Positions 1 through 64,000 of a stretch of DNA of 64,000 nt are shown in pieces. Numbering within the stretch: the first letter of the stretch is position 1; each line of letters starts with the position of its first letter. The DNA comes from Herbiconiux sp. SALV-R1 (GTDB lineage Bacteria > Actinomycetota > Actinomycetes > Actinomycetales > Microbacteriaceae): NCBI RefSeq assembly GCF_013113715.1, contig NZ_CP053344.1:2728001-2792000 (forward strand), written 5' to 3'. The notes below the pieces were generated by a model. The model ran no database searches. It was not told the origin of the DNA and worked only from the letters and a program-made list of their open reading frames with translations. The translations under genes and the position numbers were made by a program.

Positions 1-282
1 GCCACGCCGAACGACGACATCCGCTTCGTACAGCTCACCCCGCCCGGCTCGGCGTGCTCCATCGCCATCGGCAAGGGCGTCTCCACGATGGAGCCCGGGA
101 GCCTCAACGCCGTGCAGATCGTGGTGCCGAGCGCCGCCGACGCGTACACGCACCTCCGCGAGAACGGCGTCGAGTGCAGTGAGGTCGTTGACGAGGGCTG
201 GGGCCTGTTCGTGTACTTCAGCGACCCTGACGGCAACAAGTGGGCTCTCCAGGAGCTGCCCGACTACGCGACCCAGAGTTAA
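1..282 (+). CDS. VOC (glyoxalase/bleomycin-resistance) family protein, 3' part
   Basis: The reading frame is open from base 1 to the TAA at 280-282, so the gene starts outside the window. The visible 93 residues show the end of a vicinal-oxygen-chelate fold: a strand with IRFVQLTPPGS, a loop with GLNAVQ-like character (SLNAVQIVV), a helix (AADAYTHLRENGVE) and the closing YFSDPDGNKWALQE strand that typically carries the last metal-ligand Glu. Family members bind a divalent metal and act as glyoxalases, dioxygenases or resistance proteins. Nothing here fixes the substrate. The next gene is convergent. Confidence 0.8.
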   Translation, partial: ATPNDDIRFVQLTPPGSACSIAIGKGVSTMEPGSLNAVQIVVPSAADAYTHLRENGVECSEVVDEGWGLFVYFSDPDGNKWALQELPDYATQS

Positions 283-349
283 GGCCGGGCGGCGGGCGGC
301 GGGCGGCGTGCCGTGCGGCATCGCACGCCGCCCGTTGCTCAGTGCCGCG

Positions 350-1477
350 TCAGAGGCCGGCGTCCTCGAAGCCGTCGGAGATGGCGTCGGCGAGGTCTTC
401 ACGGTCTTCGACCGGGAGGAAGGTCGCCGCGGCGGCGTTCAGCTGGAACACCTCGAGGTCGCTCAGGTCGTACCCGAAGGCGTCGGTGAGCAGCGCGAGC
501 TCGCGGCTCACGGTCGTGTTGCTCATGAGCCGGTTGTCGGGGTTCACCGTCACCTGGAAGCCGAGCTGGTAGAGCAGGTCGAAGGGGTGGTCGGTGATGT
601 CCTCACCCCACTCCGCGATGGCACCGGTCTGCAGGTTCGACGAGGGCGACAGCTCGAGCGTGATCTCGCGGTCTTTCACCCACTCGGCGAGCAGCCCCAG
701 CGACACGTAGGTGTTGTCGTCGTCCTGGCGCTCGATCTCGATGTCCTCGGCGATGCGCACACCGTGCCCGAGCCGCAGCGCTCGACCGTCGAAGAGAGCA
801 CCGCGGATGCTCTCCAGCCCGTCGGCCTCCCCCGCGTGCACCGTCACCGGGAAGTAGTTCTGAGCAAGGTAGTCGAACGCCGCGATCTGGTTCTTCGGCG
901 GGAACCCCAGCTCGGCGCCCGCGATGTCGAAGCCGACCACCCCGTTGTCACGGTGGCGCACCGCGAGCTCGGCGATCTCGAGCCCCCGGTTCGCGTGGCG
1001 CATGGCGGTCACCAGCTGCCCCACCCGGATGGTGCGCCCTGCCGCACGGGCGTCGTCGGTGCCGAGCTCGATGCCCTCCTGCACGGCTTCGACGACCTCG
1101 TCGAGGCTGAGGCCGCGGGTGAGGTGCTGCTCGGGCGCCCAGCGCACTTCGCCGTAGATGACGCCGTCGGCGACGAGGTCGTTCACGAACTCGCGCGCCA
1201 CCCGCACGAGACCCTCCTGGGTCTGCATCACGCCGAGGGTCACGTCGAAGGTCGCCAGATAGGTCGGGAGGTTGCCGGAGTCGGCGCTGTCTTCGAACCA
1301 CTCGGCGAGCTCGGTAGCATCGGTGGTGGGCAGCGCGAAGCCGATGGCGTCGGCGAGCTCGATGATCGTGCCCGACCGGAGACCCCCGTCGAGGTGGTCG
1401 TGGAGGGAGACCTTGGGGAGGGAGGTGAAGCTGATGCCCGTGCCCGGGACGAGGAGTTCCTCTGATGCGGCAGTCAT
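350..1477 (-). CDS. add: adenosine deaminase
   Basis: 375 residues, the usual length for the family. The metal-dependent deaminase motifs appear in order: LHDHLDG near residue 25 (two zinc-binding His), TVHAGEADG in the middle (zinc His and catalytic Glu), LGHGV (catalytic His) and VNPDNRLMS (zinc Asp followed by the substrate Asp region). The enzyme converts adenosine or deoxyadenosine to inosine or deoxyinosine in the cytoplasm for purine salvage. It is convergent with the VOC gene and divergent from the 1565 gene. A nucleoside hydrolase and a nucleoside importer lie in the next 15 kb, which fits a salvage role. Confidence 0.93.
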   Translation of the reverse strand: MTAASEELLVPGTGISFTSLPKVSLHDHLDGGLRSGTIIELADAIGFALPTTDATELAEWFEDSADSGNLPTYLATFDVTLGVMQTQEGLVRVAREFVNDLVADGVIYGEVRWAPEQHLTRGLSLDEVVEAVQEGIELGTDDARAAGRTIRVGQLVTAMRHANRGLEIAELAVRHRDNGVVGFDIAGAELGFPPKNQIAAFDYLAQNYFPVTVHAGEADGLESIRGALFDGRALRLGHGVRIAEDIEIERQDDDNTYVSLGLLAEWVKDREITLELSPSSNLQTGAIAEWGEDITDHPFDLLYQLGFQVTVNPDNRLMSNTTVSRELALLTDAFGYDLSDLEVFQLNAAAATFLPVEDREDLADAISDGFEDAGL

Positions 1478-1564
1478 GGCTCCAGCCTAGGGTGTCGGCA
1501 TCGGCGTGTCCCGGGGGTTAGCATGTGACATCTGTCGAACACCCCGCCGACGAGAGCGACCCCG

Positions 1565-2749
1565 ATGACCCTGCCCGAGCACCTCGACCCCGTGCCGCCC
1601 ACCCGACGCCGCGGGCGCGTGCTCGGCACCGTGGTGGCGTCCGTCGCGGGCGGCGCGCTCGTCGCCGTGCTGGCGTTCTGGGGACTCACGGCGCTCGTCG
1701 GGCTCCGGCACGACGCCGCGCTGTTCGGTGCCGCGTTCGCGACCACCGAGCACGACGAGGCGGTCGCCGCCCACCAGGCACGGATGCGCAGCCTCGACGG
1801 CGTCGCGGCCCGACTCGACGAGGTGGTCGGGCTCCCCCAGTTCACCGACGACGGGTCGCCCGAGGCGACGACGTTGGCCGGACTGGTCGCGACGCTCGAC
1901 GAGACCACAGCTGCCCCGGCCCCGGCTTCGGAACCGGACTCGGAAGCCGCCGCCCCCGCCGTCGAGCAGGGCTACCGGCCCCCGTGGGAGCTGCTCGCCG
2001 ACGCCGAGGCGCTCGACCGTGAGGCCGAGTCCGTGCTGGCCGACCGCTCCGAGCTCGTGACGCTCACCGAGGAGGGAGCGACCCTCGACGACGAGCTGCG
2101 CGCTGCCGAAGACGCCTACTGGGAGTCTCTCGCGGTGAGGGCGGAGACCGGCATCGCCGAGCATCCGCTCTCCACCAAGGCGACCCAGGTCGCCGTCACC
2201 CGCCTGATCGAGCAGGCTCGCGACCGCAGTTCGGCCGACGGGCACGATGCGTCACTCGTCACGCAGGTCTACGCCGGACTCCAGGCGCTGGCCGACTCGC
2301 AGGCGACGGAGCAGGCCGAGCTCGACGACCCCGCCCTCGCCACGCGCCGCGAGATCGAGGCCTATGCGCGCTCGCTCAGCAACGGCATCACCCTCGACTT
2401 CGTCTGGGCTCCCGAGGTGAACGGCCGCGGGGAGGGCTGGCTCTCGGGCACGGCGCAGACCTGGGACAGCGACGGCGGCTGGGCGATCATCACCCTCAAC
2501 TACGGCATCGAGGAAGAGTGGGGTTACGACGAGAACCCGCGCGCTCTCGTGGCACACGAGGTGGGCCACACCCAGGTGTTCCGCGACGCGTGCTGGCCGC
2601 TGTTCTCGGGCCCGGCGTTCGGCCAAGACGACGAGATGTGGGCGACGGCCTGGTCGATCAGCCAGGGCTTCGACCTCCCCGGCTCCGGCATCGAGGCCTA
2701 CGGCCGCCCCACCGACGACCAGATCGCCGTCGCCGCCCAGTGCCGCTGA
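1565..2749 (+). CDS. membrane-anchored protein with HExxH zincin-like motif
   Basis: 394 residues, no family recognised. An N-terminal basic stretch is followed by one hydrophobic segment (about residues 22-45). The middle is an acidic, Ala-rich, probably helical region. The C-terminal third contains LVAHEVGHTQVF with the metal-binding HEVGH at about residues 331-335, then a conserved-looking DDEMWATAW stretch that could supply the third ligand, and two Cys (DACW and QCR). This is the layout of a minimal zinc-metallopeptidase fold facing the cell exterior, but protease activity is inferred from the motif only. ATG at 1565 is chosen because it precedes the membrane segment closely. It is divergent from add, and downstream lies the 37-base repeat array. 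Confidence 0.7.
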   Translation: MTLPEHLDPVPPTRRRGRVLGTVVASVAGGALVAVLAFWGLTALVGLRHDAALFGAAFATTEHDEAVAAHQARMRSLDGVAARLDEVVGLPQFTDDGSPEATTLAGLVATLDETTAAPAPASEPDSEAAAPAVEQGYRPPWELLADAEALDREAESVLADRSELVTLTEEGATLDDELRAAEDAYWESLAVRAETGIAEHPLSTKATQVAVTRLIEQARDRSSADGHDASLVTQVYAGLQALADSQATEQAELDDPALATRREIEAYARSLSNGITLDFVWAPEVNGRGEGWLSGTAQTWDSDGGWAIITLNYGIEEEWGYDENPRALVAHEVGHTQVFRDACWPLFSGPAFGQDDEMWATAWSISQGFDLPGSGIEAYGRPTDDQIAVAAQCR

Positions 2750-2912
2750 CCCGCCCCGCTGGCTGGAGCCGGCGCGTGCCGCGCGGCACGGCGCGCGGTG
2801 GTCGGGTGGCGCGGCGCGCGGTCGTCGGTCATCGCAGTCATCGCGATCATCGCGTAGCGGCGCGCGATCGACGCGCGCCCGTCGGTGCGTCGTCGCGCGG
2901 CGCGCAGCCTGC

Positions 2913-3097
2913 GCGAAGCGGCACCATCACCACCCGTCACACAATCCCCGCGAAGCGGCACCATCACCGCACAGCACACAAAACCCGCGAAGCGGCACCA
3001 TCACCGCACAGCACGCAACCCCGGCAAGGCGGCACGATCACCACGCGGCACACAATCCCGGCAAGGCGGCACGATCACCGCACAGCACGCCATCGTC
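2913..3097. repeat. 37-base tandem repeat array, five units
   Basis: Units begin at 2913, 2950, 2987, 3024 and 3061, exactly 37 bases apart. Each starts with GCGAAGCGGCACCATCAC or the variant GCAAGGCGGCACGATCAC and ends in a CACACAATCCC-like tail. The first three units share one version of the start and the last two the other. The array fills the gap between convergent genes ending at 2749 and 3144. The remaining bases (2750-2912) are CGCG-rich with short self-complementary words and no gene. There are no unique spacers, so this is not a CRISPR array. Confidence 0.9.
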
Positions 3098-3143
3098 GCG
3101 GCACGGCGCGCAGTTGTCACGGGGCGGAGCGCGCCGGGGGGCC

Positions 3144-3854
3144 TCAGAAGCCCAGGTTGGCGCTGATCTCGTCGGCGGTCTCGCGGGCCGCGTCGACGAC
3201 GCGCTCGCGAGGGATCGCACTGTAGCTCGTCGACACGTAGGGCACGGTGAGCGCCGCGAGGGCCCGCCCGTCGCGGTTCACGATCGGGAGGACGAGGTCG
3301 GTGATCGAGGGCTGCACGGGGTCGGCCCGCTCGAGGTAGCCGAGCTCGCGGATGCGCGCGGCAGCTACGGAGTCGACCGCCTCGGGCGCAGCATCCGGGT
3401 ACGCACCGAAAGCGCTGAGCACCGCCCCGGTGGCCGTTGAGACGAGCGAGAACTCGGCGCCCACCCGCACCCGGAACCCGAAGTCGGCAGGGCTCTCGGC
3501 CTGCGCCACCACGCGCAGCCGATCGACGTCGACCACGCTGAGGTTGCACGACTGGCCCACCGCATCGGCGAGCCGGCGCATCGGCCCGGCCGCGGCGGCC
3601 ACGAGGGTGCGCGTCGGCTCCTGGCGATGGACGAGGTCGAACAGGCGCATCGAGAGCGAGTAGAGGCCCGTCTGCCGATCGCGCGCCAGGTAGCCCCGGC
3701 GTTCGAGGGTGGTCAGCACCCTGAAGATCTGGCTCGGCGAGCGTTCGACCGCCTGGGCGATCTCGAGCTGGCTGAGGCCGCTCTCCCGGCCGGCGAGCAC
3801 CTCGATGATGTCGAGGGCCTTCTCGAGGGCCGGAACGGCGTACTCAGGGGGCAT
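3144..3854 (-). CDS. IclR family transcriptional regulator
   Basis: 236 residues. The N-terminal winged helix-turn-helix (about residues 8-70: ALEKALDIIEVL, LSQLEIAQAV, SPSQIFRVLTTLERRGYL) is typical of IclR. The C-terminal effector domain begins near residue 80 and includes VGQSCNLSVVD and RVRVGAEFSLVSTATGAV, the usual ligand-binding region. The gene lies six bases downstream of the hydrolase-like gene at 3861 on the same strand, so the two probably form one transcript. By gene position, the likely target is the divergent promoter between 5057 and 5106, which would control the hydrolase-like gene, this regulator and the nucleoside hydrolase. That regulatory link is inference. Confidence 0.9.
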   Translation of the reverse strand: MPPEYAVPALEKALDIIEVLAGRESGLSQLEIAQAVERSPSQIFRVLTTLERRGYLARDRQTGLYSLSMRLFDLVHRQEPTRTLVAAAAGPMRRLADAVGQSCNLSVVDVDRLRVVAQAESPADFGFRVRVGAEFSLVSTATGAVLSAFGAYPDAAPEAVDSVAAARIRELGYLERADPVQPSITDLVLPIVNRDGRALAALTVPYVSTSYSAIPRERVVDAARETADEISANLGF

Positions 3855-3860
3855 TCGTCG

Positions 3861-5057
3861 TTACTCCGACGCGTTCATCGCGGTGAGCATGCGTCGAGCG
3901 ATGGTGCGGTCGATGTCGTCGGGAACCGGCTGGGCGCCCGGCGTCAGCGAGTCGGCGGCCGTGGCTACGCGCTCGAGCGAGAGCGTCTGCAGCAGGAAAC
4001 CGAGGTCCATCGACTCGAGGGAGTTGCCCTTCGGCTCGCGACCGGCGAGGTTGAACATCCGCCCGCCGGCGAGGAGGATGACGTGCCGCCCGTCGGGCAG
4101 CTCGATGCGCTCGATGGCCTCGACGATCTCCCGGCTGCCGGTGGCCGCAGCACGCAGGCCCGCGACGTCGATCTCCCAGGGGAAGTGCCCGCAGTTGGCG
4201 AGAACCGCGCCGTCGCGCATCCGTTCGATCATCTCCAGGGTGAGCACGCCGGGGTGGCCGGTCGCGGTGATGAAGACGTCGCCCCACGGGGCGAGGTCGA
4301 CCCCGCTCGACACCCGGAATCCGTCGAGGGCCGCTTCGAAGGCCTTCAGCTCGTCGACCTCGACCACGGCCACCTTGCCGCCGAGCGCGCGGAGGTAGTG
4401 GGCGACGCCGCGGCCGCACCAGCCGTAGCCGAAGACGACGAAGCGGCGGCCGGGCACCATGAGGTTGGTGATGCGCATGAAGCTCTCCACCACCGACTGA
4501 CCGACGGCGTGCTTGTTCTCGCCGATCGCCTTGAGCAGGCTGTCGTTGATCACGACCATGGGGAACGGCACGGCCCCGGCGAGCTCGCCGCGCAGTCGGT
4601 CGCCGCCCGAGGTGGTCTCCTCGGTGCCGCCCAGGATGCTCGCGGTGACCCTACGCGCGACCACACCGGCAGCCAGGTCGCCGCCGTTGTCGAGCAGCAT
4701 GTCGGGGCGGGCGTCGAGCACCCGGGCGACGTTGGCGTGATGCTCGTCGAGGCTGTCGTCGCGGCGGCCGAACAGCGTCATGCCCTCCCGCGTGAGGTAG
4801 TCGACCACGTCGTCTTGGGTCGAGCCGTGGTTGCCGGTGCCCACGACCTCGGCTCCACCCGCGGCGAGGGTCTCGAGCAGCACCGCCGTCTTCGGTTCGA
4901 GGTGCAGCGACATGCCGATACGGCGCCCCTCGAAGGGCCGGCTGACGGCGAGCTCGGCGCGCGCCTGGGCGAGGAGGGGCATGCGGGAGCGGATCCACTC
5001 CACGCGGGCGGCGCCCCTGGCGGCGGATTCGGACTCGGTCGGTGCGGCGGTGCTCAT
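3861..5057 (-). CDS. divergent S-adenosylhomocysteine-hydrolase-like protein
   Basis: 398 residues from the ATG at 5057. An open frame runs further upstream but would cross the nucleoside hydrolase promoter. SAH hydrolase hallmarks: GTGNHGSTQDDVVDYL (substrate domain), GGTEETTSGGDRL, INDSLLKAIGENKHAVGQS, and the NAD-binding loop VVFGYGWCGRGVAHYLRALG followed by VVEVDELKAFEA. Compared with genuine enzymes it is short (usually 430-490 residues) and several substrate-site words differ, for example GEN where FDN is usual. It may act on another nucleoside thioether or a related nucleoside. Its neighbours are an IclR regulator and a nucleoside hydrolase. A catabolic role is inferred, and ordinary SAH recycling is less likely. 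Confidence 0.8.
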   Translation of the reverse strand: MSTAAPTESESAARGAARVEWIRSRMPLLAQARAELAVSRPFEGRRIGMSLHLEPKTAVLLETLAAGGAEVVGTGNHGSTQDDVVDYLTREGMTLFGRRDDSLDEHHANVARVLDARPDMLLDNGGDLAAGVVARRVTASILGGTEETTSGGDRLRGELAGAVPFPMVVINDSLLKAIGENKHAVGQSVVESFMRITNLMVPGRRFVVFGYGWCGRGVAHYLRALGGKVAVVEVDELKAFEAALDGFRVSSGVDLAPWGDVFITATGHPGVLTLEMIERMRDGAVLANCGHFPWEIDVAGLRAAATGSREIVEAIERIELPDGRHVILLAGGRMFNLAGREPKGNSLESMDLGFLLQTLSLERVATAADSLTPGAQPVPDDIDRTIARRMLTAMNASE

Positions 5058-5105
5058 GACGATGATGATACACAGATGAACATCGATTTCATATATGCTC
5101 TGGGT
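5058..5105. promoter_or_regulatory. divergent promoter region with candidate IclR operator
   Basis: The 48 bases between two divergent start codons are strikingly AT-rich for this genome. They contain the half-sites ATGAA (5076-5080) and TTCAT (5088-5092), inverted around a 7-base centre, and an ATATATG stretch that could serve as a -10 element. Known IclR-type operators are short AT-rich palindromes of similar size. The regulator gene nearby makes it the likely binder. This is inference from position. Confidence 0.45.
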
Positions 5106-6056
5106 ATGCCCCGAAAGATCATCCTCGACTGCGACCCCGGTCACGACGACGCCATCGCGATCCTGCTCGCCCACGGCAGCCCCGAGATCGAGCTGCTCGC
5201 CGTCACGACCGTGGTGGGCAATCAGACCCTCGAGAAGGTCACCCGCAACGCCTTGTCGGTCGCCCGCGTCGCCGGCATCACGGGGGTGCCGTTCGCCGCC
5301 GGGTGCTCACGCCCGCTGGTGCGCAGCGTAGAGGTGGCCCCCGACATCCACGGGGAGTCGGGCCTCGACGGCCCCGAGCTGCCCGAGCCCGTGCTCGAGC
5401 TCGATCCGCGGCACGCGGTCGACCTCATCATCGAGACGGTCATGGCACATGAACCGGGAACCGTCACCCTGGTGCCCACCGGGGGCCTCACGAACATCGC
5501 ACTCGCCGCCCGCAAGGAGCCGCGCATCGTGCCGCGTGTGAAAGAGGTCGTGCTCATGGGCGGCGGCTACCACGTCGGCAACTGGAGCGCGACGAGCGAG
5601 TTCAACATCATCATCGACCCCGAGGCCGCGCACATCGTGTTCAACGAGTCGTGGCCGCTCACCATGGTGGGGCTCGACCTCACGCATCAGGCGCTGGCGA
5701 CCCCGGAGGTGGTGGAGCGCATCCGTGCCGTCGGTACCGGCCCGTCGCAGTTCGTGGTCGAGCTGCTCGACTTCTTCGCGCACAGCTACCAGGAGGCGCA
5801 GGGCTTCGTGCATCCGCCGGTGCACGACCCGTGCGCGGTGGCCCAGGTCATCGACCCTTCGGTCATGACCGTGCGCGCCGTTCCGCTCGACGTCGAACTC
5901 GCGGGCACGCTGACCCTCGGCATGACCGTCGCCGACTTCCGCAACCCGGCCCCCGCCGACTGCACCACCAAGGTCGCGATCGACCTCGACCACGAACGGT
6001 TCTGGTCCCTCATCGTCGACGCCCTCGAACGCATCGGCGAGCCCGCGGCCGCCTGA
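5106..6056 (+). CDS. nucleoside hydrolase (IunH/RihA type)
   Basis: 316 residues. The N-terminal calcium-binding motif ILDCDPGHDDAIAILL (residues 6-21) is diagnostic of inosine-uridine-preferring nucleoside hydrolases. Further motifs are VTTVVGNQTLEKVTRNAL, VPTGGLTNIALAAR, VVLMGGGYHVGNWSATSEFN (active-site Asn and calcium ligand region) and VHDPCAVAQVI with the catalytic His-Asp pair. The enzyme cleaves the N-glycosidic bond of nucleosides to give ribose and base. ATG 5106 follows the AT-rich divergent promoter. A longer upstream open frame in this phase is antisense to the hydrolase-like gene and was rejected. Confidence 0.92.
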   Translation: MPRKIILDCDPGHDDAIAILLAHGSPEIELLAVTTVVGNQTLEKVTRNALSVARVAGITGVPFAAGCSRPLVRSVEVAPDIHGESGLDGPELPEPVLELDPRHAVDLIIETVMAHEPGTVTLVPTGGLTNIALAARKEPRIVPRVKEVVLMGGGYHVGNWSATSEFNIIIDPEAAHIVFNESWPLTMVGLDLTHQALATPEVVERIRAVGTGPSQFVVELLDFFAHSYQEAQGFVHPPVHDPCAVAQVIDPSVMTVRAVPLDVELAGTLTLGMTVADFRNPAPADCTTKVAIDLDHERFWSLIVDALERIGEPAAA

Positions 6057-6135
6057 GCCGGCACGGCGGCGGACGCCCCGCCAGGTGCTGCGACGCTCGC
6101 TCCCTCGCGGGTTCAGGGCGCCACCGTCGAGGCGC

Positions 6136-6657
6136 TCAGTCGCCCTTCACGTCGTGGAGGTGGTGCACAGGGTCGTGGATGACGTATCGCGCGAGCGTGT
6201 CGACGGTGAACGCGGATCCGTCGCTGCGGAACCCGCGACGCTCCCACGCATCCGCGGGCACGCTCTCGAGCAGGGCGGCGAGCGCCTCCCCCTCGTCGAG
6301 CAGCTGCCGCCCGACGACGGCAGGGTCTTGCTCGGCGTAGCGATCCTCGACCGCCGTCGCATCCTGATCCCAGTCCGCGAACTCCGGGTCCATCTCCGCG
6401 AGCATCAGCCCGAATCGCTTCTGCGACACCCGGAACACATCCCGCACGTGCGCACCGTACTCGAGCGCCGACCACGTCGCGTCATCGGGCCGCTCCCGCA
6501 CGCTCGCGCGCTCGAGCACCGCCGGCCACGCCGCAGCGTTCTCGCGAATGAGCCCCGCCACAGCGGAGGCCTCCGTCGCCGACGAGTCGAACCCGCACTC
6601 CGGGCACTCCCGCTCCAGCACCCACGTCCAGTTCTTGGTATCAGGAACAATCGCCAT
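6136..6657 (-). CDS. DinB family protein
   Basis: 173 residues with the helical-bundle DinB / mycothiol-dependent-enzyme fold. Visible are WPAVLERASVRERPDDATWSA, the metal-site helix YGAHVRDVFRVSQKRF with the first His, and the C-terminal RYVIHDPVHHLHDV with the paired His. DinB proteins of this group are thought to bind a metal and use thiols such as mycothiol or bacillithiol as cofactor. An N-terminal CPECGF could bind metal or mark a small insertion. It is convergent with the nucleoside hydrolase and divergent from the DUF559 gene. Confidence 0.85.
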   Translation of the reverse strand: MAIVPDTKNWTWVLERECPECGFDSSATEASAVAGLIRENAAAWPAVLERASVRERPDDATWSALEYGAHVRDVFRVSQKRFGLMLAEMDPEFADWDQDATAVEDRYAEQDPAVVGRQLLDEGEALAALLESVPADAWERRGFRSDGSAFTVDTLARYVIHDPVHHLHDVKGD

Positions 6658-6744
6658 CCCCCCACGCTAGAACCCCCACCCCTCCCCCTCCACCCCACTC
6701 CCGCCACCCACCCCTCACTTCCTGCCACCCTCCCCTCCTCCACT

Positions 6745-6800
6745 TTCTTGCGGACAAAGTCCGACCGAATGTCACTTCCGACGGACTTTGTCCGCAAGAA
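6745..6800. repeat. 56-base palindromic element, copy A
   Basis: The arm TTCTTGCGGACAAAGTCCG (6745-6763) is perfectly inverted at 6782-6800 around an 18-base loop. Each arm is itself a small hairpin (CGGAC, AAA, GTCCG). This two-level symmetry resembles paired REP sequences (REPINs) of other bacteria. Copy B at 7809-7864 has the same arms with one mismatch. The element sits between divergent genes, so it is not a simple terminator for either. Confidence 0.9.
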
Positions 6801-6869
6801 CCTGACCACGCCACATTCGACCTTGTGGATAACTCACTTCCGGGTGCTTGCGAGGCGCAGGATCGTCCC

Positions 6870-7802
6870 ATGACACCGTCGCTTGGCGCCCAGCAGTTCC
6901 CCGACCGTCCATTCACCGTCGCCGAGGCACGGGAGCACGGTGTCAGCCGCAAGCGCTTAGGGGCGCGGGATCTCACGGCTCCGTTCTGGGGCGTGCGCAT
7001 GAAGAACGACGGGGAGTCGGCGACCAGCGACGATCCATCGACCACACCCGGGCGATGCCGAGCCTTCTCCTTGCGGATGCCCGACCACGCAGTCTTCAGT
7101 CACATCACAGCCGCCGAACTGCACGGACTTCCGTTGCCTCGCGCGCTCCGCAACCTCTCCTCCCTCGACGTGACTGTGCCGGAGGGTGAGCGTCCGATCG
7201 ATGCGAAAGACATTCGCGGTCACTGCCACCGGCTCGACCCGATCGACATCGAGGAACTCGGCGGGCTTCGCCTCACGACGGTGGCCCGCACCTGGTGCGA
7301 TCTCGCCTCCGTGCTCGATCAGGTAGAGCTGGTCGCGGTCGGCGACCGCATCATCTTTCACGACAAGCCGTACGCCACCCGCGACGAGCTCGCTCGCGCC
7401 GTGGATGCGCATGGCCGCCGCTGGGGCGCCCGTCCGCTTCGCGCGGTTCTTCCGCGCCTGAGCGATCGCGCCGAGTCACCCCGAGAGTCGCGTCTGCGGA
7501 TGATGATCGTCGACGCGGGTCTCCCAGCGCCGTACGTGAATCCGGAGATCCCCTGCACCTGCGGCTCGATCCATCGCATCGATCTCGCCTATGCAGCCCT
7601 GCGCATCGGCATCGAGTACGACGGCGATCACCACCGCACCGACCGTCATCAATGGCGCAAGGACGTCACGCGCATCCGTCATCTGGAGGCCCTGGGATGG
7701 TCGATGGTGCGCGTCACTGCAGGTGACCTCGAGTCACCGGCCTCGCTCTTCCGCACTCTCCGCGACAAGATCGACGAACGCATCCGATCTCTGACCCGCT
7801 GA
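6870..7802 (+). CDS. AbiEi-type winged-helix / DUF559 endonuclease-like protein
   Basis: 310 residues from ATG 6870. An in-frame GTG at 6825 lacks a ribosome site. The N-terminal third resembles the AbiEi antitoxin-type wHTH (FTVAEAREHGVSRKRLGARDL, then a basic strand with a WGVR end). The C-terminal domain (about residues 210-310) is DUF559, a Vsr-like PD-(D/E)XK fold: RESRLRMMIVDAGLP, HRIDLAYAALRIGIEYDG (catalytic Asp and Glu-type positions at about 235-252), then HQWRKDVTRIRHLEALGW. Such proteins are common in actinobacteria with no settled function. GC content is visibly lower than the neighbours, and both sides carry copies of one palindrome, which suggests transfer as a unit. Confidence 0.8.
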   Translation: MTPSLGAQQFPDRPFTVAEAREHGVSRKRLGARDLTAPFWGVRMKNDGESATSDDPSTTPGRCRAFSLRMPDHAVFSHITAAELHGLPLPRALRNLSSLDVTVPEGERPIDAKDIRGHCHRLDPIDIEELGGLRLTTVARTWCDLASVLDQVELVAVGDRIIFHDKPYATRDELARAVDAHGRRWGARPLRAVLPRLSDRAESPRESRLRMMIVDAGLPAPYVNPEIPCTCGSIHRIDLAYAALRIGIEYDGDHHRTDRHQWRKDVTRIRHLEALGWSMVRVTAGDLESPASLFRTLRDKIDERIRSLTR

Positions 7803-7808
7803 GCGACG

Positions 7809-7864
7809 TTCTTGCGGACAAAGTCCGATGGAAAGCACTTTCGGACGGACTATGTCCGCAAGAA
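7809..7864. repeat. 56-base palindromic element, copy B
   Basis: The same left arm as copy A (7809-7827) faces an arm at 7846-7864 with one mismatch, around an 18-base loop whose sequence is partly alike (shared CACTT and CGGA words). It begins six bases after the DUF559 stop codon and ends 20 bases before the convergent deoA stop, so it could also act as a bidirectional terminator. Equal length and equal arms show common origin with copy A. Confidence 0.9.
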
Positions 7865-7884
7865 AGTGGGGGGCGCCCCGCGGG

Positions 7885-9177
7885 TTACTCGATGCGCTCG
7901 GCGACGAGGGGGGCTTCGCCCGCGTAGTCGGTGGGGGCGCCGATGGCGTAGGCGCCCTCGAGGGAGTCGAGGGCGCGGGCGAAGCGGGAGGCGTCGTCGG
8001 CGGAGAGGGTGAAGAGGGGCTGCCCCTCGACGACGTGGTCGCCGGGCTTGGCGTGCAGGTCGATGCCGGCGGCGTGCTGCACGGGGTCTTGGGCGCGAGC
8101 GCGGCCGGCCCCGAGGCGCCAGGCGGCGATGCCGAAGGCGAGCGCGTCTTGGCGCAGCAGCACGCCCGAGCGCGGCGCGAGCACCGTCTCGGTCTCGCGC
8201 GCCACCGGCAGCGGTGCGGTGGGGTCGCCGCCCTGCGCGCGGATGACGCGGTTCCACGAGTCCATGGCCCGCCCGTCGCGCAGCGCCTCGGCGACGTCGG
8301 CGTCGGGCTGCCCCGCGAGCCGCAGCATCTCGGTGGCGAGCGCGACCGTCAGTTCGACCACGTCGGCGGGGCCGCCGCCCTGCAGCACCTCGACCGACTC
8401 GCGCACCTCGTTGGCGTTGCCGATCGCGAGCCCGAGCGGCGTGTTCATGTTCGTCAGCAGCGCCGTGGTGCGCACGCCGGCGTCGTTGCCGAGGTCGACC
8501 ATGGTGCGGGCGAGCTCGCGCGAGAGGTCGATGTCCTGCATGAACGCGCCGGAGCCGAACTTCACGTCGAGCACGAGCGAGTCGGTGCCCTCGGCGATCT
8601 TCTTCGACATGATCGACGAGGCGATGAGCGGGATGGCCTCGACCGTGCCGGTGATGTCGCGCAGCGCGTAGAGCTTCTTGTCGGCGGGGGCGAGCCCGGA
8701 ACCGGCGGCGCAGATGACGCCGTTCACCGAGGCGAGCTGGGCGAAGATCTCCTCGTTGCTGAGCGACGCCCGCCACCCCGGAATCGACTCGAGCTTATCG
8801 AGCGTGCCCCCCGTGTGCCCGAGCCCGCGGCCCGAGAGCTGGGGCACCGCCACGCCGAAGGCGGCGACCAGAGGCATCAGCGGCAGGGTGATCTTGTCGC
8901 CCACACCGCCGGTCGAGTGCTTGTCGACGGTCGGCTTGCCGAGGCCGGAGAAGTCCATCCGCTCCCCCGATGCGATCATCGCGAGCGTGAGGTCACGGAT
9001 CTCGTCGCGCGACATGCCGTTCAGCACGATCGCCATCGCGAGCGCCGCCATCTGCTCGTCGGCGACGTAGCCGCGCGTGTAGGCGTCGATCAGCCAGTCG
9101 ATCTCGGCGGTGCTGAGCGTGCCGTGGTCGCGCTTGGTGCGGATGAGGTCGACGACGTCGAACTTCTCGGTGGCCAT
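7885..9177 (-). CDS. deoA: thymidine phosphorylase
   Basis: 430 residues, the usual size. Diagnostic motifs are DLIRTKRDHGTLSTAEI at the start, SGLGKPTVDKHSTGGVGDK (phosphate-binding loop), SGRGLGHTGGTLDKLESIPG and SSIMSKKIAEGTDSLVLDVK, with the C-terminal alpha/beta domain carrying DDASRFARALD. The enzyme splits thymidine (and deoxyuridine) with phosphate to base and deoxyribose-1-phosphate. It is the last gene of the minus-strand nucleoside import and salvage run, 91 bases after cdd. The pyrimidine nucleosides released by cdd are its substrates. Confidence 0.95.
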   Translation of the reverse strand: MATEKFDVVDLIRTKRDHGTLSTAEIDWLIDAYTRGYVADEQMAALAMAIVLNGMSRDEIRDLTLAMIASGERMDFSGLGKPTVDKHSTGGVGDKITLPLMPLVAAFGVAVPQLSGRGLGHTGGTLDKLESIPGWRASLSNEEIFAQLASVNGVICAAGSGLAPADKKLYALRDITGTVEAIPLIASSIMSKKIAEGTDSLVLDVKFGSGAFMQDIDLSRELARTMVDLGNDAGVRTTALLTNMNTPLGLAIGNANEVRESVEVLQGGGPADVVELTVALATEMLRLAGQPDADVAEALRDGRAMDSWNRVIRAQGGDPTAPLPVARETETVLAPRSGVLLRQDALAFGIAAWRLGAGRARAQDPVQHAAGIDLHAKPGDHVVEGQPLFTLSADDASRFARALDSLEGAYAIGAPTDYAGEAPLVAERIE

Positions 9178-9268
9178 GATGCGGTGGTTCCTTACTTCTC
9201 AGCGACGACGGTGCCGGATGCGGCAGCGACGATGGTGACGGATGCGCGGCGGCGACAGCCAGGAGCCC

Positions 9269-9712
9269 CTACGAGCCCCCGCCCTCCCGGTACTCCACGA
9301 GCGTGCGCGGCCCGAACGCATCGGGAATGACCTCGTCGATCGTCTTGATCCCCGACACCGTCTCCAGCAGCATCCCCTCGGCGGAGTGCTCGAACAGCAG
9401 CTGCCGACACCGCCCGCACGGCATGAGCGCCCCGCCGTTGCCGTCGACGCAGGTGAAGGCGACGAGCTTGCCGCCGCCCGTCATCATGAGCGTCGACACC
9501 AGGGTGCACTCGGCACACAGGGTCAGCCCGTACGACGCGTTCTCGACGTTGCACCCGGAGATCACGCGCCCGTCGTCGACGATCGCGGCAACCCCCACGG
9601 GGAAGTTCGAGTACGGCACGTACGCCTTCGTCATCGCGTCGAGCGCGACCGCGCGCAACGCGTCCCAGTCGACGGCTCCGGATGCGGACGCAGCCTCCAT
9701 AGAAGAACTCAC
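9269..9712 (-). CDS. cdd: cytidine deaminase
   Basis: 147 residues from the GTG at 9712. The SD sequence AGGAGG (complement of 9718-9723) is five bases away, while the preceding GTG at 9715 is too close. Zinc-site motifs are clear: NVENASYGLTLCAECTL with the catalytic Glu and first Cys, and MPCGRCRQLLFE with the other two Cys. VPYSNFPVGVAA near the start is typical of the homotetrameric type. It converts cytidine and deoxycytidine to uridine and deoxyuridine. Its ribosome site overlaps the stop codon of the upstream permease, so translation is likely coupled to the importer. Confidence 0.94.
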   Translation of the reverse strand: MSSSMEAASASGAVDWDALRAVALDAMTKAYVPYSNFPVGVAAIVDDGRVISGCNVENASYGLTLCAECTLVSTLMMTGGGKLVAFTCVDGNGGALMPCGRCRQLLFEHSAEGMLLETVSGIKTIDEVIPDAFGPRTLVEYREGGGS

Positions 9713-9721
9713 CACGGCCTC

Positions 9722-11065
9722 CTAAGACCCGACGTACGGTCGACCGGCCGCAGCCGGCCCGCGCACGCGACCGACGAGCCCCGCCACGGCGAAGATCGTC
9801 ACCACGTACGGCAGCATGAGCATGAACTCCGACGGCACCGGCGAGCCGATGATGCCGAGCACGTTCTGCAGGTTCGACGCGAAGCCGAACAGCAACGCGG
9901 CGAGGGTGGCGCGGATGGGATCCCACCGCCCGAAGATCACCGCCGCGAGCGCGATGTAACCGGCACCCGCCGTCATCTCCTTGTTGAACGCACCCACCGA
10001 GCCGAGCGTGAAGTACGCCCCGCCGAGGCCGGCGATGGCGCCTGCGAGCGCCACGTTCCAGAACCGGGTGGCGTTCACCTTGATGCCCACGGTGTCGGCG
10101 GCTTGCGGATGCTCGCCCACGGCCCGCACCCGCAGACCCCACTTGGTCTTGAACAGCCCGTAGAACACCACGGCCACCGCGATGTACATGAGGTACACGA
10201 CGATCGTCTGCCGGAACAGGGTGGGCCCGATGATCGGGATCTCCGACAGCAGCGGGATGGGGATGCGGTCGAACCGGGTGGGCGAGTTGAGCACCTCGGG
10301 GTCGGCCGTCAGCACCTTCGAGTAGAGGAAGGAGGTGAGGCCGGTGACGAGCACGTTGAGCACAACGCCGACGATCACCTGGTCGACCAGGTACTTGATC
10401 GAGAACGCGGCGAGCACGTACGACACGAGCGTTCCCGCGACCACGGCGCCGATGAGCCCCACGAACGGGTTGCCCGTCACCGAGGCGATGACCGCCGAGG
10501 CGAAGGCGCCGGCGAGCAGCTGACCCTCGATGGCGACGTTCACCACGCCGACGCGCTCGGAGATGACGCCGCCCATGGCACCGAAGATGAGCGGCACCGA
10601 GAGCGACACCGTTCCGATGAGGAGACCGGGAACCGGGATGGTCTGCCCCGCCGACGCCCAGGTGAGGAAGGCGACGAGGAACAGCACCGCGAACACCGCG
10701 ATGAGCCACAGCCGCACCTTGCGCCCGCTCCACACGAGCCACGCCGAGAGCGCCGCGAGCAGCACGAGCACGATCGAGATGACGATGCCGGTGGCCCGGG
10801 TGGGCAGCACGACCTCGGGGAGCTGGATGAGGTCGGAGTCGGTCGACAGCCGGAACGTCGACTCGCCGTCGCGCCCGAAGGCGATGAACAGGATGATGGC
10901 GCCGATCGCGAAGATGCCGAAGGCGATGGGAGCCTTCCAGCTCTTCACGGTGACGGTCGCGAGCGCCTCGCCGGTCGCATCCGGGTGGTTGTGCTCGGTG
11001 GGGGGAAGCCCGCCGGTGGGCGCGAGGTTGCTCGATGCCACGTTGCCGATGCCGGAGTCGCTCAT
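9722..11065 (-). CDS. nucleoside ABC transporter permease (YufQ/NupC type)
   Basis: 447 residues with about ten hydrophobic segments and the BPD_transp_2 (branched-chain/BMP) signature: GAMGGVISERVGVVNVAIEG and VRAVGEHPQAADTVGIKVN. An extended N-terminal half (two membrane segments in the first 150 residues) goes beyond the usual size of about 320. The C-terminal NVLGIIGSPVPSEFMLMLPY matches the family. It forms the importer channel with the 11062 permease and the 12354 ATPase. A four-base ATGA overlap with the upstream permease gene shows coupling. The substrate (nucleosides) is inferred from BMP proteins, cdd and deoA. Confidence 0.9.
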   Translation of the reverse strand: MSDSGIGNVASSNLAPTGGLPPTEHNHPDATGEALATVTVKSWKAPIAFGIFAIGAIILFIAFGRDGESTFRLSTDSDLIQLPEVVLPTRATGIVISIVLVLLAALSAWLVWSGRKVRLWLIAVFAVLFLVAFLTWASAGQTIPVPGLLIGTVSLSVPLIFGAMGGVISERVGVVNVAIEGQLLAGAFASAVIASVTGNPFVGLIGAVVAGTLVSYVLAAFSIKYLVDQVIVGVVLNVLVTGLTSFLYSKVLTADPEVLNSPTRFDRIPIPLLSEIPIIGPTLFRQTIVVYLMYIAVAVVFYGLFKTKWGLRVRAVGEHPQAADTVGIKVNATRFWNVALAGAIAGLGGAYFTLGSVGAFNKEMTAGAGYIALAAVIFGRWDPIRATLAALLFGFASNLQNVLGIIGSPVPSEFMLMLPYVVTIFAVAGLVGRVRGPAAAGRPYVGS

Positions 11066-12357
11066 TTCGCCACCGCCTCACGGTTCGCAGCCACGACAGG
11101 CATTTTGGGGGCCTTCGGCTTCTTCGGCTTCGACGGGTCGGGCAACCGGAACACGGTGCGGATGAGCGGCGGAGCCGCGATGAACAGCACGATGAGCGAC
11201 TGCACCACGAGCACGATGTCGATCGGGATGCCCTGCGAGGCCTGCATGGCGAAGCCTCCGGCCTTGAACGCACCGAACAGGATGCCGGCGATGAAGATGC
11301 CCCACGGCTTCGAGCGCCCGAGGAGCGCCACCGTGATGGCGTCGAAGCCGATGCCGGCGTCGATGCCCGAGCTGAAGCCCGTCGTGACGGTGCCGAGCAC
11401 CTGCGAGACGCCGGCGAGACCGACCAACGCACCCGAGATGACCATCGCGTACACGTACATGTTCTTCACGTTGATGCCGGCGACGCGAGCAGCGTTCGGG
11501 TTGATGCCGACGGCGCGGAACTTGAAGCCGAGCGAGGAGCGGTTGAGCAGCCACCAGACGAACACCGTGGCAAGGATCACAAGGATGAAGCCGAAGTGCA
11601 GGTTGAACTGCGGCCCGAGCAGGTCGGGGAAGACCGCCGTCGAATCGATGGGCGGCGACTTCGGGTTGTTCGACCCCGGCGCCTGCAGCACGGGGGTGCG
11701 CAGGAGGAACGACACCAGGTAGAACGCGACGTAGTTGAGCATGATCGTGACGATCACCTCGTGCGCTCCCGTTCGTGCCTTGAGGAAGCCTGCGATGCCG
11801 CCCCAGATTCCACCTCCGACGAGGCCGGCGATGACGGCGAGAACCATGTGCAGGCCCCACGGCAGGTGCAGGGTGAAGCCCACCCATCCCGCGCAGGCGG
11901 CGGCGATGAGCATCTGACCGCGACCACCGATGTTGAACATGCCGACCCGGAACGCGAGCCCGACACCGAGGCCGGCCGCGATGAGCGGCGTGGCGAAGGT
12001 GAGCGTCTCGGTGATCGGCTTGATCTGCTGCACGAAGTCGGGCCGGTTCGGGTTGATCACGGCACCCTGGAAGAGGGCGACGTAGGCGCCGGAGACGGCC
12101 TTCCAGATCTCGGCGAAGGTGTCGCCGGGGCGTGCGAAGAAGTACGCCGAGGCCTTCTGCACGTTCTCGTCGGTGAGCGCGATGAGGATGCCGCCCGCCA
12201 CCATGGCGAGCACCACGGCGAGGATCGAGATCATCACCGAGCCGCCGATGATCTCGTTGAAGGTCTGGCGCCAGCGCGACGGCGGCTCGACCCCCGGCTG
12301 CGCGGAGGGCTGCACCGCGCCCGGGTTCGAGGCGGGCGTGGTGGTGGTGTCGCTCAC
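11062..12357 (-). CDS. nucleoside ABC transporter permease (YufP/NupB type)
   Basis: 431 residues. A first membrane segment near residue 40 (SVMISILAVVLAMVAGGILIA) is followed by a periplasmic-side loop and about eight more segments. Family motifs are FRVGMFNIGGRGQMLIAA, VTIMLNYVAFYLV and FRAVGINPNAARVAGINVK. The C-terminus is basic and Pro/Lys-rich. It pairs with the 9722 permease in one importer. Starts and stops overlap by four bases with the genes on both sides, the pattern of a tightly coupled operon. Confidence 0.92.
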   Translation of the reverse strand: MSDTTTTPASNPGAVQPSAQPGVEPPSRWRQTFNEIIGGSVMISILAVVLAMVAGGILIALTDENVQKASAYFFARPGDTFAEIWKAVSGAYVALFQGAVINPNRPDFVQQIKPITETLTFATPLIAAGLGVGLAFRVGMFNIGGRGQMLIAAACAGWVGFTLHLPWGLHMVLAVIAGLVGGGIWGGIAGFLKARTGAHEVIVTIMLNYVAFYLVSFLLRTPVLQAPGSNNPKSPPIDSTAVFPDLLGPQFNLHFGFILVILATVFVWWLLNRSSLGFKFRAVGINPNAARVAGINVKNMYVYAMVISGALVGLAGVSQVLGTVTTGFSSGIDAGIGFDAITVALLGRSKPWGIFIAGILFGAFKAGGFAMQASQGIPIDIVLVVQSLIVLFIAAPPLIRTVFRLPDPSKPKKPKAPKMPVVAANREAVAK

Positions 12358-13883
12358 GCGGCCGTTCCTTCCAGGTCGATGCCGGCGGGCACTTCGCCCG
12401 CCATCATGAGGCCGAGCACGTCGCGCGGGGTGTCGCCCGGCACGATGCCGACGATGGTGCCCCGGTACATCACCGCGATGCGGTCGGCGAGCGCGACGAC
12501 CTCGTCGAGCTCGGTCGAGACCACGATCACGGGAACGCCCTCGTCGCGGGTGGCGACGATGCGCTTGTGCACGAACTCGATGGAGCCCACGTCGATGCCG
12601 CGGGTGGGCTGGGCTGCCATGAACAGTCGCAGCTCGCGGGAGAGCTCGCGGGCGAGCACGACCTTCTGCTGGTTTCCGCCGGAGAGGCGGCCCACGGGCG
12701 TCTCGATGCCCTGCGAGCGCACGTCGAACTCCTTCGACTTCTCCTCGGCGAAGCCGCGCAGGAACGACAGCTGCAGGCCGCCGCCCTTCACGAACGGTGC
12801 CCCGTCGGAGCGGTCGAGCATGAGGTTCTCGGCGATGGTGAACTCGCCGACCAGCCCGTCTTCCTTGCGGTCTTCGGGAACGAAGCCGACGCCGGCGTCG
12901 AGCACCTTCCGCACCGAGAGGCCGCGCAGCGACTTGCCGTCGAGCGTGATCTCGCCCGTCACGCGCGGCTGCAGGCCCATGAGCGCCTCGGTGAGCTCGG
13001 TCTGCCCGTTGCCCTGCACTCCCGCTATGGCGACGATCTCGCCGGCCTTCACGTCGAACGACACGTCGTTCACGACGAGCTGACCGCGCGGGTCGATGAC
13101 CGAGAGGTTCGACACGACGAGGGCGGGGGCACCCGGATGCGCGGGCTCCTTGTGCACGGTGAGCTCCACCGCGCGGCCCACCATGAGCGAGGCGAGCTCG
13201 GCATTGGTCGCGGTCGGCGACGCCTCGCCGACCACCTTGCCGAGCCGGATGACGGTGATGCGGTCGGCGACCTCGCGGACCTCGCGCAGCTTGTGGGTGA
13301 TGAACACGATCGAGGTGCCCGACTCCTTGAGCTGACGCATGATCTGCATCAGTTCGTCGGTCTCCTGCGGGGTGAGCACCGCGGTGGGCTCGTCGAACAC
13401 GAGCACGCGTGCGTCGCGCGAGAGGGCCTTGATGATCTCGACCCGCTGCTGCACGCCGACGGGCAGATCGTCGACCAGCGCATCCGGATCGACGTCGAAA
13501 CCGAATCTGTCGCTGATCTCGCGCACCCGCTTGCGGGCCGCCGCGAGGTCGAGCCGGCCGGCGAAGCCGGTCTGCTCGTGGCCGAGCATCACGTTCTCGG
13601 CGACCGTGAACACCGGGATGAGCATGAAGTGCTGGTGCACCATGCCGATGCCGGCGGCCATGGCGTCGCCGGGGCCGGAGAAGTGCTGGACCACGTCGTC
13701 GAGCACGATCTCGCCCTCGTCGGCCTGGTACAGGCCGTAGAGCACGTTCATGAGGGTGGACTTGCCTGCGCCGTTCTCGCCGAGCAGGCAGTGGATCTCA
13801 CCGGGCTCGACGGTGAGGTCGATGTGATCGTTGGCGGTGAGGGCACCGAATCGCTTCGTGATGCCCCTGAGTTCGAGCTTCAT
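12354..13883 (-). CDS. nucleoside ABC transporter ATPase, two nucleotide-binding domains (YufO/NupA type)
   Basis: About 509 residues with tandem ABC domains, as in ribose, galactose and BMP importers. The first domain has Walker A GENGAGKST near residue 35, an ABC signature region (VGVQQRVEIIKAL) and Walker B VLVFDEPTAVL. The second has a degenerate Walker A region (AGVQGNGQTELTEAL), signature LSGGNQQKVVLAREL and an altered Walker B end (AAQPTRGIDVG). ATG 13883 is preferred to an in-frame TTG at 13892 because GAAGG lies just upstream. It hydrolyses ATP to drive nucleoside uptake and overlaps the permease gene by four bases. Confidence 0.93.
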   Translation of the reverse strand: MKLELRGITKRFGALTANDHIDLTVEPGEIHCLLGENGAGKSTLMNVLYGLYQADEGEIVLDDVVQHFSGPGDAMAAGIGMVHQHFMLIPVFTVAENVMLGHEQTGFAGRLDLAAARKRVREISDRFGFDVDPDALVDDLPVGVQQRVEIIKALSRDARVLVFDEPTAVLTPQETDELMQIMRQLKESGTSIVFITHKLREVREVADRITVIRLGKVVGEASPTATNAELASLMVGRAVELTVHKEPAHPGAPALVVSNLSVIDPRGQLVVNDVSFDVKAGEIVAIAGVQGNGQTELTEALMGLQPRVTGEITLDGKSLRGLSVRKVLDAGVGFVPEDRKEDGLVGEFTIAENLMLDRSDGAPFVKGGGLQLSFLRGFAEEKSKEFDVRSQGIETPVGRLSGGNQQKVVLARELSRELRLFMAAQPTRGIDVGSIEFVHKRIVATRDEGVPVIVVSTELDEVVALADRIAVMYRGTIVGIVPGDTPRDVLGLMMAGEVPAGIDLEGTAA

Positions 13884-13936
13884 AGCCTTCAATCTACCTA
13901 TTCCACGAGGGAGTCCATTAAGTGAAAGAGGCCGGA

Positions 13937-13984
13937 GGAACCAGCTGCGCTGGTCCCCCCGACCGTGAGCGTTCCGTGGAACGC
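13937..13984 (-). terminator. double hairpin after the BMP lipoprotein gene
   Basis: Two stem-loops lie between the BMP gene stop (13991) and the ATPase start: GCGTTCC/GGAACGC (13969-13984) and ACCAGC/GCTGGT with a three-base loop (13940-13954). Neither has a clear T tract. Such hairpins after a binding-protein gene usually protect the upstream message or attenuate transcription so that the binding protein exceeds the membrane parts. That role is inferred. Confidence 0.5.
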
Positions 13985-13990
13985 AGGGTG

Positions 13991-15073
13991 TTACGGGGTC
14001 GAGGGCGACTCGACCTTGATGGTGCCGTCGATGATGCCGGCCTTGATGGTGTCGAGCTCACCCTGCAGGTCGGGCGAGACCTTGCTCTCGAAGTCGTGGA
14101 ACGGAGCGATGCCGACGCCGTCGTTCTCGAGGGTGCCCACGAACGGGGTGGCGTCGAAGTTGCCCGCGGCGGCCGAGTCGACCACGTCGACCACGCCGGC
14201 CTTGACGCCCTTCATCACCGAGGTGAGGAAGAGGTCTTTCAGGTCGGTGGCGGTCTCGTAGTTGTCGGAGTCGACACCGATCAGCGCGATCTCCTTGCCG
14301 GAGTCGCGGATGGCCTCACCGGCGGAGAGGAAGATCGGTCCACCGACGGGGAGGATGACGTCGGCGCCCTGGTCGATCAGACCCTGCGCGGCGGTCTTGG
14401 CCTCGACACCGGCGGCGAAGCCACCCGTGAAGACACCGGTCTGGCCCGCGACGTCCCAGCCGATGGCCTTGACGGAGGTGCCCTTCTGCTGGTTGTAGTA
14501 GTTCACGCCGTCGACGAAGCCGTCCATGAAGATGGTGACCGACGGGATCTGCATGCCGCCGAAGGTGCCGACGGTGCCGCTCTTGGAGTAGCTCGCCGCG
14601 GTGTAGCCCGCGAGGAACGCGGCCTGGGCGGTGTCGAACACGATGGGCTTGACGTTGTCGGCCTCGATCGACGAGTCGTCGATGATGGAGAACTCGACGT
14701 CGGGGTTCGCCTCGGCGGCGGCCTTGGTGGCGTCGGCGAGGAGGAAGCCGACGGAGATGATGAGGTTGCAGTTGCCGGCGACCAGCTGGTCGATGTTCGG
14801 GCCGAAGTCGGTGTCGGCCGAGCTCTCGACGGTCACCGGGTCGACGCCGAGGGCGTCAGCGGCCTCGACGAGGCCCTCGTAACCGGCCTGGTTGAACGAC
14901 TTGTCGTCGAAACCGCCCGAGTCGGAGACCATGCAGGGGATGAAGTCGCTGGATGCCTCGCCCGAGCTGGTGGATGCGGTGTCCGACGGAGCGGATGCGC
15001 AACCGGCCAGAAGAGCGGCCACCCCGAGGGTGGCGAAGCCGGCGAGACCCGCGCGGCGCAGTGTGATGCTCAA
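13991..15073 (-). CDS. BMP family nucleoside-binding lipoprotein
   Basis: 360 residues from a TTG at 15073, which has GGAGG five bases upstream. Further in-frame codons upstream lack a ribosome site. A lipoprotein signal ends in the lipobox LLAGC with lipidated Cys 25. The mature protein follows the BMP / PnrA fold: GGFDDKSFNQAGYEGL, LIISVGFLLADATKAAAEANP, FLAGYTAASYSKSGTVGTFGG and PSVTIFMDGFVDGVNYYN. These proteins bind purine or pyrimidine nucleosides outside the membrane and hand them to the permeases. It is the first gene of the transporter run and has a near-duplicate upstream at 15247. Confidence 0.93.
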   Translation of the reverse strand: MSITLRRAGLAGFATLGVAALLAGCASAPSDTASTSSGEASSDFIPCMVSDSGGFDDKSFNQAGYEGLVEAADALGVDPVTVESSADTDFGPNIDQLVAGNCNLIISVGFLLADATKAAAEANPDVEFSIIDDSSIEADNVKPIVFDTAQAAFLAGYTAASYSKSGTVGTFGGMQIPSVTIFMDGFVDGVNYYNQQKGTSVKAIGWDVAGQTGVFTGGFAAGVEAKTAAQGLIDQGADVILPVGGPIFLSAGEAIRDSGKEIALIGVDSDNYETATDLKDLFLTSVMKGVKAGVVDVVDSAAAGNFDATPFVGTLENDGVGIAPFHDFESKVSPDLQGELDTIKAGIIDGTIKVESPSTP

Positions 15074-15246
15074 GTTGTCCTCCAAGATGCCGCCCTGCAA
15101 GGTTCGCAGGGGCTGTGTGCGAGCAACGTTACTAAATATGACGCCCCAGGACAGGGGACATCCGTCTTCGGGTCGCAAGCGTTACAAAGCCGCGACCACG
15201 CCGTAATCTCCACGAAATGTCCACCGGCCGGCGATGAAACAGCAGG

Positions 15247-16323
15247 TCAGGGGGCTGACGGCGACTCCACGACGATCTCGCCCGACTCGATCTTCGCGGT
15301 GAGGGCGTCGAGCTCGGCGGAGAGCTCGGCGCTCACCGAGGAGGCGAGGTCGTGGAAGGGTGCGAGCGCCACTCCCCCGTTCTCGAGCGTGCCCACGAAC
15401 GGGTCGGAGCTGAAGCTGCCGTCGATGTCGTCGCCGACGATCTCGACGACTGCGTCGCCGGTGTTCTTCATCACGCTGGTCAGCACGATCGGTCGGTACT
15501 GGGCGGGGAGCGTCTCGTAGCCGTCGTTGTCGACCCAGATGAGCGACACGTTCCCGGCCTCGAGGGCCGCGGCCGCCGCCCCCTCGCCGACCTGACCCGC
15601 GACGGGGAGGATGACGTCGGCACCCTGGTCGATGAAGCCCTGGGTCACGGTCTTGCCCTTGTTGATGTCTTCGAAGTCGCCCGTGAACACGCCGTCTTGC
15701 GCGGCCTTGTCCCACCCCAGGGCGCGCACCGAGGTGCCGTGCGCGGCGTTGTAGGCGGCGACACCGTCGACGAAGCCGTCCATGAACAGGGTGACGGGAG
15801 GCTGGTTGCCGCCGCCGAAGGTGGCGACCGTTCCCGTCTTCGAGGTGCCCGCCGCGAGGTAGCCGGCGAGGTACGACGCCTGCGCGGTGTCGAACAGGAT
15901 CGGCTTGACGTTCGGCGCGGTCACCGTCTCGTCGACGATGGCGAAGTGCACGTCGGGGTGCGACGCCGCCTCCTCGGTGGTGGCGTCGGCGAGCTCGTAG
16001 CCGACCGTGAGCACGAAGCCGCAGCCGCTGTCGACGGCCTGGGTGACGTTCGGCGCGAGGTCGGTCTCCGCGGTCGAGACGAGCACCTGCGCGTCGATGC
16101 CGAACTCGTCTTGAGCGCGCTCGAGACCCTCCCAGCTCGACTGGTTGAACGAGCGGTCTTCGAGGCCGCCGGAGTTCGTCACCATCCGGGCGCAGTAGTC
16201 GCTCGCCGCGCCGGTCGGCTCCCCGGTGTTCGTGGGGGCGTCGGCACAGCCCGCGAGGGCGAGGGCCACGGTACCGGCGACAAGGCCGCCGAGCAGTCGG
16301 GTTCGTCGAGGCGAGAGCGTCAT
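15247..16323 (-). CDS. second BMP family nucleoside-binding lipoprotein (paralogue)
   Basis: 358 residues with lipobox ALAGC (Cys 26) and the same BMP motifs as its neighbour: GGLEDRSFNQSSWEGL, FVLTVGYELADATTEEAASHP, SYLAGYLAAGTSKTGTVATFGG and PVTLFMDGFVDGVAAYN. The two share gene order, length and most motifs, so a tandem duplication is likely. Ligand-loop residues differ, which may give another nucleoside range. The 173 bases between the two genes (15074-15246) hold no gene and contain the AT-richer stretch CTAAATATG, a possible promoter for the 13991 gene. No third transporter is present, so both proteins probably serve one importer. Confidence 0.92.
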   Translation of the reverse strand: MTLSPRRTRLLGGLVAGTVALALAGCADAPTNTGEPTGAASDYCARMVTNSGGLEDRSFNQSSWEGLERAQDEFGIDAQVLVSTAETDLAPNVTQAVDSGCGFVLTVGYELADATTEEAASHPDVHFAIVDETVTAPNVKPILFDTAQASYLAGYLAAGTSKTGTVATFGGGNQPPVTLFMDGFVDGVAAYNAAHGTSVRALGWDKAAQDGVFTGDFEDINKGKTVTQGFIDQGADVILPVAGQVGEGAAAAALEAGNVSLIWVDNDGYETLPAQYRPIVLTSVMKNTGDAVVEIVGDDIDGSFSSDPFVGTLENGGVALAPFHDLASSVSAELSAELDALTAKIESGEIVVESPSAP

Positions 16324-16343
16324 GCGACGAGTCTAGGGCGACT

Positions 16344-17465
16344 CTAGAGAACGTCTCCCGAACCGCCGGCCCGCAGGGCGTCGACCACCGACTTCACCCG
16401 CTGGGCGTGCTCGCTCGTGGTCACCAGCAGCGCATCCGGGGTGTCGACCACCACGATGTCGCTCACGCCGATGAGGCTGATGACGCGCTTCGACTGCGAC
16501 ACCACGATGCCCGAGGAGGAGTCGGCGAGCACGCGCGCGTTCTTGCCGAGGATGGCGAGGTCGGTTCCGCGACCGGCGGAGTGCAGTTTCGCGATGGAGG
16601 CGAAGTCGCCCACGTCGTCCCAGTCGAAGTCGCCCGGGATGACCGCGAGGGCTCCGGCCGCGGCGGCGGGCTCGGCGACGGAGTAGTCGATGGCGATCTT
16701 CTTGAGGTTCGGCCACACCTGGTCGACCACCTCGCCGCGGCGCGGGGTGTCCCACGCCTCGGCGAGCTCGAGCACGCCGGCGAGCAGCTCGGGCTCGCTC
16801 GCCCCGAGGTGCTCGAGCAGCTTGTCGGCGCGGGTGATGAACATCCCCGCGTTCCAGAGGTAGTTGCCCGCGGCGAGGTAGCTGCGGGCGGTGTCGAGGT
16901 CGGGCTTCTCGACGAAGTTCGTCACCTGGAGGGCGGCAGGAGCGCCGTCGATCTCGAGCGGCTGGGCGCAGCGGATGTAGCCGAAGCCGACCGCCGCATC
17001 CGTCGGGGTGATGCCGATGGTGGCGATGTAGCCGGCGTCGGCGACCTCGACCGCCTGGGCGACGGCGGCACGGAAGCGCTCAGGGTTCGTGATGACGTGG
17101 TCGGCGGCGAAGGAGCCGATGATGACGCCGGGCTCGCGGCGCTCGAGGATGGCGGCGGCGAGCGCGATGGCGGCGGTGGAGTCGCGGGGCTCGCTCTCGA
17201 GCACCACGTTGTGGTCGGCCAGGGTGGGGAGCTGCTCCTCGACGGCCGCCCGGTGGGCACGGCCGGTGACCACCATGATGCGCTGCTCGCCCGAGAGGGG
17301 CGCGAGGCGCTCCCAGGTGTCGCGCAGCAGACTCTGCCCCGAGCCGCTCAGGTCGTGCAGGAACTTCGGCGCGTCGGCGCGGGAGAGCGGCCACAGCCGC
17401 GACCCGATGCCACCGGCGGGGATGACGCTGTAGAACCGCTGGAGAGCTGAGTGGGTAGTGGTCAT
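16344..17465 (-). CDS. manC: mannose-1-phosphate guanylyltransferase
   Basis: 373 residues from ATG 17465. An upstream in-frame extension would run into the divergent gene and is rejected. Motifs are FYSVIPAGGIGSRLWPLSR (GTP-binding signature), APKFLHDL, ESEPRDSTAAIALAA, FVEKPDLDTARSYL, YLWNAGMFITRADKLLEHL and DFDWDDVGDF, all typical of the monofunctional enzyme without an isomerase domain. It makes GDP-mannose from mannose-1-phosphate and GTP. The divergent gene at 17596 is a mannosyltransferase-like protein, and a polyprenol-phosphate mannose synthase lies at 29.2 kb; both would use the product. Confidence 0.94.
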   Translation of the reverse strand: MTTTHSALQRFYSVIPAGGIGSRLWPLSRADAPKFLHDLSGSGQSLLRDTWERLAPLSGEQRIMVVTGRAHRAAVEEQLPTLADHNVVLESEPRDSTAAIALAAAILERREPGVIIGSFAADHVITNPERFRAAVAQAVEVADAGYIATIGITPTDAAVGFGYIRCAQPLEIDGAPAALQVTNFVEKPDLDTARSYLAAGNYLWNAGMFITRADKLLEHLGASEPELLAGVLELAEAWDTPRRGEVVDQVWPNLKKIAIDYSVAEPAAAAGALAVIPGDFDWDDVGDFASIAKLHSAGRGTDLAILGKNARVLADSSSGIVVSQSKRVISLIGVSDIVVVDTPDALLVTTSEHAQRVKSVVDALRAGGSGDVL

Positions 17466-17595
17466 GGGGCACAGCCTACCGAGCGCCATCCGACGCTCAC
17501 CCGCACGCCACCTGAGTGACACCGGGTGGACACGTGCCCTTCCTACCGTCGGAACGTGGCCGGATGAGGCCGCACGGCGACTGCGGAGGCACGTC

Positions 17596-18750
17596 ATGCG
17601 CGTAGCGATCATCAGCGAGAGTTTTCTTCCCACCGTCAACGGAGTCACGAACAGCGTCTGCAAGGTGCTCGACCACCTCGCCGACCACGGCCACCAGGCG
17701 ATCGTCATCGCCCCGCAGGCCGGTTCGCCCTCCCACTACCGCGGCTTCCCGGTGCACCAGGTGCCGGCCGTCGCCTACCGGCAGTTCCCGGTCGGCATCC
17801 CGAACGCCCAGGTGGCGCGCATCATCGCCCGCTTCGAGCCCGACCTGCTGCACGCGGCATCCCCCTTCCTCCTCGGAGCCCAAGGCATCGCGGCGGCGAA
17901 CCGGCTGGGGGTGCCCTCGGTCGCGATCTTCCAGACGGATGTCGCGGGGTACGCCAGGCGCAACCGGCTCGGTGCGACGGCGAAGCTCGCCTGGCGCGTG
18001 GTGAAGTGGGTGCACGACGGCGCCGACCTCACCCTCGCCCCGTCGCAGGCCTCGCTCGCCGACCTGCGGAGTGCGGGGGTCGAGCGCCTCGGACTGTGGG
18101 GCCGCGGCGTCGACCTCCAGCGCTATCACCCGAACAACCGCCTGCGCCCCGGCGCCTCGGCCCTGCACGACCTGCTCGCAGGGCCCGCGCGCGACGACGT
18201 CGTGGTCGGGTACGTGGGGCGCGTCGCGCCCGAGAAGGGGCTCGAGCGGCTCGCCGCGCTGCGTGGGGTGCCCGGCATCCACCTCGCCGTGGTGGGCGAC
18301 GGCCCCTCCGACGAGCACGTGCGCCGCATCACCCGCGGCATGCCCGCCACCTTCCTCGGCCGGCTCTCGGGCGAGCAGCTCGCCGACGCCTACGCGAGCT
18401 TCGACGTCTTCGTGCACACGGGCACCGAGGAGACCTTCGGCCAGACCCTGCAGGAGGCGCACGCCTCGGGCCTGCCCGTCGTGGCACCGGCGGCCGGCGG
18501 GCCGATCGACCTCGTCGACCACGGCGTGAACGGCTTCCTCTTCGACCCCGCCGACGTCTCCGACTTCCGCCGCCACGTCGCGACCCTCGCCGCCGACCCC
18601 GCACTCCGGATGCGCATGGGCGAGGCGGGCAGGCGCGCCGTGCTGGGCAGGTCGTGGCAGACGATCTGCGACGAGCTGCTCGGCCACTACCGTGCCGTGA
18701 TGGCCCGTCGCGGTGCGCGGAAGCGCACTCCGGTCGGCTCACACGCATGA
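17596..18750 (+). CDS. GT4 family glycosyltransferase, probable alpha-mannosyltransferase (MgtA-like)
   Basis: 384 residues. ATG 17596 has GGAGG seven bases upstream. The N-terminal Rossmann domain begins MRVAIISESFLPTVNGVTNS, with the glycine-rich acceptor loop typical of GT4. The C-terminal domain has VGYVGRVAPEKGLERL, the nucleotide-sugar site FVHTGTEETFGQTLQEAHASG (E-x7-E motif) and VAPAAGGPIDLVDHGVNGFL. Close actinobacterial relatives transfer mannose from GDP-mannose to lipid or inositol acceptors at the cytoplasmic face. Divergence from manC supports a GDP-mannose donor. The acceptor cannot be read from the sequence. Confidence 0.85.
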   Translation: MRVAIISESFLPTVNGVTNSVCKVLDHLADHGHQAIVIAPQAGSPSHYRGFPVHQVPAVAYRQFPVGIPNAQVARIIARFEPDLLHAASPFLLGAQGIAAANRLGVPSVAIFQTDVAGYARRNRLGATAKLAWRVVKWVHDGADLTLAPSQASLADLRSAGVERLGLWGRGVDLQRYHPNNRLRPGASALHDLLAGPARDDVVVGYVGRVAPEKGLERLAALRGVPGIHLAVVGDGPSDEHVRRITRGMPATFLGRLSGEQLADAYASFDVFVHTGTEETFGQTLQEAHASGLPVVAPAAGGPIDLVDHGVNGFLFDPADVSDFRRHVATLAADPALRMRMGEAGRRAVLGRSWQTICDELLGHYRAVMARRGARKRTPVGSHA

Positions 18751-18946
18751 ATACAACCGGGAATGCAGGAGGCGTCCCGGCTTGAGATGGCGCGCATCCG
18801 CGTCAGAACGGGCCTGTATACAGATTAGGGCGACCTTAGAAGCCAATCGGGCACTCTGGGCGTAGACTGACGGAGGTCGTAGATCGAGTTCGCACCATTC
18901 GCAGTGTGGGCGGTCACGAACTCATTGAAGCCAAGGAGGGTTGTTC

Positions 18947-19369
18947 ATGCCTGAGAACTCGGCAGGGACGATGACGCCGAGGCGGCCCGCTGGCACCCTC
19001 TATCGCGGCCGTGAAGGCATGTGGTCCTGGGTGCTGCACCGCATCACCGGCGTCGCGATTTTCTTCTTCCTCCTCGTGCACGTGCTCGACACCGCGATGG
19101 TGCGAGTGGCGCCCGAGGCCTACAACGCGGTCATCTCGACCTACCAGAACCCGATCATGGGGCTCGGCGAGACGGCGCTGGTCGCCGCGATCGTGTTCCA
19201 CGCCTTCAACGGCATCCGCATCATCCTCATCGACCTCTGGTCGAAGGGTGCGAAGTACCAGCGGGTGATGTTCTGGGTCGTCATCGGCGTCTGGGCGGTG
19301 ACCATGCTCGGCTTCGCGCCGCGTCACCTCATCAACGTCTTCAGCCACATCCCGGGAGCTGGTCACTGA
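18947..19369 (+). CDS. sdhC: succinate dehydrogenase cytochrome b556 subunit
   Basis: 140 residues, starting at ATG 18947 seven bases after AAGGAGG. Three membrane helices are visible. WSWVLHRITGVAIFFFLLVH carries the quinone-site Ser/Arg region and a His suitable for heme b, and VFHAFNGIRIIL holds the second His. It anchors the succinate dehydrogenase complex in the membrane and takes part in quinone reduction. It is the first gene of sdhCDAB. The 196 bases upstream (18751-18946) have no gene and should hold the operon promoter, although I see no strong -35/-10 pair. Confidence 0.94.
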   Translation: MPENSAGTMTPRRPAGTLYRGREGMWSWVLHRITGVAIFFFLLVHVLDTAMVRVAPEAYNAVISTYQNPIMGLGETALVAAIVFHAFNGIRIILIDLWSKGAKYQRVMFWVVIGVWAVTMLGFAPRHLINVFSHIPGAGH

Positions 19370-19821
19370 TGGCGATCTCGATCGAATCCCCCCGCGCCCC
19401 GCACACCGTCCGCCGCCGCAGCGGCGTGAACTGGGAGAAGTGGGGCTGGATCTACATGCGCGCCTCGGGCGTCGTGCTCCTCATCCTCATCTTCGGCCAC
19501 CTGTTCGTGAACCTCATGGTGGGCGACGGCATCAAGGCCATCGACTTCGCCTTCGTCGGCGGCAAGTGGAGCGACCCGTTCTGGCAGGTCTGGGACGTGC
19601 TGATGCTCTGGCTCGCCATGATCCACGGCGGCAACGGCATGCGCACCATCGTGAACGACTACGCGACCAAGGCGCTCACCCGCAAGATCCTGCTGGGCGG
19701 CATCCTCGTGGCCGTCGTGGCGATGATCGTGCTCGGCTCCCTGGTGGTCTTCACCTTCGACCCCTGCCCCGCGGGCTCGCCGGCCGATCTGCTGCCGTCG
19801 TTCTGCCCGGTCAACCAGTAG
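19369..19821 (+). CDS. sdhD: succinate dehydrogenase membrane anchor subunit
   Basis: 150 residues with three membrane helices. WIYMRASGVVLLILIFGHLF includes the heme or quinone-side Arg/Ser and His, and LWLAMIHGGNGMRTIVNDYA matches the family end of helix two. A C-terminal tail has two Cys. The ATG overlaps the sdhC stop codon by one base (TGATG), so the two are translationally coupled. With SdhC it forms the quinone-reducing anchor of complex II. Confidence 0.93.
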   Translation: MAISIESPRAPHTVRRRSGVNWEKWGWIYMRASGVVLLILIFGHLFVNLMVGDGIKAIDFAFVGGKWSDPFWQVWDVLMLWLAMIHGGNGMRTIVNDYATKALTRKILLGGILVAVVAMIVLGSLVVFTFDPCPAGSPADLLPSFCPVNQ

Positions 19822-19833
19822 TCCCCCTAAGAC

Positions 19834-21654
19834 GTGAGTGAATTCGTGAGCCAGTCCTTCCCGTTCGAAGACGGCGCCGTGATCGACGGCGTGCACTACC
19901 ACCAGTTCGACATCGTCATCGTCGGCGCCGGCGGCGCCGGCATGCGCGCGGCCATCGAGGCCGGGCCGAAGGCGAAGACGGCTGTCATCTCCAAGCTCTA
20001 CCCCACCCGCTCCCACACCGGTGCGGCCCAGGGCGGCATGGCGGCGGCGCTCGCCAACGTCGAGGAGGACAACTGGGAGTGGCACACCTTCGACACCGTC
20101 AAGGGCGGTGACTACCTGGTCGACCAGGATGCCGCCGAGATCCTCGCCAAAGAGGCGATCGACGCGGTCATCGACCTCGAGAACATGGGTCTGCCGTTCA
20201 ACCGCACCCCCGAGGGCAAGATCGACCAGCGCCGCTTCGGCGGCCACACCCGCGACCACGGCAAGGCGCCCGTGCGCCGCGCCTGCTACGCGGCCGACCG
20301 CACGGGTCACATGATCCTGCAGACGCTGTTCCAGAACTGCGTGAAGCTCGGCATCAACTTCTTCAACGAGTTCTACGCGCTCGACCTCGTGATGACGTCG
20401 GTGGACGGTGTCGACAAGCCGAGCGGTGTCGTGGCCTACGAGCTGGCGACCGGCGAGATCCACGTCTTCCAGGCCAAGGCGATCATCTTCGCCACCGGCG
20501 GCTTCGGCAAGATCTACAAGACCACCTCGAACGCGCACACCCTCACCGGCGACGGCGTCGGCATCATCTGGCGCAAGGGCCTGCCGCTCGAGGACATGGA
20601 GTTCTTCCAGTTCCACCCCACCGGCCTCGCCGGCCTCGGCATCCTGCTCACCGAGGGAGCGCGAGGCGAGGGAGCGATCCTCCGCAACGCCTCCGGTGAG
20701 CGCTTCATGGAGCGCTACGCCCCCACCATCAAAGACCTCGCGCCGCGCGACATCGTCGCCCGCTGCATGGTGCAGGAGGTGGCGGAAGGCAGAGGTGCCG
20801 GGCCGCACAAAGACTACGTGCTCCTCGACTGCACCCACCTCGGCGCCGAGGTGCTCGAGACCAAGCTCCCCGACATCACCGAGTTCGCCCGCACCTACCT
20901 CGGCGTCGACCCCGTGGTCGAGCCGGTGCCCGTCATGCCGACGGCGCACTACGCGATGGGCGGCATCCCCACCAACATCAAGGCCGAGGTGCTCTCCGAC
21001 AACGACACGGTCGTGCCGGGCCTCTACGCCGCGGGCGAGTGCGCCTGCGTATCGGTGCACGGCTCGAACCGCCTCGGCACCAACTCGCTGCTCGACATCA
21101 ACGTCTTCGGCAAGCGCTCGGGCAACAACGCCGCCGAGTACGTGCAGACCGTCGACTTCACGCCGCTGCCCCCGAATCCGGCCGGCGCCATCGTCGACCT
21201 CGTGGCGTCGCTGCGTGCGGGAACGGGCACCGAGCGCATCGCCGCCATCCGTAAAGAACTGCAAGACGAGATGGACAAGAACGCGCAGGTGTTCCGCACC
21301 GACGAGTCGCTCGCCGCGGTGACCGAGACCATCCACGGCCTCCGCCAGCGCTATAAGAACATCCAGGTGCAGGACAAGGGCAAGCGGTTCAACACCGACC
21401 TGCTCGAGGCCATCGAGCTCGGCTTCCTGCTCGACCTCGCCGAGGTCGTCGTGTTCTCCGCCCGCAACCGCGAGGAGTCGCGCGGCGGCCACATGCGCGA
21501 CGACTTCCCGAAGCGCGACGACGACAAGTTCATGAAGCACACCATGGCGTACCTGTCGGGAGACCCGCACTCCGCCGACGCCGCCGACCACATCCGGCTC
21601 GACTGGAAGCCCGTCGTCGTGACGCGCTACCAGCCGATGGAGAGGAAGTACTGA
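19834..21654 (+). CDS. sdhA: succinate dehydrogenase flavoprotein subunit
   Basis: 606 residues from GTG 19834. The FAD-binding Rossmann motif [19 protein letters not shown] is near residue 28, and the covalent-flavin His lies in [18 protein letters not shown]. Substrate and proton-path residues are in [48 protein letters not shown] and the Arg-rich [15 protein letters not shown]. The enzyme oxidises succinate to fumarate and passes electrons to SdhB. It lies 12 bases after sdhD and its stop overlaps the sdhB start. Confidence 0.96.
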
Positions 21655-22424
21655 TGTCCCTGGTTCTTGACGAGGCCCCCGCGGGCGGACCGGCACCCGA
21701 GGCCCCCATCCAGTCGTTCACCGTCACGCTCATCATCCGTCGCTTCGACCCCGACGTCGACGACGAGCCCAGGTGGCAAGACTTCGACGTGCAGCTCTAC
21801 GCGACCGATCGCATCCTCGACGCGCTGCATAAGATCAAGTGGGAGCAAGACGGCTCGCTGACCTTCCGCCGCTCCTGCGCGCACGGCATCTGCGGGTCGG
21901 ATGCGATGCGCATCAACGGCCGCAACCGCCTGGCTTGCAAGACGCTCATCAAAGACCTCGACATCACGAAGCCGATCTACGTGGAGGCCATCAAGGGCCT
22001 CCCGCTCGAGAAAGACCTCGTCGTCGACATGGAGCCGTTCTTCGCGTCGTTCCGTGAGGTGCAGCCGTTCCTGCAGTCGAACACCGCGCCGCCGAAAGAC
22101 AAGGAGCGCGTGCAGTCGGTCGCCGACCGCGCCCGCTTCGACGACACCACGAAGTGCATTCTCTGCGCGGCATGCACCTCGTCGTGCCCCGTGTTCTGGA
22201 CCGACGGGCAGTACTTCGGCCCCGCCGCCATCGTGAACGCCCACCGCTTCATCTTCGACTCGCGCGACGAGGCGGCGTCGACCCGCCTCGACATCCTCAA
22301 CGACAAGGAGGGCGTGTGGCGGTGCCGCACGACCTTCAACTGCACTGACGCGTGCCCCCGCGGCATCCAGGTGACGCAGGCGATCGCCGAGGTGAAGCAG
22401 GCCATCATGCGCGGCAAGCCCTAG
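21654..22424 (+). CDS. sdhB: succinate dehydrogenase iron-sulfur subunit
   Basis: 256 residues. The 2Fe-2S ferredoxin domain has SCAHGICGSDAMRING followed by NRLACKTLI. The C-terminal domain has the 4Fe-4S and 3Fe-4S cysteines in CILCAACTSSCPVFW and CRTTFNCTDACPRGI. It carries electrons from the flavin to the quinone site. The start overlaps the sdhA stop (TGATG). The operon ends here and is followed by a strong hairpin at 22469. Confidence 0.96.
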   Translation: MSLVLDEAPAGGPAPEAPIQSFTVTLIIRRFDPDVDDEPRWQDFDVQLYATDRILDALHKIKWEQDGSLTFRRSCAHGICGSDAMRINGRNRLACKTLIKDLDITKPIYVEAIKGLPLEKDLVVDMEPFFASFREVQPFLQSNTAPPKDKERVQSVADRARFDDTTKCILCAACTSSCPVFWTDGQYFGPAAIVNAHRFIFDSRDEAASTRLDILNDKEGVWRCRTTFNCTDACPRGIQVTQAIAEVKQAIMRGKP

Positions 22425-22468
22425 CCCGCCGCCGCTCTTCCTCTCGCGGCCGCTCGCGGCCCGAACTC

Positions 22469-22506
22469 GATGGAGCCTCCGCCCGTTTCGGGCGCGAGGC
22501 TCCATC
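22469..22506. terminator. 17-bp stem hairpin downstream of sdhB, upstream of a DUF559-type gene
   Basis: GATGGAGCCTC (22469-22479) and CGCCCG pair with CGGGCG and GAGGCTCCATC (22496-22506) around a TTT loop with a one-base bulge. It lies 45 bases after the sdhB stop and can end the operon, although no T tract follows. The words CTCGATGGA here and TTTCTCCATC just downstream recur in the palindrome on the far side of the next gene (23533-23605), so it may instead be part of a flanking repeat. Confidence 0.7.
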
Positions 22507-22644
22507 CGTTTCCGGAGGCAGCTCGTTTCTCCATCCACTTCGGGGCGGGTCTCCGGCTGCAGACGCCGCTGTGGACAGACGGCGGTTCTCCACAGACATC
22601 GCCGAAGACTCGGATGCGCGCCCACATCGGCCGACAATTGTCGC

Positions 22645-23493
22645 GTGTCCTCTCTCATCCCCCTCCCCGAGGTCGCCCGAACCTCGACCCTGCTGACGCT
22701 CGGCGTCGACGACCAACAGCTCCGGCGGCTGCGACGCACCGGCGTGCTCGTTCGCATCCGGCACGGGTACTACGCACGAGCGGATGCGCGGCCCGACATC
22801 GTGCGGGCGGTGCGGTTGGGCGGTCGGCTGACCTCGTACTCGGCGCTCCGCGCGCTCGGTGTCTGGTGCCCTCCTGGCGACGAGCGGCTGCACGTCGCCG
22901 TGAACGCACACGCGCACGACCTGCGGGATCCCGACAGCGGGGGACCGCTGACCGCGCGTGACGACCTGGTGGTGCACTGGCGGGCCGCGCCGGCACCTCG
23001 CCGCGGTGCCGTCGCGGCAGTCGTCCCGGTCGCAGAGGCGATCGACCATCTCCCCCCTGCGCTCGACCCCGCCCATCTCGTCGCCGTGCTCGACGCGGCC
23101 GTGCGTGAGCACGTGCTCTCGCGAGCGCAACTCGCGGAGGCCTTCCCCATCAGGTCGAGGGTGGGGCGAGCGTCGGCGCGTGTCGACCCGGCGTCGGAAT
23201 CGGGTGCGGAGTCGGTGGCGCGCATCCGTCTGGCGGATGCCGGCATCGAGACCCGATCCCAGGTGTGGTTCGGCTCGCATCGAGTCGACCTCCTCGTGCC
23301 CGACCGGGTCGTCGTGGAGGTCGACGGGCGCGAGTTCCACGACGACCGCGCCCGTTTCGAACGCGACCGGCGTCGGGCCGCCGAGCTGACCCGGCTCGGA
23401 CTGCACGTGCTGCATTTCAGCTACAGACAAGTCATGTACGACTGGCCGCGCTGCCTCGCCGCCGTACGGGTCGCTGTCGCGGCGGCTGCCTGA
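22645..23493 (+). CDS. AbiEi-type winged-helix / DUF559-like endonuclease protein, second copy type
   Basis: 282 residues from GTG 22645. The N-terminal wHTH resembles AbiEi antitoxins (LLTLGVDDQQLRRLRRTGVL, then RIRHGYYA). A linker domain with YSALRALGVWCPP follows. The C-terminal PD-(D/E)XK domain has SGAESVARIRLADAGI, HRVDLLVPDRVVVEVDGREFH (catalytic Asp and Glu positions near 213-226) and FERDRRRAAELTRLGLHVLHF. It is the same architecture as the gene at 6870 but only distantly alike in sequence, and its GC content is close to the host's. Function is unknown; Vsr-like nuclease activity is inferred from fold. Palindromes sit on both sides. Confidence 0.78.
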   Translation: MSSLIPLPEVARTSTLLTLGVDDQQLRRLRRTGVLVRIRHGYYARADARPDIVRAVRLGGRLTSYSALRALGVWCPPGDERLHVAVNAHAHDLRDPDSGGPLTARDDLVVHWRAAPAPRRGAVAAVVPVAEAIDHLPPALDPAHLVAVLDAAVREHVLSRAQLAEAFPIRSRVGRASARVDPASESGAESVARIRLADAGIETRSQVWFGSHRVDLLVPDRVVVEVDGREFHDDRARFERDRRRAAELTRLGLHVLHFSYRQVMYDWPRCLAAVRVAVAAAA

Positions 23494-23532
23494 TGCACCC
23501 GCCTCCGTCTCGAGTCCCGCCCGCCTCCCGAT

Positions 23533-23605
23533 CTCGATGGACTTCAGCGGCGGAATGCGGGTGTTTCTCCATCGGGATTCGTGTGGCGGCCGAAAGTCCA
23601 CCGAG
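23533..23605. repeat. imperfect palindrome downstream of the second DUF559-type gene
   Basis: CTCGATGGACTT (23533-23544) is inverted at 23594-23605 with one mismatch. The inner region contains CGATGGA and TCCATCG as a second inverted pair and the word TTTCTCCATC, also present upstream of the gene near 22530. The rest of the gap to 23720 is GGGCGG-rich without a gene. Confidence 0.6.
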
Positions 23606-23720
23606 TTCTGGAAGGGGCGGGCGGCGGGCGGCCGGCGCCGACCCCGGGCGGGCGGCAGGCGCGGGATGCCGACCCCGGCGGGGCGGTGGCGGGAGGGCGG
23701 GAGAGTGGCAGGGTGGGAGG

Positions 23721-24917
23721 ATGAGCGAGGCGAAGGGCCGCGGCGGGAACTCGGCGGTGAAAGACGACGAGGCGACGACCGAGATGTCGAGCACGGGGCG
23801 CCCGGCGATCGACGTCAACGAGAAGAACACGTCCGAGCCGCCGAAGACCGGTCTGCAGGCGCTCATCGCGAAGGTGATGGCGCTACGCCCGGTGCGGGTG
23901 TTCCTGCGGTTCGGTGCGAGCGGCGGCGAGATCATGGCCTCGGGCATGTCGTTCCAGGCGATCTTCGCGGTGTTCGCCGGCATCTGGGTCGGCTTCTCGA
24001 TCTTCGGCATCGTGCTGGCATCCAACCCCGATCTGCTGGATGCGGTGGTCGCCCAGCTCTCGAACGCCATTCCCGGGCTGATCGGCGAGAACGGCGCCAT
24101 CGACCCCCAGGCCCTCAGCGAAGCGCGCATCCTGGGCTGGACGGGCGCCATCGCCCTGATCGGTCTCGTCATGACCGCGATCGGCTGGCTGGCATCGACG
24201 CGCGACTCCATCCGCCGCCTCTTCCACCTCGACCCGCCCACGACGAACTTCGTGCTGCTGAAGCTCAAAGACTTCGGGCTCGCCCTCGGGTTCGGCATCG
24301 CCATCGTGCTCTCCTCGGTGGTCAGCCTCATCAGCAACCAGGGCCTGTCGTTCGCGTTCGACCTCGTCGGCGTCGACACCGAGTCGCCCTTCGCCCTCGT
24401 CGTGGCCTGGCTGGTCGGTGTGCTCATCGTCTTCGTGTTCGACAGCTTCGTGCTCGCCATCGCGTTCCGGGTGCTCTCGGGCGTGAAGATCCCGATGCGG
24501 CGCCTCCTCGCCGGCGCCGCGATCGGCGGCGCGGCGCTCGGCGTGCTGAAGATCCTCGGCACTCAGCTGCTCGGCGGCGCGACGAGCAACCCGCTGCTGG
24601 CCTCGTTCGCGGTGATCATCGGCATCATGATCTTCCTCAACCTGGTGTGCCGCGTCATCCTCATCTCGGCCACCTGGATCGCCGTCGGCATGGACGACGC
24701 CGGCCTCGACCCCCGCTCCCTCAGCCCCGAGCAGCTCGAGGCCGACCGCCGGCAGCGGGTGGCGGATGCGCGCGACACCATCGTGCAGGCCGAGCGCGAG
24801 CGGCTCCAGGAGCAGCTCGACGCCTCGCACGGGCTCGCCCGCCGACGCGTGCGCAAGAAGCTCGAGCGCCTCGACCGGCTCGACGCCGCCGAAGCCGTGC
24901 GCCTCAAGAAGCGCTGA
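23721..24917 (+). CDS. YihY/YhjD (BrkB) family inner membrane protein
   Basis: 398 residues. A polar N-terminus of about 60 residues is followed by five to six membrane helices in the YihY/BrkB pattern: FLRFGASGGEIMASGMSFQA (the ASGMSFQA word is typical), GWLASTRDSIRRLF, FVLLKLKDFGLALGFG and FDSFVLAIAFRVLSGVKIPM. A charged C-terminal helix (RERLQEQLDASHGLARRRVR) is probably cytoplasmic. The family was once annotated as ribonuclease BN, which is no longer accepted, and its transport role is unproven. ATG 23721 directly follows GGGAGG, so a slightly later start is possible. Confidence 0.85.
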   Translation: MSEAKGRGGNSAVKDDEATTEMSSTGRPAIDVNEKNTSEPPKTGLQALIAKVMALRPVRVFLRFGASGGEIMASGMSFQAIFAVFAGIWVGFSIFGIVLASNPDLLDAVVAQLSNAIPGLIGENGAIDPQALSEARILGWTGAIALIGLVMTAIGWLASTRDSIRRLFHLDPPTTNFVLLKLKDFGLALGFGIAIVLSSVVSLISNQGLSFAFDLVGVDTESPFALVVAWLVGVLIVFVFDSFVLAIAFRVLSGVKIPMRRLLAGAAIGGAALGVLKILGTQLLGGATSNPLLASFAVIIGIMIFLNLVCRVILISATWIAVGMDDAGLDPRSLSPEQLEADRRQRVADARDTIVQAERERLQEQLDASHGLARRRVRKKLERLDRLDAAEAVRLKKR

Positions 24918-25009
24918 CGCCGCAGCCGCGGGGCTTGCGCCCTGCACAGAGAACGGATGCGCCCCCTCCCCCGCCCGCCAGTGTCGGAGGCCGCCGCTAG
25001 GCTTGCTCC

Positions 25010-25846
25010 ATGCCTTCCAAGCCCCTCAGACTCGCCTCGGTGAACGTGAACGGCGTGCGCGCCTCCTTCCGCAACGGCATGGGCGCGTGGCTCGACGGGC
25101 GTGACGTCGACATCCTGGCCCTGCAAGAGGTGCGTGCCGCCACCGAAGACCTCGAGAAGCTGCTCGGGCCCGACTGGAACATCCTGCACGACCCCGCCAC
25201 GGCGAAGGGTCGCGCGGGCGTGGCCATCGCGAGTCGCGACCGGGCGAACATCCACCGGGTGACCTTCGGCCCCGACGACTTCGACAGCGCGGGCCGCTGG
25301 CTCGAGGCCGACTTCGAGTGGGGCGACACGATCGTCACCGTCGTCTCGGCCTACGTGCACTCCGGCGAGGCCGACACCCCGAAGCAGGTGGAGAAGTACA
25401 AGTTCCTCGACGGCATGCTCGAACGCCTGCCGAAGCTGCACGAGCACAACCCGCTCGCCGTCGTGGTGGGCGACCTCAACGTCGGCCACCGCACGCTCGA
25501 CATCCGCAACTGGAAGGGCAACGTCAAGCGCGCAGGCTTCCTGCCCGACGAGCGCGCCTACTTCGACCGCTTCGTCGGCGCCGAGGGCGAGGAGGGCTAC
25601 AACGCCGGTGCCGGTCTCGGTTGGGTCGACCTCGGCCGCCGCTTCGCCGGTGAGGTCGACGGTCCCTACACCTGGTGGTCGCAGCGCGGGCGCGCCTTCG
25701 ACAACGACACGGGTTGGCGCATCGACTACCAGCTCGCCACCTCCGAACTCGCTGCGACCGCCGTCAGCTACAGCGTCGACCGGGCGCCCACCCACGCCGA
25801 ACGCTGGAGCGACCACGCCCCCGTCGTCGTCGACTACGCGCTCTAG
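25010..25846 (+). CDS. xthA: exodeoxyribonuclease III (AP endonuclease)
   Basis: 278 residues of the exonuclease-endonuclease-phosphatase fold. Motifs in order are RLASVNVNGVRAS (metal Asn), ILALQEVRA (metal Glu), YVHSGE, VVVGDLNVGHRTLDIRNW (catalytic Asp and Asn), WWSQRGRAFDNDTGWRIDYQL and the terminal WSDHAPVVVDY with the catalytic Asp-His. It cleaves DNA at abasic sites in base excision repair. The 162-base gap to trpS (25847-26008) is a CCGG-rich low-complexity stretch without a gene. Confidence 0.95.
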   Translation: MPSKPLRLASVNVNGVRASFRNGMGAWLDGRDVDILALQEVRAATEDLEKLLGPDWNILHDPATAKGRAGVAIASRDRANIHRVTFGPDDFDSAGRWLEADFEWGDTIVTVVSAYVHSGEADTPKQVEKYKFLDGMLERLPKLHEHNPLAVVVGDLNVGHRTLDIRNWKGNVKRAGFLPDERAYFDRFVGAEGEEGYNAGAGLGWVDLGRRFAGEVDGPYTWWSQRGRAFDNDTGWRIDYQLATSELAATAVSYSVDRAPTHAERWSDHAPVVVDYAL

Positions 25847-26008
25847 GGCCGGGCACCGCGACATCGGCGCCGACCCGGCGAGTCGCACTCGGCCGATTGG
25901 GCCGATCCGCTCCCGGCCACCACGACCCCGGTCGTCCCGGCCACCCCGGCCCCGGCCGGCCCCTCAACTCCCCACTCCGCTCCACCTCACGAACCCAGGC
26001 AGACCATC

Positions 26009-27031
26009 ATGACCTCCGCTCCCGCATCCAAGCCCCGCCTGCTCTCGGGCATGCAGCCCTCGGCCGACTCGCTGCACCTCGGCAACTACATCGGCGCGCT
26101 GATGAGCTGGAAAGAGCTGCAGCAGACCCACGACGCGTTCTTCTTCCTCGCCGACCTGCACGCCATCACCGTGCACCAGGAGCCCGAGGCGCTCCGCGCG
26201 AACTCGCGCCGCACCGCCGCGCAGTACATCGCTGCGGGCATCGACCCGTCGGCGTCGACGCTGTTCGTGCAGTCGCACGTGCCGGCGCACGCCGAGCTGG
26301 CCTGGGTGCTCAACACCCTCACCGGCTTCGGCGAGGCGTCACGGATGACCCAGTTCAAAGACAAGGCGGCCAAGCAGGGTCAGGAGGCTGCGTCGGTGGG
26401 GCTGTTCACCTATCCGATCCTGCAGGCTGGCGACATCCTGCTGTATCAGGCCGTCGACGTGCCCGTGGGTGAGGACCAGCGGCAGCACATCGAGCTCACC
26501 CGTGACCTCGCGACGCGCTTCAACTCGCGTTACGGCGACACGTTCACGGTGCCGAAGCCGTACATCCTGAAAGACACGGCGAAGATCTACGACCTGCAGA
26601 ACCCGACGGCGAAGATGTCGAAGTCGTCGGAGTCACCCGCTGGGCTGATCTGGCTGCTCGACGAGCCGAAGGTCACCGAGAAGAAGATCATGCGCGCCGT
26701 CACCGACGCCGACGGCGAGGTGCGATTCGACCGGGAGGCGAAGCCGGGGCTCGCGAACCTGCTCACCGTGTTCGCCATCCTGAGTGGCCGCACCGTCGAC
26801 TCGGTGGTGGAGGAGTTCGCGGGCGGCGGCTACGGCACTCTGAAGAAGGCGTTGGCGGCACTCGTGGTCGAGACCGTCGACCCCATCCGCACCCGCACCC
26901 TCGAGCTGCTCGATGACCCGGCCGAGCTCGACCGCATCCTCGCCGTGAACGCCGACCGCGCCGAGTCCGTCGCCCAGGCCACCCTCGACACCGTCTACGA
27001 CCGCGTCGGCTTCCTCCCCCGCCGCCGCTGA
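26009..27031 (+). CDS. trpS: tryptophanyl-tRNA synthetase
   Basis: 340 residues, class Ic. The HIGH-type site is [11 protein letters not shown] near residue 24, and the KMSKS loop is [12 protein letters not shown] near residue 203. [32 protein letters not shown] is split here as the family's [12 protein letters not shown] tryptophan-site region. It charges tRNA-Trp. Start ATG 26009 lies after a weak ribosome site. No T-box or other leader structure is visible upstream. A 38-base repeat array follows immediately. Confidence 0.96.
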
Positions 27032-27051
27032 CCCGCCCGCGGGGCTGAGCC

Positions 27052-27241
27052 GCCGCGGCCGAGTGGCGACCGCACATACGTCGCCGCCCGCCGCGGCCGA
27101 GTGGCCACCCCCCAAACGTCGCCTGGCGCCGCGGCAGGATGGCCACCGCACGGCCCTTACCGCCTGCCGCGGCAGGATGGCCACCCCACGGCCCTCACCG
27201 CCCGCCACGGCAGGATGGCCACCGCAGAGGCAACCGCCCCC
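27052..27241. repeat. 38-base tandem repeat array, five units
   Basis: Units start at 27052, 27090, 27128, 27166 and 27204, exactly 38 bases apart. Later units read GCCGCGGCAGGATGGCCACC followed by a GCACGGCCCT-like half. The first two have GCCGAGTGG in place of GCAGGATGG. The core GCGGCAGGATGGCCACCGCAC is close to the core of the 37-base array at 2913 (GCGGCACGATCACCGCAC). Like that array it lies between convergent genes (trpS and FUSC). The rest of the gap to 27341 is GC-rich without a gene. Confidence 0.9.
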
Positions 27242-27341
27242 GCCGCAGGCTCGCGGCGGCGTTCGCCCACTGCGCCGGGCGGCCGCGGCTCCCCCGCCGC
27301 CGTCGACCCGCCCGCGGCGGGCGCGCCGCGCAGCGGGCGGC

Positions 27342-28487
27342 TCAGCGCACGTGGGGGTCGTCGATGGCGCCCACGATCTCCTCGCGCACGCGGCGGAGGT
27401 CTTCGAGGAGGGAGCCGATGAGGATCCAGTGGGCCGGGTCGGGCGTGAGAGCCGCGACGGGAGCGGTGAGCAGCGGCTCCTCGTGCCCGAGCACCTCGGC
27501 CTCGCCGGTCGGCAGGTCGGCGTGCACCATGACGAGCTTGAGGTCGTGGGCCGCCCGGCGCAGCTCCTCGGCGATGGCGCCCGTCATCGGTTCGCGGTGG
27601 AGCGACTCGTCGAAGTGGTCGTTGAGCGCCCGCGCCATGCCGAGCACCCGGGTGACGACCACCGCGAGCCTCTCCTGCAGCGCCCGGTCGCCGGCGATCT
27701 GCTCGCGTTGACCGTTGCGGCGCGGGTTGAAGCGCAGGCTCTCCTCCGCGGCGTCGATCGCCGTCTGCGACTTGTACTGCATGGGCCGCAGCAGCCGCGC
27801 CTCGACGAGCACCTGCGTGCGGAAGGCGACGTCGGTCGGCGAGCTCAGCACCACCGCGAGCCCCTCCATCGTCGCCGCCACCTCGCGCCCGAGCGCCGCC
27901 ACCGCGTCATGCGCGGGTTGCAGCGCGACCGGCGGCACGATGAGCCAGTTGATGATGACGCCGATGACGCACCCGATGATCGTCTCTATGATGCGCGCCG
28001 TCGCATAACCCGGGGTGGCCGCGCCGATCGAGAGCACGAGCATCGCGCTGATGGGGATCTGCACGGTCGACGACGCCGGGAAGCGCAGCACCCACCCGAG
28101 CAGCAGCGACACCACGATCGCCACCAGGATGAGCCAGCTCGGCGCCCCGAAGACGAGCGCCGCCACGTAGGCGACGACGACTCCCACGATCACGCCGATC
28201 GACCGTTCGACGGCCCGGCTGAGCGACTGGTTGACGCTCGGCTGCACCACGAGGATCGCCGCGATCGGCCCGAAGATCGGCGCCTCCCCCGGCACCACGA
28301 GTGATCCCACCAGCCACGCGAGCACCGCGGCCACCGCCGACTTGAGCACCTGCAGCAGCGGGGTGCGGGTGGCCGTGCGGAACGACCGGGCCGGCCGCAT
28401 CAGGGAGACGGCGATGCGCGCCCAGCGTGAGCGAGCATCCGGACGCACCACCGCATCCGCTCGCTCCCCGTCACCCGTTGTGCTCAC
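27342..28487 (-). CDS. FUSC family membrane protein (aromatic acid exporter type)
   Basis: 381 residues. An N-terminal basic region precedes four to six membrane helices (LLQVLKSAVAAVLAWLVGSL, IFGPIAAILVVQPSVNQSL, IGVIVGVVVAYVAALVF, WLILVAIVVSLLLGWVL). The Arg-containing SLSRAVERSIGVIVG word is typical of the FUSC/YqjA half-transporter group. The C-terminal half is soluble and helical. Relatives are linked to efflux of aromatic acids, but the substrate here is unknown. It is convergent with trpS. Confidence 0.83.
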   Translation of the reverse strand: MSTTGDGERADAVVRPDARSRWARIAVSLMRPARSFRTATRTPLLQVLKSAVAAVLAWLVGSLVVPGEAPIFGPIAAILVVQPSVNQSLSRAVERSIGVIVGVVVAYVAALVFGAPSWLILVAIVVSLLLGWVLRFPASSTVQIPISAMLVLSIGAATPGYATARIIETIIGCVIGVIINWLIVPPVALQPAHDAVAALGREVAATMEGLAVVLSSPTDVAFRTQVLVEARLLRPMQYKSQTAIDAAEESLRFNPRRNGQREQIAGDRALQERLAVVVTRVLGMARALNDHFDESLHREPMTGAIAEELRRAAHDLKLVMVHADLPTGEAEVLGHEEPLLTAPVAALTPDPAHWILIGSLLEDLRRVREEIVGAIDDPHVR

Positions 28488-28546
28488 GCCTCCAGGGTAG
28501 ACCGGTGGCCCTCAGGGAACGCGCGGGCCAGGCAACCGACCGCGGC

Positions 28547-29062
28547 TCAGGGAACCGGCGTCGTCTTCTCCGCCGCCCCGACCCCCTGCGGCTCGGCCGG
28601 CACCCGCACCCGGTGCTCCCCGAACACCCACACCCGGTAGAGCACGAAGCGGAACGCCGCGCCGAGCGCCAGCCCGATCACGTTGCCCGAGATGTTGTCG
28701 GCGAGCACCGAGGTGAAGCCGAGCACGTAGTGCGAGAACCACAGGCAGGCCAGGCCGATGCCCATGCCCACGATGCTCACCGCGAAGAACTCGACGCTCT
28801 CGCGCAGCACGTCGGCGCGACGGCGGTCGCGGAAGGTCCAGAACCGGTTGCCGAGCCAGTTGACGAGAATGGCGAGCGTGGTCGAGATGAGCTTCGCGAT
28901 CACGGGGCCGCCGTGCATGACCGACGGGTCCATGATGGTCAGCCGCAGCAGGTTGAACACCCCGAAATCGACCACGAACCCGAGTCCGCCCACCAGCCCG
29001 AATCGGATGAATTCGCTTGCTAGAATGCGGAGTCGCGTGCGCGCGGGGGAAGCTTTGCTCAT
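28547..29062 (-). CDS. GtrA family membrane protein
   Basis: 171 residues with four membrane helices: FIRFGLVGGLGFVVDFGVFN, AKLISTTLAILVNWLGNRFW with the characteristic NRFWTF end, SIVGMGIGLACLWFSHYVL and NVIGLALGAAFRFVLYRVWVF. GtrA-type proteins are thought to help flip polyprenyl-phosphate sugars. It is divergent from the polyprenol-phosphate-mannose synthase at 29212, a natural functional partner: one makes the lipid-linked sugar and the other may move it across the membrane. Confidence 0.9.
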   Translation of the reverse strand: MSKASPARTRLRILASEFIRFGLVGGLGFVVDFGVFNLLRLTIMDPSVMHGGPVIAKLISTTLAILVNWLGNRFWTFRDRRRADVLRESVEFFAVSIVGMGIGLACLWFSHYVLGFTSVLADNISGNVIGLALGAAFRFVLYRVWVFGEHRVRVPAEPQGVGAAEKTTPVP

Positions 29063-29211
29063 GGATGGGCTGCCGTTTCTGACGGGCGGTGGAGAGTAGA
29101 CCAGACTGAGTATTTCAGGCGAATGCTGAGCCTACGTGGTGAGAATGAACAGAAGGCGTCGATACGCTTTCGCTCGCGGAAGACCGCGACAGACGAGTGA
29201 ACGAGGAAACA

Positions 29212-29970
29212 GTGGCAAAGACCGTCGTGGTGATCCCCACCTACAACGAGATCGGGTCGATCTCCGGGGTGACCGAGCGCATTCTGAAGACGGTGCCCGA
29301 GGCCAACGTCCTCGTCGTCGACGACAACTCCCCCGACGGCACCGGCCAGCTCGCCGACCGCATGTCTGCCGACGATCCCCGAATCCACGTGCTCCATCGT
29401 ACGGAGAAGAACGGCCTCGGGGCCGCCTACGCCGCGGGCTTCGCCTGGGCGCTCGACCGCGACTACGACTACATCGTCGAGATGGACGCCGACGGCTCCC
29501 ACCAGCCCGAGGAGCTTCCCCGCCTCATCGCCCTGCTCGAGGCGGGCTGCGACATGGGCATCGGCACCCGGTGGATTCCGGGCGGCGTCATCAAGAACTG
29601 GCCGGCCTACCGCAAGCTCATCTCGCGCGCGGGCACGGCCTACGCGCGCATCCTGTTGAACTCCAAGTTGCACGACCTGACCAGCGGGTATCGCGGCTTC
29701 CGCGCCGATTCACTCCGCACCATCGACTTCGGCACCGTGAACTCGCAGGGCTATTGCTTCCAGATCGAGCTCGCCTGGCTGTTCGAGCGCAGCCGCGGGC
29801 GCATCGGCGAGTTCCCCATCACGTTCGTCGAGCGCGAAGAGGGCGTCTCGAAGATGTCGACCGGCATCGTCGTCGAGGCGCTGGCCAAGGTCACCGGCTG
29901 GGGGCTGTCGAGCCTCATCGGGCGCGCGCCCGAGCGGCTGGCGCTGCCGGCCGCCGGCACCGCCCGCTAG
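29212..29970 (+). CDS. polyprenol monophosphomannose synthase
   Basis: 252 residues from GTG 29212, which has GAGGAA at suitable distance. A GTG 15 bases earlier lacks one. GT2 fold: VVVIPTYNEIGSISGV, VLVVDDNSPDGTGQLAD, the metal-site VEMDADGSHQPEEL (DxD) and GIGTRWIPGG. SGYRGFRAD and QIELAWLFERSRGRIGEFPITFVEREEG continue the family pattern. It transfers mannose from GDP-mannose to polyprenyl phosphate on the cytoplasmic face, feeding protein O-mannosylation or cell-wall glycans. It lacks the fused acyltransferase domain seen in mycobacterial Ppm1. It is divergent from the GtrA gene. Confidence 0.92.
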   Translation: MAKTVVVIPTYNEIGSISGVTERILKTVPEANVLVVDDNSPDGTGQLADRMSADDPRIHVLHRTEKNGLGAAYAAGFAWALDRDYDYIVEMDADGSHQPEELPRLIALLEAGCDMGIGTRWIPGGVIKNWPAYRKLISRAGTAYARILLNSKLHDLTSGYRGFRADSLRTIDFGTVNSQGYCFQIELAWLFERSRGRIGEFPITFVEREEGVSKMSTGIVVEALAKVTGWGLSSLIGRAPERLALPAAGTAR

Positions 29971-30015
29971 CCGCCGCGCCCGGTAGCCCCGCTCCCGCGC
30001 CCGGCGCACCCCGGT

Positions 30016-30096
30016 GGCGGTTCAGAATCGCAAACGAGGCGCGATCCGAGCCGCATATCGGGGCGGTGGGCGCGACGTTTGCGATTCTGAACCGCC
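30016..30096. repeat. long inverted repeat with 21-base perfect arms
   Basis: Bases 30016-30036 are perfectly inverted at 30076-30096 around a 39-base loop. The arm includes GGTTCAGAATCGCAAACG. It lies 45 bases after the mannose synthase stop, in a gap followed by a same-strand operon. It could terminate the upstream gene, but the arm length and lack of a T tract are unusual. It resembles the palindromes at 6745 and 34282 in kind, not in sequence. Confidence 0.85.
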
Positions 30097-30185
30097 CCCT
30101 CGGGCAGCCCGCCCCATTTCGTCACACAATCCCCCGGGAATAGCCCCCGCGGGCCCGCGTTGAGGTATAACAGAAGAGAAGTAAC

Positions 30186-30369
30186 GTGCTCCGGGGTCAG
30201 TGAGATTCTGAACCGGCGGTGACAGTCCGCGAGCCGAGAGCCGCTTTCGAGCGGGTCGAGGTTGATCTGGTGCAATTCCAGAACCGACGGTAATGGCGAT
30301 GTCGAACGACATCTCCTCAGTCCGGATGGGAGGATGCACGGACGGTTTCCGCGTGGACGCGGAGCCGTC
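30186..30369 (+). promoter_or_regulatory. FMN riboswitch (RFN element) with expression-platform hairpin
   Basis: The conserved RFN words occur in order: AACCGGCGGTGACAGTCCGC, then GGTTGATCTGGTGCAATTCC, GAACCGACGGTAAT and CAGTCCGGATGGGAGG. The closing helix P1 pairs GTGCTCC (30186-30192) with GGATGCAC (30332-30339). It is followed directly by a GC-rich hairpin (30341-30369: GACGG/CCGTC with TCCGCG/CGCGGA inside) that may serve as the expression platform. The ribD start is 44 bases further on. FMN binding should lower expression of the riboflavin genes. Confidence 0.95.
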
Positions 30370-30412
30370 GGCGTTCGAGCGCACCCCGGAGTCGTCGAGA
30401 GACGAGGACCGG

Positions 30413-31510
30413 ATGACCGCTGTGCAGACCGAGCGCGACGCGATGCACCGCGCCCTCGAGCTCGCACTGCTCGGCCCTCGCACGGGCGTGAACCCGCAGG
30501 TCGGGTGCGTGCTCCTCTCCCCCTCCGGCGAGCTGCTCGCCGAGGGCTGGCACCGTGGCGCCGGCACCCCGCACGCCGAGGTCGCGGCACTCTCCTCCCT
30601 CGCCGACCCCGCCGACGCGGTCGGCGCCACCGCCGTCGTCTCGCTCGAGCCGTGCAACCACCACGGCCGCACCGGCCCCTGCAGCGCGGCCCTCATCGAG
30701 GCCGGCGTGTCCCGGGTCGTCTACGCGGTCGACGACCCGGGCGCGGCGTCCAGCGGCGGAGCCGAGCGGATGCGCGCCGCCGGCCTCGAGGTCGAGAACG
30801 GCCTGGGTGCGGCCGAGGTGGAGCAGGCGATCCGCCCGTGGCTCACCGCGACCAGGCTCGGCAGGCCGTTCGTGACCGTGAAGTGGGCGTCGAGTCTCGA
30901 CGGTCGTGCCGCTGCCGCCGACGGCAGCAGCCAGTGGATCACCGGCGCCGAGGCCCGGGCCGACGTGCACCGGCGCCGCGCCGAGCACGACGTCATCGTC
31001 GTCGGTACCGGAACCCTGCTCGCCGACGACCCCGCCCTCACCGCCCGCGGCGACGACGGGCTGCTCCCCCACCAGCCCGCGCCGGTGGTGCTGGGCACTC
31101 GGGAGGTGCCGGCCGAGGCGCGCGTGCGCGAGCATCCGCTGCCCTTCCGCCAGTTCGACGGCGGCGATCTCGAGCTCACGCTCGGCGCCCTGTACGCCGA
31201 CGAGGTGCGCACCGTGTTCGTCGAGGGCGGCCCCACCCTCGCCAGCGCGTTCATCGCTGCGGGGCTCGCCGACGAGCTGCTCGTCTACCTCGCGCCCACC
31301 CTGCTCGGTGGTCCGCGCACGGCGCTCACCGAGCTCGGGGTGGCCGACATCGGCGCCCAGCGCCGTCTGACCCTCACCGCGGTGGAGCGACTCGGCGACG
31401 ACCTGCTCGTGGTCGCCCGGCCGGCGGCGGCCGCGGCGGCGGCGGAGCATCCGGCCACGACCCCGCCGCCCGAACCCGACTCACCCTTCCCCCTCAGCAC
31501 CAAGGAGTAG
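30413..31510 (+). CDS. ribD: bifunctional riboflavin deaminase/reductase RibD
   Basis: 365 residues from ATG 30413, five bases after GAGG. An earlier in-frame ATG lies inside the riboswitch and is rejected. The N-terminal deaminase has GTPHAEVAAL (zinc His and catalytic Glu) and SLEPCNHHGRTGPC (zinc Cys pair). The C-terminal reductase has RPFVTVKWASSLDGRAAA, DVIVVGTGTLLADDPALTAR and VFVEGGPTLASAFIAAGLADEL. It carries out two steps, deamination of the pyrimidine precursor and side-chain reduction with NADPH. The C-terminal 30 residues are a Pro/Ala tail. First gene of ribD-ribE-ribBA-ribH. Confidence 0.95.
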   Translation: MTAVQTERDAMHRALELALLGPRTGVNPQVGCVLLSPSGELLAEGWHRGAGTPHAEVAALSSLADPADAVGATAVVSLEPCNHHGRTGPCSAALIEAGVSRVVYAVDDPGAASSGGAERMRAAGLEVENGLGAAEVEQAIRPWLTATRLGRPFVTVKWASSLDGRAAAADGSSQWITGAEARADVHRRRAEHDVIVVGTGTLLADDPALTARGDDGLLPHQPAPVVLGTREVPAEARVREHPLPFRQFDGGDLELTLGALYADEVRTVFVEGGPTLASAFIAAGLADELLVYLAPTLLGGPRTALTELGVADIGAQRRLTLTAVERLGDDLLVVARPAAAAAAAEHPATTPPPEPDSPFPLSTKE

Positions 31511-31514
31511 CACC

Positions 31515-32168
31515 ATGTTCACCGGACTCATCGAGGAGCAGGGCGAGATACTCGCCCTCGACCGCACGCCCGACGCCGTCGTCATCACCGTGCGCGCGCC
31601 GCTGGCCGTGAGCGACGCGAAGCACGGCGACTCCATCTCCGTGTCGGGCGTGTGCCTCACCGTCGTCGACCAGACCGCCGACAGCTTCACCGCCGACGTC
31701 ATGGCGCAGACCCTCGCCATGAGCACCATCGGCGGCCTCTCCGTCGGCGACCGCGTGAATCTCGAGCGCGCCGCCCGCGTCGGCGACCGGCTGGGCGGGC
31801 ACATCGTGCAGGGCCACATCGACGGCACCGGCGCCGTGCTCGCCGTCACGCCGGGTGAGGCGTGGAGCGTGGTGCGCATCAGCCTCCCGCGCGATCTCGC
31901 ACCGCTCGTCGTCGACAAGGGCTCGATCACGGTCGCCGGCGTCTCGCTCACCGTCTCGGCGATCGGCGTCGCGGGCGGCGAGGGCGGCACGGGCGGCGCG
32001 GGCGAGGGAACGGATGCGGAACACTGGTTCGAGGTCTCCCTCATTCCCGAGACCCTCACCGCCACCACCCTCGGAGCCCTCGCCGTGGGCGATCGCGTCA
32101 ACCTCGAGACCGACGTGCTCGCGCGGCACGTCGAACGGCTGATCTCGTTCGCGGGAGGCGCGTCATGA
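31515..32168 (+). CDS. ribE: riboflavin synthase alpha subunit
   Basis: 217 residues with two lumazine-binding repeats. The diagnostic start MFTGLIEEQGEI is followed by SGVCLTVVD and LGGHIVQGHIDGTG in repeat one, and VAGVSLTVSAIGV and SLIPETLTATTLG in repeat two. A Gly-rich stretch of about 17 residues (31970-32020) sits between strands of repeat two where relatives have a short turn. The enzyme joins two lumazine molecules to give riboflavin. It begins four bases after ribD, and its stop overlaps the ribBA start by four bases. Confidence 0.95.
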   Translation: MFTGLIEEQGEILALDRTPDAVVITVRAPLAVSDAKHGDSISVSGVCLTVVDQTADSFTADVMAQTLAMSTIGGLSVGDRVNLERAARVGDRLGGHIVQGHIDGTGAVLAVTPGEAWSVVRISLPRDLAPLVVDKGSITVAGVSLTVSAIGVAGGEGGTGGAGEGTDAEHWFEVSLIPETLTATTLGALAVGDRVNLETDVLARHVERLISFAGGAS

Positions 32169-33724
32169 CCACCTTCTCCCCCATGTCGGAGGTGCTCGAC
32201 GCCCTGCGCGCCGGGCGCCCGGTGATCGTCTCCGACGCGGCCGACCGCGAGAACGAGGGCGACGCGATCCTCTCGGCGGCCCTCGCGAGCACCGAATGGA
32301 TCGCCTGGATGGTGCGCAACACCTCCGGCTACCTCTGCGCCCCGCTGCCCGGCGACCTCGCCGACCGGCTCGCGCTGCCGCCGATGGTTGTGAACAACGA
32401 AGACACCCGCCGCACGGCGTACACGATCACCGTCGACGCGTCGGCGGGCGTGACGACGGGCATCAGCGCGCACGACCGGGCGCTCACGCTCAACCGGCTC
32501 GCCGATGCCGAGGCGACGCCCGCGTCGTTCATCCGACCCGGTCATGTGCTGCCGGTGCGGGCGGTCGACGGCGGCGTGCGCGAGCGCGCCGGGCACACCG
32601 AGGCGGCAGTCGAGCTCATGCGCGCGGCGGGCCTGCCGCCCGTGGGCGTGATCGGCGAGATGATCGCCGACGACGGCTCGGCCATGCGCATGGACGAGCT
32701 CCAGCAGGTCTCCGCGCGGGAGAACCTGCCGATCACCACGATCGAGCTGCTCATCGAGTGGCTCAACGAGCGCGACGGGATCGCCGCGGGCGACGCCGAG
32801 CGGGCCGCCGACCCGACCGCAGCCGCCCCAGGCACTGCGGCCGCCGCTGGCACCGCGGCCGACGCGGCCGCACCCGGCACCGCGGCCGGCGCGGCTTCCG
32901 CTGACCTGGTCGCCGAGCCCGGCGCCGCGGCCGACGCAGCCGCCCTTGGCACCGCGGCCGGCGCGGCCGCAGCCGATCTCGTCGCCGAGCCGGGCACCTC
33001 CGCCGACGTGCACCGCGCATCCGAGCCCCGCGTGCAGTTCGAGGTCGAGACCACCGTGCCCACCACCCACGGACCGCTCCGGATGCGCGCCTACCGCGAC
33101 CTCAAGACCGGCACCGACCACATCGCCATCATCGCCGACCCACCCGGCAGCGGCCTGCCCGCCGGCGGCGCGCCCGGCGGCGCCCCCACCGGCGGCGCGC
33201 CCGGCAGCGCCCCCGCCAGCGACGTGCCCACCGGCCGCACCTCCGAGCCCACGCCCCCACCGCTCGTGCGCGTGCACTCCGAGTGCCTCACGGGCGAGGC
33301 GTTCGGCTCGCTCAAGTGCGAGTGCGGCCCCCAGCTCGACACCTCGCTCGACCTGATCGCCGAGCACGGCGGAGTCGTCGTCTACCTGCGCGGGCACGAG
33401 GGCCGCGGCATCGGCCTGGTGAACAAGCTCCGCGCCTACTGCCTGCAGGAAGACGGGCTCGACACCTTCGACGCCAACGTCGCCCTCGGACTCCCGGCCG
33501 ATGCGCGCGACTACGGCGCGGCCGTGGCGATGCTCGACGACCTGGGTGCGTCGAGCATCCGGCTGCTCACCAACAACCCCGAGAAGGTGCGGCAGCTCGA
33601 GGAGCAAGGCATCACCGTAACCGAGCGCGTGCCGCTCGTCGTGGGCGCGACCGCGCAGAACCAGCAGTACCTCGACACCAAGCGCGACCGCATGGGCCAT
33701 CTGCTGCCCACCAGCGCCGTCTGA
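32165..33724 (+). CDS. ribBA: bifunctional DHBP synthase / GTP cyclohydrolase II with low-complexity insertions
   Basis: 519 residues from ATG 32165. The RibB domain (residues 1-210) has [43 protein letters not shown] and [20 protein letters not shown]. The RibA domain has [21 protein letters not shown] (zinc Cys) and [19 protein letters not shown]. Two Ala/Gly/Pro-rich insertions are odd. One is a linker of about 70 residues (around 212-280), built on a repeat carrying ADLVAEPG twice. The other is about 40 residues within RibA (around 326-366), just before its conserved VRVHSE. Both catalytic cores look intact. It supplies both precursors of riboflavin. Confidence 0.94.
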
Positions 33725-33756
33725 CCGACCTCAGCCAACCCCGAAAGGAACCTCCC

Positions 33757-34242
33757 ATGAGCGGAGCAGGAGCCCCCACCCTCGACACCGAGCTCGACGG
33801 CACGGGCCTGAACGTCACCATCGTCGCCGGCACCTGGCACACCGAGATCACCGACGGACTCCTCGCCGGCGCCCGCCGCGCCCTGGCCGCCGCGAACGTG
33901 ACGGTGAGCGAGGTGCGCGTGGCCGGCAGCTTCGAGCTGCCCGTCGTGTCGAAGGTCGCGCTCGAGAGCGGGGCGGATGCGGTGGTCGCCCTGGGCGTGA
34001 TCATCCGCGGCGGTACGCCCCACTTCGAGTACGTGTCGGATGCCGCGACCTCAGGGCTGACGCAGGTGAGCATCCTCACCGGCAAGCCCGTGGGATTCGG
34101 CGTGCTCACCCTCGACACCGAGCAGCAGGGCCTCGACCGCGCCGGACTCCCCGGCTCGAAGGAGGACAAGGGCCGCGAGGCCGCCGAGGCCGCCGTCGCC
34201 ACCGCGCTCACCCTCAGGGCACTGCGCCCCGTGCGCGACTAG
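33757..34242 (+). CDS. ribH: 6,7-dimethyl-8-ribityllumazine synthase
   Basis: 161 residues. Substrate and phosphate-binding motifs are [53 protein letters not shown] and [16 protein letters not shown], with the family's closing helix. It condenses the RibD-pathway pyrimidine with dihydroxybutanone phosphate to lumazine, the substrate of RibE. ATG 33757 follows AAAGGA by seven bases. It is the last gene of the FMN-regulated operon. Confidence 0.96.
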
Positions 34243-34281
34243 CGCACCGCGCCATCCCGCGCGGGGCCCGCCCCCGCGCGC

Positions 34282-34422
34282 GTTGGTCGCCCAAAGTGCT
34301 CCCGAACCCCGAAATGGCAGCACTTTACGCGACTAACGCAGGAACACCACCCGCGCGCACCCCACACTTAGTCGCGCAAAACGCTCTCAAACCCCGAGAT
34401 GGGAGCACATTGCGCGACTAAC
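34282..34422. repeat. two tandem copies of a 56-base palindrome
   Basis: Copy one (34282-34337) and copy two (34367-34422) are each 56 bases and start 85 bases apart. Each has imperfectly inverted arms of about 21 bases built on GTTAGTCGCGCAA-type ends and AGTGCT/AGCAC inner words, with a shared loop ACCCCGAAATGG or ACCCCGAGATGG. They fill the gap between convergent ribH and the PfkB kinase gene. One copy would suffice as a terminator. The tandem copies and fixed length point to a repeat family. Confidence 0.85.
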
Positions 34423-34455
34423 TCGAGGTGAGAGCCCGCGCCGCGCGGGCGCAGC

Positions 34456-35268
34456 TCAGGGCTGCGCGCCGAGCCAGGTCACCGAGAGGGCGGCGGCGGC
34501 CGAGGCCGCCTCCATCGCGTCGGCGTCGGCGACGCCCGCGGCGAGCGCCGCCGCGAGGGTGCCGCAGTAGCTGTCGCCGGCGCCCGTGGTGTCGACGACG
34601 GCCGCCGCCTTCTGCGCGGGCACGACGTTCTGCCCCCAGCGCGAGCCTTCGCCGCCGAGCGTCACGAGCACCGAGCGCGGCACGAGGTCGTCGGCCCAGA
34701 GCAGCGCGTTCTCGTGCTTGTTCACCACGACCGGATCGGCGAGGTCGAGCACGTCGGCGGGCAGCGGTGCGTACGGCGCGAGGTTCACGACGCTGCGCGC
34801 CCCGCGCGCCGCCGCGATGCGCACCGCCTCCGCCACCACGGCGGTGTCGACCTCGAGCGAGCACAGCAGCACGTCGCCCGCGCCGAGCGAGCCGAGCGGG
34901 GCGAGGTCGCCCACCGTCACCCGCGCGTTGGCGCCGGGCGACACGATGATGGTGTTCTCGCCCGATCCGTCGACGGCGATGGCGGCGTGCCCGGTGGGCA
35001 CCCCCGAGGTGCGCGCCACGTGCATGGTGTCGATACCGAACGAGGCGAGCCGCTGCAGGTACGCGTCTCCATCGGCATCGTCGCCGACCCTGCCGACGAA
35101 CCCCACCTTCGCGCCGGCTCGCGCCGCCGCGATCGCCTGGTTGGCGCCCTTGCCGCCGAAGTGCTTCACGACGTCGCCGCCGATGAGCGTCTCGCCGGGT
35201 TGCGGGTGCCGCTCCACCTCGACCACGGAGTCGATGTTCAGCGAGCCCAGCACGACGACGGCGCCCAT
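34456..35268 (-). CDS. ribokinase / PfkB family carbohydrate kinase
   Basis: 270 residues. ATG 35268 has AAGGGG five bases upstream, so it is preferred to an in-frame GTG six bases earlier. PfkB motif one is GGKGANQAIAAARAGAKVGF and motif two is DTTGAGDSYCGTLAAALA with the catalytic Asp and anion hole. SLNIDSVVEVERHPQPGET at the start matches ribokinase. It is somewhat short (usually about 300 residues). It probably phosphorylates ribose, such as that released by nucleoside hydrolases. It is divergent from the MFS gene. Confidence 0.87.
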   Translation of the reverse strand: MGAVVVLGSLNIDSVVEVERHPQPGETLIGGDVVKHFGGKGANQAIAAARAGAKVGFVGRVGDDADGDAYLQRLASFGIDTMHVARTSGVPTGHAAIAVDGSGENTIIVSPGANARVTVGDLAPLGSLGAGDVLLCSLEVDTAVVAEAVRIAAARGARSVVNLAPYAPLPADVLDLADPVVVNKHENALLWADDLVPRSVLVTLGGEGSRWGQNVVPAQKAAAVVDTTGAGDSYCGTLAAALAAGVADADAMEAASAAAALSVTWLGAQP

Positions 35269-35429
35269 GTGCACCCCTTCCGGTGTCCGATGTCCTCCAG
35301 CATCCTACGGTGAGCGTAATATTGCTGTTCGCGAGTGACCCTCGCGATTCCGCCACTGCCGGCGCCCCTCCGCGCCGGACCGGCGCTGCGATTCTCTCGG
35401 CACCTCTTCTCTCCCCTCGAAAGCGACCA

Positions 35430-36839
35430 ATGTCCACATCCGTCATCGACGCGCCGTCCGGCAAGAGCGGCGCCGCCGCCACCAACACCCGAGGACGGGT
35501 CATCCTCGCGAGCCTCATCGGCACGTCGATCGAGTTCTACGACTTCTACGTCTACGCCACGGCAGCCGTGCTGGTGTTCCCGGCGCTGTTCTTCGCGAAC
35601 TCCGACCCCACGATCTCGCTGCTGTCGTCGTTCGCCGTGTTCGGCGTCGCGTTCATCGCGCGCCCGGTCGGCTCCATCCTGTTCGGCCACTTCGGCGACC
35701 GCATCGGCCGCAAGAAGACCCTCGTCGCCTCCCTGCTCACCATGGGCATCGCGACCGTGCTCATCGGCGCACTGCCCACCGGCCTCACCCCCGGCTGGGA
35801 GATCATCGCCCCCGCCCTGCTCGTGCTATTCCGCTTCTGCCAGGGCCTCGGCCTCGGCGGCGAGTGGTCGGGAGCCGCGCTCCTCGCCACCGAGAACGCA
35901 CCCGCGGGCAAGCGCGCGATCTACGGCACCTTCCCGCAGCTGGGCGCGCCCATCGGCTTCATCATCGCGAACGTCGTGTTCCTCGTGCTGAGCACGGCCC
36001 TCGACTCCGAGCACTTCCTCTCCTGGGGCTGGCGCGTGCCGTTCCTGGCCAGCGCCGTGCTCGTCATCATCGGCCTCTACGTGCGCTTCAAGCTGGTCGA
36101 GACTCCCGCGTTCACGAAGGTCGTGGAGAAGGGCGAGGTGGCGAAGCTCCCCCTGGCCCGGGTGTTCAAGACCAGCTGGCGCCCGCTCATCCTGGGCACC
36201 TTCATCATGCTGGCGACCTACGTGCTGTTCTACCTGATGACCACCTTCACCCTCACCTTCGGCACCACCGCGTCGTCGGTCGAGCAGGCGCAGGCGGCCG
36301 CGGAGGCCGCGGGCAAGGCCTTCGACCCCTCCACCTTCGTGCCGGGACTCGGCTACAGCCGCAACGACTTCCTCATCATGCTGGTCATCGGCTGCGTGTT
36401 CTTCGGCATCTTCACGCTCGTGTCGGGCCCGCTCGCCGAACGCTTCGGCCGCCGCAACGCCCTGTTCTGGACCACCGTCGGCATCGCCGCGTTCGGCCTG
36501 TTCTTCGTGCCCCTGTTCGCGGGCGGCACCATCGGCGTGATGGCCCTCCTCATCATCGGCTTCACCCTAATGGGTCTCACCTTCGGCCCGATGGGCTCGA
36601 CCCTGCCCGAGCTGTTCCCCTCGAACGTGCGCTACACCGGGTCGGCGATCAGCTACAACGTCGCGTCGATCCTCGGCGCAGCGGTCGCGCCCTTCATCGC
36701 GGTGGCCCTGTGGCAGGCGGCGAACGGCAGCCCGGCGCTGGTCGGCAACTACCTGTCGCTGATGGCGCTCATCACGCTCGCCGCGCTGTACCTCAGCAAG
36801 GAGACGCGCGACCTGGCGTTCGACGACAACGTCAGCTGA
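35430..36839 (+). CDS. MFS transporter, metabolite:H+ symporter (MHS) type
   Basis: 469 residues with twelve predicted membrane helices. ASLIGTSIEFYDFYVYATA in helix one and FGHFGDRIGRKKTLVASL in the loop after helix two are the MHS signature; GLGLGGEWSGAALLATENAP follows. The second half has GPLAERFGRRNALFWTT and PELFPSNVRYTGSAISYN. Relatives move shikimate, proline/betaine, citrate or ketoglutarate with protons. The substrate is unknown. ATG 35430 is chosen over earlier in-frame starts that would encode a non-membrane Arg-rich leader and begin only nine bases from the start codon of the divergent kinase. Confidence 0.9.
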   Translation: MSTSVIDAPSGKSGAAATNTRGRVILASLIGTSIEFYDFYVYATAAVLVFPALFFANSDPTISLLSSFAVFGVAFIARPVGSILFGHFGDRIGRKKTLVASLLTMGIATVLIGALPTGLTPGWEIIAPALLVLFRFCQGLGLGGEWSGAALLATENAPAGKRAIYGTFPQLGAPIGFIIANVVFLVLSTALDSEHFLSWGWRVPFLASAVLVIIGLYVRFKLVETPAFTKVVEKGEVAKLPLARVFKTSWRPLILGTFIMLATYVLFYLMTTFTLTFGTTASSVEQAQAAAEAAGKAFDPSTFVPGLGYSRNDFLIMLVIGCVFFGIFTLVSGPLAERFGRRNALFWTTVGIAAFGLFFVPLFAGGTIGVMALLIIGFTLMGLTFGPMGSTLPELFPSNVRYTGSAISYNVASILGAAVAPFIAVALWQAANGSPALVGNYLSLMALITLAALYLSKETRDLAFDDNVS

Positions 36840-36885
36840 CGCTTCCCACGTCTCCGGCGGTCGGGCATCGCGTCCCCGACGCACC

Positions 36886-36940
36886 GCGGGCCCGTGTCAA
36901 CTCAGGTTGACGCGGGCCCGCTTCGTCAACTACGGTTGAC
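36886..36940. promoter_or_regulatory. terminator hairpin and two 16-base palindromic boxes
   Basis: A hairpin with GCGGGCCCG arms (36886-36921) lies 47 bases after the MFS stop and can end that transcript. Its tip is the palindrome GTCAACTCAGGTTGAC (36896-36911). A second box, GTCAACTACGGTTGAC (36925-36940), starts 29 bases later and ends three bases before the start of the small HTH gene. Two near-identical boxes in that place suggest an operator, perhaps for the HTH protein itself. Nothing longer than the second box is left for a ribosome site, so the message may be leaderless. Confidence 0.6.
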
Positions 36941-36943
36941 ACC

Positions 36944-37159
36944 ATGGATGTCACGGATGTGCGAACCCTCGCCGACGACGCCGGCAGCGACGACCCCATC
37001 GTGTCCCTCCGCGCCGTGGCCGGCCTCCGGCGCGAGCTCGACCGTGTCGAGGCCGTCGCCGTGCGCCGCGCCCGCAACGCCAATGCCTCCTGGCAGCTCA
37101 TCGCCCTGGCCCTCGGGGTGAGCCGCCAGGCCGTGCACAAGAAGTACGGGCGGGGCTAG
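36944..37159 (+). CDS. small helix-turn-helix protein
   Basis: 71 residues. An acidic N-terminal half with a helix (PIVSLRAVAGLRRELDRVEA) is followed by a basic helix and a helix-turn-helix ending, NASWQLIALALGVSRQAVHKKYG. The family with SWQ-x-IA-x-ALGVSRQAVHKK is frequent in actinobacteria as a short DNA-binding protein. No ligand domain is present. The two palindromic boxes just upstream suggest self-regulation. The next gene is an ABC exporter 92 bases downstream, which it might also control. Confidence 0.75.
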   Translation: MDVTDVRTLADDAGSDDPIVSLRAVAGLRRELDRVEAVAVRRARNANASWQLIALALGVSRQAVHKKYGRG

Positions 37160-37251
37160 CCGACCTCTCGACAGCAAACGGATGCGCGTGCCGGCTCCGC
37201 GCATCCGTTCACCTCCCGCGAGACCGGCACCGCCGACACAGAAGGAACAGC

Positions 37252-39165
37252 ATGTCCGACACCACCCGCGCCCCCCGCTCCCGCGGCGGATTCGGCCGCG
37301 GCCGCACACCCGACGACGGGCCCCGCGCCACGTTCAAGCAGCTGCTGCCGTTCTTGTTCGAGCACAAGAAGGTGCTCGCGCTGGTGATCGCGCTCAGCAT
37401 CGTGGGCGCCGCGGCGAGCCTCGCCCAGCCGCTCCTGGTGAGCCAGGTCATCACGGTGGTGCAGGAGGGTCGCGCGCTCGACATGCTGGTGTGGGCGCTC
37501 GTCATCCTCGTCGTCGTCTCGGGCCTCATCTCGGGCTTCCAGCACTACCTGCTGCAGCGCACGGGCACGAGCGTGGTGCTCTCCGCCCGCCGCCAGCTCG
37601 TGCACCGCATGCTGCGGCTGCCCATCTCCCAGTTCGACACCCGGCGCACGGGCGACCTGGTGTCGCGAGTCGGCTCCGACACGACGTTGCTCTACGCGGT
37701 CATCACGCAGGGCCTCGTCGACGCGGTGGGCGGATCGCTCGTGTTCGTGGGCGCGCTCATCGCGATGCTCATCATCGACCCTGTGCTGCTCGGGCTCACC
37801 GTGCTCGTCATCGCCGTCTCGGTGGTGACCGTCGTCAGCATCTCGGGCCGCGTGCGCACCGCGAGCCGCAAGCAGCAGGAGAAGGTCGGCGACCTCGCCG
37901 CCGCGGTGGAGCGCTCGATCAGCGCTATCCGCACCGTGCGCGCCTCCAACGCGACCGAGCGCGAGATCGCCGCCGTCGACGCGGATGCTCAGGGCGCCTG
38001 GCAGATGGGCGTCAAGGTCGCGAAGATCTCGGCCCTCGTGGTGCCGATCGCGGGAATCGCGCTGCAGGTGTCGTTCCTCGTGGTGCTCGGGGTAGGCGGC
38101 TTCCGGGTGGCGTCGGGCGCGATCACGATCGCGAGCCTGGTGTCGTTCATCCTGTTCCTGTTCATGATGATCATGCCGCTCGGCCAGGCCTTCGGCGCCA
38201 TCAACTCGGTGAACCAGGCGCTGGGGGCGCTGGGGCGCATCCAGGAGATCGTGTCGCTGCCCGTCGAGGTGCAGAACGACCGCGAGCTCGCGCCGCTGGC
38301 CACCCCCGACGAGATCGCGGCGGCAAGGGCGACGGATGCTCCCGCCATCGAGTTCGTCGACGTGCGGTTCCGGTACGCCGAGGGGCGCGTGGCGACGGCG
38401 GTGCCGGAGACGGGCGCAGGTGAGGCCGGCGCAGCAGCCGGCGCAGCGGCCGGCGCCGCCCCGGCTCTCGACCCCGACCCCGAGGCCGGCGTGCTGCACG
38501 GCGTCTCGTTCGCGGCCGGCCGCGGCGAGCGCACCGCGATCGTAGGCCCCTCAGGCGCCGGCAAGAGCACCATCCTCGCCCTCATCGAGCGCTTCTACGA
38601 CGCCGACTCCGGATCGGTGCTGTTCGGTGGCGTCGACGTGAAGCGCCTCGACCGCGAGGCCCTCCGCGCGCAGATCGGCTACGTGGAGCAGGATGCGCCG
38701 GTGCTGGCGGGCAGCATCCGTCAGAATCTGCTGCTCGGCTCGCCCGAGGCGAGCGATGCCGACTGCATCCGCGTGCTGCACGAGGTGAACCTCGGCGAGG
38801 TGCTCGGGCGCTCGCCCGAGGGTCTCGATGCGGCGGTGGGCGAAGACGGCGTGATGCTCTCGGGTGGCGAGCGTCAGCGGCTCGCGATCGCCCGCGCGCT
38901 GCTCGCCGCTCCCCCGGTGCTGCTGCTCGACGAGTCGACCTCCTCGCTCGACGGACTCAACGAGCAGATGCTCCGCGAGGCCATCGACGCCGTGGCCGAG
39001 AACCGCTCGCTCATCGTCATCGCCCACCGCCTGTCGACCGTGGTGGACTCCGACCGCATCGTGGTCGTCGACCACGGTCGCGTCGTGGGCACGGGCACCC
39101 ACTCCGAGCTCGTCGCCTCGACCCCCCTGTACCGCGACCTCGCGAAGCACCAGCTCCTCGTGTAG
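37252..39165 (+). CDS. ABC exporter, fused permease and ATPase
   Basis: 637 residues. The N-terminal half has six membrane helices of the ABC type IV exporter fold (LALVIALSIVGAAASLAQPL, MLRLPISQFDTRRTGDLVSR, YAVITQGLVDAVGGSLVFVG). The ATPase half has Walker A GPSGAGKST near residue 432, Q-loop YVEQDAPVLAGSIRQNL, signature MLSGGERQRLAIARALL, Walker B VLLLDESTSSLD and the H-loop IVIAHRLSTV. A 30-residue Ala/Gly stretch (around 383-413) is inserted just before Walker A. It works as a homodimer or heterodimer, and the exported compound (drug or lipid) is unknown. Confidence 0.92.
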   Translation: MSDTTRAPRSRGGFGRGRTPDDGPRATFKQLLPFLFEHKKVLALVIALSIVGAAASLAQPLLVSQVITVVQEGRALDMLVWALVILVVVSGLISGFQHYLLQRTGTSVVLSARRQLVHRMLRLPISQFDTRRTGDLVSRVGSDTTLLYAVITQGLVDAVGGSLVFVGALIAMLIIDPVLLGLTVLVIAVSVVTVVSISGRVRTASRKQQEKVGDLAAAVERSISAIRTVRASNATEREIAAVDADAQGAWQMGVKVAKISALVVPIAGIALQVSFLVVLGVGGFRVASGAITIASLVSFILFLFMMIMPLGQAFGAINSVNQALGALGRIQEIVSLPVEVQNDRELAPLATPDEIAAARATDAPAIEFVDVRFRYAEGRVATAVPETGAGEAGAAAGAAAGAAPALDPDPEAGVLHGVSFAAGRGERTAIVGPSGAGKSTILALIERFYDADSGSVLFGGVDVKRLDREALRAQIGYVEQDAPVLAGSIRQNLLLGSPEASDADCIRVLHEVNLGEVLGRSPEGLDAAVGEDGVMLSGGERQRLAIARALLAAPPVLLLDESTSSLDGLNEQMLREAIDAVAENRSLIVIAHRLSTVVDSDRIVVVDHGRVVGTGTHSELVASTPLYRDLAKHQLLV

Positions 39166-39172
39166 CCCGCGT

Positions 39173-39229
39173 CGAGAGAGCCCGAAGTGCTCCCTCAGGC
39201 GTCTTGAGGGGGCACTTCGCGCTTTCTCG
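39173..39229. terminator. 57-base inverted repeat between convergent genes
   Basis: Arms of 26 bases with four mismatches (CGAGAGAGC, CGAAGTGC and CCCTCA words) face each other around a loop of about five bases. It begins eight bases after the ABC exporter stop and ends 27 bases before the convergent permease stop. It is suited to bidirectional termination. Its AAGTGCTCCC word also occurs in the palindromes at 34282, so the two may be related. Confidence 0.75.
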
Positions 39230-39255
39230 GGGCGGTCCGAGCGGGCGGCGCCCGC

Positions 39256-40044
39256 TCAGCCCTTCGGGGTGGTGCGGCGGAGGATGAGGTACCCGAGCAC
39301 ACCGCTCAGCGCGGTGGGCACGAGGCTCCACAGCATCACGCCGACGGGCCCGTGGTCGACGAACCACTGGCCGAAGGCGGGCCATCCGTTCGTCAGCGTG
39401 ATGAGGGCGGCGATGCCGACCAGCACCAGCACGAGCGCCGCGAAGAACACGAGCATGCCGTTCACCCGCCACCGCTGGTAGATGGTCGCCACCACCGCGC
39501 CGACGAAGAAGAAGAACAGGAACCCGGTGAAGAACAGGAAGAACCGGGTGTACCAGGCCGCGTCGGCCCCGCCGAAGTAGATCGCCGTGAACATCTGGCC
39601 GTGGAAGCCCCACCCGTTCGTCGCCGTCTCGAGGCCGGCGAGCACGGTCATGCCCGCGGCGTAGAGCGCCGAGAGCAGCACGAAGGCGAGGGAGGTGCCG
39701 AGCCAGAAGTCGCGCCGCGTGGTGCTGTAGCCGAGTGCGAACGGGAAGGTGAGCGCGACGGCCTGCACCCCCATCACCGTCATGTAGACGAAGATGTAGA
39801 ACGAGGCCCCGCTGTACTGCAGCCCGTCGGAGACGTCTTGGCCGGAGCCTGGGCCGGCCGCCTGGCTGATGATCCACCAGATCAAGAAGTTCACCAGGAA
39901 GATGAACCCGAGGATCAGCCACGGCAGCACGAAGACGGTGAACCGGTTGATGAGGTGCAGCCGCAGCACCGGCACGATGCGGCTCGACGTGCGTGCCGCC
40001 GCCGGCAGCGCGGGCGTGGTCCGTGGATCGGTGACGGCGGTCAT
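39256..40044 (-). CDS. ABC transporter membrane subunit, six-helix
   Basis: 262 residues with six membrane helices (VLPWLILGFIFLVNFLIWWI first, then MTVMGVQAVALTFPFALGY, LGTSLAFVLLSALYAAGM, FFLFFTGFLFFFFVGAVV and others). A polar N-terminal tail precedes them, and HLINRFTVFVLPW is a conserved-looking entry. No enzyme motif is seen. It overlaps the ATPase gene by four bases (ATGA), so it is the permease of a simple two-component exporter. The last gene of the GntR-led operon. Confidence 0.8.
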   Translation of the reverse strand: MTAVTDPRTTPALPAAARTSSRIVPVLRLHLINRFTVFVLPWLILGFIFLVNFLIWWIISQAAGPGSGQDVSDGLQYSGASFYIFVYMTVMGVQAVALTFPFALGYSTTRRDFWLGTSLAFVLLSALYAAGMTVLAGLETATNGWGFHGQMFTAIYFGGADAAWYTRFFLFFTGFLFFFFVGAVVATIYQRWRVNGMLVFFAALVLVLVGIAALITLTNGWPAFGQWFVDHGPVGVMLWSLVPTALSGVLGYLILRRTTPKG

Positions 40045-40946
40045 GCGCTCACCTCGTGGTCTTTCTGCTCGAAGTCGTTCAGGGAGGCGCTCGTCTTCTG
40101 CACGACGAGCTGTTGCAGCGACACCGCCGTGAGCTCGAGCCCGGCCGCGGCTGCCTCGGCCCGCTCGCCGGCGTCGAGCCGCCCGATGGTGACGGAGGCT
40201 AGACCGCCCAGGTGGTCGCGGTGCAGCACCTCGCGGCCCTCCACGAAGGCGTCGACGGCGCTGCGGGTGCCGACCACGGTGGTGGCCGATCCGCGCAGGC
40301 TCTCCGCGTCCTGGTCGAGCAGGATGCGCCCGTCGTCGATGAGCAGCACGTGCTCGAGGAGGTTGGAGACCTCGTCGATGAGGTGGGTGGAGAGGATGAC
40401 GGTGCGCGGATGCTCGGCGTAGTCGTCGAGGAGGCGGTCGTAGAAGGTCTGCCTGGCCACCGCATCCAGCCCCAGGTAGGGCTCGTCGAAGAAGGTCAGC
40501 GGCGCCCGCGAGGCGAGACCGACGATGACGCCGATGGAGGAGAGCTGCCCGCGCGAGAGCTTCTTGACGGGGCGCTTGAGGGGCACCCGGAAGTCGTCGA
40601 TGAGGGTCGCCGCGAAGTCGGCGTCCCAGTTCGGGAAGAACCAGGGGGCACTCGCGAAGACGTGCTTCGGGAGGAAGTCGTCGGGGTACTTCTGGCTCTC
40701 CTTGATGAAGCTGGTGCGCTGCAGCACCCGGGAGTTCTCGACGGGCGACTCGCCGAACACGCGCACCTCGCCGCTCGTGGCGAACTCCTGGCCGGTGAGC
40801 AGCTGCATGAGCGTGGTCTTGCCGGCGCCGTTGCGGCCGAGCAGGCCGCAGATGGTGTTCTCCTCGACGGAGAACGTGACGTCGTCGACGGCGGTGACGT
40901 TGCGGTAGTGCTTGGTGAGGCCCTTGACCTCGATGACGGCGCTCAT
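40041..40946 (-). CDS. ABC transporter ATP-binding protein (YtrB-like)
   Basis: 301 residues. Walker A is GRNGAGKTT near residue 36, the Q-loop region is FIKESQKYPDD, the signature is an altered KKLSRGQLSSIGVIVGLAS and Walker B is LTFFDEPYLGLD with an H-loop VILSTHL. The C-terminal 80 residues are a regulatory domain common in bacitracin- and YtrB-type ATPases. It drives the 39256 membrane subunit. Overlaps of four bases on both sides show that the three genes are one coupled operon. Confidence 0.9.
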   Translation of the reverse strand: MSAVIEVKGLTKHYRNVTAVDDVTFSVEENTICGLLGRNGAGKTTLMQLLTGQEFATSGEVRVFGESPVENSRVLQRTSFIKESQKYPDDFLPKHVFASAPWFFPNWDADFAATLIDDFRVPLKRPVKKLSRGQLSSIGVIVGLASRAPLTFFDEPYLGLDAVARQTFYDRLLDDYAEHPRTVILSTHLIDEVSNLLEHVLLIDDGRILLDQDAESLRGSATTVVGTRSAVDAFVEGREVLHRDHLGGLASVTIGRLDAGERAEAAAAGLELTAVSLQQLVVQKTSASLNDFEQKDHEVSA

Positions 40947-41320
40947 CGTGAGCCTCCTCTGATCATCGCAGCGAGCTCCTCACGCGAGATGCCGAGCTTG
41001 TCGGCCTCGGTGACGAGCGGCTGCACGTACTCGGTCTCGAACTGGTCGCGGCGCTTGGCCACGAGGCGGTCACGTGCCCCTTCGGCGACGAACATGCCGA
41101 TTCCCCTCTTCTTGTAGAGGATCCCCTCGTCGACGAGCAGGTTCACGCCCTTCCCGGCGGTCGCCGGGTTGATGCGGTGGAACGCCGCGAACTCGTTCGT
41201 GGAGGGAACCTGGGTCTCTTCGGGGAGCGCGCCCCCGATGATGTCGTTCTCGATCTGCTCCGCGATCTGAACGAAGATCGGTCGTGACTCATCCACGACG
41301 GCGACCCTTGGTTGGTTCAT
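40943..41320 (-). CDS. GntR family regulator, YtrA subfamily
   Basis: 125 residues, the short YtrA type without a large effector domain. The N-terminal winged helix is seen in PIFVQIAEQIENDIIGGAL, PSTNEFAAFHRINPATAGKGVNLLVDEGILYKKRGIGMFV (given here as the family's continuous block, about residues 40-80). The C-terminal 40 residues form a dimerisation helix pair. In B. subtilis and actinobacteria YtrA represses its own ABC operon and responds to cell-envelope antibiotics. The palindrome at 41310, over its start codon, is the likely operator. Confidence 0.92.
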   Translation of the reverse strand: MNQPRVAVVDESRPIFVQIAEQIENDIIGGALPEETQVPSTNEFAAFHRINPATAGKGVNLLVDEGILYKKRGIGMFVAEGARDRLVAKRRDQFETEYVQPLVTEADKLGISREELAAMIRGGSR

Positions 41321-41341
41321 TACTCATGTAACTAACCAACC
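41310..41341. promoter_or_regulatory. 32-base palindromic operator over the GntR start codon
   Basis: GGTTGGTT (41310-41317) and AACCAACC (41334-41341) enclose TTAC and GTAA with TCAT at the centre, so the whole is symmetric apart from the two-base spacers. It overlaps the ATG at 41318-41320 of the GntR gene on the minus strand. No ribosome site lies before that ATG, which fits a leaderless message. YtrA-type regulators bind palindromes of this form, so autoregulation is likely. Confidence 0.7.
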
Positions 41342-41409
41342 AGGTGGGCGCGCAGAAGTCAACCCCCGGGTGCGAGGCCGGGGGTTGAGGGAGGGAACGG
41401 GAGGGATGC

Positions 41410-41457
41410 GGTGGTCAGCGCATCCGGTGGTCAGCGCATCCGGTCATCAGCGCATCC
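41410..41457. repeat. three tandem 16-base repeats
   Basis: GGTGGTCAGCGCATCC occurs at 41410 and 41426 exactly, and with two changes at 41442. It lies just before the pncA stop codon in a gene-free gap. The unit ends in GCATCC, a word that is frequent throughout the window. It is probably replication slippage. No function is seen. Confidence 0.85.
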
Positions 41458-41463
41458 GGAACC

Positions 41464-42057
41464 TCAGCGCTCGACGAGGTCGGAGGTGACGAGGTCGGCA
41501 CCCGCGTGCGCGAGCTCGGCGATGGCCGCCCGCGACGTCTCCGGTGTCACGCCGGCGATGAGGTCGGTGATGATGCGCACGTGACGGCCGTGCTCGATGG
41601 CGTCGAGAGCGGAGGCGCGCACACAGTGATCGGTGGCGAGACCGGCGATGTCGACCTCGGTCACCCCGTTCGCGTCGAGCAGCTCATGCACGGTGCCGCC
41701 CTCCTCGGTGGTGCCCTCGTAGATGGAGTAGGCCGGCTCGCCCTGGCCCTTGCGCACGTGGTGGTCGATGGCGTTGGTGGTGAGCTCGTCGTGGTACTCG
41801 GCACCGTAGGTGCCCGCGACGCAGTGCACCGGCCAGCTGCTCTCGAAGTCGGGCTCGCCGTCGAGGGCGAAGTGGCCGCCGTTGTCCGACTCGGGGTCGT
41901 GCCAGTCGCGGGAGGCGATGACGAAGTCGTACGCCTCGCGGTGCTCGGCGAGGAGCTTCGAGATGCCGTTGGCGACCGCGGTGCCGCCCTCCACCCCGAG
42001 CGCACCGCCCTCGATGAAGTCGTTCTGAACGTCGATGATGAACAGCGCTCGTGCCAT
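41464..42057 (-). CDS. pncA: nicotinamidase
   Basis: 197 residues of the isochorismatase-like fold. The catalytic Asp is in LFIIDVQNDFIEGGALGV (residue 9), metal ligands are in ASRDWHDPESD, and the Lys and the Cys lie in the ATDHCVRASALDA region, where the Cys is the nucleophile. GGHFALDGEPDFESSWPVHC is typical of nicotinamidases. It hydrolyses nicotinamide to nicotinate for NAD salvage. It is a single gene whose upstream neighbour on the same strand, dacB, ends 76 bases away. Confidence 0.93.
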   Translation of the reverse strand: MARALFIIDVQNDFIEGGALGVEGGTAVANGISKLLAEHREAYDFVIASRDWHDPESDNGGHFALDGEPDFESSWPVHCVAGTYGAEYHDELTTNAIDHHVRKGQGEPAYSIYEGTTEEGGTVHELLDANGVTEVDIAGLATDHCVRASALDAIEHGRHVRIITDLIAGVTPETSRAAIAELAHAGADLVTSDLVER

Positions 42058-42133
42058 GGCACCAGTCTAGGGACGCGGGGTGGGGTCGCCCAAGGCGTGG
42101 GCGGCCCGGGTGCGGTCGACCCGAGTGCGGTCG

Positions 42134-43603
42134 CTAGTTGTTCGAGAGCGCGTTGCCGCACTCGTAGATGCCCGTGGTGAGGGCGTCGAGCGCAGGCCTC
42201 GCGCTGTCGCTCACGTCGTCGAGTGCGAAGAAGGCGAAGGTCAGCACGGTGCCGTCTGCGGCGTTGACGAGGCCGGAGAGGGTGTAGCCGGTGTCGATCC
42301 AGCCGGTCTTCGCGATGACGCTCCCCGCCGCGGGTGAATCGGTGAAGCGGCCGGCCAGCGTTCCGCTCACCCCGCCCACCGGGAGCCCGTCGTAGATGAT
42401 GCCGAGTTCGCTCTCGTGCGCGTTGATCTTCATGAACAGTCGCGTGAGGAAGTCGGGAGAGACCCCGTTGTCGTCGCTGAGACCCGAGCCGTCGGCGATG
42501 ACGAGGCCCGAGGTGTCGAGTCCGTAGCGCGCGAGCGCTTGGGGAATGGCGGTCTGCAGCGCGGCGAAGTCGTTGCCCACGCCGAGCTCCACGGCCACCA
42601 GCCGGGCCAGCATCTCGGCCTCGGTGTTGTCGCTGCGTTGCAGAGCATCCGGGATCATCGTCGACAGCGGCGCCGACAGCACCTGGCCGAGCTGCGCCGC
42701 TCCGTCGGGTGCCAGTCCCTCGGCGAGGGTCGCGCCCGGCACGCCGAGGGCGTCGGCGAGCGCTTGACCGGCCGTGAGCACGGCGTTCTCGCTGCGGGTC
42801 GAGACGTTGGCCGAGGGTTCGGCGCGGTCGCCGTCGACCTGCAGCCCCGTGACCTCGGAGGAGTAGCCGTCGTAGAGCTCCTTGCGGTTCCAGGAGGGCT
42901 GCCAGCGGTCGCCCGAGAAGACGCTGGCGTCGAGCACGATCGAGGTGATGGGGGTGCCGGCGGTCGACGGGTCGGCGGCCCAGGCCGCCTCCACCTGCGC
43001 GGCGAGGTCGAGCATGCTCGCCGCACCGGGGTAGATGTTCGACGAGCCGCTCGCGAGCGTGATGTCGCCACCGCCCACGAGCACGACCTCGCCGGGGTTC
43101 GCGCCCTTCACCACGGTGGTGGGCACCTGGTAGGCCGAACCCAGCACCGCGAGGGCCGCCGCGCTCGTGAGCACCTTCATCACGCTCGCCGTGCGGGCGT
43201 AGGTGCCGGCGCCGCGGTCGAACAGCAGCTCGCCGGTGGAGGCGTTGCGCACGGCCCCGAGGAAAGAGCCCAGCCGGCCGTCGAGCGAGAGCTCGGCGAC
43301 CGAGCAGGTGCGCACGGCGGCGGGGGCGGATGCTGCCTGCGGCTGGGCGCGCGGATCGGCGGTCGGGGTGGGGGTCGGCGTGGGCGTCGGGGTCTGCGTC
43401 TGCGTCTCCTGCGACGCCGAGCCGGCGGCCGACGCAGTCGATGCCGAGTCGGAACTCGCCAGCACGGCGCCCGCGGCGAACGCGCCGCCACCCAGCACGA
43501 CCACCGCGACGGCAGCAGCGGCCGCCGCCCACAGCCGCGGACGGCGGGCGATCAGGCCCCGGAGGCCGGGGGCGCGGGGGGAAGGAGCCGACACCTCAGC
43601 CAT
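42134..43603 (-). CDS. dacB: D-alanyl-D-alanine carboxypeptidase/endopeptidase (PBP4, DacB type)
   Basis: 489 residues. A cytoplasmic start is followed by one membrane anchor (LWAAAAAAVAVVVLGGGAF), then a Thr/Pro-rich linker and the peptidase S13 domain. Active-site motifs are SVMK (nucleophile Ser, near residue 140), SDN (near 325) and KTG (near 430). The extra domains between motifs one and two are typical of class C PBPs. It trims peptidoglycan stem peptides outside the membrane. It starts 109 bases before the end of the oxidoreductase gene at 43713. Confidence 0.93.
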   Translation of the reverse strand: MAEVSAPSPRAPGLRGLIARRPRLWAAAAAAVAVVVLGGGAFAAGAVLASSDSASTASAAGSASQETQTQTPTPTPTPTPTADPRAQPQAASAPAAVRTCSVAELSLDGRLGSFLGAVRNASTGELLFDRGAGTYARTASVMKVLTSAAALAVLGSAYQVPTTVVKGANPGEVVLVGGGDITLASGSSNIYPGAASMLDLAAQVEAAWAADPSTAGTPITSIVLDASVFSGDRWQPSWNRKELYDGYSSEVTGLQVDGDRAEPSANVSTRSENAVLTAGQALADALGVPGATLAEGLAPDGAAQLGQVLSAPLSTMIPDALQRSDNTEAEMLARLVAVELGVGNDFAALQTAIPQALARYGLDTSGLVIADGSGLSDDNGVSPDFLTRLFMKINAHESELGIIYDGLPVGGVSGTLAGRFTDSPAAGSVIAKTGWIDTGYTLSGLVNAADGTVLTFAFFALDDVSDSARPALDALTTGIYECGNALSNN

Positions 43604-43712
43604 GGTACCCGCCTCGCGTCGCCGGGCGACGACCCGGGGCCCGGTGGGGCAAGCCCGGCTTCACCCTGGGCCCGCCGGCAGCTGACCCGGCGTCACCGGG
43701 CGACGGCCCGGG

Positions 43713-44693
43713 TCATTCGCCGGGGTAGCTCAGCCCAATCTGACGACGCACCTCGTCGAGCACGCCCATGATCGCCACCGACTCCTCGAGCGGGAGGATC
43801 GTGCCGGAGCTCTCCCCCGCCTCGATGAGGCGCTCGATCTCGTCGGCCTGGTACTGCATCCCGCGCGACACCACGGGCTGCTCGAACCGCTCGATGACGC
43901 TGCCGTCGGAGGCGATGACGCGGAAGGTCGTCGGGCCGTACCACCACGAGTCGATCTCGATGCGCGCATCCGTGCCGATGACCGCGGCCTGCACCGGACC
44001 ACTGGCGTCGATGGCGCTCTGCGAGATCGACTGGCGCCCGCCCTCGTGCTCGAAGATGATCGCGGTCTGCCGGTCGACCCCGGTGCTCGACATCGTGGCG
44101 CTGGCGAGGATGCGTGTCGGCAGGCCGAGCACGTCGATGGAGAACGACACCGGGTAGATGGCGAGGTCGAGCAGGCCGCCGCCGCCGAGTTCGCGGTTGT
44201 TGATGCGGTGCGCCGGGTCGGAGGGGAGCTTCTGGCCGTGGTCGGCGATGACCGTGCGCACGTCGCCGAGCGTGCCCTCGGCGATGATCTCGCGCACGCG
44301 CACCATGTGCGGGAGGAAGCGCGTCCACATCGCCTCCATCACCACCACGCCCGCCTCGGCGGCCGCCGTCGCGACGGCCCTCGCCTCGGCCTCGTTCACG
44401 GTGAACGACTTCTCGACGAGCACGTGCTTGCCCGCGGCGATGGCGAGCTGCGCATCGGCGGCGTGAGATGGATGCGGCGTCGCCACGTAGACGATGTCGA
44501 CGTCGGGATCGGCGACCAGCTCGGCGTAGCTGCCGTGCGCGGTGGGGATGCCGAAGCGGTCCGCGAAGGCGGTGGCGGATTCCTTCGTGCGCGAGCCCAC
44601 GGCCGCCACGGAATGGCCGGTGGCGAGCAGGTCGGTGGTGAAGGCCGAGGCGATGCCTCCGGTGCCCACGATTCCCCAGCGGAGTTCGGTCAC
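43713..44693 (-). CDS. Gfo/Idh/MocA family oxidoreductase
   Basis: 326 residues. The N-terminal Rossmann domain starts LRWGIVGTGGIASAFTTDLL, continues with DPDVDIVYVATPHPSHAADAQ and has GKHVLVEKSFTVNEAEA, the EKP-like motif with Ser in place of Pro. The C-terminal domain has the usual open beta sheet, beginning MWTRFLPHMVRVREIIAEGTLG. Such enzymes oxidise or reduce sugars, inositols or related compounds with NAD(P). The substrate is unknown. The next gene upstream on the same strand is a small membrane protein. Confidence 0.9.
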   Translation of the reverse strand: MTELRWGIVGTGGIASAFTTDLLATGHSVAAVGSRTKESATAFADRFGIPTAHGSYAELVADPDVDIVYVATPHPSHAADAQLAIAAGKHVLVEKSFTVNEAEARAVATAAAEAGVVVMEAMWTRFLPHMVRVREIIAEGTLGDVRTVIADHGQKLPSDPAHRINNRELGGGGLLDLAIYPVSFSIDVLGLPTRILASATMSSTGVDRQTAIIFEHEGGRQSISQSAIDASGPVQAAVIGTDARIEIDSWWYGPTTFRVIASDGSVIERFEQPVVSRGMQYQADEIERLIEAGESSGTILPLEESVAIMGVLDEVRRQIGLSYPGE

Positions 44694-44748
44694 GGTGAGT
44701 CCTTTCTCATCAACCTCGACCGTATCCCACGCCGGGTGGCTCGTGCCG

Positions 44749-44913
44749 CTACTTGTAGATGATCGCGGCCCAGGCGAGCACGCCGGCGAGCAGCACCAGC
44801 ATGACGATGAGACCGGCGGTGAGGGCCATCCGCAGGCGAGGACGCTGCGGCTTGTAGTACTTGTCGTATCGTGTGCGGCGTCGGGACCTCCGACGTCTCG
44901 TCGTCGAAGTCAT
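44749..44913 (-). CDS. small basic single-pass membrane protein
   Basis: 54 residues translated from ATG 44913 to TAG 44749. The first 28 residues are very basic (TRRRRSRRRTRYDKYYKPQR) and are followed by one hydrophobic helix (about 30-52: MALTAGLIVMLVLLAGVLAW) and a short IIYK end. By the positive-inside rule the Arg tail faces the cytoplasm. No family recognised. It lies 55 bases before the oxidoreductase start on the same strand. Coding is supported by composition and by the clean helix only. Confidence 0.5.
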   Translation of the reverse strand: MTSTTRRRRSRRRTRYDKYYKPQRPRLRMALTAGLIVMLVLLAGVLAWAAIIYK

Positions 44914-45058
44914 GCGTCAACCGTAGGCAGCACGCTGCGGGCGCAGGTGACGAACGTGTGAACGACTGCTGGGAATTACCTAGCACACTAAGTAATCGAC
45001 AGACGTTGTGGAATGCGGCTCGGTGCGACTCGCCGCGTCGCGGAGCGTGCGTCGGGTG

Positions 45059-45730
45059 TTACGCGCCGCCGGCGAAGCGGGTGAGGGCGAGATAGGCGAG
45101 GGCGCCGGTGCCTGCCAGCAGCACGGTGATGACGGTGATGCGCAGCACGAGGCTGCCGCTCAGCCTGTCCCAGCGCGAGTGGAGCTCGGGGCGGTAGAAG
45201 CGGCCGTGCTTGTCGGACTTCTCGGGCTTCTCGGCGCTGGCGCGGGGGCGCATCGCGGGTGCGGGGGTGGGCGCGGGCGCCGCTGCAGCCGCGATCGGGG
45301 CCGGCGTCTCGGGCGCCGCGGCGGCGATCGGGGCCGGCGTCTCGTGGAGGGGGGCCGCGATCGGGGTCGGGGTGGCGGCGGATGCGGAACTCGCGTGCAC
45401 GTGCCGGGTCGCCGCCACGGGGGCAGCGGGGGCGATGGGTTCAAGGGGCTCGACCGCTGCGATCGGTGCTGCGGCTGCTGGCTCGACCGCCGCGATCGGG
45501 GCGGCGGCGACCGGCTCGGCGACCGACTCCAGAGGCTCGACAGCTCGCAGTCTCGCGGGTGCCGTGGCCGGCGCGGCCGGCGCGCTCGACTGGCGCGCTT
45601 CGGCGTTCCTCTGCTCGCGGGCGGCACGGCGGCTGAGCAGCGGTGCCGGGTCGGCGGCCCCGGGTTGCGCGGGTTCGTCGGCCGACGAGAACGACATGAG
45701 GTCGTCGAAGGTCAGTTCAGCGTTCGTCAT
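45059..45730 (-). CDS. Ala/Pro-rich tail-anchored protein
   Basis: 223 residues, no family recognised. An N-terminal 40 residues with ELTFDDLMSFSSADE and a charged RRAAREQRNAEAR segment is followed by about 110 residues of low complexity built on PIAA, AAVEP and ETPAPIAA units. A basic stretch (KSDKHGRFYRPELHSRWDRL) leads to one C-terminal membrane helix (LRITVITVLLAGTGALAYLA). It looks like a cytoplasmic tether with a membrane tail. It has its own promoter region at 45731-45840, and the tRNA-Thr gene lies upstream. Confidence 0.65.
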   Translation of the reverse strand: MTNAELTFDDLMSFSSADEPAQPGAADPAPLLSRRAAREQRNAEARQSSAPAAPATAPARLRAVEPLESVAEPVAAAPIAAVEPAAAAPIAAVEPLEPIAPAAPVAATRHVHASSASAATPTPIAAPLHETPAPIAAAAPETPAPIAAAAAPAPTPAPAMRPRASAEKPEKSDKHGRFYRPELHSRWDRLSGSLVLRITVITVLLAGTGALAYLALTRFAGGA

Positions 45731-45776
45731 GGTGCTCCGGGTCGTCTGTCGCGCAACGTTCGGGTTTTCGTCGGCT

Positions 45777-45831
45777 GGTTATGGTATGCCGACGCATGTG
45801 CGCGAGGTTTCACCATAACCGACACGTGTCG
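45777..45831. promoter_or_regulatory. inverted repeats upstream of the tail-anchored protein gene
   Basis: GGTTATGGT (45777-45785) is perfectly inverted at 45812-45820 with a 26-base spacer, followed directly by the 12-base palindrome CGACACGTGTCG (45820-45831). The region is AT-richer than its surroundings and lies 47-101 bases before the start codon, so it probably holds the promoter and a regulator site. The binder is unknown. Confidence 0.45.
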
Positions 45832-45902
45832 CACCTGCCAAACGGGAAAACACGTGATAAGCGAAAACCCCCGGAGCTGACAAGCGCCGGGGGTTGAGGT
45901 GG

Positions 45903-45975
45903 GGCCGCCTGTGGGAATCGAACCCACGACCTATTCATTACGAGTGAATCGCTCTGCCGACTGAGCTAAGGCGGC
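45903..45975 (-). tRNA. tRNA-Thr (anticodon CGT)
   Basis: Read on the minus strand, the acceptor GCCGCCU pairs with AGGCGGC, the D arm begins UAGCUCAGUCGGCAGAGC, the anticodon stem AUUCA/UGAAU encloses CUCGUAA with anticodon CGU, and the T arm has GUGGGUUCGAUUCCCAC. CCA directly follows in the DNA (45900-45902). It decodes ACG. It stands alone between the tail-anchored protein gene and a TetR gene. Confidence 0.96.
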
Positions 45976-46084
45976 CTGGCCGGCGACTCGCGCACGGCAC
46001 AGCTACAAAGCATAGCCGAAACCCGGGCGCTCGGCGCACGCGGCCACGACGGCGATCAGCGGCGACCTTCGGGCTCAGCTCAGC

Positions 46085-46777
46085 TCAGCTCGCGTCCACC
46101 ACGCCCCCGGCGCTCTGGGCCGAAGCCTCCCGAGCGGGCGGCGGCACGATCTCCCTCAACCTCGCGTAGGCGTGCCGAATGGTCTCGGGCAGCGACTCCA
46201 CGTCAGGATGCTCCGCCCAGGCCAGCCATGACCCTCGCGCGACGGCCATGGTGACGAGCCCGACCATCCGTGCCTTCTCGGCGGGCTCGGAGTCGCCGGG
46301 GTCGTCGCCCTGCTTCTCAGCGTCGCGCCGGAGGCGGCGCTCGACGGTCTCGGCGATCGAGGCTTCGAAGGCACGCATGCGGTCGATGCGCATGGCGAAG
46401 ATCTGCGGATAGTCGTTCATCACCCGGTGCCGCAGGCTGTGCAGCTCGGGGTCGATCTCACCGTCTTCGTGGGCCTGTGCGGCCATCACCTCGAGGATCT
46501 CCCCGAGCGGGTCGCCGCCCGGCCCCGCCTCGACGAAGGCCTCGATCGCGTCGGGCGTGAGCGAGAACGGGGCGTCGCCCGCGAGCGACGCCTCTTTCGT
46601 GGGGAAGTAGTTGAAGAAGGTTCGCGGCGAGACCCCGGCGTCGCGGCTGATCTCGTCGATCGTCACCTGGTCGAGGCCGTTCTCGGCGGTGAGGCGCAGC
46701 ACGGCGAGCTGGATGCTGCGCCTGGTCGCTCTCCTCTTGCGCTCACGGAGACCGACCTCTTCGGGTTCGACGGTCAT
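46085..46777 (-). CDS. TetR family transcriptional regulator
   Basis: 230 residues. The N-terminal helix-turn-helix (about residues 12-60) has RRATRRSIQLAVLRLTAENG, VTIDEISRDAGVSPRTFFNYF and PTKEASLAG, typical of TetR. The C-terminal ligand domain is helical and variable, with a Pro-rich tail. The gene upstream on the same strand encodes a secreted hydrolase 82 bases away, but no clear target site is seen. The 3' flank contains a short CAGCT tandem (46075-46090). Confidence 0.92.
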   Translation of the reverse strand: MTVEPEEVGLRERKRRATRRSIQLAVLRLTAENGLDQVTIDEISRDAGVSPRTFFNYFPTKEASLAGDAPFSLTPDAIEAFVEAGPGGDPLGEILEVMAAQAHEDGEIDPELHSLRHRVMNDYPQIFAMRIDRMRAFEASIAETVERRLRRDAEKQGDDPGDSEPAEKARMVGLVTMAVARGSWLAWAEHPDVESLPETIRHAYARLREIVPPPAREASAQSAGGVVDAS

Positions 46778-46859
46778 TCCCCCATGATCGCAGACCCGCG
46801 GGGGCGCAGACCCGGAGACCCGCGGCGGCGCAGCCTCGCAGACCTGCAGGGGCCCAGAC

Positions 46860-48425
46860 TCAGCTGGTGCACTCGGGGTCGCTGGCGGGAACCGTGCCGG
46901 TCAGGAAGTAGTCGTCGACGACCGCCGCCACGCAGCTCGAGGAGTTGTAGGCGGTGTGCCCCTCCCCCTCGAAGGTCACGAGGTGGCCGTTCTCGAGCTG
47001 GTCGGCGAGCGCTTCGGCCCACGCGTACGGGGTCGCCGGGTCTCCCGTCGTACCGACGACGAGGATGGGGTCGGAGCCTGCTGCGGTGACCGGCCCGGGC
47101 ACGCGGGTGCTGGGGTAGGGCCATTCCGCGCATCCGATGTCGCCGAAGGTCCAGTACGGGCCGACTGTGGGCGAGGCCTCGATGAGCTTCTCGTTCTGCT
47201 CGGCGATGACCCCGGGGTCGGTCTGGGCCGGGTAGTCGGCGCAGGAGATGGCATTGAACGACTCGATGAGGTTGTCGGCGTAGCTGCCGTCGGGGTTGCG
47301 GCTGTTGTAGGCGTCGGCCAGCTGGAAGGCGTAGTCGGCCTGCCCGTCGGCGACCGAGGTGAAGAGGGTGTCGAGGTAAGGCCAGCTCGACTCGTTGTAG
47401 AGCGGGTAGAAGATAGCGGTGAGCAGCGAGCTGGAGCCGAGCTCGCGGCCGTCGCTTGCGCGCACAGGGCTCTCGTCGACCTGGGCGAGCAGCTTCTGGA
47501 TGCCGGTGAGCGCGGAGTCGGCGCTGCCGTCGAACCAGCAGTCGGAGCGGGAGGCGCAGTCGGCGAGGTAGCTCTTCAGCGCGTTCTCGAACCCCGCGGC
47601 CTGCGAGATGGTGATGTCGAAGCCGCTCGAGCGCGGGTCTTCGGCACCGTCGAGCACCATGCGGCCGACCTTGTCGGGGAAGTTGTCGGCGTAGATCGCG
47701 CCGAGGAAGGTGCCGTAGGAGTAGCCGAGGTAGTTGAGCTTCGTGTCGCCCACCGCGGCCCGCAGCATGTCGAGGTCGCGGGTGGTGCTCTCCGTGTCGA
47801 TGTGCTCGAGCAGCGGCCCCGTGTTCTCGGCGCATTTGGCCCCGAAGTCGGCGGCGGCCTTCGTGTAGGCCTCGATCCACTCCTTCGAACCGCGCTCCCC
47901 CGGGATGATGTCGTACAGCCAGGCGTCGCGCTCGGCGTCGGTGAGGCACCGCACGGCGTCGGAGTGGCCAGTGCCCCGCGGGTCGTAGCCGATGAGGTCG
48001 TACGACTGCTGCACCTCGGGATGCGCGGCGAAGTCGGCGGACTGCTCCACCATGTCGTAGGCGGAGCCGCCGGGCCCGCCCGGGTTCACGAACAGCGAGC
48101 CGAGCCGCTCGCCGCCCGAGGCCGGCTTCTTGATGAGCGCGAGTTCGATGGTGTCGCCGGTGGGGTCGTTCCAGTCGAGCGGCGCGATGGCCGTGGTGCA
48201 GAGGAACGAGCCGCTGCACGGCTGCCACTCCAGCACCTGGCCGTAGAAGCGCTGCAGGTCGGCGGGCACGTCTTCGGCGGTGGGGGTCGAGGTGGTCGGT
48301 GCCGACGGCGAACCGCCGCGCTGGGCGTCGACGAACCAGGTGACGCACCCGGAGAGGGCGAGGGCCGTGGCGAGCACGACCGCGGCGAGCGCCCCTGTGC
48401 GGCTGGCGGTTCTCATTCGACTCAC
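46860..48425 (-). CDS. secreted lipoprotein alpha/beta hydrolase, tripeptidyl-aminopeptidase-like
   Basis: 521 residues. GTG 48425 is preferred because AAAGGG lies six bases upstream; a TTG at 48431 is too close. A lipoprotein signal ends at LALSGC with Cys 27. The hydrolase fold has the nucleophile elbow LGYSYGTFLGAIYADNF, an early DLIGYDPRGTGHSDAVRC oxyanion segment, a Cys-rich cap and the C-terminal TAP-like domain with ILVVGTTGDPATPYAWA (catalytic Asp) and FEGEGHTAY (catalytic His). Streptomyces relatives release N-terminal tripeptides. The gene begins just after the holB stop, so coupling with holB is likely. Confidence 0.9.
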   Translation of the reverse strand: MSRMRTASRTGALAAVVLATALALSGCVTWFVDAQRGGSPSAPTTSTPTAEDVPADLQRFYGQVLEWQPCSGSFLCTTAIAPLDWNDPTGDTIELALIKKPASGGERLGSLFVNPGGPGGSAYDMVEQSADFAAHPEVQQSYDLIGYDPRGTGHSDAVRCLTDAERDAWLYDIIPGERGSKEWIEAYTKAAADFGAKCAENTGPLLEHIDTESTTRDLDMLRAAVGDTKLNYLGYSYGTFLGAIYADNFPDKVGRMVLDGAEDPRSSGFDITISQAAGFENALKSYLADCASRSDCWFDGSADSALTGIQKLLAQVDESPVRASDGRELGSSSLLTAIFYPLYNESSWPYLDTLFTSVADGQADYAFQLADAYNSRNPDGSYADNLIESFNAISCADYPAQTDPGVIAEQNEKLIEASPTVGPYWTFGDIGCAEWPYPSTRVPGPVTAAGSDPILVVGTTGDPATPYAWAEALADQLENGHLVTFEGEGHTAYNSSSCVAAVVDDYFLTGTVPASDPECTS

Positions 48426-48427
48426 GG

Positions 48428-49666
48428 TCAACCCTTTCGTGCCGCTGATCGGTTCGCCTCAGCGACGGTGACGAGCATCGCCTCCAGCGCGAGGGCCGGA
48501 GCGACGTTTGCGGCAATCCTGCGACGCGCATCGGCGATGGCGTCCATCGCCGCGAGGGTCGATGTCGGATCGTTATCGGCGGCCGACCGCTTCACCCGTT
48601 CGGCGATCGCCTCGTTCACGAGCTCGAGGCCGGCGCCGAGCTGCACGACGACGACGTCGCGGTAAAGGGAGAGCAGATCGGTGAGGATGCGGTCGATGCC
48701 GTCGCGAAGGCTTCGGGTGGCGCGGCGCTTCTGGTCGTCTTCGAGCGCCTTGATCTGACCGCGGAGCGCGGGCGGCACGGGTTGGCCGGGCTCGACGCCG
48801 AGCGAGCGGAGGGCGGCTGCGCGCTCCTCGGCGTCGCGCTCCTCGGTGATGGCCTGCGCATCGGCGCCCGCGAGCTCGAGCAGGCGGGCCGCGCCGCGCA
48901 CCGCGTCGCCCACGGTCACCACCTGCAGGGCCAGGTCGAGGGTCTCGGCTCGCCGGAGGCGCGCCTCTTCGTTGGTGGCGAGACGGTGGGCCATGCCGAT
49001 GTGGCTCTGCGACTCACGGGCCGCCTGCAGCGCGAGCTCGTGGTCGACGCCGTCGCGGCGCATCACGAGCGACGCCACGTCTTCGGTGCCGGGCACCCGC
49101 AGTCGCACCGAGCGCACCCGCGAGCGGATGGTGGGCAGAAGGTCGGCCTCGCTCGGTGCGCACAGAATCCACACCGTGCGCTCGGGCGGCTCCTCGAGCG
49201 CCTTGAGCAGCACGTTCGAGGTGCGCTCCGCCATGCGGTCGGCGTCTTCGATCACGACCACGCGGTAGCGGGAGACCGACGGCGAGAACTGCGAGGCCGA
49301 GACGAGTTTGCGCACCTCGTCGATGGTGATGACCACGCGTTCGGTGGCGAGGATCGACAGATCGGGATGCGTGCGGGAGGCGACCTGTCGGCAGTCGGGG
49401 CAGACCCCGCATCCGCCGTTCGCGCACAGCAGCGCCGAGGCGAAGGCGTAGCCCAGGTTCGAGCGGCCGGAGCCGGGCGGGCCGGTGATGAGCCAGGCGT
49501 GCGTCATGGAGTCGGTGCCCGCGGCACCTGCGCTACCCGCGCCGCTCGCACCGCCCGTGCTGCTTGCGCCCGTCGCGCCGGTGCGGCCGGCCGCTGCCGA
49601 CTCCGCGGCCGCGCGGAACACCTCGATCGCGGCGTCTTGGCCGGTGAGGTCGTTCCAGACGGTCAT
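48428..49666 (-). CDS. holB: DNA polymerase III subunit delta'
   Basis: 412 residues. The AAA+ clamp-loader fold has the Walker A region LITGPPGSGRSNLGYAF, a four-Cys zinc module (CANGGCGVCPDCRQV), the sensor region VVIEDADRMAERTSNVLLKALEEPP and the Arg-bearing VWILCAPSEADLLPTIRSRVR. A Gly/Ala/Ser-rich stretch of about 30 residues (49510-49609) is inserted between the first helix and Walker A. It loads the sliding clamp at the replication fork. The start MTVWNDLTGQDAAIEVF is family-typical. Confidence 0.94.
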   Translation of the reverse strand: MTVWNDLTGQDAAIEVFRAAAESAAAGRTGATGASSTGGASGAGSAGAAGTDSMTHAWLITGPPGSGRSNLGYAFASALLCANGGCGVCPDCRQVASRTHPDLSILATERVVITIDEVRKLVSASQFSPSVSRYRVVVIEDADRMAERTSNVLLKALEEPPERTVWILCAPSEADLLPTIRSRVRSVRLRVPGTEDVASLVMRRDGVDHELALQAARESQSHIGMAHRLATNEEARLRRAETLDLALQVVTVGDAVRGAARLLELAGADAQAITEERDAEERAAALRSLGVEPGQPVPPALRGQIKALEDDQKRRATRSLRDGIDRILTDLLSLYRDVVVVQLGAGLELVNEAIAERVKRSAADNDPTSTLAAMDAIADARRRIAANVAPALALEAMLVTVAEANRSAARKG

Positions 49667-49736
49667 GGTGTCACTTTACTGAGGGGGTCTGACAGTGGGC
49701 CGGGGCCTGACGGCGCGGTACGGATGCTCGTCGTCG

Positions 49737-50381
49737 TCAGCCGGTTCGGGTCGCGTCGCTCGCCGCGAGGAGGGGGGCGACGCGCTCGCGCACCTCGGCG
49801 GCGATGGTCTCGGGCTCGCGGGCGGCGTCGATGACGAGGAAGCGGTCGGGCTCGTCGCGGGCGAGGGCGAGGAACGCCTCCCGCACTCGCCGGTGGAAGT
49901 CGCTCTTCTCCGCTTCGAGGCGATCGAAGCGCTTGTTGGCGCCGTCGAGCCTAGCCCGGGCCGCGTCTTCGTCGAGGTCGAGCAGGATGGTGAGGTCGGG
50001 CAGCAGGCCCTCCGCGGCCCAGAGCGACAGCTCGCGGATCTCTCCGGCATCGAGTACGCGGCCCGCGCCCTGGTACGCCACCGAGGAGTCGAGGTAGCGG
50101 TCTTGCACCACGACCTCGCCGCGCTCGAGCGCCGGGCGCACCTTGGTGCTGATGTGGTGGGCGCGGTCGGCGGCGTAGAGCAGAGCCTCGGCGCGCGGCG
50201 CGATGTGGCCGCGGCTGTGCAGCACGATCTCGCGCACCTCGTTGCCGATCTCGGTGCCGCCGGGTTCGCGCGTGCGCACCACAGTGCAACCCTGGGCAGC
50301 GAGCCACGACTCGAGCAGCTCCGCCTGGGTGGTCTTGCCCGCGCCGTCACCGCCCTCGAGCGTGATGAACAGGCCGCTCAC
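49737..50381 (-). CDS. tmk: thymidylate kinase
   Basis: 214 residues. P-loop FITLEGGDGAGKTTQAELL (residues 5-23), the DR(Y/H) motif VVQDRYLDSSVAYQGAGR, and the lid region near RLDGANKRFDRLEAEKSDFHRR. It phosphorylates dTMP to dTDP for DNA synthesis. Its start codon overlaps the topA stop by four bases, and holB follows 70 bases after its stop, which is the common actinobacterial order topA-tmk-holB. Confidence 0.95.
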   Translation of the reverse strand: MSGLFITLEGGDGAGKTTQAELLESWLAAQGCTVVRTREPGGTEIGNEVREIVLHSRGHIAPRAEALLYAADRAHHISTKVRPALERGEVVVQDRYLDSSVAYQGAGRVLDAGEIRELSLWAAEGLLPDLTILLDLDEDAARARLDGANKRFDRLEAEKSDFHRRVREAFLALARDEPDRFLVIDAAREPETIAAEVRERVAPLLAASDATRTG

Positions 50382-53269
50382 GGCTGGGGGTCGGCCGCGC
50401 GGGCAGGGGCCTTGCGGGTGGTGGTCTTCGCGGCGGTCGTCTTGGCTGCCGTGGTCTTCGCGGCGGTGGTCTTGGCGGCGGTCGACTTCGCTGCCGTCGT
50501 CTTGGCTGCCGTCGTCTTCGCGGCGGTGGACTTCGCTGCGGGCTTCTTGGCTGCCGCGGGCTTCTTGGCGGCGGGCTTCTTGGCGGCTGCCGCCTTGGCG
50601 CGGGGCTTGGCGGGGCCCTTGGCGCGCTTGTCGGCGAGCAGCTGCACGGCGCGCTCGAAGTCGATCTCCTCGACGGTCTCGCCCCGCGGGATCGTCGCGT
50701 TGGTCACCCCGTCGGTGACGTACGGCCCGAAGCGCCCGTCTTTGACCTTGATCGGCTTGCCGCTCTCGGGGTCGGCGTCGAATTCCTTCAGTGCCGACGA
50801 GGCACGCCGGGCGCCGTACTTCGGCTGCGCGAACAGCTCGAGGGCTCCCGGGAGGTCGATCTCGAAGATGAGGTCTTCACTCGACAGGCTGCGGGTATCG
50901 GTGCCCTTCTTCAGGTAGGGGCCGAACTTGCCGCCCTGCGCTGTGATGGGTTCGCCCGACTCGGGGTCTTCACCCACCGTGCGCGGCAGGTTGAGCAGGC
51001 GCAGTGCGGTGTCGAGGTCGACGGTGGCGAGATCCATCGACTTGAACAGGGATGCGGTGCGCGGCTTCACCGCGGCCGCCGCCTTCTTCGCGGCCGGCTT
51101 GGCGCCGCCGTCGGCGGCAGCCTCGGGCGCTGCCGGTTCGAGCTCGGTGACGTACGGACCGAATCGCCCGTCTTTCGCCACGATCTCCTTGCCGTTCTCG
51201 GGGTTGACCCCGATGACGCGGTCGGTGACCACGGGGGCGTCGACGAGTTCGCGCGCCTTCTCGGGGGTGAGTTCGTCGGGCGCGAGGTCTTGCGGAAGGT
51301 TGACCCGACGCGGGGGCGCGTCGAGGTCGCCCGACGGGTCGAGCACCTCGAGGTAGGGGCCGTACTTGCCGATGCGCAGGGTGATGTCGTCGGCGACGGA
51401 GACCGAGTTGACCGCGCGCGCGTCGATCTCACCCATGTTGTCGATGACGCTGCGGAGGCCGGGGTGGTCGTCGCTGCCGAAGTAGAAGCCGTTCAGCCAG
51501 CCGACCCGGTCTTCTTCGCCGCCGGCGATCTTGTCGAGGTCGGCCTCGAGCGCCGCGGTGAAGTCGTAGTCGACGAGTTCGGTGAAGAAGTCTTCGAGCA
51601 GTCGCACCACGGAGAAGGCCGTCCAGCTGGGAACGAGTGCCTGCCCGCGCGGGGTGACGTAGCCGCGGTCGATGATGGTCGAGATGATCGACGCGTACGT
51701 CGAAGGGCGGCCGATGCCGAGCTCGTCAAGAGCCTTCACCAGGCTGGCCTCGGTGTAGCGCGGGGGCGGCGTGGTGTCGTGGCCGGCGGCCTCGATCTCG
51801 GTCGCGGCGAGCTTCTGGTTCTCGCTGAGGTTCGGCAGCTTCGCCTCGGAGGGCTCGGCAGTGGCGTTGCGCTCCTCATCCCTGCCCTCCTCGTAGGCGT
51901 GCAGGAACCCGCGGAAGGTGATGACGGTTCCGGATGCGGAGAACTCCGCGGTGGTCGCACCGCCCAGTTCGTCGACGGTGACCGGCCCGGCGGCGATCGT
52001 GACCGTGGCGGTCGAACCCCGCGCATCCGCCATCTGGGAGGCGACGGTGCGCTTCCAGATGAGCTCGTAGAGCCGGAAGTCGTTGCCGCGCAGCGTGGAG
52101 GAGAGCTCGCTCGGCGTCTTGAACACCTCGCCGGCGGGGCGGATGGCCTCGTGCGCCTCCTGAGCGTTCTTGCCCTTGCCGCTGTAGAGGCGCGGCTTGT
52201 CGGGGATCGTCTCGGCGCCGTAGAGAGCGCTCGCCTGGTTGCGGGCCGCCGTGATGGCCTGCTGCGACAGCGACGGCGAGTCGGTGCGCATGTAGGTGAT
52301 GTAGCCGTTCTCGTAGAGCGACTGGGCCACGCTCATGGTCTGTCGGGCGGAGAAGCGGAGCTTGCGGGCCGCCTCCTGCTGCAGGGTGGAGGTGGTAAAG
52401 GGGGCTGCCGGGCGGCGGGTGTAGGGCTTCGACTCGACGGAGGTGACGTGGATGTCGACGCCGTCGGCCTCGAGCGCCGTCGTGAGAGCCTTCGCGGCCG
52501 ACTCGCCGAGAGCGATCGCCTTGCCCTTGAGCTTTCCGGCCTCGTCGAAGTCGCGGCCGGAGGCCACGCGCTCGCCGTTCAGACGCACGAGGCGCGCGTC
52601 GAAGGAGTCGGTCTGCGGGGCGGTGGCGTCGGGGACGAGGGTGGCCGTGAGGTCCCAGTAGTTGGCCGAGGTGAAAGCGAGGCGTTCGCGTTCGCGGTCG
52701 ACCACGAGACGGGTTGCCGCAGACTGCACGCGGCCGGCGCTCAGGCCGGGGCCGACCTTGCGCCAGAGCACGGGGCTGACCTCGTAGCCGTAGAGGCGGT
52801 CGAGGATGCGGCGGGTCTCCTGGGCGTCGACCAGGGCGTCGTCGATCTGACGGGTGTTCTCGCGGGCCCGCTCGATGGCTTCGCGGGTGATCTCGTGGAA
52901 GACCATGCGCTTCACGGGCACCTTGGGCTTCAGCACCTGGAGCAGGTGCCAGGCGATGGCTTCGCCCTCGCGGTCTTCATCAGTGGCGAGGTAGAGTTCG
53001 TCGGCGCCGGCGAGCGCCTTCTTGAGCTCGGCGACCGTCTTCTTCTTGGCGTCGGAGACGACGTAGTAGGGCTCGAACTTGTTCTCGACGTCGACGGAGA
53101 ACTTGCCGAGCGAGCCCTTCTTGAGGTCGGCAGGCAGGTTCTTCGGCTCGACGAGGTCGCGGATGTGGCCGACCGAGGCCATCACGTCGAAGCCGTCGCC
53201 GAGGTACTGGGCGATGGACTTCACCTTGGTGGGCGACTCGACGATGACGAGCTTTCTCGGGCCTGGCAA
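50378..53269 (-). CDS. topA: DNA topoisomerase I
   Basis: About 963 residues. TTG 53269 has AAGGAG five bases upstream; GTG at 53275 overlaps that site and is less likely. The TOPRIM domain opens RKLVIVESPTKVKSIAQYLG and has YLATDEDREGEAIAWHL. The strand-breaking Tyr is in NGYITYMRTDSPSLS. No zinc fingers are present; instead four C-terminal topo-C repeats with FGPYVTE, FGPYLKK and FGPYVTD occur, as in other actinobacteria. The last 90 residues are a Lys/Ala/Thr repeat (AAKTTAAKT type) that probably grips DNA. It relaxes negative supercoils. Confidence 0.95.
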   Translation of the reverse strand: MPGPRKLVIVESPTKVKSIAQYLGDGFDVMASVGHIRDLVEPKNLPADLKKGSLGKFSVDVENKFEPYYVVSDAKKKTVAELKKALAGADELYLATDEDREGEAIAWHLLQVLKPKVPVKRMVFHEITREAIERARENTRQIDDALVDAQETRRILDRLYGYEVSPVLWRKVGPGLSAGRVQSAATRLVVDRERERLAFTSANYWDLTATLVPDATAPQTDSFDARLVRLNGERVASGRDFDEAGKLKGKAIALGESAAKALTTALEADGVDIHVTSVESKPYTRRPAAPFTTSTLQQEAARKLRFSARQTMSVAQSLYENGYITYMRTDSPSLSQQAITAARNQASALYGAETIPDKPRLYSGKGKNAQEAHEAIRPAGEVFKTPSELSSTLRGNDFRLYELIWKRTVASQMADARGSTATVTIAAGPVTVDELGGATTAEFSASGTVITFRGFLHAYEEGRDEERNATAEPSEAKLPNLSENQKLAATEIEAAGHDTTPPPRYTEASLVKALDELGIGRPSTYASIISTIIDRGYVTPRGQALVPSWTAFSVVRLLEDFFTELVDYDFTAALEADLDKIAGGEEDRVGWLNGFYFGSDDHPGLRSVIDNMGEIDARAVNSVSVADDITLRIGKYGPYLEVLDPSGDLDAPPRRVNLPQDLAPDELTPEKARELVDAPVVTDRVIGVNPENGKEIVAKDGRFGPYVTELEPAAPEAAADGGAKPAAKKAAAAVKPRTASLFKSMDLATVDLDTALRLLNLPRTVGEDPESGEPITAQGGKFGPYLKKGTDTRSLSSEDLIFEIDLPGALELFAQPKYGARRASSALKEFDADPESGKPIKVKDGRFGPYVTDGVTNATIPRGETVEEIDFERAVQLLADKRAKGPAKPRAKAAAAKKPAAKKPAAAKKPAAKSTAAKTTAAKTTAAKSTAAKTTAAKTTAAKTTAAKTTTRKAPARAADPQP

Positions 53270-53451
53270 CTTCACTCCTTATATATGCGACGCGGCGGAA
53301 CGCATCAGGCACACCATACACACCCCTGACGGGTGAGAACCTAATCCCTCCTGTTCGCCGTGGAAGAACGGGCATCCGTTGCATCTGTGGAGGAGGGGAG
53401 CACAATGGTGGTGACCGCTTCGACGTCGAAGAGGAGACAGGGAGAAACGCC

Positions 53452-53685
53452 ATGTCATCGAGCTCTGCGAGCAGCTACACCGCCAAGTTCACCGACGGGC
53501 CACTCGAAGGCAAGACCATCCGCACCGACTTCACGGAGTCGGGTGAACCGCAGGCCAGACTCACCATCCCCGCGGCGAGTGCGGAGAAGCAGTACCTGTA
53601 CCGCCGGGCGAGCGGCCTCGAGTACGCCGATTCCGGGCGCCCGAGCGCGGTCGACTACCGCTACGTGGAGGCGATCGTCTCCTGA
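53452..53685 (+). CDS. small conserved hypothetical protein
   Basis: 77 residues from ATG 53452 with GGGAG eight bases upstream. A Ser-rich start is followed by YTAKFTDGPLEGKTIRTDF, LTIPAASAEKQYLYRRASG and DYRYVEAIVS, a soluble, mainly beta pattern. I recognise no function. It is divergent from topA with 176 bases of intergenic DNA between (the start of the topA transcript should lie there). Its end overlaps the end of the convergent TadE-like gene by 25 bases. Confidence 0.65.
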   Translation: MSSSSASSYTAKFTDGPLEGKTIRTDFTESGEPQARLTIPAASAEKQYLYRRASGLEYADSGRPSAVDYRYVEAIVS

Positions 53686-54086
53686 GGCGGGCCCGCCCGG
53701 GCTCGCACCGTGACGGCGATGCCGACGATCGTCGTCGCCACGGTGACCGATGCGGTGCCACTCGCGTCGACCGTGCACGCGGTGAGTGCGGCCCCCGTTG
53801 CTCCTGCCGCCTCGGCGGCGAACGCGCAGGGTTCACCGGCCACCCGGCCCGACGCGGTGTCGGCTGCGGCGAGCGCCGCGGCGTCTGCCGCTCCCCGCAA
53901 CTGCTGGCCGGCGGCGAGCGCTCCACCCATCGGCACGAAGAGCGCTGCAGCGAGAGCGAACGCGGTGATGAGCGCGAGCCCCAGCACGCTCCCGCTCCCC
54001 TCCTCACTGCGGCGCGGAGTTCCGGCCTCCGCGTGCACGTGATCGGGACCCGCTCGGGTGAGGCCGCGATGAGTGATGGCCGTCAT
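53661..54086 (-). CDS. Rv3654c-like TadE/TadG-type pilus protein
   Basis: 141 residues. A polar N-terminus ends in SEEGSGSVLGLALITAFALA, the Tad pseudopilin-type membrane helix with the GS word, then the typical QQLRGAADAAALAAADTASG segment seen in TadG N-termini and in Rv3654c. Two Cys lie in the small external domain. It is probably a minor component or regulator of the Tad (Flp) pilus. It overlaps the TadE-like gene by four bases and is the last gene of the tad locus here. Confidence 0.85.
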   Translation of the reverse strand: MTAITHRGLTRAGPDHVHAEAGTPRRSEEGSGSVLGLALITAFALAAALFVPMGGALAAGQQLRGAADAAALAAADTASGRVAGEPCAFAAEAAGATGAALTACTVDASGTASVTVATTIVGIAVTVRARAGPPQETIAST

Positions 54087-54520
54087 CGTCCGGTCTCCCC
54101 GGGGGCGGGCGCGGTGTCGTCGAGGGCGCAGCCGGAGGCGCTGAGCTCGAGGGTTCCGCTGAGGAACGCGAGGGCAGGTTCCGCACGCACGGTGACGCAG
54201 ACCAGGTGCCCGGTGTGCACGACCTCCGGCGCGGCGCCTGGGCCGAGCGCCGCCACCCGGGCGGATGCGGCGTCGGCCTCACCCCGCCCGAGCAGTCGGG
54301 CCGCGTCGGCTGCGGCATCTGCGACCCGCACCTGCATCGCACCCACCTGAAGCGCCCCCATGCCAACGGCGAGCACGACGATCACAGCGGGCAGCGCCAC
54401 TGCGAACTCCGCGCTCACCGACCCGCCCTCCTCCCGGGTCCGGCGCATCGCGTGTCGCAGTGCCCGGCGCAGGGCGCGGCCCCCGTCGCCTGCGGGTCGC
54501 AGGCGCACATCGTGAAGCAC
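54083..54520 (-). CDS. TadE-like minor pilin
   Basis: 145 residues; the start may lie a little later than the GTG at 54520, nearer MRRTREEGGSVSAEFAV. The motif EEGGSVSAEFAVALPAVIVV is the TadE cleavage and membrane-helix signature (the Glu is position five of the pseudopilin). QVRVADAAADAARLLGRG follows as in actinobacterial TadE. Two Cys near the C-terminus could form a disulfide outside. It belongs to the Flp pilus and lies three bases downstream of the broken pilin gene. Confidence 0.85.
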   Translation of the reverse strand: MLHDVRLRPAGDGGRALRRALRHAMRRTREEGGSVSAEFAVALPAVIVVLAVGMGALQVGAMQVRVADAAADAARLLGRGEADAASARVAALGPGAAPEVVHTGHLVCVTVRAEPALAFLSGTLELSASGCALDDTAPAPGETGR

Positions 54521-54523
54521 CGC

Positions 54524-54664
54524 TCACCCCGCCGAGGTGAGAGCACGGTGGATGAGCTCGGTGAGCATCCCCTTGACGTCGTCGCCTTTCAGGATCACCA
54601 CGAGAAGGCCGGCGAGCCCGACAGCCGCTACAGTGGGCACAATACAGCGTATATTCTTCGTCAT
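54524..54664 (-). pseudogene. 3' end of Flp pilin (DUF4244) gene cut by element insertion
   Basis: The frame ending at 54524 encodes TVAAVGLAGLLVVILKGDDVK and a C-terminal amphipathic helix (GMLTELIHRALTSAG), the second half of the small DUF4244/Flp pilin that normally precedes TadE. The expected N-terminus with the prepilin cleavage site and AEYA word is missing. Instead the frame runs into AT-rich element DNA, where a chance ATG at 54664 opens it with MTKNIRCIV. The recombinase gene starts on the other strand over that same codon. The pilin is very probably non-functional unless the rest lies beyond the element. Confidence 0.8.
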
Positions 54665-56255
54665 GGTCGTTCGCGTAGGGATTTACGCCCGTCAATCCGT
54701 CGCCGAGGATGTCGGTATCGAGCAACAGGTAGCCTCTTGCCAGAAGTACGTCGATGCTAAGCCAGGCTGGGAAGTCGTCGATATCTACGACGACAACAAT
54801 GTGTCAGCTTCGAAAGCCAGGGGACCGAAGACCAAGTGGTCAGCGATGTTGAGGGCTGTCGAGGCAGGCGAGCTTGACGCGGTCGTGGCTACGCGCATCG
54901 ACCGGGTGTTTCGTCGGATGGAAGATTGGATGCTCTTCAAAGGCACTGACACCGCTGACGACGACGCCAGAGTGTTCCTGGTATTTTCAGATAGCGGTCT
55001 TGATACCTCAACGCCCTACGGGAAGCTGATGGTTGGGCTGCTCACTGAAATTGCGCAGTTCGAGATAGCGATGAAGGATGAGCGGCTTCTTCCATATAAA
55101 GCAGCTCGGCGCGAAGCTGGGCATCCGACCCCTGGGAAAGCGCCTTATGGCTATCAATGGGTACCGGCGAGCAAGCGTGATGCCGACGGCACACGCTATG
55201 CCGTCGTGGAGCACGAAGCCGAGGCAATCCGCTATGCCATGGAACAAATCATCGCCAGAGCACCTATCGGCGCGACCATCCGAGAGATGGCTAAGAAGAA
55301 CATGTTCGACCGCAACGGCAAGCCGTTTGGTCGTTCGACTCTGAGGAGAATTCTTCTCAGCCCGTTCGTGGCGGGCATGCTTCCCCCGACTCAATCGTCT
55401 CTGCCGGGAAAGTACACGCCGGAGAACGTTGACCCCACGCTGTGCCGACCCGGTGCCTGGGACGCCATCGTCAGCGAACCGCAGTGGCTGGCGGCAAGGG
55501 AGGAACTTCTTGATCCGGTTCGCCGGTCCAACCATGGAGATGTGACGAGAAAGCATCTGCTCTCCGGTCTGGCTCGCTGCGGACAATGCGGGGGTCCGGT
55601 GCGTTCCGCACAGACCCGAGAGAAGTACAAAGGCTATCGCTGCCCCGCTGGTCACTTCCTCCGTAGGGGCGAAGACCTCGACCGATGGGCGCTGCTTCTG
55701 GTATTTCTGCGTCTTTCGGAACCCGGCGCTGAGACTCTGATCAAAAAGCCGAAGAAAGGTATTGACCTTCCACTTCTCGTTGCGCGACGCGATGAACTCA
55801 GGGCAGCAAATGACGGGCTTGCGAAGCTCGTCGCCACCGGCTTGTGGTCTGCCGAGCAGGTGATTGCAGAACGTCTAAAGAATGACGACGAGCTTGAAAT
55901 CATCAACGTGAATATTGCGGCTCACGCCGAGAGTGACCCGCTTTCGTCGCTGCTCTACTCCCCTGAAGAGCGCATGCAGTTGATCATGACGAGCACCCTC
56001 GATTCTCAGAGGAAGATTTTCAACTCATTAGTCAAGGCTTTCTACATCTACCCAGTTGGAAAAGGTAATCGTCTTGCTCAGTACCCTGATGGCGCGGCTG
56101 GCACGACGCACATCGTATGGAGAGCTCAGGCTCTACCCTCCGAGTTTCCCCTAACACCATCACCCGCATTCTCCGAGTTCTCGACCGTTCCGGCAGTTAG
56201 TGACAACACAAAGCTGAGACTGGCTGTAGCGACGTCTAAGGGGCTGCCCTACTGA
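54663..56255 (+). CDS. large serine recombinase (integrase)
   Basis: 530 residues from ATG 54663. The resolvase domain begins VRVGIYARQSVAED with catalytic Ser 12, then VATRIDRVFRRMEDW with the conserved Arg residues. The recombinase domain (about 165-280) has GKAPYGYQWV and STLRRILLSPFVAGML. A zinc-ribbon follows (LARCGQCGGPV at 303, YRCPAGHF at 325) and then a coiled-coil (about 365-410). This is the full architecture of phage and element integrases that join attP and attB without host factors. It is the first gene inside the element and reads inward, so the attachment site lies just upstream. Confidence 0.94.
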   Translation: MVVRVGIYARQSVAEDVGIEQQVASCQKYVDAKPGWEVVDIYDDNNVSASKARGPKTKWSAMLRAVEAGELDAVVATRIDRVFRRMEDWMLFKGTDTADDDARVFLVFSDSGLDTSTPYGKLMVGLLTEIAQFEIAMKDERLLPYKAARREAGHPTPGKAPYGYQWVPASKRDADGTRYAVVEHEAEAIRYAMEQIIARAPIGATIREMAKKNMFDRNGKPFGRSTLRRILLSPFVAGMLPPTQSSLPGKYTPENVDPTLCRPGAWDAIVSEPQWLAAREELLDPVRRSNHGDVTRKHLLSGLARCGQCGGPVRSAQTREKYKGYRCPAGHFLRRGEDLDRWALLLVFLRLSEPGAETLIKKPKKGIDLPLLVARRDELRAANDGLAKLVATGLWSAEQVIAERLKNDDELEIINVNIAAHAESDPLSSLLYSPEERMQLIMTSTLDSQRKIFNSLVKAFYIYPVGKGNRLAQYPDGAAGTTHIVWRAQALPSEFPLTPSPAFSEFSTVPAVSDNTKLRLAVATSKGLPY

Positions 56256-56283
56256 CGTCAGTTGAGAGCCGTAGCATCGGCGC

Positions 56284-56526
56284 ATGCGCAGCTTCAACCT
56301 CATCCGCAGCGTGGACAGCAATGTCTTCACGGTCCTCGAGTCTGTTGAGGGCGACCTCCGAATGACGCCCTACCTGGTGCGGGAACCGTCTGGTGCGGGA
56401 CTATTCTTCCTTGGTCACGCCACCGACCAAGACGCTGACATGGAACTCAGCCTGCTCGGTAATTCAAATACGCCTGAGGGGGCTGTGGAGCGCCTAGAAG
56501 AATATTTGCAAGCGCACGATGTCTGA
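56284..56526 (+). CDS. small hypothetical protein
   Basis: 80 residues from ATG 56284, 28 bases after the recombinase stop, so it may be co-transcribed. The sequence (FNLIRSVDSNVFTVLESVEG, then LVREPSGAGLFFLGHA, ending in a helix VERLEEYLQAHDV) looks like a small soluble alpha/beta protein. No family recognised. A role as a recombinase directionality factor or immunity-type protein is possible only by position. Confidence 0.5.
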   Translation: MRSFNLIRSVDSNVFTVLESVEGDLRMTPYLVREPSGAGLFFLGHATDQDADMELSLLGNSNTPEGAVERLEEYLQAHDV

Positions 56527-56578
56527 GCCGAGAGCTTGCTGTGCCTTCTACTCCTTACCCGGAAAGTAGCATCGCCTC

Positions 56579-56607
56579 TCACTGAGGGCTGACGACAGCC
56601 TCAGTGA
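56579..56607. terminator. 12-bp hairpin before the DUF262 gene
   Basis: TCACTGAG and GCTG pair with CAGC and CTCAGTGA across a four-base loop with one bulged G. It lies 53 bases after the 80-residue gene, so it can separate the recombinase transcript from the DUF262 gene. No T tract is present. The other bases of the gap to 56740 hold the DUF262 ribosome site GGGGAG. Confidence 0.55.
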
Positions 56608-56740
56608 TAAGGAAAGTCTCCTTGCCTCTTCTCGTCCGTCCCTGATTTGGGCGCGGAGGAGTTTCGGTGGTCCATGCCGCTACCCTGGTTCCAGATGTCG
56701 CGCAATTGGAGCACGACTCTCAGACTGCCTGGGGGGAGAA

Positions 56741-58327
56741 ATGGGAGAGCCGCTAAGTATACAAAGGATCGTGGACCGAGTTCTGCTCGGAGAAATCCGA
56801 GTGCCGGGCTTTCAGAGGCACTTTGTTTGGCAGCCAGAACAAGCCGCCCTCCTCATGGACAGCATCTATAAGGGATACCCCTTCGGTTCATTGCTGCTCT
56901 GGCGCACCTCGACGGTTCTCAAGACAGAGAAGGCGTTGGGAGGTTTCGAACTCCCTAAACCCGCGAAAGACTATCCGATTGACTACGTCTTGGATGGTCA
57001 ACAGCGCATCACTTCAATCTTTGCGACCTTTCAACGACAGTTGGAGGCGCGCAAGGAGGATCCCGAAGTTTGGCTTCCGATCTATTACGATTTCCAATCC
57101 CAAGATGATCCCCAGGTCTCGCGATTCGTAGCCCTTCAACGCGACGATGTGGTTCCCGGGCAGCACTTTCCCCTACGATCATTCTTCGCACCCGTCGAAT
57201 TCGCTAAGGAGACTGCCGCGCTTTCGAATGATTCGAAGCTTTCTGAGATTGCCGCCGTGCATCAGACCTTCTTGAGCACGCTTATCCCTGTTCAAACGTT
57301 CGAGAGCGAGGATCGTAAAAGCGTGGCAATCGTCTTCGAGCGGGTAAACCGGCTTGGCGTCGAGCTAGACATGTTCCAACTCCTCACCGCATGGACCTGG
57401 AGCGACGAGTTCGACCTGCAGCAGCAATTCGAGGAGCTTTCAGAAGAGTTTGAGGATTTCGGATTCGGTGAGGTTGGTGCCGATAACGACCTGATGCTGC
57501 GCTGTTGTGCTGCGATCCTGGTGGGCGATCCAGATCCCACTTCGCTCATCAACATCAATGGTTCGACGGTTCGCGCGCAGTTCGAAGAAGTGCGCAAGGC
57601 ACTAAGGCTTGCGATTGACTTCCTGCGCCGAAACCTGCATGTCCGGCACTTGAAGTACCTTCCGTATTCTGCGCTTCTCGTGCCTCTCTCCGCCTATTTC
57701 TCTCTCAAGCAATCGAGTAGCGTTCCTGACGCAGAACGTCGCGTACTACTTAGGTGGTTCTGGAGAGCTGCTTTCACACACCGGTACAGCGGAAATCCAT
57801 ATCGCAACGTGCGCTCTGACGTTGAGGAGGCAATTGCTCTGAGAAGAAACGGGCACTCGGAGCTCGGTCAGATAAAAATCAATTTCGACCCGGGCTTCTT
57901 CCTTGACAACATCTTCAGCGCGCGCACCGTTGCATCACGCAGCCTGATACTTCTGCTTGCGTCGAAGAATCCTCGGAGCTTTCTTAGCGGAGAGCGCATT
58001 GACCTCGACGAGGTACTTTCGGAGCCGAACCGCAAAGAGTTCCATCACATCTACCCCAAGAAGTACGTCGCGGATCTCGAACTACCGGCAATGTCTCCCT
58101 CGGTGAACTGCCTCGCGAATATCGCATTCATCGGCAGAGCAGACAACCGAGACATATCGGCTAAAGCGCCATCGGTCTATCGGCGAGACATGAACGACGC
58201 ATCCATAGATGAAATAACCGAGGCTGCACTACTGCCAAAGCAAACATTCGATGACGACTGGGATCTTTTCATCAATTTGCGAGCGTCGCTTCTGACCACC
58301 CATGCTCGCGAACTAATGAATGCATGA
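56741..58327 (+). CDS. DUF262 / HNH (GmrSD-like) single-chain protein, probable anti-phage nuclease
   Basis: 528 residues. DUF262 at the N-terminus has IRVPGFQRHFVWQPEQAALL, YKGYPFGSLLLW and the nucleotide-pocket motif YVLDGQQRITSI (DGQQR near residue 85). The middle has VFERVNRLGVELDMFQLLTA. The C-terminus has the HNH-type REFHHIYPK-like site (FHHIYPK near 434), then SVNCLANIAFI and ADNRDISAKAPSVY, as in DUF1524 (GmrD). Two-gene GmrSD systems cut glucosylated phage DNA using NTP. Here both halves lie in one chain. The defence role is inferred from architecture and location in a mobile element. Confidence 0.82.
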   Translation: MGEPLSIQRIVDRVLLGEIRVPGFQRHFVWQPEQAALLMDSIYKGYPFGSLLLWRTSTVLKTEKALGGFELPKPAKDYPIDYVLDGQQRITSIFATFQRQLEARKEDPEVWLPIYYDFQSQDDPQVSRFVALQRDDVVPGQHFPLRSFFAPVEFAKETAALSNDSKLSEIAAVHQTFLSTLIPVQTFESEDRKSVAIVFERVNRLGVELDMFQLLTAWTWSDEFDLQQQFEELSEEFEDFGFGEVGADNDLMLRCCAAILVGDPDPTSLININGSTVRAQFEEVRKALRLAIDFLRRNLHVRHLKYLPYSALLVPLSAYFSLKQSSSVPDAERRVLLRWFWRAAFTHRYSGNPYRNVRSDVEEAIALRRNGHSELGQIKINFDPGFFLDNIFSARTVASRSLILLLASKNPRSFLSGERIDLDEVLSEPNRKEFHHIYPKKYVADLELPAMSPSVNCLANIAFIGRADNRDISAKAPSVYRRDMNDASIDEITEAALLPKQTFDDDWDLFINLRASLLTTHARELMNA

Positions 58328-58360
58328 TTAGGGCTCGCGGATAGCCCTTTGCCTTGCGTC

Positions 58361-58392
58361 AGCACGTCGGCAACGCACTTAGCATTGAGGCT
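58361..58392 (-). pseudogene. remnant of a resolvase C-terminus
   Basis: These 32 bases match 59859-59890 in the intact resolvase gene at 28 positions. Translated on the minus strand they give SLNAKCVADV against SLDAKGVADV. Flanking bases do not match, so only a fragment of a second resolvase copy survives. It sits just after the DUF262 gene. An open frame of 72 codons through it is not a real gene. Confidence 0.65.
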
Positions 58393-58417
58393 CATCTGTG
58401 ATCGCCAGTCGTCTTAC

Positions 58418-58726
58418 TTAGCGCGGTTCGATAGCGCCTCGCCAAAGCCACGCCACGCTTCGGCTGCCGTCTCCGTTCATCCACTCGACCCGCACGGCTC
58501 GGCGATTCCATGCCGTCACGACTGCATCTCTCGGCAGAGTCCCGCTCGACAGAGGCACCCATGCCCGCACCTCAATTGGTTCGGCTGGCTCGACGGGCTT
58601 GTCTCGCTCAGCGTCTATCTGATCTAGGGTGAGGCTGACGACCTTCGGTGCCAGGTCGCGCTCGCGGATACGGCGAGCCATGCGCTGGTCGATGCTGTCG
58701 CTGTATCGCCGGTTCGTTCCCACCAC
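58418..58726 (-). CDS. small hypothetical protein, mobile-element type
   Basis: 102 residues. It starts MVGTNRRYSDSIDQRMARRI, has a helical middle (LTLDQIDAERDKP) and ends in a small beta domain with VRAWVPL, VVTAWNRRAVRVEWM and SVAWLWRGAIEPR. I recall similar GTNRRY-starting proteins beside recombinases in actinobacterial elements, but their function is unknown to me. It is divergent from the 58902 gene with 175 bases between, which contain AT-rich promoter-like DNA (around 58730-58745). Confidence 0.55.
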   Translation of the reverse strand: MVGTNRRYSDSIDQRMARRIRERDLAPKVVSLTLDQIDAERDKPVEPAEPIEVRAWVPLSSGTLPRDAVVTAWNRRAVRVEWMNGDGSRSVAWLWRGAIEPR

Positions 58727-58901
58727 CTCAGAATAATCGAAACTATGTTCGAATGTCGCGCAGACGCGGGTGGTCGGCGTTTGGCGGGTACTCGCAGCCT
58801 CTCCGAACCGCTAGCATCCGGAGAGGCATATCGACAGATGTCTGCCTCGCGTCGAGTCAACGCAGACGTTCGCTTGCGCGGCAAATGAAAGGGTGAACCA
58901 C

Positions 58902-59594
58902 GTGTTTGAAGATCAGGTTCCATCAAGTGCCCCCCTCGGTTCCGCACCTGCCCCGCGCAGGAACGCGTGGGTACTACCGCTTGTCACGGGCATCGGTGGG
59001 CTGCTCGTGGGCATCCTTCTCACGACGGGCGTCGGAGCTGCCGTCTTGCTCTCGCAGAACCCCAGACTCGCAGACGAAGCCGCGAGCGTGCCGACTTCGT
59101 CGCCAATAGCTAAGCCGACGCCGACGCCTACATCGACGCCACTGAAGGAAGATGAGGGGACTCGGGAGAATCCCTTCCCTCTCGGAACTCCGCTGACGTT
59201 TACCTTGTCGGGGCGTGAGAACTGGGATGTCACGGTCAACTCAGCAATATTGAACGCCAATGACGCAATAGCGGCAGAGAACCCTTACAACGAGGTGCCC
59301 CCGGAGGGCATGCAGTGGGCGCTGGTGTCGATTGATGCCACGTACAAAGGTGTGGATGCGGGCGACCCCGGAAACGCAATCCGCATCTCCTATGTCTCGA
59401 CCGACGGGCGCACCTACGACGAATTTGACGTGTCGGCTGTGACCCCAAACGGCTTGTATGGACAGAACGAGATTTACGCGGGAACGTCCACGTCGGGAAA
59501 TATTGCCGTGATGATTCCTAACGCCGAAGCGGACAAAGGGGTTTGGGCACTGTCCGTGGACTTCGGTCCCAAGGTATTCTTCCGAGCGCAATAG
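58902..59594 (+). CDS. membrane-anchored extracytoplasmic protein, DUF4352-like
   Basis: About 230 residues. GTG 58902 has AAAGGG eight bases upstream; GTG 58893 is too near it. A Pro-rich start is followed by one membrane helix (WVLPLVTGIGGLLVGILLTT), a Thr/Pro linker (PTPTPTSTP) and a C-terminal beta domain with NPFPLGTPLTFTL, WDVTVNSAIL, MQWALVSIDATYKG and NIAVMIPNAEADKGVWAL. This is the pattern of DUF4352/telokin-like domains found on phage- and element-encoded surface proteins. The role, perhaps superinfection immunity or binding, is unknown. Confidence 0.7.
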   Translation: MFEDQVPSSAPLGSAPAPRRNAWVLPLVTGIGGLLVGILLTTGVGAAVLLSQNPRLADEAASVPTSSPIAKPTPTPTSTPLKEDEGTRENPFPLGTPLTFTLSGRENWDVTVNSAILNANDAIAAENPYNEVPPEGMQWALVSIDATYKGVDAGDPGNAIRISYVSTDGRTYDEFDVSAVTPNGLYGQNEIYAGTSTSGNIAVMIPNAEADKGVWALSVDFGPKVFFRAQ

Positions 59595-59714
59595 CGAGCA
59601 CGTCTCGGCAACGAAGGCTCAGCGCCCTCTCAGCGGCGCTGTGCGCCCCGCAGAGCCATTTTCAGGGAGTCACAGATGGCATATGCGACGAGCGCCTATA
59701 GCGGCGTAAAACAA

Positions 59715-59750
59715 GAGATCCCCAGTACCAGTTTGGCGCTGGGGAATCTC
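59715..59750 (-). terminator. terminator hairpin of the resolvase gene
   Basis: GAGAT and CCCCAG pair with CTGGGG and ATCTC (one extra base) around a 13-base loop, 12 bases after the resolvase stop on the minus strand. It is followed on that strand by a TTGTTTTA tract, the form of an intrinsic terminator. Confidence 0.7.
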
Positions 59751-59761
59751 ATTGTTGCTGC

Positions 59762-60367
59762 CTACTTATTTTCGCTCAGCACACGGTATACGGTCGCACG
59801 GGAGACGCCCTTCTTCGTGGCAATCTGATCCGGGGTCTTACCCTGAGCCTTGAGCTTGAGCACGTCTGCAACGCCCTTAGCGTCGAGGCTCTTCTTCCTG
59901 CCGGTGCTCTTGCCTTGCGTTTTTCGTGCTGCCCGAGCCTCTGCCACACGCTCAGCAATATTCGCACGCTCCCAGGTGGCGAGTGCCGCAAGCATCGTCA
60001 GGATGAGTTCGCCGTTCACGCCGTCAAAGTTGATGCCATCTGACTTGATCGCACGAAGCTGGATGCCACGCTCACGGAGAGCTTTGACGGTTTCGAGAAT
60101 CTGCGTGGTGCTGCGTCCGAGTCGATCCACCGAGTGCACCCAGATCGTGTCGCCCTCACGAGCCAAGCCCCCTTCACGTTCTCCCTTGTCGTTCAGGGTG
60201 CCGATGAGCTTGTCCAGACCTGGACGCGAATCCTTGGTGCCCGAAATCTTGTCAGTGATGAAGTGCGACTCCGGAATATCCAGACCATCGAAGGCGGGGC
60301 GTTGGCGGTCAAAGCTCTGGGATGCGCTCGAAACGCGGAGGTAGGCGAAGGAGTGTGCTGTGCTCAT
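59762..60367 (-). CDS. small serine resolvase/invertase
   Basis: 201 residues. The catalytic domain has FAYLRVSSASQSFDRQ (Ser 13), GDTIWVHSVDRLGRSTTQIL, the FDGVNGELILTMLAALATWER helix region and AARKTQGKSTGRKK at the domain border. The C-terminal helix-turn-helix is KSLDAKGVADVLKLKAQGKT to GVSRATVYRVL. Such enzymes resolve dimers or invert DNA at a site next to their gene. A candidate site lies upstream at 60416-60512. It is intact, and its 3' end shares a fragment with 58361. Confidence 0.92.
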   Translation of the reverse strand: MSTAHSFAYLRVSSASQSFDRQRPAFDGLDIPESHFITDKISGTKDSRPGLDKLIGTLNDKGEREGGLAREGDTIWVHSVDRLGRSTTQILETVKALRERGIQLRAIKSDGINFDGVNGELILTMLAALATWERANIAERVAEARAARKTQGKSTGRKKSLDAKGVADVLKLKAQGKTPDQIATKKGVSRATVYRVLSENK

Positions 60368-60415
60368 GCGACTACTGTCGCAGAATGCGTGAAGAAAGTA
60401 CAGCTGATTTGAGAA

Positions 60416-60512
60416 GATTCTAAAAACTTGTAATCGATACGTTTTTAGTGAGAATCGAGGTGTTATGTCGACCCTTCTTAGGTCGTCTCAGTTTTAAACA
60501 TTTGAGACGACC
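60416..60512. promoter_or_regulatory. candidate resolvase site: nested inverted repeats
   Basis: Two AT-rich palindromes lie upstream of the resolvase gene. CTAAAAAC (60420-60427) is inverted at 60441-60448 around TTGTAATCGATAC, with outer GATTC/GAATC words. GGTCGTCTCA (60481-60490) is inverted perfectly at 60503-60512 around a 12-base AT loop. Res sites of small serine recombinases consist of two or three inverted-repeat binding sites beside the gene. The match is by form and position only, and the promoter of the resolvase must also be here. Confidence 0.45.
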
Positions 60513-60578
60513 GGCTTCGACTACTTTTGTAGATGGCAAACACTGGCTAGAAATCTGCGGGCGGGAGGGCGGCGAGCT

Positions 60579-60782
60579 TTGGGTGAGAAGAAATGGAACA
60601 ACGGCGTCTGGGAGATTGACGGAGTGCCGATTACCTACAGGGTGACTTGGAAAACCTACGAATCCCCCGATGAGGTCTTCTCCGAAGAATTCAGTGACGT
60701 GGACAACGGATATGACTTCTACGAAATGAAGAAGCGTTCAGCTGATAATTTCGCGGTCACCTGGGATCACATCCCCTGGTAG
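60579..60782 (+). CDS. small hypothetical acidic protein
   Basis: 67 residues from TTG 60579, with GGGAGG about ten bases upstream. The product (GEKKWNNGVWEIDGVPITYR, then a Glu/Asp-rich middle, ending AVTWDHIPW) is Trp- and Asp-rich and looks soluble. No family recognised. A strong terminator directly after the stop supports real expression. It is divergent from the resolvase across the 60416-60512 palindromes. Confidence 0.5.
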   Translation: MGEKKWNNGVWEIDGVPITYRVTWKTYESPDEVFSEEFSDVDNGYDFYEMKKRSADNFAVTWDHIPW

Positions 60783-60831
60783 AAAGACCCCGGCGCTACC
60801 GGATGACAGAGGGTAGAGCGCCGGGGTCTTT
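60783..60831 (+). terminator. intrinsic terminator
   Basis: AAAGACCCCGGCGCTACC (60783-60800) is complementary to 60812-60831 with a two-base bulge, giving a long GC-rich stem right after the stop of the 60579 gene. TCTTTCTT follows on the plus strand. Confidence 0.8.
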
Positions 60832-60834
60832 CTT

Positions 60835-60868
60835 GGTAGTACGTCTTCTCTATCAATGTCGTACTACC
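60835..60868. repeat. small inverted repeat
   Basis: GGTAGTACG (60835-60843) is perfectly inverted at 60860-60868 with a 16-base spacer. It lies directly after the terminator. The rest of the gap to 61035 has no gene that I can support. It may be a protein-binding site or a second terminator for the minus-strand module ending at 61036. Confidence 0.5.
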
Positions 60869-61035
60869 CACGCCGGGAGGAGCGCCCGGCTATCCTCAGG
60901 GTCGCCACTCTAGAAGCTCCCGAGGAATCTTCTGTATGAAGTTGTAGAGGTCGCCCCGCCCTTTCCGCGAACGAAGGCGACCCGTGCGTTCCCCGCGTCA
61001 GCCATCTTGAGGCGGAGAAGATTTTTCTAGGGCGA

Positions 61036-61344
61036 CTAATCGTCGCCGCGTAGGAAATTCTTGATCGAGCGGACGTAGGCTGCTGCTCTTCGCCTGTCTT
61101 GAACAGAGACGTTCTGCTTGACTCCGGCGAGCATGTCCATAGCTGCGTGGAATCTCGCCTGTACTTCGAACGGAAGATCGCTCAGACTGAGTGGTCGCTT
61201 AGCTGGTAGTCCGAAACCCGACCGCACAAGATTCTCGGTTTCCCGGTCGAGGGGCACGGGGCGTCCGTCCCTGGTTACGCTCACCGAGCCGTTGGAGAGG
61301 GTAAAGACGAAGCCCCCTGCTTCGTGGGTACGATCACTGCTCAT
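61036..61344 (-). CDS. hypothetical protein, last gene of a four-gene overlapping module
   Basis: 102 residues. The N-terminal half looks beta-rich (GGFVFTLSNGSVSVTRDGRP), the C-terminal half helical (LPFEVQARFHAAMDMLAG, then RRRAAAYVRSIKNFLRG). No family recognised. It overlaps the 61334 gene by 11 bases, so the module is tightly coupled. Function must be read from its partners, which are only partly understood. Confidence 0.6.
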   Translation of the reverse strand: MSSDRTHEAGGFVFTLSNGSVSVTRDGRPVPLDRETENLVRSGFGLPAKRPLSLSDLPFEVQARFHAAMDMLAGVKQNVSVQDRRRAAAYVRSIKNFLRGDD

Positions 61345-61690
61345 GCTGTGCTCGATCCCTGATGAGGTTCGAAAAGACCGCTAGATCGAGGAGTACATAG
61401 CTTGCTCCGACGTTCTCGCTGCCCTTTCGGTGCATCACGACGGCGTAGTTTTCGCTGCCCTCACCTTCAGCCGCTTCCTTGGCTTCATCGATGAGCTTGG
61501 GTACGTTGACTGCGTTGTGATTGCGGATGATCAACGTCCAATTAGGCAACCCCAATACGTGGGTACCCCCATTGACGCGGTAGGGGTCAGTGGTGCGAAC
61601 CACCCTGCCGGATGCTGCGCTGAGCACACGCGCCACAAGATCACGAAACTGTTGAGTGAATGCCTTCGCACTCGGTGACGTGCCCGCCAT
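61334..61690 (-). CDS. PD-(D/E)XK-like phage-type protein with degenerate site
   Basis: 118 residues from ATG 61690, whose ATGA overlaps the upstream stop. A basic helical start (KAFTQQFRDLVARVLSAAS) is followed by GLPNWTLIIRNHNAVNVPKL, DEAKEAAEGEGSENYAVVMH and YVLLDLAVFSNLI. The layout recalls small actinophage nucleases with a LPxWxxExKN site and a VVxHRR strand. Here the acidic ExK positions read IIR, so the catalytic residues appear lost. It may be a structural or DNA-binding relative. The assignment rests on pattern memory and is tentative. Confidence 0.45.
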   Translation of the reverse strand: MAGTSPSAKAFTQQFRDLVARVLSAASGRVVRTTDPYRVNGGTHVLGLPNWTLIIRNHNAVNVPKLIDEAKEAAEGEGSENYAVVMHRKGSENVGASYVLLDLAVFSNLIRDRAQHEQ

Positions 61691-62133
61691 CAGAAGGAAT
61701 CCTCCTCTTCCCGGCGGGTGCGGCGTGAGTAGTTCATTGCGTTCCGCGATCCCTGCCACTTGCCGTAGACGGCATCAATCTCAGCGAGTCGCTGAGCCTG
61801 CTTGCCCGCGTCTTTCTCTTGAAATGCGTTTGCTCTTGCGGCTGCTCGCTGGTCGTCTCGGGCAATGCTCCCCGGCTCGGTTCGAAGCTGGTCAGCGGGC
61901 CACGGCCCGCTAGCTACGCGGATCACCCCGTGACGGTTCGGCTGATCGACGCGGGTAAGCCATGACTCCCTCTCGCCGTAGCCGTAGTAATCAAGAATCT
62001 TCTGCGTCAGCGTGAGTTCTCTGCCGTATGTCATCACCTGCGGGGAGTTGAATCCGAGGTCGTCGTCAATGATGGCTACGGTGCTGAAGAAGTGCACGAC
62101 ATCGCCAGCCTTTAGCTTCTTACTTGCTGTCAT
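61690..62133 (-). CDS. hypothetical protein of the four-gene module
   Basis: 147 residues. An N-terminal beta-like half (KKLKAGDVVHFFSTVAIIDD, VMTYGRELTLTQKILDYYGY) is followed by a charged helical tail (RAAARANAFQEKDAGKQAQR, RTRREEEDSF). No family recognised. It overlaps the 62130 gene and the 61334 gene by four and three bases. An LTLTQKILDYYG segment could bind a partner protein, but nothing firm can be said. Confidence 0.6.
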   Translation of the reverse strand: MTASKKLKAGDVVHFFSTVAIIDDDLGFNSPQVMTYGRELTLTQKILDYYGYGERESWLTRVDQPNRHGVIRVASGPWPADQLRTEPGSIARDDQRAAARANAFQEKDAGKQAQRLAEIDAVYGKWQGSRNAMNYSRRTRREEEDSF

Positions 62134-62654
62134 TGGGATTTCTCCTTTTGTCGAATGGCGAGGTCTTCCACCGACGCCGAGAGTTCTTCTGACGCGCCCC
62201 TGGCGCGTAGCTGAGCGGCTAATTCCTGCGTGAGCAGATAATCTCCACGGCTGCGAACGAGGGCACCCACAGCGCTGCCGAGAGCCTGAGCGTTTGCCTC
62301 AGTCTCGGCGGCGTCCATCTCAGGGACGAGCGACAGAAGATCACCCAGCACGCGGCGTTCCTCACCGGCAGCGAGAGTCTGGAGTCGCACCTGACCTTTC
62401 GCACCCGCCGTTAGACGAGCGTGTCGAAGGTCGGCAGCAATACCCGCGAGACGCCGAGCAATGCTTACCCGGCTCAGATTCTCCGCAGTATCAGCCGCTT
62501 CCCGGTCACGTAGGAGTGCCTGCTTCGACCTGTACAGCGACGAGAGGCTGATGCCGGAGCTTTGGGACAGCTCGACAATATTTCGACCCTCGATCAGCGC
62601 AGCTTCAATGCTGTCGCGGTCTGGGTGTGCTGCGAGCGCCTTGGGTCTTGCCAT
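62130..62654 (-). CDS. HTH protein, terminase-small-subunit-like
   Basis: 174 residues. The N-terminal 45 residues hold a helix-turn-helix: HPDRDSIEAALIEGRNIVEL, SQSSGISLSSLYRSKQALL. The rest is helical and charged, with LQTLAAGEERRVLGDLLSL in the middle. Small terminase subunits and some element regulators share an ALxxGxxxxxLSxxxGxSxxSLYR layout. It is the first gene of an overlapping minus-strand module; AGGAAGG lies nine bases before its ATG. DNA binding is likely, the exact role is open. Confidence 0.6.
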   Translation of the reverse strand: MARPKALAAHPDRDSIEAALIEGRNIVELSQSSGISLSSLYRSKQALLRDREAADTAENLSRVSIARRLAGIAADLRHARLTAGAKGQVRLQTLAAGEERRVLGDLLSLVPEMDAAETEANAQALGSAVGALVRSRGDYLLTQELAAQLRARGASEELSASVEDLAIRQKEKSQ

Positions 62655-63484
62655 GCGCCTAGCCTTCCTGCAAAGATTCGTACTTCCTTACTATTACTAT
62701 CGTCCGAAAGTGCCCAGGAACACACGGATTATGGAAGATTCTTTGCTTCTTGTGCCGATTGGCTCGCAATAATTCTCGAATCATCTCAGAATCCCGCACG
62801 GTGGGTGATCACAGGTCTACGTAGGTGGTGACAGTGGATGGGTCTTCTCTCGCTCGTCGCTCTCCGCGTCGCGTCGCTCCGGCTCTACGAGATATTCAAT
62901 GATCTTCGATGATCTTCTGATTCGTAGGTGGCTGGGGAGGATGCTGGGAGCTATACCCCCCTGCACTTGTAAAAGATGCAAAGGAGTATTAGTGCTCTAG
63001 AACTTGTCTGGGTTGGGACGAGATCGCAGTAATACGCACGAGATGTGCCAGGACGGGATTACCCCACAAGATGCCTCGAAGTGTCCGGTCTGCCGTGATG
63101 CCACTACTTGAAGGGTCGGTAGCTCCGTGACCCTCTAACGGCGGATGTCCTCTGGTGCGAGCAGAAGGAGAGGAGCTTGTTTACTCACGGTAGATGTCTT
63201 GCCGTGGTTGCCGGAGAGTTCGAACGGTTCCGGTCCCTATAGGTAATGGTGAGGGCTTCCGAGTACTCCGCGCCGTAGAGAGGGGTGTGACCTCGGTACG
63301 TCCAATTTTACCGGACCAATTTCGTCAGAACCCAGATTCTGCAATATTGCTATTGACAAATCTAGAATTTCTGTAGTAGGGATTCGAGTCCGATATAATT
63401 GTCTATAGGTGATGTGAGAGCTACAGTTGCCCCTCCGCTGACGACCAATCCTGCGGAGGGGCATTCTCGTTCTCCCCACGATTA
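62655..63484. other. 830-base non-coding stretch
   Basis: No supported gene on either strand. The left part holds the promoter of the 62130 module (AT-rich, TACTATTACTATCG) and an ATGATCTTC word repeated within 20 bases (62897-62916). The middle is mixed sequence with CGTAGGTGG twice (62818 and 62921). The right part has TTGACA at 63353, TATAAT at 63394 and a perfect hairpin at 63429. Such long gaps in elements often hold an origin, transfer origin, excision site or small RNA. None is proved here. Confidence 0.6.
63404..63470 (+). ncRNA. candidate small RNA with terminator hairpin
   Basis: TATAAT (63394-63399) is a strong -10 word. About 30 bases downstream, GCCCCTCCGC (63429-63438) is perfectly inverted at 63453-63462 and followed by ATTCTCGTTCT, a weak terminator tail. 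A transcript of about 65 bases would fit between them with no start codon and reading frame. The nearest -35-like word TTGACA is 35 bases from TATAAT, too far, so the promoter would need other contacts. The hairpin could equally end the opposite-strand gene at 63485. Confidence 0.35.
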
Positions 63485-64000
63485 TCAGCTGGACGCCGTT
63501 GTCAGCTCTCGCAGCCTCGAAAGGGACTCTCGGTATAACGCGACCGTCTCGACGTACTGGACGAAAGCGCTCGTGACGGCTTCCACGGCAGAGAGTTGGT
63601 TCACTGCTCTAAGCAAGCGGTGGCGACTTTGAGGATCGGCTTCGAGAGTAAGTAGTACGTCGTCCTCCGCGGCATCTCCGTACGCTCGTGCGCGTAGCAC
63701 CCGCTTGATGGCGGGCAGGGGTATTCCGGTACTGCTCGCAATCTTCAGCCCGTGCAATTCCATTGCCGCCTCAAGACCCGTCGCCTCATTTTCATAGGTC
63801 GAGCGAACTCGCATGAAGGCATGAACCATGTCGATCATCGGATCGGGCTTCTTCATCGCCTTCGACCAGGCGTGCAGTGGCTGTCCTTCAATCGCCTCGT
63901 GTACGGCGCTGAGCGCGACGGGTGGAGGCAACAAGTCATCAAGGTTTGTAGACCATGAGCGATGCACGGCACTTCGGATTTTTGGCTTCAGCCCTTCCCA
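63485..64000 (-). CDS. hypothetical protein, 5' part outside the window
   Basis: The frame is open from the window edge to the stop at 63485. A GTG at 63967 has no ribosome site, so the gene probably begins beyond 64000. The 171 visible residues are helical: LLPPPVALSAVHEAIEGQPL, a middle with EAAMELHGLKIASSTGIPLP, and AVNQLSAVEAVTSAFVQYVE near the end. A short helix-turn-helix-like stretch (SSTGIPLPAIKRVLRARAYG) may bind DNA. No family recognised. Confidence 0.55.
   Translation of the reverse strand, partial: WEGLKPKIRSAVHRSWSTNLDDLLPPPVALSAVHEAIEGQPLHAWSKAMKKPDPMIDMVHAFMRVRSTYENEATGLEAAMELHGLKIASSTGIPLPAIKRVLRARAYGDAAEDDVLLTLEADPQSRHRLLRAVNQLSAVEAVTSAFVQYVETVALYRESLSRLRELTTASS

Follow-up and report, generated by a model that had tools for sequence, protein, structure and literature searches.

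An AbiEi-like DUF559 nuclease gene of Herbiconiux framed by a multi-copy palindrome family, with a possible RAYT-like role

A chromosomal gene of Herbiconiux sp. SALV-R1, which encodes an AbiEi-like protein with a DUF559-type nuclease domain, lies between two matching palindromes that belong to a family dispersed through the genome. The gene is found in the window, as we call the whole stretch of 64,000 nucleotides that was analysed (NZ_CP053344.1, positions 2,728,001 to 2,792,000). Palindromes and nucleases of this kind are associated; the association is specific to the protein lineage, with both partners diverging together, and they co-occur in three of four families. Moreover, the palindrome arms covary and the catalytic residues are intact. 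With moderate confidence, we favour the reading that the nuclease plays a role like that of the RAYT transposases, although it is an unrelated enzyme, and that it would recognise its own palindrome family and drive the copying or maintenance of this family; we infer that it binds, cuts and copies or mobilises the palindrome. As an idea drawn from sequence comparison, a RAYT-like role or specific binding appears well supported, because the palindrome is multi-copy and linked to the gene within the genus, and because the relation recurs in other genera.

Table 1. Positions in the window of the nuclease gene, its domains and the framing palindromes
Feature	Position	Strand	Basis
Palindromic element A, upstream twin; arms 6745-6763 and 6782-6800, 18-nt loop	6745..6800	.	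Hairpin and arm matching; one of 44 family-1 elements
Nuclease gene, 310 aa; AbiEi-like N-terminal and middle parts, DUF559/MTES_1575 (Vsr-fold) nuclease	6870..7802	+	Models, alignment, structure
Winged-helix-like N-terminal region, residues 14-58, presumed DNA reader	6909..7043	+	PADLOC AbiEi models, AlphaFold, Foldseek to Rv2827c 1zel
C-terminal nuclease domain, residues 201-310	7470..7799	+	52-homolog alignment; Foldseek to I-Bth0305I catalytic domain 3r3p
Palindromic element B, downstream twin; arms 7809-7827 and 7846-7864, one arm mismatch	7809..7864	.	Hairpin and arm matching

The listed open reading frame starts at an alternative GTG at 6825; the ATG at 6870, which yields the 310-residue protein, is the likelier start because the family alignment begins there. 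The flanking genes encode a DinB_2 protein and a pyrimidine nucleoside phosphorylase (deoA). The initial annotation had stated that the interval between the palindromes is filled by the nuclease-like gene alone and that the composition of this gene is unlike that of its neighbours. Both statements hold, as the nuclease reading frame is the sole content of the interval and has a GC content of 66.6% (GC3 0.78), against 72.0% (0.97) for deoA and 69.7% (0.88) for the DinB gene.

With regard to the protein, the PADLOC AbiEi models match its N-terminal and middle parts, and the Pfam models MTES_1575 and DUF559 match its C-terminal part, both with scores slightly below the curated cut-offs. In an alignment of 52 homologs, which are 29-87% identical to the window protein, MTES_1575 is matched by 45 and DUF559 by 36 at E <=0.01, and the residues S203, E206, R210, P221, D238, E249, Y250, G252, H255 and D265 are invariant. 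A Foldseek search of the PDB with the AlphaFold model (pLDDT 93.3, pTM 0.89) gave no match at E 1e-3 or better, the first match being the AbiEi-type antitoxin Rv2827c (1zel; 269 columns, E 1.8e-3, TMq 0.42), and the nuclease part resembles the catalytic domain of I-Bth0305I (3r3p; E 0.04, TMt 0.77). The protein shares with antitoxins of the AbiEi/MenA type a distant fold likeness over most of its length as well as the AbiEi model matches. Unlike antitoxins of the Rv2827c type, it has a nuclease domain whose active-site residues are intact, it has palindromes on both sides and dispersed elsewhere, and it lacks an adjacent toxin partner, the AbiEii nucleotidyltransferase toxin of the type IV toxin-antitoxin system AbiE being absent from both flanking genes. 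The nuclease fold and the conserved acidic and histidine residues are shared with I-Bth0305I and with DUF559/Vsr proteins such as VsrA of Caulobacter, as far as the latter is described in PMC12907096. Unlike I-Bth0305I, the protein is tied to a palindrome family and not to a host-gene target, and its gene sits in the deoA-DinB intergenic gap, where no intron, intein or interrupted target, the trait of a homing endonuclease, was found.

The domain matches also bear on a self-recognition or addiction system, in which the nuclease would attack DNA according to the presence or absence of the palindrome and the dispersed copies would be a cost or a mark. PADLOC models of AbiEi and of restriction enzymes match part of the family, and the account of the MTES_1575 nuclease domain in PMC3710099 places it in conflict systems. 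Nevertheless, we regard such a system as very unlikely, given that the adjacent genes are of the housekeeping type, that 600 pattern stretches from viral contigs yielded no confirmed relative and that a marker role does not need palindromes flanking the gene in so many species. Among plasmids, relatives occur in 8 of 72,556 records, with about 30-34% identity.

The two palindromes are 83% identical over 59 nt, and both form hairpins with 19-nt arms and an 18-nt loop. Element A ends 69 nt upstream of the likely start codon and element B begins 6 nt past the stop codon. Alignment and arm matching bear out the initial description of two palindromes of equal length with 19-base arms and one mismatch in B; the additional claim that each arm is a mini-hairpin stands in so far as a single arm does fold, but the hairpin is weak. 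At up to 3 mismatches, the 19-mer arm has 4 matches in the window and none in 100 dinucleotide shuffles. In the whole genome (G000; the 15 other genomes of the genus that were compared are G001-G015, making 16 in total), a 16-nt arm pattern gives 38 and 36 matches at up to 2 mismatches, in comparison with 0 and 1 for the reversed pattern. A paired scan around the arm matches identified 44 elements of this family (family 1) in 30 loci of G000 and 40 in 27 loci of its sister species, G014. The palindrome is multi-copy in the loci examined, as a count of copies in the genome, suggested at the outset as a check, makes clear. The elements share a core of 56 nt, and four of those in G000 contain identical 50-mers within unrelated flanks. 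Across the 84 elements, the arms covary at offsets +1, +2, +5, +7, +17 and +18 (shuffle p <=0.007), which indicates that the palindrome itself is maintained. A diverged subfamily, the arms of which begin TCCCCGACAAAGTCCG, was observed at L156:1516-1565 and at G000:C1:3714397 (in L158), with similar copies in G014; a separate cognate gene for it is not obvious.

The main rival of a RAYT-like role is a DNA-binding regulator of the AbiEi type that only binds, for which the palindromes would be operators, one pair being autoregulatory and the rest forming a regulon. Such a protein could also co-diverge with its sites. AbiEi-family proteins are described in PMC7319586 as binding inverted repeats, AbiEi two and Rv2827c four of 23 bp, at their own promoters; the fold of the window protein resembles that of Rv2827c, and element A has a suitable place ahead of the start codon. 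On the other hand, a matching copy lies just 3' of the stop codon, neither neighbour is an AbiEii toxin and the catalytic residues are invariant in the aligned homologs. The genomic sites of the elements also speak against operators. Crude gene calls classify 35 of the 44 elements of G000 and leave 9 unclassified; 2 of the 35 fall within a predicted gene and 33 outside, with 18 of the latter in convergent gaps, 14 in tandem gaps and 1 in a divergent gap. Since the intergenic gaps of the same loci comprise 19 convergent, 24 tandem and 11 divergent ones, the divergent gaps, which hold promoters, are under-used, with 1 of 33 elements. The copy behind the gene, the scarcity of elements in divergent gaps and the invariance of the active site all argue against a regulator, and we consider this explanation rather unlikely.

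The link between the gene and its palindromes was followed in the 16 genomes of the genus for four element families (1, 2, 3 and 5), where a cognate gene was defined by at least 70% protein identity among the homolog loci examined. Arm matches of family 1 number 74 in G000 and 69 in G014, and 0 or 1 in each of the other 14 genomes, which does not exceed the reversed control. The family-1 ortholog is present in the same two genomes alone (86% identical), the next best relative being 52% identical. Family 3, that of the genes of G002 and G003, has 7 and 12 matches in these genomes, and family 5, that of the genes of G005 and G010, has 29 and 28 matches in 15 and 16 places; for each of them, the 14 other genomes have none. 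Taken together, elements of families 1, 3 and 5 are present in all 6 gene-positive genome-family cells and in none of the 42 gene-negative cells, which are not independent because sister species share descent.

Family 2, defined by the element at L032, fits a strict co-occurrence badly and is not exclusive. It has 24 matches in 12 places in G000, 13 matches in 7 places in G014 and 13 matches in 9 places in G001, together with weak matches in G009 (4), G013 (4), G006 (3), G002 (2) and G015 (1), and none in the other 8 genomes. Relatives of the family-2 gene with 44-59% identity exist in the 15 other genomes, none of them reaching the 70% of a cognate gene. The 57% relative in G001 is framed by a related element, and the nearest relative in G014 (L308) is framed by another palindrome type; the family-2 copies of G014 may be relics. 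The proposal that copy number in relatives tracks the gene thus stands for families 1, 3 and 5, in which gene-bearing genomes alone carry the elements, and for family 1 in particular, where the palindrome is above control in the two ortholog-bearing genomes of the genus only; it does not extend to family 2, which also occurs without a close cognate. The L308 locus (G014:C1:1667.7-1668.7 kb) contains a second nuclease gene of G014 and its palindrome type shows apparent tandem copies downstream.

The relation between gene and palindrome recurs with other sequences in other genera. Homolog loci were picked by protein similarity alone, and 133 of 140 had flanks of sufficient length. Matching flank twins (score >=40) were found at 75 of the 133 (47 of 63 loci from the genome set and 28 of 70 from named contigs), leaving 58 without a twin. 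In the controls, such twins were present in 10 of 395 windows shifted within these loci, in 11 of 1500 pairs of mismatched flanks and at 2 of 164 neighbouring ORFs. Exact-word twins of at least 15 nt agree with this, being present at 42 of 105 loci, against 0 of 403 shifted windows and 20 of 2000 mismatched pairs. The twin-bearing loci include those of Microbacterium testaceum (L068), Leifsonia virtsii (L066), Promicromonospora (L078) and Jiangella (L072, L083, L088). The twins are significantly palindromic on at least one side in 61 of the 75 pairs and on both sides in 50; the 25 that are not clearly palindromic on both sides include those of family 3 (L231, L232) and of Bifidobacterium (L098, L111), which are not significantly so. 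In a sample of the phylum, 46 of 296 genomes have a close member (E <=1e-30), counting the genome of the window, and the best 29 other loci of this sample have twins in 16 cases (14 of 27 once L266 and L268, included previously, are left out), versus 3 of 812 mismatched pairs. No twins were found at L310 and L320 in this test, and the partially matched L308 scored 25, which rises to 56, with twins of another type, when the start of the gene is restored.

The palindromes follow the lineage of the protein and not the genome. Among 73 loci with twins, like elements are shared by 14 of 16 pairs of loci when the proteins are at least 70% identical, by 5 of 11 at 60-70%, by 5 of 52 at 50-60%, by 1 of 2549 below 50% and by none of the 36 pairs of paralogs within a genome. 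Over all pairs, the similarity of the elements is only weakly correlated with that of the proteins (rank correlation 0.18; Mantel p 0.001), because elements cease to be alike once the proteins share less than 50% identity. Ordinary intergenic hairpins or terminators, with only an incidental link to the gene, would be stable and located near 3' ends as these elements are. We consider them extremely improbable as an explanation, in view of the scarcity of matching twins at neighbouring ORFs, the tracking of protein lineage rather than genome and the agreement between element and gene presence in three of the four families.

The history of the locus is relevant to a further alternative, an insertion-sequence-like transposon, of which the twins would be the terminal repeats and the scattered copies the MITEs. 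Synteny between deoA and DinB can be read in 11 of the 16 genomes, 4 of which carry the gene and 7 a gap of 80-214 bp; gene and flanks span 1.01-1.24 kb of the interval in the carriers. This size difference would suit a transposon, as would the fact that solo elements are far more numerous than the gene. Conversely, one family-1 gene was found in each of G000 and G014, the next paralog shares 38% identity and, in G000, has a different palindrome on its flanks, and a target duplication is not readable in the diverged intergenic DNA. A transposon of this kind is, in our view, fairly improbable. In G003, the gene aligns in two pieces and the downstream twin is missing, and the gene of G002 at this position is framed by a different element. 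The nucleases of G000 and G002 are about 47-48% identical and the adjoining deoA 89%. From these identities (48% against 89%) and its low GC3, the nuclease gene appears either to evolve far faster than deoA or to have been replaced. Additionally, the gene-free gaps of L162 (G011) and L170 (G010) contain palindrome-like sequence of another type, as if the deoA-DinB gap attracted such elements.

At a genomic level, 32 of the 44 G000 elements are at sites that are also occupied in G014. The centres were compared, in a slightly looser scan, at the 23 sites where both species have a single element and where the flanks are 81-93% identical. The 18-nt centres match directly (>=15/18) at 7 of these sites, in inverted orientation at 5, two of which have near-symmetric centres, and in neither way at 11; non-orthologous pairs of elements reach such a match in 4% of cases each way. 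The sites therefore seem to be stable, with elements that are often replaced or flipped, since sites are shared while centres differ in 11 and invert in 5, and stable sites with a turnover of elements suggest copying. With regard to the other elements, 1148717, 2904015 and 3396173 have counterparts of their two flanks in G014 but lack one of the element itself, the junctions being too diverged to read, 503791/503902 are ambiguous, 3405642 has a weak element-like sequence at its counterpart, and for 6 of the 44 the two flanks could not both be matched in the G014 loci examined. At the site of the G000 element 2907883, the orthologous intergenic position of G002 (L189) has a long palindrome of a third type.

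The proposed mechanism for a nuclease with a RAYT-like role would begin with the recognition, probably through the winged-helix part, of the family of palindromes found on either side of its gene. The Vsr-type domain would then probably nick or cut the palindrome or its extruded hairpin, and repair would either copy or move it to further 3' ends in intergenic DNA or replace a resident palindrome. Gene and palindromes would be inherited together and diverge together, so that each nuclease lineage would come to have its own palindrome. The Y1 domain of the RAYTs (PF01797) was matched neither by the window protein nor in G000 or G014, which makes a resident RAYT unlikely; it was detected in 1 of the 16 genomes of the genus (G001) and in 5 of 14 control genomes. 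The simplest reading would be that the nuclease itself does the work, which the inverted-repeat binding described for AbiEi-family proteins (PMC7319586) and the likeness of its nuclease domain to a homing endonuclease would fit. Several observations weigh against it: family 2 is not exclusive, 58 of the 133 loci lack a twin, 25 of the 75 twin pairs are not clearly palindromic on both sides, 32 of the 44 elements occupy sites already filled in the sister species, the overall correlation of protein and element is weak, two of the five inverted centres are near-symmetric, and neither a transposition event nor a clean empty site or a target duplication came to light. More tentatively, and at somewhat less than an even chance, the AbiEi-DUF559 nucleases of Actinomycetota could be a second, independently evolved class of palindrome-spreading enzymes that works by cut-and-copy, in which the cut palindrome would be repaired from another copy through the short arms and its centre replaced or flipped in place. 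Such repair would account for the conservation of occupied sites alongside the turnover of their centres.

In the parts of the literature that bear on them (PMC3116915, PMC8266576, PMC3733652), REPIN and REP palindromes are short, paired, multi-copy and intergenic, often near 3' ends, and the RAYTs (TnpAREP) are HUH/Y1 tyrosine transposases. Here too, paired palindromes are multi-copy and mostly intergenic, the gene is framed by its own family, and enzyme and repeat co-vary. Notwithstanding, the window nuclease is Vsr/PD-(D/E)XK-like and lacks a Y1 match, and by inspection the family-1 consensus has neither a GTAG nor a CGTC tag at the foot of the repeat. Despite the resemblance in logic, we do not file the system under REPIN-RAYT because its enzyme is not of the defining HUH/Y1 type. 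The CGTC-tagged REPs, reported in PMC3733652 to lack a dedicated transposase, are similar in being a palindrome family without a RAYT, which makes a candidate enzyme of another kind interesting; they differ in that their sequence is unrelated and in that a candidate enzyme is present here. A survey from 2025 tabulates REPs in Actinomycetota genomes, and the words RAYT, transposase and nuclease do not occur in its main text (PMC12306157). The annotation knew of no described system of this kind, and indeed no description linking DUF559/AbiEi nucleases with flanking palindromes was found in the open-access PMC literature.

The findings suggest that small repeats may be spread or maintained in a way so far undescribed. 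In the portions of the literature that we found, the enzymes linked to the palindromic repeats of bacteria are those of the HUH RAYT family. A class of nucleases that diverge in step with palindromes of their own, if true, would provide a function for many DUF559/AbiEi-like genes of Actinomycetota, represent convergent evolution of the partnership between repeat and enzyme, and offer ready combinations of an enzyme with its cognate DNA that could be tested directly.

Two further observations concern the surroundings of the homolog loci. Most of the top-scoring shifted-window controls are twin-like repeats that lie about 0.3-2.3 kb upstream of the nuclease gene at L069, L075, L079 and L084, which suggests clusters of elements; no second nuclease gene was found near these repeats. 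In Bifidobacterium aesculapii (L098, 1872-2562), a neighbouring ORF likewise lies between near-identical repeats (score 162).
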